Shown here one piece after another: positions 1 through 9,309 of a stretch of 9,309 nucleotides of DNA (its first letter is position 1; each line of letters begins with the position of its first letter). The translations under genes were made by a program, and so were the position numbers. Under the pieces are notes generated by a model that had not been told where the DNA came from, made no database searches, and was given only the letters and a program-made list of their open reading frames with translations. The DNA comes from Planctomycetota bacterium (lineage in GTDB: Bacteria > Planctomycetota > Phycisphaerae > WQYP01), in NCBI GenBank assembly GCA_021799715.1, contig JAJYZY010000090.1, positions 1-9,309 on the forward strand, given 5' to 3'.

Positions 1-1160
1 GAATTATACAGGCCAAAAGCGTCGTTGAGCCAATGGAATCGCCCATCACCAGTCATCGCACGAACAAACGCACCACCAGCGCCGGTGAATGGAAAAATAT
101 CAATGCGGTCGCGCACTGCATTTAAAACCTTCCCGATCATGTCTTGAATGGCCGCCTGGGCAGTTTTGTATTCCCAGAGCGATACATACACGAACCGCAG
201 TTCGACCATGCTCTGAGGCCGCTTTGAAAAACCCTCCGTTTGTCGCAGTAGAGAGGATTTGCCTGCACCGCGCAATCCAACCAGTGCTAGTGTTCCGGCG
301 TTGCCATATAGGTGCGTCGGTTGGAGACGTGCGAGTACCTGGGCGGGAGGTGGATCCATATAAAATAGGCCTCTGTCGCTGGGGCGCAGAGGCTCGTCAT
401 TGCCTTGGAGCCACGAGGTTATTAATTTATCGTCCACACCGTGGACCCCAAGACTCCAATCCCCCGATGGATCAAAATTTGGCGTGTTTGGGTCGGTTGT
501 ATGTGGCCCGGGGGGGGGAACGGAGGGGTGTGCTGTACGGACCCCAGTCTTTTCGATCATTTCCGACTCTCGCAGCTTTCGGCGTATCTCCTGGGCTCGC
601 GGAGATACATCATCTATCGATAATGGCGCAAGTTGTCTGCCCAGGTAATGGTTAGTGCGCAAACGGTTGCCATAATGGGCCAATAGTCTGGGCAATACGG
701 CTTGCCAGGCGGCCGACGCGATACCGCACGATATCACCGCTCCCCACAGCCACACCCATCCATGTGTGAATATAGCCTCCACTCGCTGGAGACCCGACGC
801 GATATCCGAAGGGACAGTCGGATGCGGTGCTGGCCCGGTAAACCAGAGTGCTCCCAAAAATAGCAAGATTGCAAGGGCAGCCGACAGCCAAGTCGGCGGT
901 ATACCGAACAGACGGCCCCAGAGGGTGCCGAGTCCGAAACCACTTCTCAGCAGAGCAAATACCCCAACAACCATAACCGTAACCGCGGCGCCAAAAGGCA
1001 CCACGCCCCACAGGCCACCGGCCGCAACCAGCCGTTCCAAAACCGCTTCCGCAAGCAGCAACGTCAAGGCGGCGGAGAATACCGCAGTCGCAACCGTAAG
1101 GAGCCAAGCCAGGAAGCCCAAACGGCAGCGCCAGTGTTTCATATTCGTAACTGGCTTCAT
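1..1160 (-). CDS. Membrane-anchored P-loop NTPase, 3' end beyond the left edge
   Basis: The frame is open without a stop from an ATG at 1160 to the left edge: 386 complete codons, C-terminus missing. I followed the frame base by base through the whole stretch. Residues 14-39, 51-71, 90-109 and 133-156 are hydrophobic and look like four membrane segments. A charged linker (about 160-210) and a proline-rich stretch (212-219) follow. Then comes a soluble domain with a clear Walker A motif, GLRGAGKS (295-302, lysine 301), followed by RFVYVSLWEY (322-331), which resembles the second strand of KAP/AAA-like NTPases. Walker B would lie beyond the window. A run of nine C falls in the proline stretch. 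The nearest ribosome-binding match is a weak GGGGGA 5 bases before the ATG. The gene lies next to an integrase stub and a tRNA, so it may be island cargo. A role in defence is possible but not shown; the family is not assigned. Confidence 0.85.
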   Translation of the reverse strand, partial: MKPVTNMKHWRCRLGFLAWLLTVATAVFSAALTLLLAEAVLERLVAAGGLWGVVPFGAAVTVMVVGVFALLRSGFGLGTLWGRLFGIPPTWLSAALAILLFLGALWFTGPAPHPTVPSDIASGLQRVEAIFTHGWVWLWGAVISCGIASAAWQAVLPRLLAHYGNRLRTNHYLGRQLAPLSIDDVSPRAQEIRRKLRESEMIEKTGVRTAHPSVPPPGPHTTDPNTPNFDPSGDWSLGVHGVDDKLITSWLQGNDEPLRPSDRGLFYMDPPPAQVLARLQPTHLYGNAGTLALVGLRGAGKSSLLRQTEGFSKRPQSMVELRFVYVSLWEYKTAQAAIQDMIGKVLNAVRDRIDIFPFTGAGGAFVRAMTGDGRFHWLNDAFGLYN

Positions 1161-1217
1161 ATGTTTCCCCCAAAATATGTGCGGTTAATAGTGATGTCAC
1201 GAACGGTGGCTATAGAA

Positions 1218-1442
1218 TCAGGCCTGTTTCCGGGGATCATTGTGATCCACCATTGGAAACCCAGAAAATTCTACAGACATTACAAGGCTCTCCGGGATCA
1301 GCGCGGCATAATGCCTCCGGCATATTTCCGGCGAATTGCCCATCAGTGTAGCAATTTTGTATAGACTTTCACCCTTCATTGCCAATTGGCTGCCAAACGT
1401 GTGGCGGTAGTGCAGACAACCCCATGGCAGACCGAATTGCAT
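1218..1442 (-). pseudogene. Tyrosine recombinase (phage integrase family), C-terminal remnant
   Basis: The 74-residue frame matches only the last part of a tyrosine recombinase catalytic domain. HYRHTFGSQL (11-20) carries the box II arginine (R13) and histidine. KIATLMGNSPEICRRHYAAL (29-48) carries the helix before the nucleophile and the likely catalytic tyrosine, Y45. A complete integrase is about 300-400 residues; the N-terminal DNA-binding domains and the first catalytic arginine are absent. The frame stays open upstream to a TAG near 1530, but the residues there do not resemble an integrase, so the truncation point is close to 1440. The ATG at 1442 is only the first methionine of the frame and has no clear ribosome-binding site. 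The remnant sits about 165 bp from the 3' end of the initiator tRNA gene, the usual place for an island integrase. It cannot be a working recombinase as it stands. Confidence 0.8.
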
Positions 1443-1570
1443 TCGGGCTCTGAAAAGGAGAATAATTGAACAGGTGACCGCAGGTGAAAATATCCCACCA
1501 GTGAAAGCCCCATTCTTGCTCTGACCCTATTTACTCTACTGCTCACCTTTCTACCCACACCCGCTCTGCT

Positions 1571-1606
1571 AATAAAAAAAGCACCCTTTTGGGGTGCCTT
1601 TTTTAT

Positions 1607-1608
<2 letters not shown>
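1571..1608. terminator. Bidirectional rho-independent terminator after the initiator tRNA
   Basis: The stem is GCACCC (1581-1586) paired with GGGTGC (1592-1597), with a 5-base loop. Seven A flank it on the left, giving a U7 tract for minus-strand transcription. Six T follow on the right (1599-1604). It begins directly at the 3' end of the tRNA gene, so it ends the tRNA transcript and could also stop plus-strand transcription. Confidence 0.9.
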
Positions 1609-1680
<72 letters not shown>

Positions 1681-1712
1681 ATCAATTTCGCGTTCTGTTT
1701 TGGTTCTCTGTT

Positions 1713-1788
1713 CGCTCGTCGGGCTGCTTTCACATGAGCCTTGCGACGAGCTACTCCCGATTTCTTCGGGACTCTACCCCGCGATCAA
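1713..1788 (-). repeat. tRNA-fMet-like element, copy proximal to the tRNA
   Basis: This 76-bp unit is identical to 1812-1887. Read on the minus strand it starts with the same GATCGCGGGGTAGAG as the initiator tRNA and its leader. The D loop is then replaced by the hairpin TCCCGA/TCGGGA (1755-1771). GTAGCTCGTCG follows, as in the tRNA, and then GGCTCAT, which keeps the tRNA's anticodon CAT. The last part forms a long hairpin: GCTCGTCG (1714-1721) pairs with CGACGAGC (1744-1751), and GGCT pairs with AGCC inside it, with a 3-base bulge and an 11-base loop. There is no T arm and no 3' acceptor strand, so it cannot be an ordinary tRNA. It may be a degenerated, restructured tRNA duplicate or a small structured RNA. 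Confidence 0.85.
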
Positions 1789-1811
1789 TATCGCGTGCTA
1801 TTTTTATGTCC

Positions 1812-1887
1812 CGCTCGTCGGGCTGCTTTCACATGAGCCTTGCGACGAGCTACTCCCGATTTCTTCGGGACTCTACCCCGCGATCAA
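1812..1887 (-). repeat. tRNA-fMet-like element, copy next to the promoter
   Basis: This is an exact copy of 1713-1788, 99 bp further on. All 76 bases are identical, while the 23 bp between the copies do not match the sequence on the other sides. It contains the same two hairpins, the tRNA-like 5' acceptor strand and the GGCTCAT anticodon segment. It lies directly downstream of an extended -10 promoter on the same strand and would be the first unit transcribed. Identity within the units and divergence of the spacers points to recent duplication, gene conversion or selection on the unit itself. Confidence 0.85.
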
Positions 1888-1903
1888 ATTCCGATCGCTC
1901 ATT

Positions 1904-1912
1904 ATTATAGCA
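1904..1912 (-). promoter_or_regulatory. Extended -10 promoter for the tRNA-like/tRNA-fMet array
   Basis: On the minus strand the sequence is TGC followed by TATAAT: a perfect -10 hexamer (1904-1909) with the TGN extension (1910-1912). No good -35 hexamer is found 16-18 bp upstream, which is common for extended -10 promoters. The predicted start near 1897 falls at the first base pairs of the GCGATC/GATCGC hairpin before the first element. No promoter of similar quality lies between this point and the tRNA. Confidence 0.65.
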
Positions 1913-2055
1913 CCAGTCAAACCATGGTTTCCCACAGATTGCCGGATACCCCGGACATCTGATTTCCAATCGGATTTCATCTGCCGAGTTCCTCATTATG
2001 CCGCTTTTGCGCTTTTAATGCAAATTAACGGGAAAATATTCGGGAGTTTTTTTTA

Positions 2056-2085
2056 TCGACACACGGTGGGGCGGATCGCTATAAT
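2056..2085 (+). promoter_or_regulatory. Sigma70-type promoter of the TPR protein gene
   Basis: TCGACA (2056-2061, five of six bases of the -35 consensus) is followed after 18 bp by a perfect TATAAT (2080-2085). Transcription would start near 2092, leaving a leader of about 100 bases before the ATG at 2195. A run of eight T (2047-2054) lies just upstream. Confidence 0.65.
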
Positions 2086-2194
2086 AATCAGTGACCCTTG
2101 GGAGAAGGCGCGGCAAATCGCCGCGATTGCTATGCATTCGACAGGCTCCCACAGTTTCACACGGGCGACCTGCGGCATATTAAGGAGTGCACCG

Positions 2195-3589
2195 ATGAAA
2201 GCGCGTTGTTTATCGCTGGCTGGTGTTCTGGTCATGTTGGCTGCCGTCGGGGTGCGTGCCGATACCATTACGCTAACCGATGGCCGGGTGATTCAGGGGC
2301 ACCTTGACCGCACGGGAAACAAATATCTGATTCAACCGGAACATGGTGCCGCTTTTGAGGTGCCGGTGAAGGATCTGGCGGGCATTGAGCTTGGCGGACC
2401 ATCCAACCCGGTTACCGCGGCGCAAAACGCCTATAGCGCGTTGATGTATCATATTGACCGCGATACAAGTCTCAATGTGATAATCAAATCCATTAAAGGC
2501 TTTATTGCCGGATACCCGCATTCCACATTGCTGAAAAAAGCGCAGGCCAAACTGATGGTGTATCAACAATATCGGGCGTTGGGATTTATCCGCTTTGCGG
2601 GGAAGTGGATGGCCGCGGATCAGGTCAAACAATTAACAGCCAAGGCGGCGGCGAAAGCGGCGGCGGCGTTGGCGGATTACAACGCGGGCAAATTTGACGC
2701 GGCCCATGCGGCGGCGATGGCGGCGCTAAAAATCAATCCGGAAAGCACTGCGGCACAGATCATTCTTGGCGCATTGGCCTACCGGGCGGGCAATTTGCCG
2801 GATGCGGGCCGATATTTTGCGGCGGTATTGTCGCGGCATCCCAAAAATGTGATTGCCAACAATGATATGGCCGTCACGGTATATCATCAGCGGCAGCAGC
2901 CACGGGCCTTGGTTTATTACCGCAAAGCCCTGAATTTGGACAGCGGCAACCGGCTGCTGCTGGATAATATCTATATTGCATTGAATGACTATTCGGGCAA
3001 TCATGTGGCATGGCTGTATCAGAATTTGCACAAGATGTTCACACTGGCTGATGGGAAAATGCAGGCCACCATGGCCAAGCGGGGTTTATACCGTCTCGGT
3101 GCCACCTGGGTGCCGGCGGAACTTCATGATCAGATGGCGGTAAAAATGGCCGTGTATGAAAAGCGGAAAAATGCACTTCAGGCGCAATATGATTCGGCGC
3201 GGTTGTATCTGCATGGCTTGCAGCAGCAGATCCAACAGATTGTCACGCAGATCAATAACCTTAATACGTCCATCGGATATCTGCAGGTGCAGGAGAATTA
3301 TACCTACCTTCAGACCGGTTACATGAACCTGAACTATCAGACCCTCATGAGCGGCTACATGGCGCAATTGACCGAAGCGCAAGCCCAGAGGACCAAACTG
3401 CAAAGCCGGGAAGTTTCGACGATTACCGCTCTGCGGCAAATGCGGATTCAGGCCAGGCTGCTGGAAAAATCAGCTCCGGCCGGCGCGTTGAAGGCGCATC
3501 AGCGCATCATGCTGCCCGGAGATTTAACGCATGTTCCGCCACCGGCGGCCATCATGGCGACCGGCACGCAAGTCAAAGTCAAAGAATGA
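2195..3589 (+). CDS. Exported TPR and coiled-coil protein of unknown function
   Basis: The protein has 464 residues. The start at 2195 is chosen because AAGGAG lies 7 bases upstream and a signal peptide begins exactly there: positive MKAR, a hydrophobic core (6-20), and probable cleavage after VRA (22). The frame is open further upstream, but that part translates the tRNA-like repeats. Residues 24-66 look like a small beta domain (TITLTDGRVIQGHL) of the kind found at the start of exported planctomycete proteins. An alanine-rich helix region (148-175) leads into about three TPR-like helix pairs (155-265). Residues 320-430 are helical and glutamine-rich, probably coiled coil, followed by a proline-rich tail. 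The motif pairs FIRFAGKWMAADQ (131-143) and LYRLGATWVPAEL (298-310) look like a repeated GxW(M/V) element. It probably acts as a periplasmic or envelope scaffold. No enzyme motif is seen. Confidence 0.88.
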   Translation: MKARCLSLAGVLVMLAAVGVRADTITLTDGRVIQGHLDRTGNKYLIQPEHGAAFEVPVKDLAGIELGGPSNPVTAAQNAYSALMYHIDRDTSLNVIIKSIKGFIAGYPHSTLLKKAQAKLMVYQQYRALGFIRFAGKWMAADQVKQLTAKAAAKAAAALADYNAGKFDAAHAAAMAALKINPESTAAQIILGALAYRAGNLPDAGRYFAAVLSRHPKNVIANNDMAVTVYHQRQQPRALVYYRKALNLDSGNRLLLDNIYIALNDYSGNHVAWLYQNLHKMFTLADGKMQATMAKRGLYRLGATWVPAELHDQMAVKMAVYEKRKNALQAQYDSARLYLHGLQQQIQQIVTQINNLNTSIGYLQVQENYTYLQTGYMNLNYQTLMSGYMAQLTEAQAQRTKLQSREVSTITALRQMRIQARLLEKSAPAGALKAHQRIMLPGDLTHVPPPAAIMATGTQVKVKE

Positions 3590-3971
3590 GTTTGGAAGCA
3601 GGCGCGGGAATCTGTCCGGCGGAGGCCGCTTCGGGCTGATTGATCCCGGCGGTAATGGATTCCTGAACTTTGCGCATCAATTCCATATATTCCATTTGCG
3701 AACCGATCAGCTTTTTCAGCAGCGGGTGCATGGCCACGCTCTGTTGGAGGGATTGAGCTTTCTGCTTTTCGGCAATTTCAATTGGCTGCATGGAGGCCTC
3801 TTTCATGGCCAGTTGTTCCATGAGCTGCTCAAATTGTTCCAGCAGGCTTTTGGCCCCAATGTCCAATTCAAGCTGGCGCGATAATTCCCTGTAATTTTTG
3901 ATGGCATCCTGGTTGCCGATCAATTCACCAAGTTTGCGGGCTTCCGCTAATAACACATAATCTTCGGCCAC
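3579..3971 (-). CDS. YlbF/YmcA-family protein
   Basis: The 130-residue, almost wholly helical protein fits the YlbF/YmcA family: an N-terminal LLAEARKLGELI helix (7-18), a charged central helix (about 22-75), and a final helix ending in MEYMELMRKVQESI (93-106). The tail (110-130) is alanine- and proline-rich. In Bacillus, family members form a complex with YaaT that supports RNase Y-dependent RNA maturation and affects competence and biofilm formation; a similar RNA-related role here is inference. The start is GTG at 3971, supported by AAGGAG at 3978-3983, six bases upstream. Its last 11 bp overlap the end of the convergent TPR gene. It has its own promoter (4010-4037) and no partner gene beside it. 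Confidence 0.8.
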   Translation of the reverse strand: MAEDYVLLAEARKLGELIGNQDAIKNYRELSRQLELDIGAKSLLEQFEQLMEQLAMKEASMQPIEIAEKQKAQSLQQSVAMHPLLKKLIGSQMEYMELMRKVQESITAGINQPEAASAGQIPAPASKLIL

Positions 3972-3983
3972 CGGAATCTCCTT

Positions 3984-4165
3984 GTCGGGTGTTCACATAA
4001 ACTGTGCGTAGTATAGCGGGACTTTTTCCCCAGACAAATTCAGCCAACAATCAGCGCTTGTCGGAGCGTCAAAAAAGCCATGCCGGGGTGGTGGCTTTGC
4101 ACCCGCCTGGCGTTGCGATTCCAGGAGCCGGTCCAAGTAAGCGTCCCCCGGCGTATTGGAGGCTG
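3984..4165. other. Intergenic region upstream of the YlbF-family gene
   Basis: Apart from the ylbF promoter I see no gene here. A 65-codon minus-strand frame (3993-4190) crosses it, but it starts inside the inverted repeat, lacks a good ribosome-binding site and contains the promoter. Together with the inverted repeat to its right, this makes about 350 bp without a supported gene. Confidence 0.5.
4010..4037 (-). promoter_or_regulatory. Probable promoter of the YlbF-family gene
   Basis: On the minus strand TTGTCT (4032-4037) is followed after 16 bp by TATACT (4010-4015). The hexamers match the consensus at four and five of six positions. The start would lie near 4003, about 32 bases before the GTG start codon at 3971. 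Confidence 0.5.
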
Positions 4166-4332
4166 AGGGGCCGCGCAAAAATAGCTTCACGCTTTCCGGC
4201 GGGTTCTTTTGGCCGCGGGCTTCGTTGTTCGCTCCTTACAGACCCGCGGACGGGGTATGCGCGTCGCTCACGCCTCGCCGGCGGCCAAAACTCCCGCGCC
4301 GTAAAACATGAATTTATTTTTGCACGGCCCCT
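4166..4332. repeat. Large imperfect inverted repeat
   Basis: Two arms face each other: about 4166-4216 on the left and 4282-4332 on the right, with about 65 bp between. The outermost 35 bases agree at 29 positions. Both arms start AGGGGCCG, continue GCAAAAATA, and after further matches share TTTTGGCCGC. The centre is GC-rich and weakly self-complementary. The right end coincides with the TAG stop of the lipoprotein gene. It could be a mobile-element relic such as a MITE, a dispersed palindromic repeat, or a large transcription-stopping hairpin. No transposase frame and no target-site duplication are visible. Confidence 0.75.
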
Positions 4333-4711
4333 AATGCGCGGCTGATGCAGCGGGTTGGGTTGCGGGTACAGCATCTTCATGCACCTGCATGACGGTGGAT
4401 GGGGGCACGGGCGGCGGTGGGGGAGGGGTGCTGGCCGTGGTGTGGGGCGCTAGAACGCTTAAAACCGTATCAACATGCGGTTTGCCGTTGCGGTTGTTGG
4501 GCAATGTCACCACCAGCAGGGGGTGCGGGCCGGGCGCATCAAGCAGCGAGGCCTGGCCATTGTTGTAACCCGATGGCGATCGTAATGCGGATTGGGGCCG
4601 CAGCGGGGATTTGCCGCAGCCGGCCATAGCGATTGCGGCGGCGGCCAATACCACATACCCTGCGGCCATGGCGTATGATTTTCCCGATGGCCATACACGT
4701 TGGCTTGGCAT
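4331..4711 (-). CDS. Small proline-rich lipoprotein
   Basis: The 126-residue protein has a hydrophobic N-terminal segment (about 15-30) ending in the lipobox AMAGC, with the lipidated cysteine at position 32, so it is probably exported and membrane-anchored. The mature part has no domain I recognise; it contains PLLVVTLPNN (64-73), a six-proline run (96-101) and an alanine-rich tail. The start at 4711 lies 2 bp after the stop of trpB, with GAAGG about 8 bases upstream, inside the trpB coding end, so translation is probably coupled to trpB. An internal methionine (15) is a possible alternative start that would still leave a signal peptide. The stop codon lies on the edge of the inverted repeat, which may end the transcript. 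Confidence 0.7.
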   Translation of the reverse strand: MPSQRVWPSGKSYAMAAGYVVLAAAAIAMAGCGKSPLRPQSALRSPSGYNNGQASLLDAPGPHPLLVVTLPNNRNGKPHVDTVLSVLAPHTTASTPPPPPPVPPSTVMQVHEDAVPATQPAASAAH

Positions 4712-4713
4712 AT

Positions 4714-6018
4714 TCAGACCTTCTTTCCCGGCGCGGATTGTTCATCCATGATTCGGGCCACTTCCATGCAGTCTTTATCTCCGCGACCGCTTAAATTGAC
4801 AATTAAAATCTGATCCTTGCCCATTTGGCCGGCGAGTTTGACGGCATAGGCAATGGCATGGGCGGATTCTAAAGCGGGAATAATTCCTTCACGCCGGGCC
4901 AGGATGTTGAACGCATCCAGAGCCTCGGCATCGGTGATGGCGGCATATTCCACGCGATGTGTATCTTTCCAATAGGCATGCTCCGGGCCTACGCCGGGAT
5001 AATCCAGGCCCGCGCTGACGCTGTGCACATCGGCGGTTTGGCCGTCACTATTTTGCAGAACATAAGACAACGAACCGTGCAGCACGCCGGGCTGCCCCAT
5101 GCTTAAGGATGCGGCATGTTGTCCGGGCATAATGCCGCGTCCGCCGGCCTCCACGCCGAACAACTTTACGCCGGCATCATCGACAAACGGATGAAACATA
5201 CCGGCGGCATTGGACCCGCCGCCAACGCATGCGACAATGGCATCCGGAAGGCGGCCAAACATTTCCAAGGCCTGGGTCCGCGTCTCTTTGCCGATCACGC
5301 TTTGAAAATCGCGGACAATTTGGGGAAATGGGTGCGGCCCGACCACGCTTCCGATGATGTAATGCGTGTGTTCAACCGAACCCATCCAGTCGCGCATGGC
5401 CTCATTGGTGGCATCTTTCAGCGTGCGTGATCCGCTTTCAACCGGTACCACCCGAGCACCCATAAGCCGCATGCGGAAGACATTCAACGATTGGCGGCGT
5501 ATATCTTCGGCACCCATGTACACATCACATTGCAGGCCGAACGCAGCGGCGGCGGTCGCGGTGGCCACGCCGTGCTGCCCGGCTCCCGTTTCGGCAATTA
5601 CACGCTTTTTCTTCATTCGCAGGGTTAACAAGCCCTGGCCGATGGTGTTGTTAATTTTATGCGCACCAGTATGGGCGAGGTCTTCGCGTTTAAGGTAAAT
5701 ACTTGCGCCGCCGGCGAGTTCCGTCAGGCGCTGGGCGAAATAGAGGGGTGTTTTCCGGCCCACAAATTGCCGCAGGTAATATTCCAGATCCTTCTCAAAC
5801 GCGGGGTCGTTTCTGGCGCGTTGATACTCCTGTGTTAATTGGCTTACCGCAGCCATCAGCGTTTCCGGCACGTACACGCCGCCATAAGGGCCGAAATGCC
5901 CTTGTGAATCCGGCACCTGGCTGCCGGCAGCTTTCGGGCCGACGCTTTGGTGAATCGTCCGGGATGCAAGTCGATGGACATCAGACGAAGTTGGCTGGAT
6001 AACGGCCGTAGAATTCAT
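4714..6018 (-). CDS. trpB: Tryptophan synthase beta subunit
   Basis: TrpB joins indole and L-serine to L-tryptophan with pyridoxal phosphate, in the cytoplasm and normally in a complex with TrpA. The 434-residue protein shows all the expected signatures: the start of the core [11 protein letters not shown] (42-52), HTGAHKINN (116-124) with the cofactor lysine K121, ETGAGQHG (143-150) with the catalytic glutamate E143, the phosphate-binding GGGSNA (266-271), [13 protein letters not shown] (335-347), and NLSGRGDKD (408-416). Lysine, glutamate and glycine-loop residues are all intact, so it should be active. It is a TrpB1-type protein with an unusual N-terminal extension of about 40 residues. 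I chose the ATG at 6018 over the one at 6039 because GGAG lies 5 bases before it and the predicted transcript starts near 6038. trpA is not adjacent; the next gene is a lipoprotein. Confidence 0.97.
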
Positions 6019-6044
6019 GACAACTCCTGCAATAACCATGATCC

Positions 6045-6074
6045 ATCATAGGAGCTTTCGGCTGATCCATGCAA
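6045..6074 (-). promoter_or_regulatory. Probable trpB promoter with an overlapping palindrome
   Basis: On the minus strand TATGAT (6045-6050, five of six bases) is preceded after 18 bp by a weak TTGCAT (6069-6074). The start would be near 6038. The inverted repeat GCTGAT/ATCAGC (6061-6066 and 6075-6080, 8-base centre) straddles the -35 region and could be an operator. No trp leader peptide with tandem tryptophan codons is seen in the 174 bp before trpB. Confidence 0.45.
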
Positions 6075-6192
6075 ATCAGCGGCAATCCGGGGGCGTGATC
6101 GCCGGTTTCCGGGCGAAATCAGCACCGAGTTGTCCATAGGCCACGCGAGCCGGCAGTGGGCCTGCGCGGGGCGTTTCGCGTGGACACGCCCA

Positions 6193-8889
6193 TCAGCCGC
6201 CGGTACGTTCATAGTTGCGCGTGACGTAATCAATAAGTTGCACGACCAGTGCGGTCCACCCGGTCTGGTGGGATGCGCCAATACCGGCCCCATTATCGCC
6301 ATGAAAATATTCATGAAAAAGGATAAAATCTTTCCACAAAGGATTATCCTGGAACATGCTTTGGCCGCCAAAAACGGGGCGATGGCCTTTATCATCCCGC
6401 ACAAAAATGGAAATCATGCGGCGCGCGAGTTCTTCGGAAAGCTCAAGGAGGTTCATTTCCTGGCCCGGCGAACCGGGTCGCGCGACTTTCAGCCTTTCAC
6501 CATAAAACCGATTGTATGTCCGCAGGGAAGTAATCAACAGATAAGCGGTGGGGAACCAGATGGGACCGCGCCAATTGGAATTCCCGCCGAACGCGCCATC
6601 ATGCGATTCCGCCGGTTCATACTGCACGACTCGTTCAATGCCGTCAATGCGCAGGCGATACGGCTCATGAAGGTAATGCCGTGACAGCGAGCGCACGCCG
6701 TAGGCCGAAAGAAATTCATTTTCATCGACCACGCGCGCCAGCGCCCGCCGCAGGCGGTCGCCGTGGCAGATGCTTAACAGGCAATGGGAACCATCATCGC
6801 TCCAGGTGCAGCCAACCGCCTGTTCCTGAACCTGCCGCCGGAATTCTTCGGATTCCAGACGATCTTTAATGGCGGGGAGATTTTCAATCCATTTTTTCTC
6901 CAGTACCTGGGCCGCATAAAGCGGAATAAGTCCGACATTGGAGCGCAGGCGCAGGGGCGTGCGCTGTCCGTCCGCGGTGGTGATTTTGTCGTAATAAAAT
7001 CCGTCCTGCTGGTCCCACAATCCTTCCCCGCGCCGCATGGAGCCGTTAATGGCCTTGGAAATCGCGAGAAAATGATCAAAGAATTTGACGCCAAGGTGGC
7101 CGTATACCGGGTCATGCTGCGCCAACTCCAGCCCGATCATCATCATATTCAGACAGAACAGCCCCATCCAGCCGGTGGCGTCGGCCTGTTCCAGCGTTTC
7201 ACCATTGGCAAGTTTTTCGCTGCGGTCAAAGACCGAGATGTTGTCCAGGCCCAGAAAACCGCCTTCGAAGACATTCTGCCCCTGACTGTCCTTGCGGTTA
7301 ACCCACCAGACAAAATTCAGCAAAAGCTTGTGATACACGCGTTCCAGAAAGGCCCGGTCGCCGTTGCCGTTATTCGCCCGTTTTTCCTTGTTATAAACGC
7401 GCCATGCGGCCAGAGCCTGCACCGGCGGATTCACATCACTGAAGGCCCATTCATAGCTGGGCAACTGTCCGGAGAGATTCTGGAATCGCTCGGAACAGAT
7501 CAATTCCAATTGGGATTTTGCCATGTCAATATCAACATAGCAGAGTGTTAAGCAATGAAACGCCCAGTCCCATGCCGCGAACCATGGATATTCCCATTTA
7601 TCCGGCATCACAATCACGTCATGCGCTTTGACGCGCCGCCAGTTGCTGTTGCGGCCGTTGAGGCGTTGCGCGGGAGCGGGGCAGTCGCCATCGCCGTTAA
7701 GCCATTGCCGGACATCATAATTATAAAACTGTTTGCTCCATAAGACCCCCGCAACGGCCAGGCGTTGAATTTGCCGCAACTGATCGTCGCAGGTTTTCGG
7801 CAGCATATCGGCATAAAACGCGTCCGCTTCGGCTTTCCGGCGTTCAAAGGTTTCATTAAAATCCGCAAACGGGTCGGCAATTTCGCCCTTGACCAGCACC
7901 AGTTCCACCACCTGTGTTTCTCCCGCCGCGAGGTGCCAGTGATGATGCGTGGCGGCTTTGGTGCCGTTGGGTTGCTGATGTACTTTCGTATGATGCGCCC
8001 CGACAACATATTCATGGAAGGCATCTTTTACCGCGGGATGGGTGTTCGGCACGCCAAAAAGTTTTTGTCGATTGGTTTCATTGAATGTAAAGAGCGTTTC
8101 CATCACGTTACGGCAATACATGCGATATTGCCCCAGAACCGGATGATCGGCCCGCAGCACAACATCTCCGGCGTCAGAGAGTCCCTGCAATCGAATGGTC
8201 GGCTCTTTTCCCGGCGGCGCATCCCACGACCAGGTGTTGCGAAACCAGAGCGTGGGCAGCAAATGCAATTCCGCCGCCTCCGCGCCACAATTCCGCACGG
8301 TGCAGCGGAAAAGAATATGGTGGGTGTCCGCCTTGGCATATTGAATCTGAATGTCAAAAAATGCGTCATCGGAGAATATACCGGTATCCACCAGTTCATA
8401 TTCGGGCTGATTGGGGCCGCGATGGCGGTTGATTTCCACAAGTTCCCGGTACGGAAACGCCGCATGGGCATACCGGTAGGTCATTTTCATGTAGGAGTGC
8501 GACGGCGTATTATCCTGATAGAACCAGTATTCTTTTACGTCTTCGCCATGATTGCCTTCGGCATTGGTCAGGCCGAACATACGCTCTTTGAGAATCGGAT
8601 CGCGGCCATTCCAAAACGCCGGGGCAAAGCAGAGCAACTGCTGGTCATCACTGATTCCGCCGATGCCGTCTTCACTCCAGCGGTAGGCCCGGCTGCGAGC
8701 CATATCATGGGTGAAATAATTCCAGGCATCACCATTGGCTGAATAATCCTCCCGAACGGTTCCCCACGCCCGTTCGGATAAATAAGGCCCCCAGGAACGC
8801 CAGAGCGGCGCCGTTTTTGGATCAGCCAGTCGCTGTTGTTCGGCTTTTGCGCCAGGCGGCAATGTTGATGCGTTATTGGCATTGGGCAT
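6193..8889 (-). CDS. GH63-type glycoside hydrolase (glucosidase, MGH1-like)
   Basis: The 898-residue protein belongs to the bacterial group usually annotated as glucosidase with an MGH1-like (alpha/alpha)6 barrel, related to GH63. The start at 8889 has TGGAGA 6-7 bases upstream. The N-terminal half holds the family's typical blocks YLSERAWGTVREDYS (36-50), WNGRDPILKERMFGLTN (93-109) and EGNHGEDVKEYWFY (111-124). The barrel includes PWFAAWDWAFH (435-445), YEWAFSDVNPPV (479-490), GGFLGLDN (543-550), GGNSNWRGPIWFP (768-780) and HGDNGAGIGASHQTGW (863-878). By analogy with GH63 enzymes, D441 is the likely general acid, and E860 is a candidate base; both are inference. There is no signal peptide, so it is cytoplasmic. 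The likely substrate is a small alpha-glucoside or alpha-mannoside, possibly a compatible solute such as glucosylglycerate; this cannot be decided from sequence. Length is normal for the group. Confidence 0.93.
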   Translation of the reverse strand: MPNANNASTLPPGAKAEQQRLADPKTAPLWRSWGPYLSERAWGTVREDYSANGDAWNYFTHDMARSRAYRWSEDGIGGISDDQQLLCFAPAFWNGRDPILKERMFGLTNAEGNHGEDVKEYWFYQDNTPSHSYMKMTYRYAHAAFPYRELVEINRHRGPNQPEYELVDTGIFSDDAFFDIQIQYAKADTHHILFRCTVRNCGAEAAELHLLPTLWFRNTWSWDAPPGKEPTIRLQGLSDAGDVVLRADHPVLGQYRMYCRNVMETLFTFNETNRQKLFGVPNTHPAVKDAFHEYVVGAHHTKVHQQPNGTKAATHHHWHLAAGETQVVELVLVKGEIADPFADFNETFERRKAEADAFYADMLPKTCDDQLRQIQRLAVAGVLWSKQFYNYDVRQWLNGDGDCPAPAQRLNGRNSNWRRVKAHDVIVMPDKWEYPWFAAWDWAFHCLTLCYVDIDMAKSQLELICSERFQNLSGQLPSYEWAFSDVNPPVQALAAWRVYNKEKRANNGNGDRAFLERVYHKLLLNFVWWVNRKDSQGQNVFEGGFLGLDNISVFDRSEKLANGETLEQADATGWMGLFCLNMMMIGLELAQHDPVYGHLGVKFFDHFLAISKAINGSMRRGEGLWDQQDGFYYDKITTADGQRTPLRLRSNVGLIPLYAAQVLEKKWIENLPAIKDRLESEEFRRQVQEQAVGCTWSDDGSHCLLSICHGDRLRRALARVVDENEFLSAYGVRSLSRHYLHEPYRLRIDGIERVVQYEPAESHDGAFGGNSNWRGPIWFPTAYLLITSLRTYNRFYGERLKVARPGSPGQEMNLLELSEELARRMISIFVRDDKGHRPVFGGQSMFQDNPLWKDFILFHEYFHGDNGAGIGASHQTGWTALVVQLIDYVTRNYERTGG

Positions 8890-8913
8890 GATGGGTCTCC
8901 AGCAATTATGTCG

Positions 8914-9198
8914 TTAAAACCGAGGCATTGCCCCAACATGATGCCGCCAAGGTTCTAAGCCATGTCCTTCATAACGACTTTCCAGGAAAATTTCCAGTGA
9001 CCGCGGGTGCTCTGTGGTGCGCTTCGGGGCAGCGTGTTGGATTTTGGGGAGCCGTAGCTCGATGCGGAAGCGTCGAGTTGGAGCGTGGATGCCGTTTTCC
9101 GAACAATTGTGATGCTGCCACGGCAGGCTGGGCGATTGTTGGCGCAGTGATAATTGGGTATGGGGGAACAGAAAAAAGCCCCCGGCGGATGGCGTGTC
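8914..9198 (-). other. Open frame without a usual start codon, upstream of the glucosidase
   Basis: This minus-strand frame is open for 95 codons and ends 24 bp before the glucosidase start. Its C-terminal part, for example SLEIFLESRYEGHGLEPW followed by RHHVGAMPRF, reads like real protein. There is no in-frame ATG, GTG or TTG before the last few codons; the first usable codon is a CTG at 9171, next to the terminator's U-tract. It may be a decayed gene, the tail of a gene disrupted upstream, a gene with a rare start, or chance. A second frame (8955-9278) overlaps it and is also open, which weakens the case. I see no other gene between 8890 and 9216. Confidence 0.25.
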
Positions 9199-9214
9199 CT
9201 ACATCCACCGGGGG
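9172..9214 (-). terminator. Rho-independent terminator of a gene to the right
   Basis: The stem is 9179-9191 paired with 9202-9214: seven G:C pairs (CCCCCGG/CCGGGGG), one C-A mismatch, then GGATG/CATCC, with a 10-base loop. On the minus strand it is followed by six T (9172-9177). There is no T tract on the plus strand, so it works for minus-strand transcription only. It implies a gene ending just to the right. Confidence 0.85.
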
Positions 9215-9216
9215 TG

Positions 9217-9309
9217 TCAAGAAAAACGTTCCGGAACATCGTTGCCCAACGGGCATCCATGGGGCCTTGGGGCAGCATCGGTTGGTGGATAAAGAAGAAA
9301 GTGTCTTTT
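9217..9309 (-). CDS. Possible C-terminal end of a gene beyond the right edge
   Basis: A minus-strand frame is open from the right edge to a TGA at 9217-9219 (30 residues), 2 bp before the terminator stem. Its position fits the end of the gene that this terminator serves. The other two minus-strand frames are also open over this short stretch, and no domain can be recognised, so the choice of frame is weak. Confidence 0.25.
   Translation of the reverse strand, partial: KRHFLLYPPTDAAPRPHGCPLGNDVPERFS

Follow-up and report, generated by a model that had tools for sequence, protein, structure and literature searches.

The initiator tRNA gene (tRNA-fMet) in the stretch of planctomycete DNA analysed here (9,309 nt, hereafter the window) is preceded by two partial tandem copies of its own 5′ region in which arms of the tRNA are replaced by stem-loops. 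The same feature, i.e., a 5′ tRNA part with a palindrome replacing tRNA sequence and an intact tRNA downstream, recurs in other Planctomycetota at the genes for tRNA-Asn, -Pro, -Arg, -Val, -Asp, and -Lys. An open reading frame (ORF) for a GIY-YIG nuclease lies next to the tRNA, as in a homing endonuclease locus, at single Val, Asp, Pro, and Lys loci and at several Asn loci, and was not found at the fMet loci searched.

We tentatively propose (probability about 0.38) that these loci represent an undescribed class of tRNA-gene parasites in Planctomycetota and Verrucomicrobia, which would consist of a small GIY-YIG nuclease and of arm-swapped pseudo-tRNA units proliferating as tandem copies before the tRNA. 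Their palindrome would both blank the nuclease target and exclude the copy from the tRNA pool; at tRNA-fMet the nuclease would be gone and the units may act as a leader switch. If true, a small nuclease repeatedly invades bacterial tRNA genes, the initiator gene among them, and leaves arm-swapped fragments in tandem before the working gene, in what would be a bacterial counterpart of phage SegB amplification. The signature (tRNA 5′ part plus palindrome) is not flagged by ARAGORN or Rfam and surfaces in databases as the C-terminal end of GIY-YIG proteins; direct tests of cleavage, of immunity, and of effects on tRNA output would become possible. Among the papers listed in searches of the freely accessible journal literature, none described bacterial pseudo-tRNA units with replaced arms and GIY-YIG ORFs, and GIY-YIG nucleases at tRNAs with tandem amplification are known already from phages.

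Tandem units ahead of the initiator tRNA gene

A repeat search of the window identified two 76-nt copies (100% identical, spacing 99 nt) upstream of tRNA-fMet and in its reading direction (Table 1), in agreement with the preliminary description of this DNA. A 33-nt piece was present three times, at 1669, 1772, and 1871, the later two copies sharing 91 and 70% identity with the first at spacings of 103 and 99 nt. Met(CAT) was the sole tRNA called by ARAGORN in the window and scored 64 bits with Rfam model RF00005 at 1607–1680 (cut-off E up to 10). At this cut-off Rfam returned eight matches in the window, none of them overlapping the units, and the gathering score was reached by the tRNA alone.

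Table 1. Features of the tRNA-fMet locus in the window (positions in nt).
Feature	Position	Strand	Remark	Basis
Intact initiator tRNA-fMet (CAT)	1606..1681	-		ARAGORN; Rfam RF00005
Unit 1, pseudo-tRNA-fMet unit	1812..1887	-	promoter-proximal	repeat search; relatives
Unit 2, pseudo-tRNA-fMet unit	1713..1788	-	tRNA-proximal, identical to unit 1	repeat search
Hairpin 2 of unit 1	1854..1870	-	TCCCGA-loop-TCGGGA, replacing D loop	fold, alignment of units
Hairpin 2 of unit 2	1755..1771	-		fold
Hairpin 3 of unit 1	1813..1850	-	GCTCGTCG-CAA-GGC..GCC-CGACGAGC, replacing anticodon arm	fold, alignment of units
Hairpin 3 of unit 2	1714..1751	-	3′ strand (1714–1725) complementary to tRNA bases 1647–1658	inverted-repeat search, fold
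Junction hairpin before unit 1	1880..1898	-	leader pairs with acceptor 5′ strand	inverted repeat and fold
Junction hairpin before unit 2	1780..1795	-		inverted repeat and fold
Junction hairpin before tRNA	1677..1692	-	CGCGA..TCGCG, competing with tRNA acceptor stem	inverted repeat; in centroid, not minimum-energy, fold of 1606–1700
TATAAT, candidate -10 box	1904..1909	-	not reported by consensus promoter scan	read from sequence
Inverted repeat and T run after tRNA, terminator-like	1571..1609	-	also in inverted-repeat search; listed by scan on + strand only	read from sequence

Read on the minus strand, each unit follows the order junction hairpin, CGCGGGGTAGAG, hairpin TCCCGA-AGAAA-TCGGGA (hairpin 2), GTAGCTCGTCG, CAAGGC..GCC, and CGACGAGC. 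The acceptor 5′ strand (CGCGGGG), GTAGAG, and GTAGCTCGTCG are identical to the tRNA, the D loop (CAGTCTG) has given way to hairpin 2, and the anticodon arm to hairpin 3 (8 plus 3–4 bp, with a CAA bulge). These shared parts and the D-loop replacement had been read correctly in the preliminary description; the stem-loop that it described as displaying GGCTCAT, and as replacing the 3′ half, stands in place of the anticodon arm, with the GGC lying in the stem. Because the D loop and the anticodon arm are swapped for stem-loops and the 3′ acceptor strand is missing, the units cannot be tRNAs, and the preliminary description had likewise held that they are not normal tRNA genes; neither ARAGORN nor Rfam called a tRNA in them, and the cloverleaf and paired acceptor stem of a tRNA gene are lacking. 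When folded together with the junction hairpin the units had z-scores of -3.42 and -3.80 (0 and 1 of 200 shuffles as stable), and when folded by themselves of -2.27 and -2.48 (1 and 7 of 200 shuffles as stable).

With TATAAT as a candidate -10 box immediately before unit 1, transcription is predicted to begin at this unit, and the same box together with the terminator-like repeat after the tRNA suggests that the units are probably transcribed as a leader with the tRNA. TATAAT was also found ahead of the units at three loci of relatives (L005, L006, L007). Terminator-like scan matches at 1677, 1780, and 1880 were on the plus strand and were identified as the junction hairpins. An assembly artefact was ruled out by the presence of own, different tandem pairs in two other genomes (G001, G023). 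In a blastn search of phage sequences, matches were confined to the tRNA end of the query among the 20 records listed of 347.

Units in relatives and at other tRNA genes

A unit-specific pattern was scanned across one genome per GTDB species and gave four matches, of which only L003, in a Planctomycetota metagenome-assembled genome (G001), was at a tRNA, namely a tRNA-fMet with two units; ARAGORN found no tRNA at the other three (L001, L002, L004). The nearest order, that of G001, was represented by 28 genomes, and 20 of them had tRNA-fMet matches (the match in G023 partial and elsewhere). The unit, for which the preliminary description had advised a search of related genomes, does occur in them: units were present at tRNA-fMet in six of the 28, with two in G001, two in G023 (on a contig whose end cuts off the tRNA), and one each in G027, G017, G018, and G009 (shortened). 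The tRNA-fMet genes of G010 and G013 had divergent hairpin leaders, and in 12 genomes (G002–G004, G006–G008, G014–G016, G019, G021, G022) none of three unit signatures was found within 700 nt upstream of tRNA-fMet. An alignment of eight unit sequences retained GTAGAG (GGGGAG in one), CCCG..CGGG, GTAGCTCG.CG, and GGC..GCC.

The number of units is labile and amounts to 0, 1, or 2 among near relatives. In a trpB tree G027 (one unit) and G023 (two units) were nearly identical sisters, with G021 and G022 (no unit) in the same clade, and the leaders of G021 and G027 were alike up to the junction. The window units were 79 and 76% identical to those of G017 and G018 over 105–110 columns at a trpB identity of 76%; unit and tRNA aligned, and nothing upstream of the unit did so at E ≤ 1e-3, whereas the upstream leader aligned within the near clade. 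Judged from these alignments, such similarity of the fMet units across 76% trpB identity looks more like selection than debris, and the absence at 12 loci and the loss in G021 and G022 fit dispensability.

The covariance model built from the fMet units also matched units upstream of tRNA-Asn in four genomes (G004, G006, G007, G008), with at least three Asn units in G008, where the contig ends before the tRNA. Copies away from tRNA-fMet, for which the preliminary description had advised a check, thus do exist, but at other tRNA genes. A scan of the order with this model (CM R1; no more than 150 candidates scored in 27 of the 28 genomes) gave 14 matches, eight at fMet and six at Asn, and none elsewhere. 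The pattern GTAGAGNCCCGA..TCGGG likewise gave 14 matches, seven fMet and seven Asn, in nine of the 28 genomes (reversed control: 0). Among 397 genomes of the class it matched in 17, namely the nine of the order and eight others. Asn copies accounted for three of these eight (two tandem units in G117; G367; G121), and no tRNA was seen at the remaining five, which were considered background because the reversed control matched 10 times in the class.

At the tRNA-Arg(TCG) of G009 a copy of this tRNA lies 120 nt upstream, with TCCCGATGGCTATCGGGA replacing the anticodon 3′ strand. The second tRNA-Arg (ACG) of the same genome (L088, 280–400) is preceded by an apparent decayed unit with a degenerate palindrome. 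In a table of 28 hand-picked units (10 fMet, 13 Asn, 1 Arg, 1 Val, 1 Asp, 2 Pro; Lys, L221, left out) the stem-loop was present in all, and the 3′ acceptor strand string was missing in 27 and inside the hairpin in the exception. The hairpins take the place of the D loop and the anticodon arm in fMet units, and the palindromes follow the D arm in Asn, Asp, Pro, and Val units. In a score-based scan of 116 tRNA leaders fMet units ranked low, with short matches (window 13 vs. shuffled maximum 11), and high scores were obtained for tRNA-Thr (L096, L086) and Arg(ACG), which probably stem from neighbouring tRNA genes. Of 163 leaders, 21 (17 at Asn or Met genes) had a 6-bp junction hairpin with the first bases of the tRNA (shuffles: mean 4.6, maximum 12). 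The leaders in this set are related, with many from Asn and Met genes; the loop exceeds 20 nt in some of the 21, and the 5-bp case of the window is below the threshold.

In G025, G024, and G027 the Asn unit terminates with the spacer between tRNA-Phe and tRNA-Asn in copy, those of G024 and G027 carry in addition a copy of a Phe-like T arm (the tRNA-Phe of G024 itself is off the contig), and the tRNA-Asn site of G021 and G026 has no unit. Since the unit ends in a spacer copy and the site is unit-free in G021 and G026, the Asn unit seems to have arisen by tandem duplication of the spacer together with the tRNA, the junction being in the T arm. A recombination-derived repeat family, one of the options raised initially, is supported by this spacer copy, by the labile number of units, and by their presence in relatives and on other tRNAs. 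Downstream of tRNAs in G001 (L119, L044) there are intergenic stretches with many variants of AGCAGGTGA / AACAGGCGATCAGG beside tRNA terminators.

GIY-YIG nuclease genes beside tRNA genes

In G367 an intact tRNA-Asn is followed by an 84-aa ORF, identified as GIY-YIG (Pfam PF01541, E 4.5e-15), that ends inside a second, palindrome-bearing pseudo-tRNA-Asn. Among the best 120 of 244 homologues (E ≤ 1e-8), 51 had RVP in their last 16 residues and 49 ended in RVP..RD, and some of these 120 originated from Phycisphaerae, Pirellulales, and Verrucomicrobia. The RVP..RD C-terminus is encoded by LLNG, the palindrome, and TAA, with the palindrome read in frame; the DNA behind this end was read at five loci (L220, L249, L250, L254, L256).

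Matches to GIY-YIG were found in 25 of 246 genomes of the phylum, at 29 places. At 10 of these ARAGORN called a tRNA within 215 nt, in all 10 cases on the same strand, and no tRNA was found within this distance at the other 19; the chance of a tRNA that close to a random place is about 1/200 (estimated from 45 tRNA matches in the 4.5 Mb of G001). The tRNAs concerned were Lys, Val, Asn, Phe, Pro, Ala, Leu, Asp, and a Gly/Pro site that was counted twice for its two neighbouring ORFs. Pseudo-tRNA, palindrome, ORF, and intact tRNA occurred together at four places, i.e., Val (L222), Asp (L247, where the anticodon arm is exactly replaced), Pro (L230), and Lys (L221), and there was no tRNA copy at the Phe (L229) and Ala (L233) places. 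By eye, a 3′ tRNA piece interrupted by a palindrome, the mirror image of the 5′ units, was seen after the ORF at an Asn locus (L226) and between tRNA and ORF at a Leu locus (L245).

At the level of the order the ORF was present in eight of 28 genomes at 10 places, nine of which abut tRNA-Asn, tRNA-Pro, or a piece of tRNA-Asn (L252 does not). At three loci (L249, L250, L255) one or more ORF-less units are followed by an intact tRNA-Asn or -Pro and then by the ORF; this order of ORF-less units upstream of the intact tRNA and the ORF downstream was found in two genomes with the closest trpB (92%), G024 and G025, and at tRNA-Pro of G019. For five of the six further tRNA types, all but Arg, at least one genome had a GIY-YIG ORF that either separates the pseudo-tRNA from the tRNA or follows the tRNA immediately. 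In the window and the 38 loci fetched for fMet (39 sequences; some places repeated, a few without fMet, mostly about 1.5 kb on each side) nothing matched GIY-YIG at E ≤ 0.1, and no fMet unit was seen to be accompanied by an ORF. Asn units with no ORF in view were found in G004, G007 (contig C17), G008, G009, G027, and G117.

Proposed origin of the units and alternative explanations

For the fMet units themselves we consider the chances about even that they are ORF-less products of a nuclease-driven recombination that duplicates tRNA 5′ ends. Since no GIY-YIG was found at the fMet loci searched, the link to a nuclease is drawn by analogy, from the architecture of the units. According to the proposed mechanism, a GIY-YIG nuclease would cut tRNA genes in the arm region; this step and its site, like cleavage by the proteins of this family in general, are predicted. 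Recombinational repair would then duplicate the tRNA 5′ end and the spacer and leave the intact tRNA last, and copies in which the cut arm is swapped for a palindrome, being neither target nor tRNA, would persist. Additional rounds, or unequal crossing-over between the direct repeats, might add or remove units, and the fMet units of the window would be products of this duplication process without the ORF. They would probably be co-transcribed with the tRNA and then trimmed, and tolerated rather than needed. Points against this mechanism are the fMet and the many Asn units with no ORF in view, the 19 of 29 GIY-YIG places with no tRNA within 215 nt, the hairpins of fMet units at both the D loop and the anticodon arm, and the similarity of fMet units across distant genomes.

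The rtT RNA and tyrT spacer repeats of enterobacteria hold the tRNA 3′ end and follow the tRNA. They have in common with the present units that part of the tRNA is repeated in tandem within its transcription unit; the units described here, in contrast, hold the 5′ part, precede the tRNA, and have hairpins in place of arms. Bacterial group I introns in tRNA genes share a homing endonuclease-linked invasion, whereas here the downstream tRNA is uninterrupted and Rfam gave no intron match in the window. A precedent for the proposed process is provided by the free-standing GIY-YIG homing endonucleases of T-even phages, among which SegB of phage T6 often neighbours tRNAs and causes a tRNA segment to be amplified in tandem (PMC13096335). 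An ORF beside tRNA genes of many isotypes and tandem repeats of a tRNA segment arising by recombination are common to both; the present cases differ in being in bacterial genomes, in that the repeats are broken tRNA copies with an arm swapped for a palindrome, and in that no ORF was found at fMet.

A possible but rather unlikely alternative is a plain partial tandem duplication of the tRNA followed by insertion of a dispersed palindrome, which would involve no nuclease, with the copies kept by drift and lost by crossing-over. The palindrome TCCCGATNNCNATCGGGA, which is similar to that of the units, is indeed dispersed in 18 of the 28 genomes of the order (control 0) and was mostly away from tRNAs in 22 contexts read (L162–L183), so palindromes may arrive without a GIY-YIG nuclease; a second such palindrome lies within the Asn unit in G027 and within the pseudo-copy of tRNA-Asn in G024. 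The labile copy number and the lack of an ORF in view at fMet, Arg, and many Asn units also agree with plain duplication. However, it leaves unexplained the GIY-YIG ORFs at identical junctions, the intact tRNA that follows the 5′ units in the cases read, and the similarity of fMet units in distant genomes. The narrower idea that hairpin 2 is merely an inserted dispersed palindrome was likewise weakened by the GIY-YIG junctions and is retained as a rival. GTAG- or CGTC-tagged REP elements and the palindromic elements of Rickettsia are short dispersed palindromes that also occur in Planctomycetes and sometimes inside genes (PMC3733652). Like the GTAG/CGTC type, the palindromes here are short and dispersed and each unit hairpin has GTAG ahead of it; this GTAG, however, is tRNA sequence, and in none of the 22 dispersed contexts was a GTAG, which would be unpaired at one end of such a REP, found within 6 nt of either end.

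Under the other alternative, which we regard as unlikely, the units are a selected leader switch: hairpin 3 would open and release its 3′ strand for pairing with tRNA-fMet in the D-stem/anticodon region, so that the precursor is misfolded and unprocessed and the units tune the output of initiator tRNA. In six unit-bearing fMet leaders the minimum energy was 9.3–13.2 kcal/mol better than that of the cloverleaf-enforced fold, and for four of these leaders none of 60 shuffled versions gave a gap as large, compared with 4 of 60 for G018 and 2 of 60 for G009; the difference was 0.1 in the zero-unit leader of G021. The pairing is partly built in, however, as a tRNA-identical strand sits inside the unit hairpin, and hairpin 3 is expected to form first during transcription. 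For Asn units the differences were 1.6, a value reached by 9 of 60 shuffles, and 9.1, reached by 2 of 60, and the values for Asn of G117 (0.0) and Pro of G019 (4.6, 6 of 60) say little since the enforced structure was not a cloverleaf. Retention of the unit between distant members of the order favours a switch; the lack of units in G021 and G022 and the different numbers in G023 and G027 speak against it. Compensatory changes, a point raised in the preliminary description, were not found in the eight-sequence fMet alignment, where no pair was changed on both sides, and CM R1 has no such changes behind it. In the leaders of G009 and G010 five of 53 predicted pairs were changed on both sides with pairing kept (one in hairpin 2, three in the next hairpin), in a comparison of two sequences in which the second hairpin is poorly aligned. 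The units may act as the regulatory or processing leader suggested earlier, with the TATAAT just upstream and the strong alternative pairing with the tRNA in favour of this. The tRNA-fMet genes of G009 and G010 (L010, 1370–1612; L040, 1252–1490) have leaders of about 190 nt with several extra hairpins before the unit-like part.

An initiator tRNA mimic or decoy titrating initiator-binding factors, as initially suggested, or a stable small RNA is very improbable, since in spite of the CAT in the window loop and the tRNA-like 5′ part, CAT is missing from the other seven of the eight aligned units, the acceptor bases are altered in G001 (TCCG in the unit against GGGG in the tRNA), and six further tRNA types show the same architecture.

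Downstream of the tRNA, on the minus strand of the window (1218–1442), there is a short ORF with the motif RHTFGSQLAMKGESLYKIATLMGNS..HY that resembles the C-terminal end of a tyrosine recombinase. It matched an NCBIfam integrase at E 0.066 only and no Pfam integrase, and it is possibly a remnant of an element integrated at tRNA-fMet.
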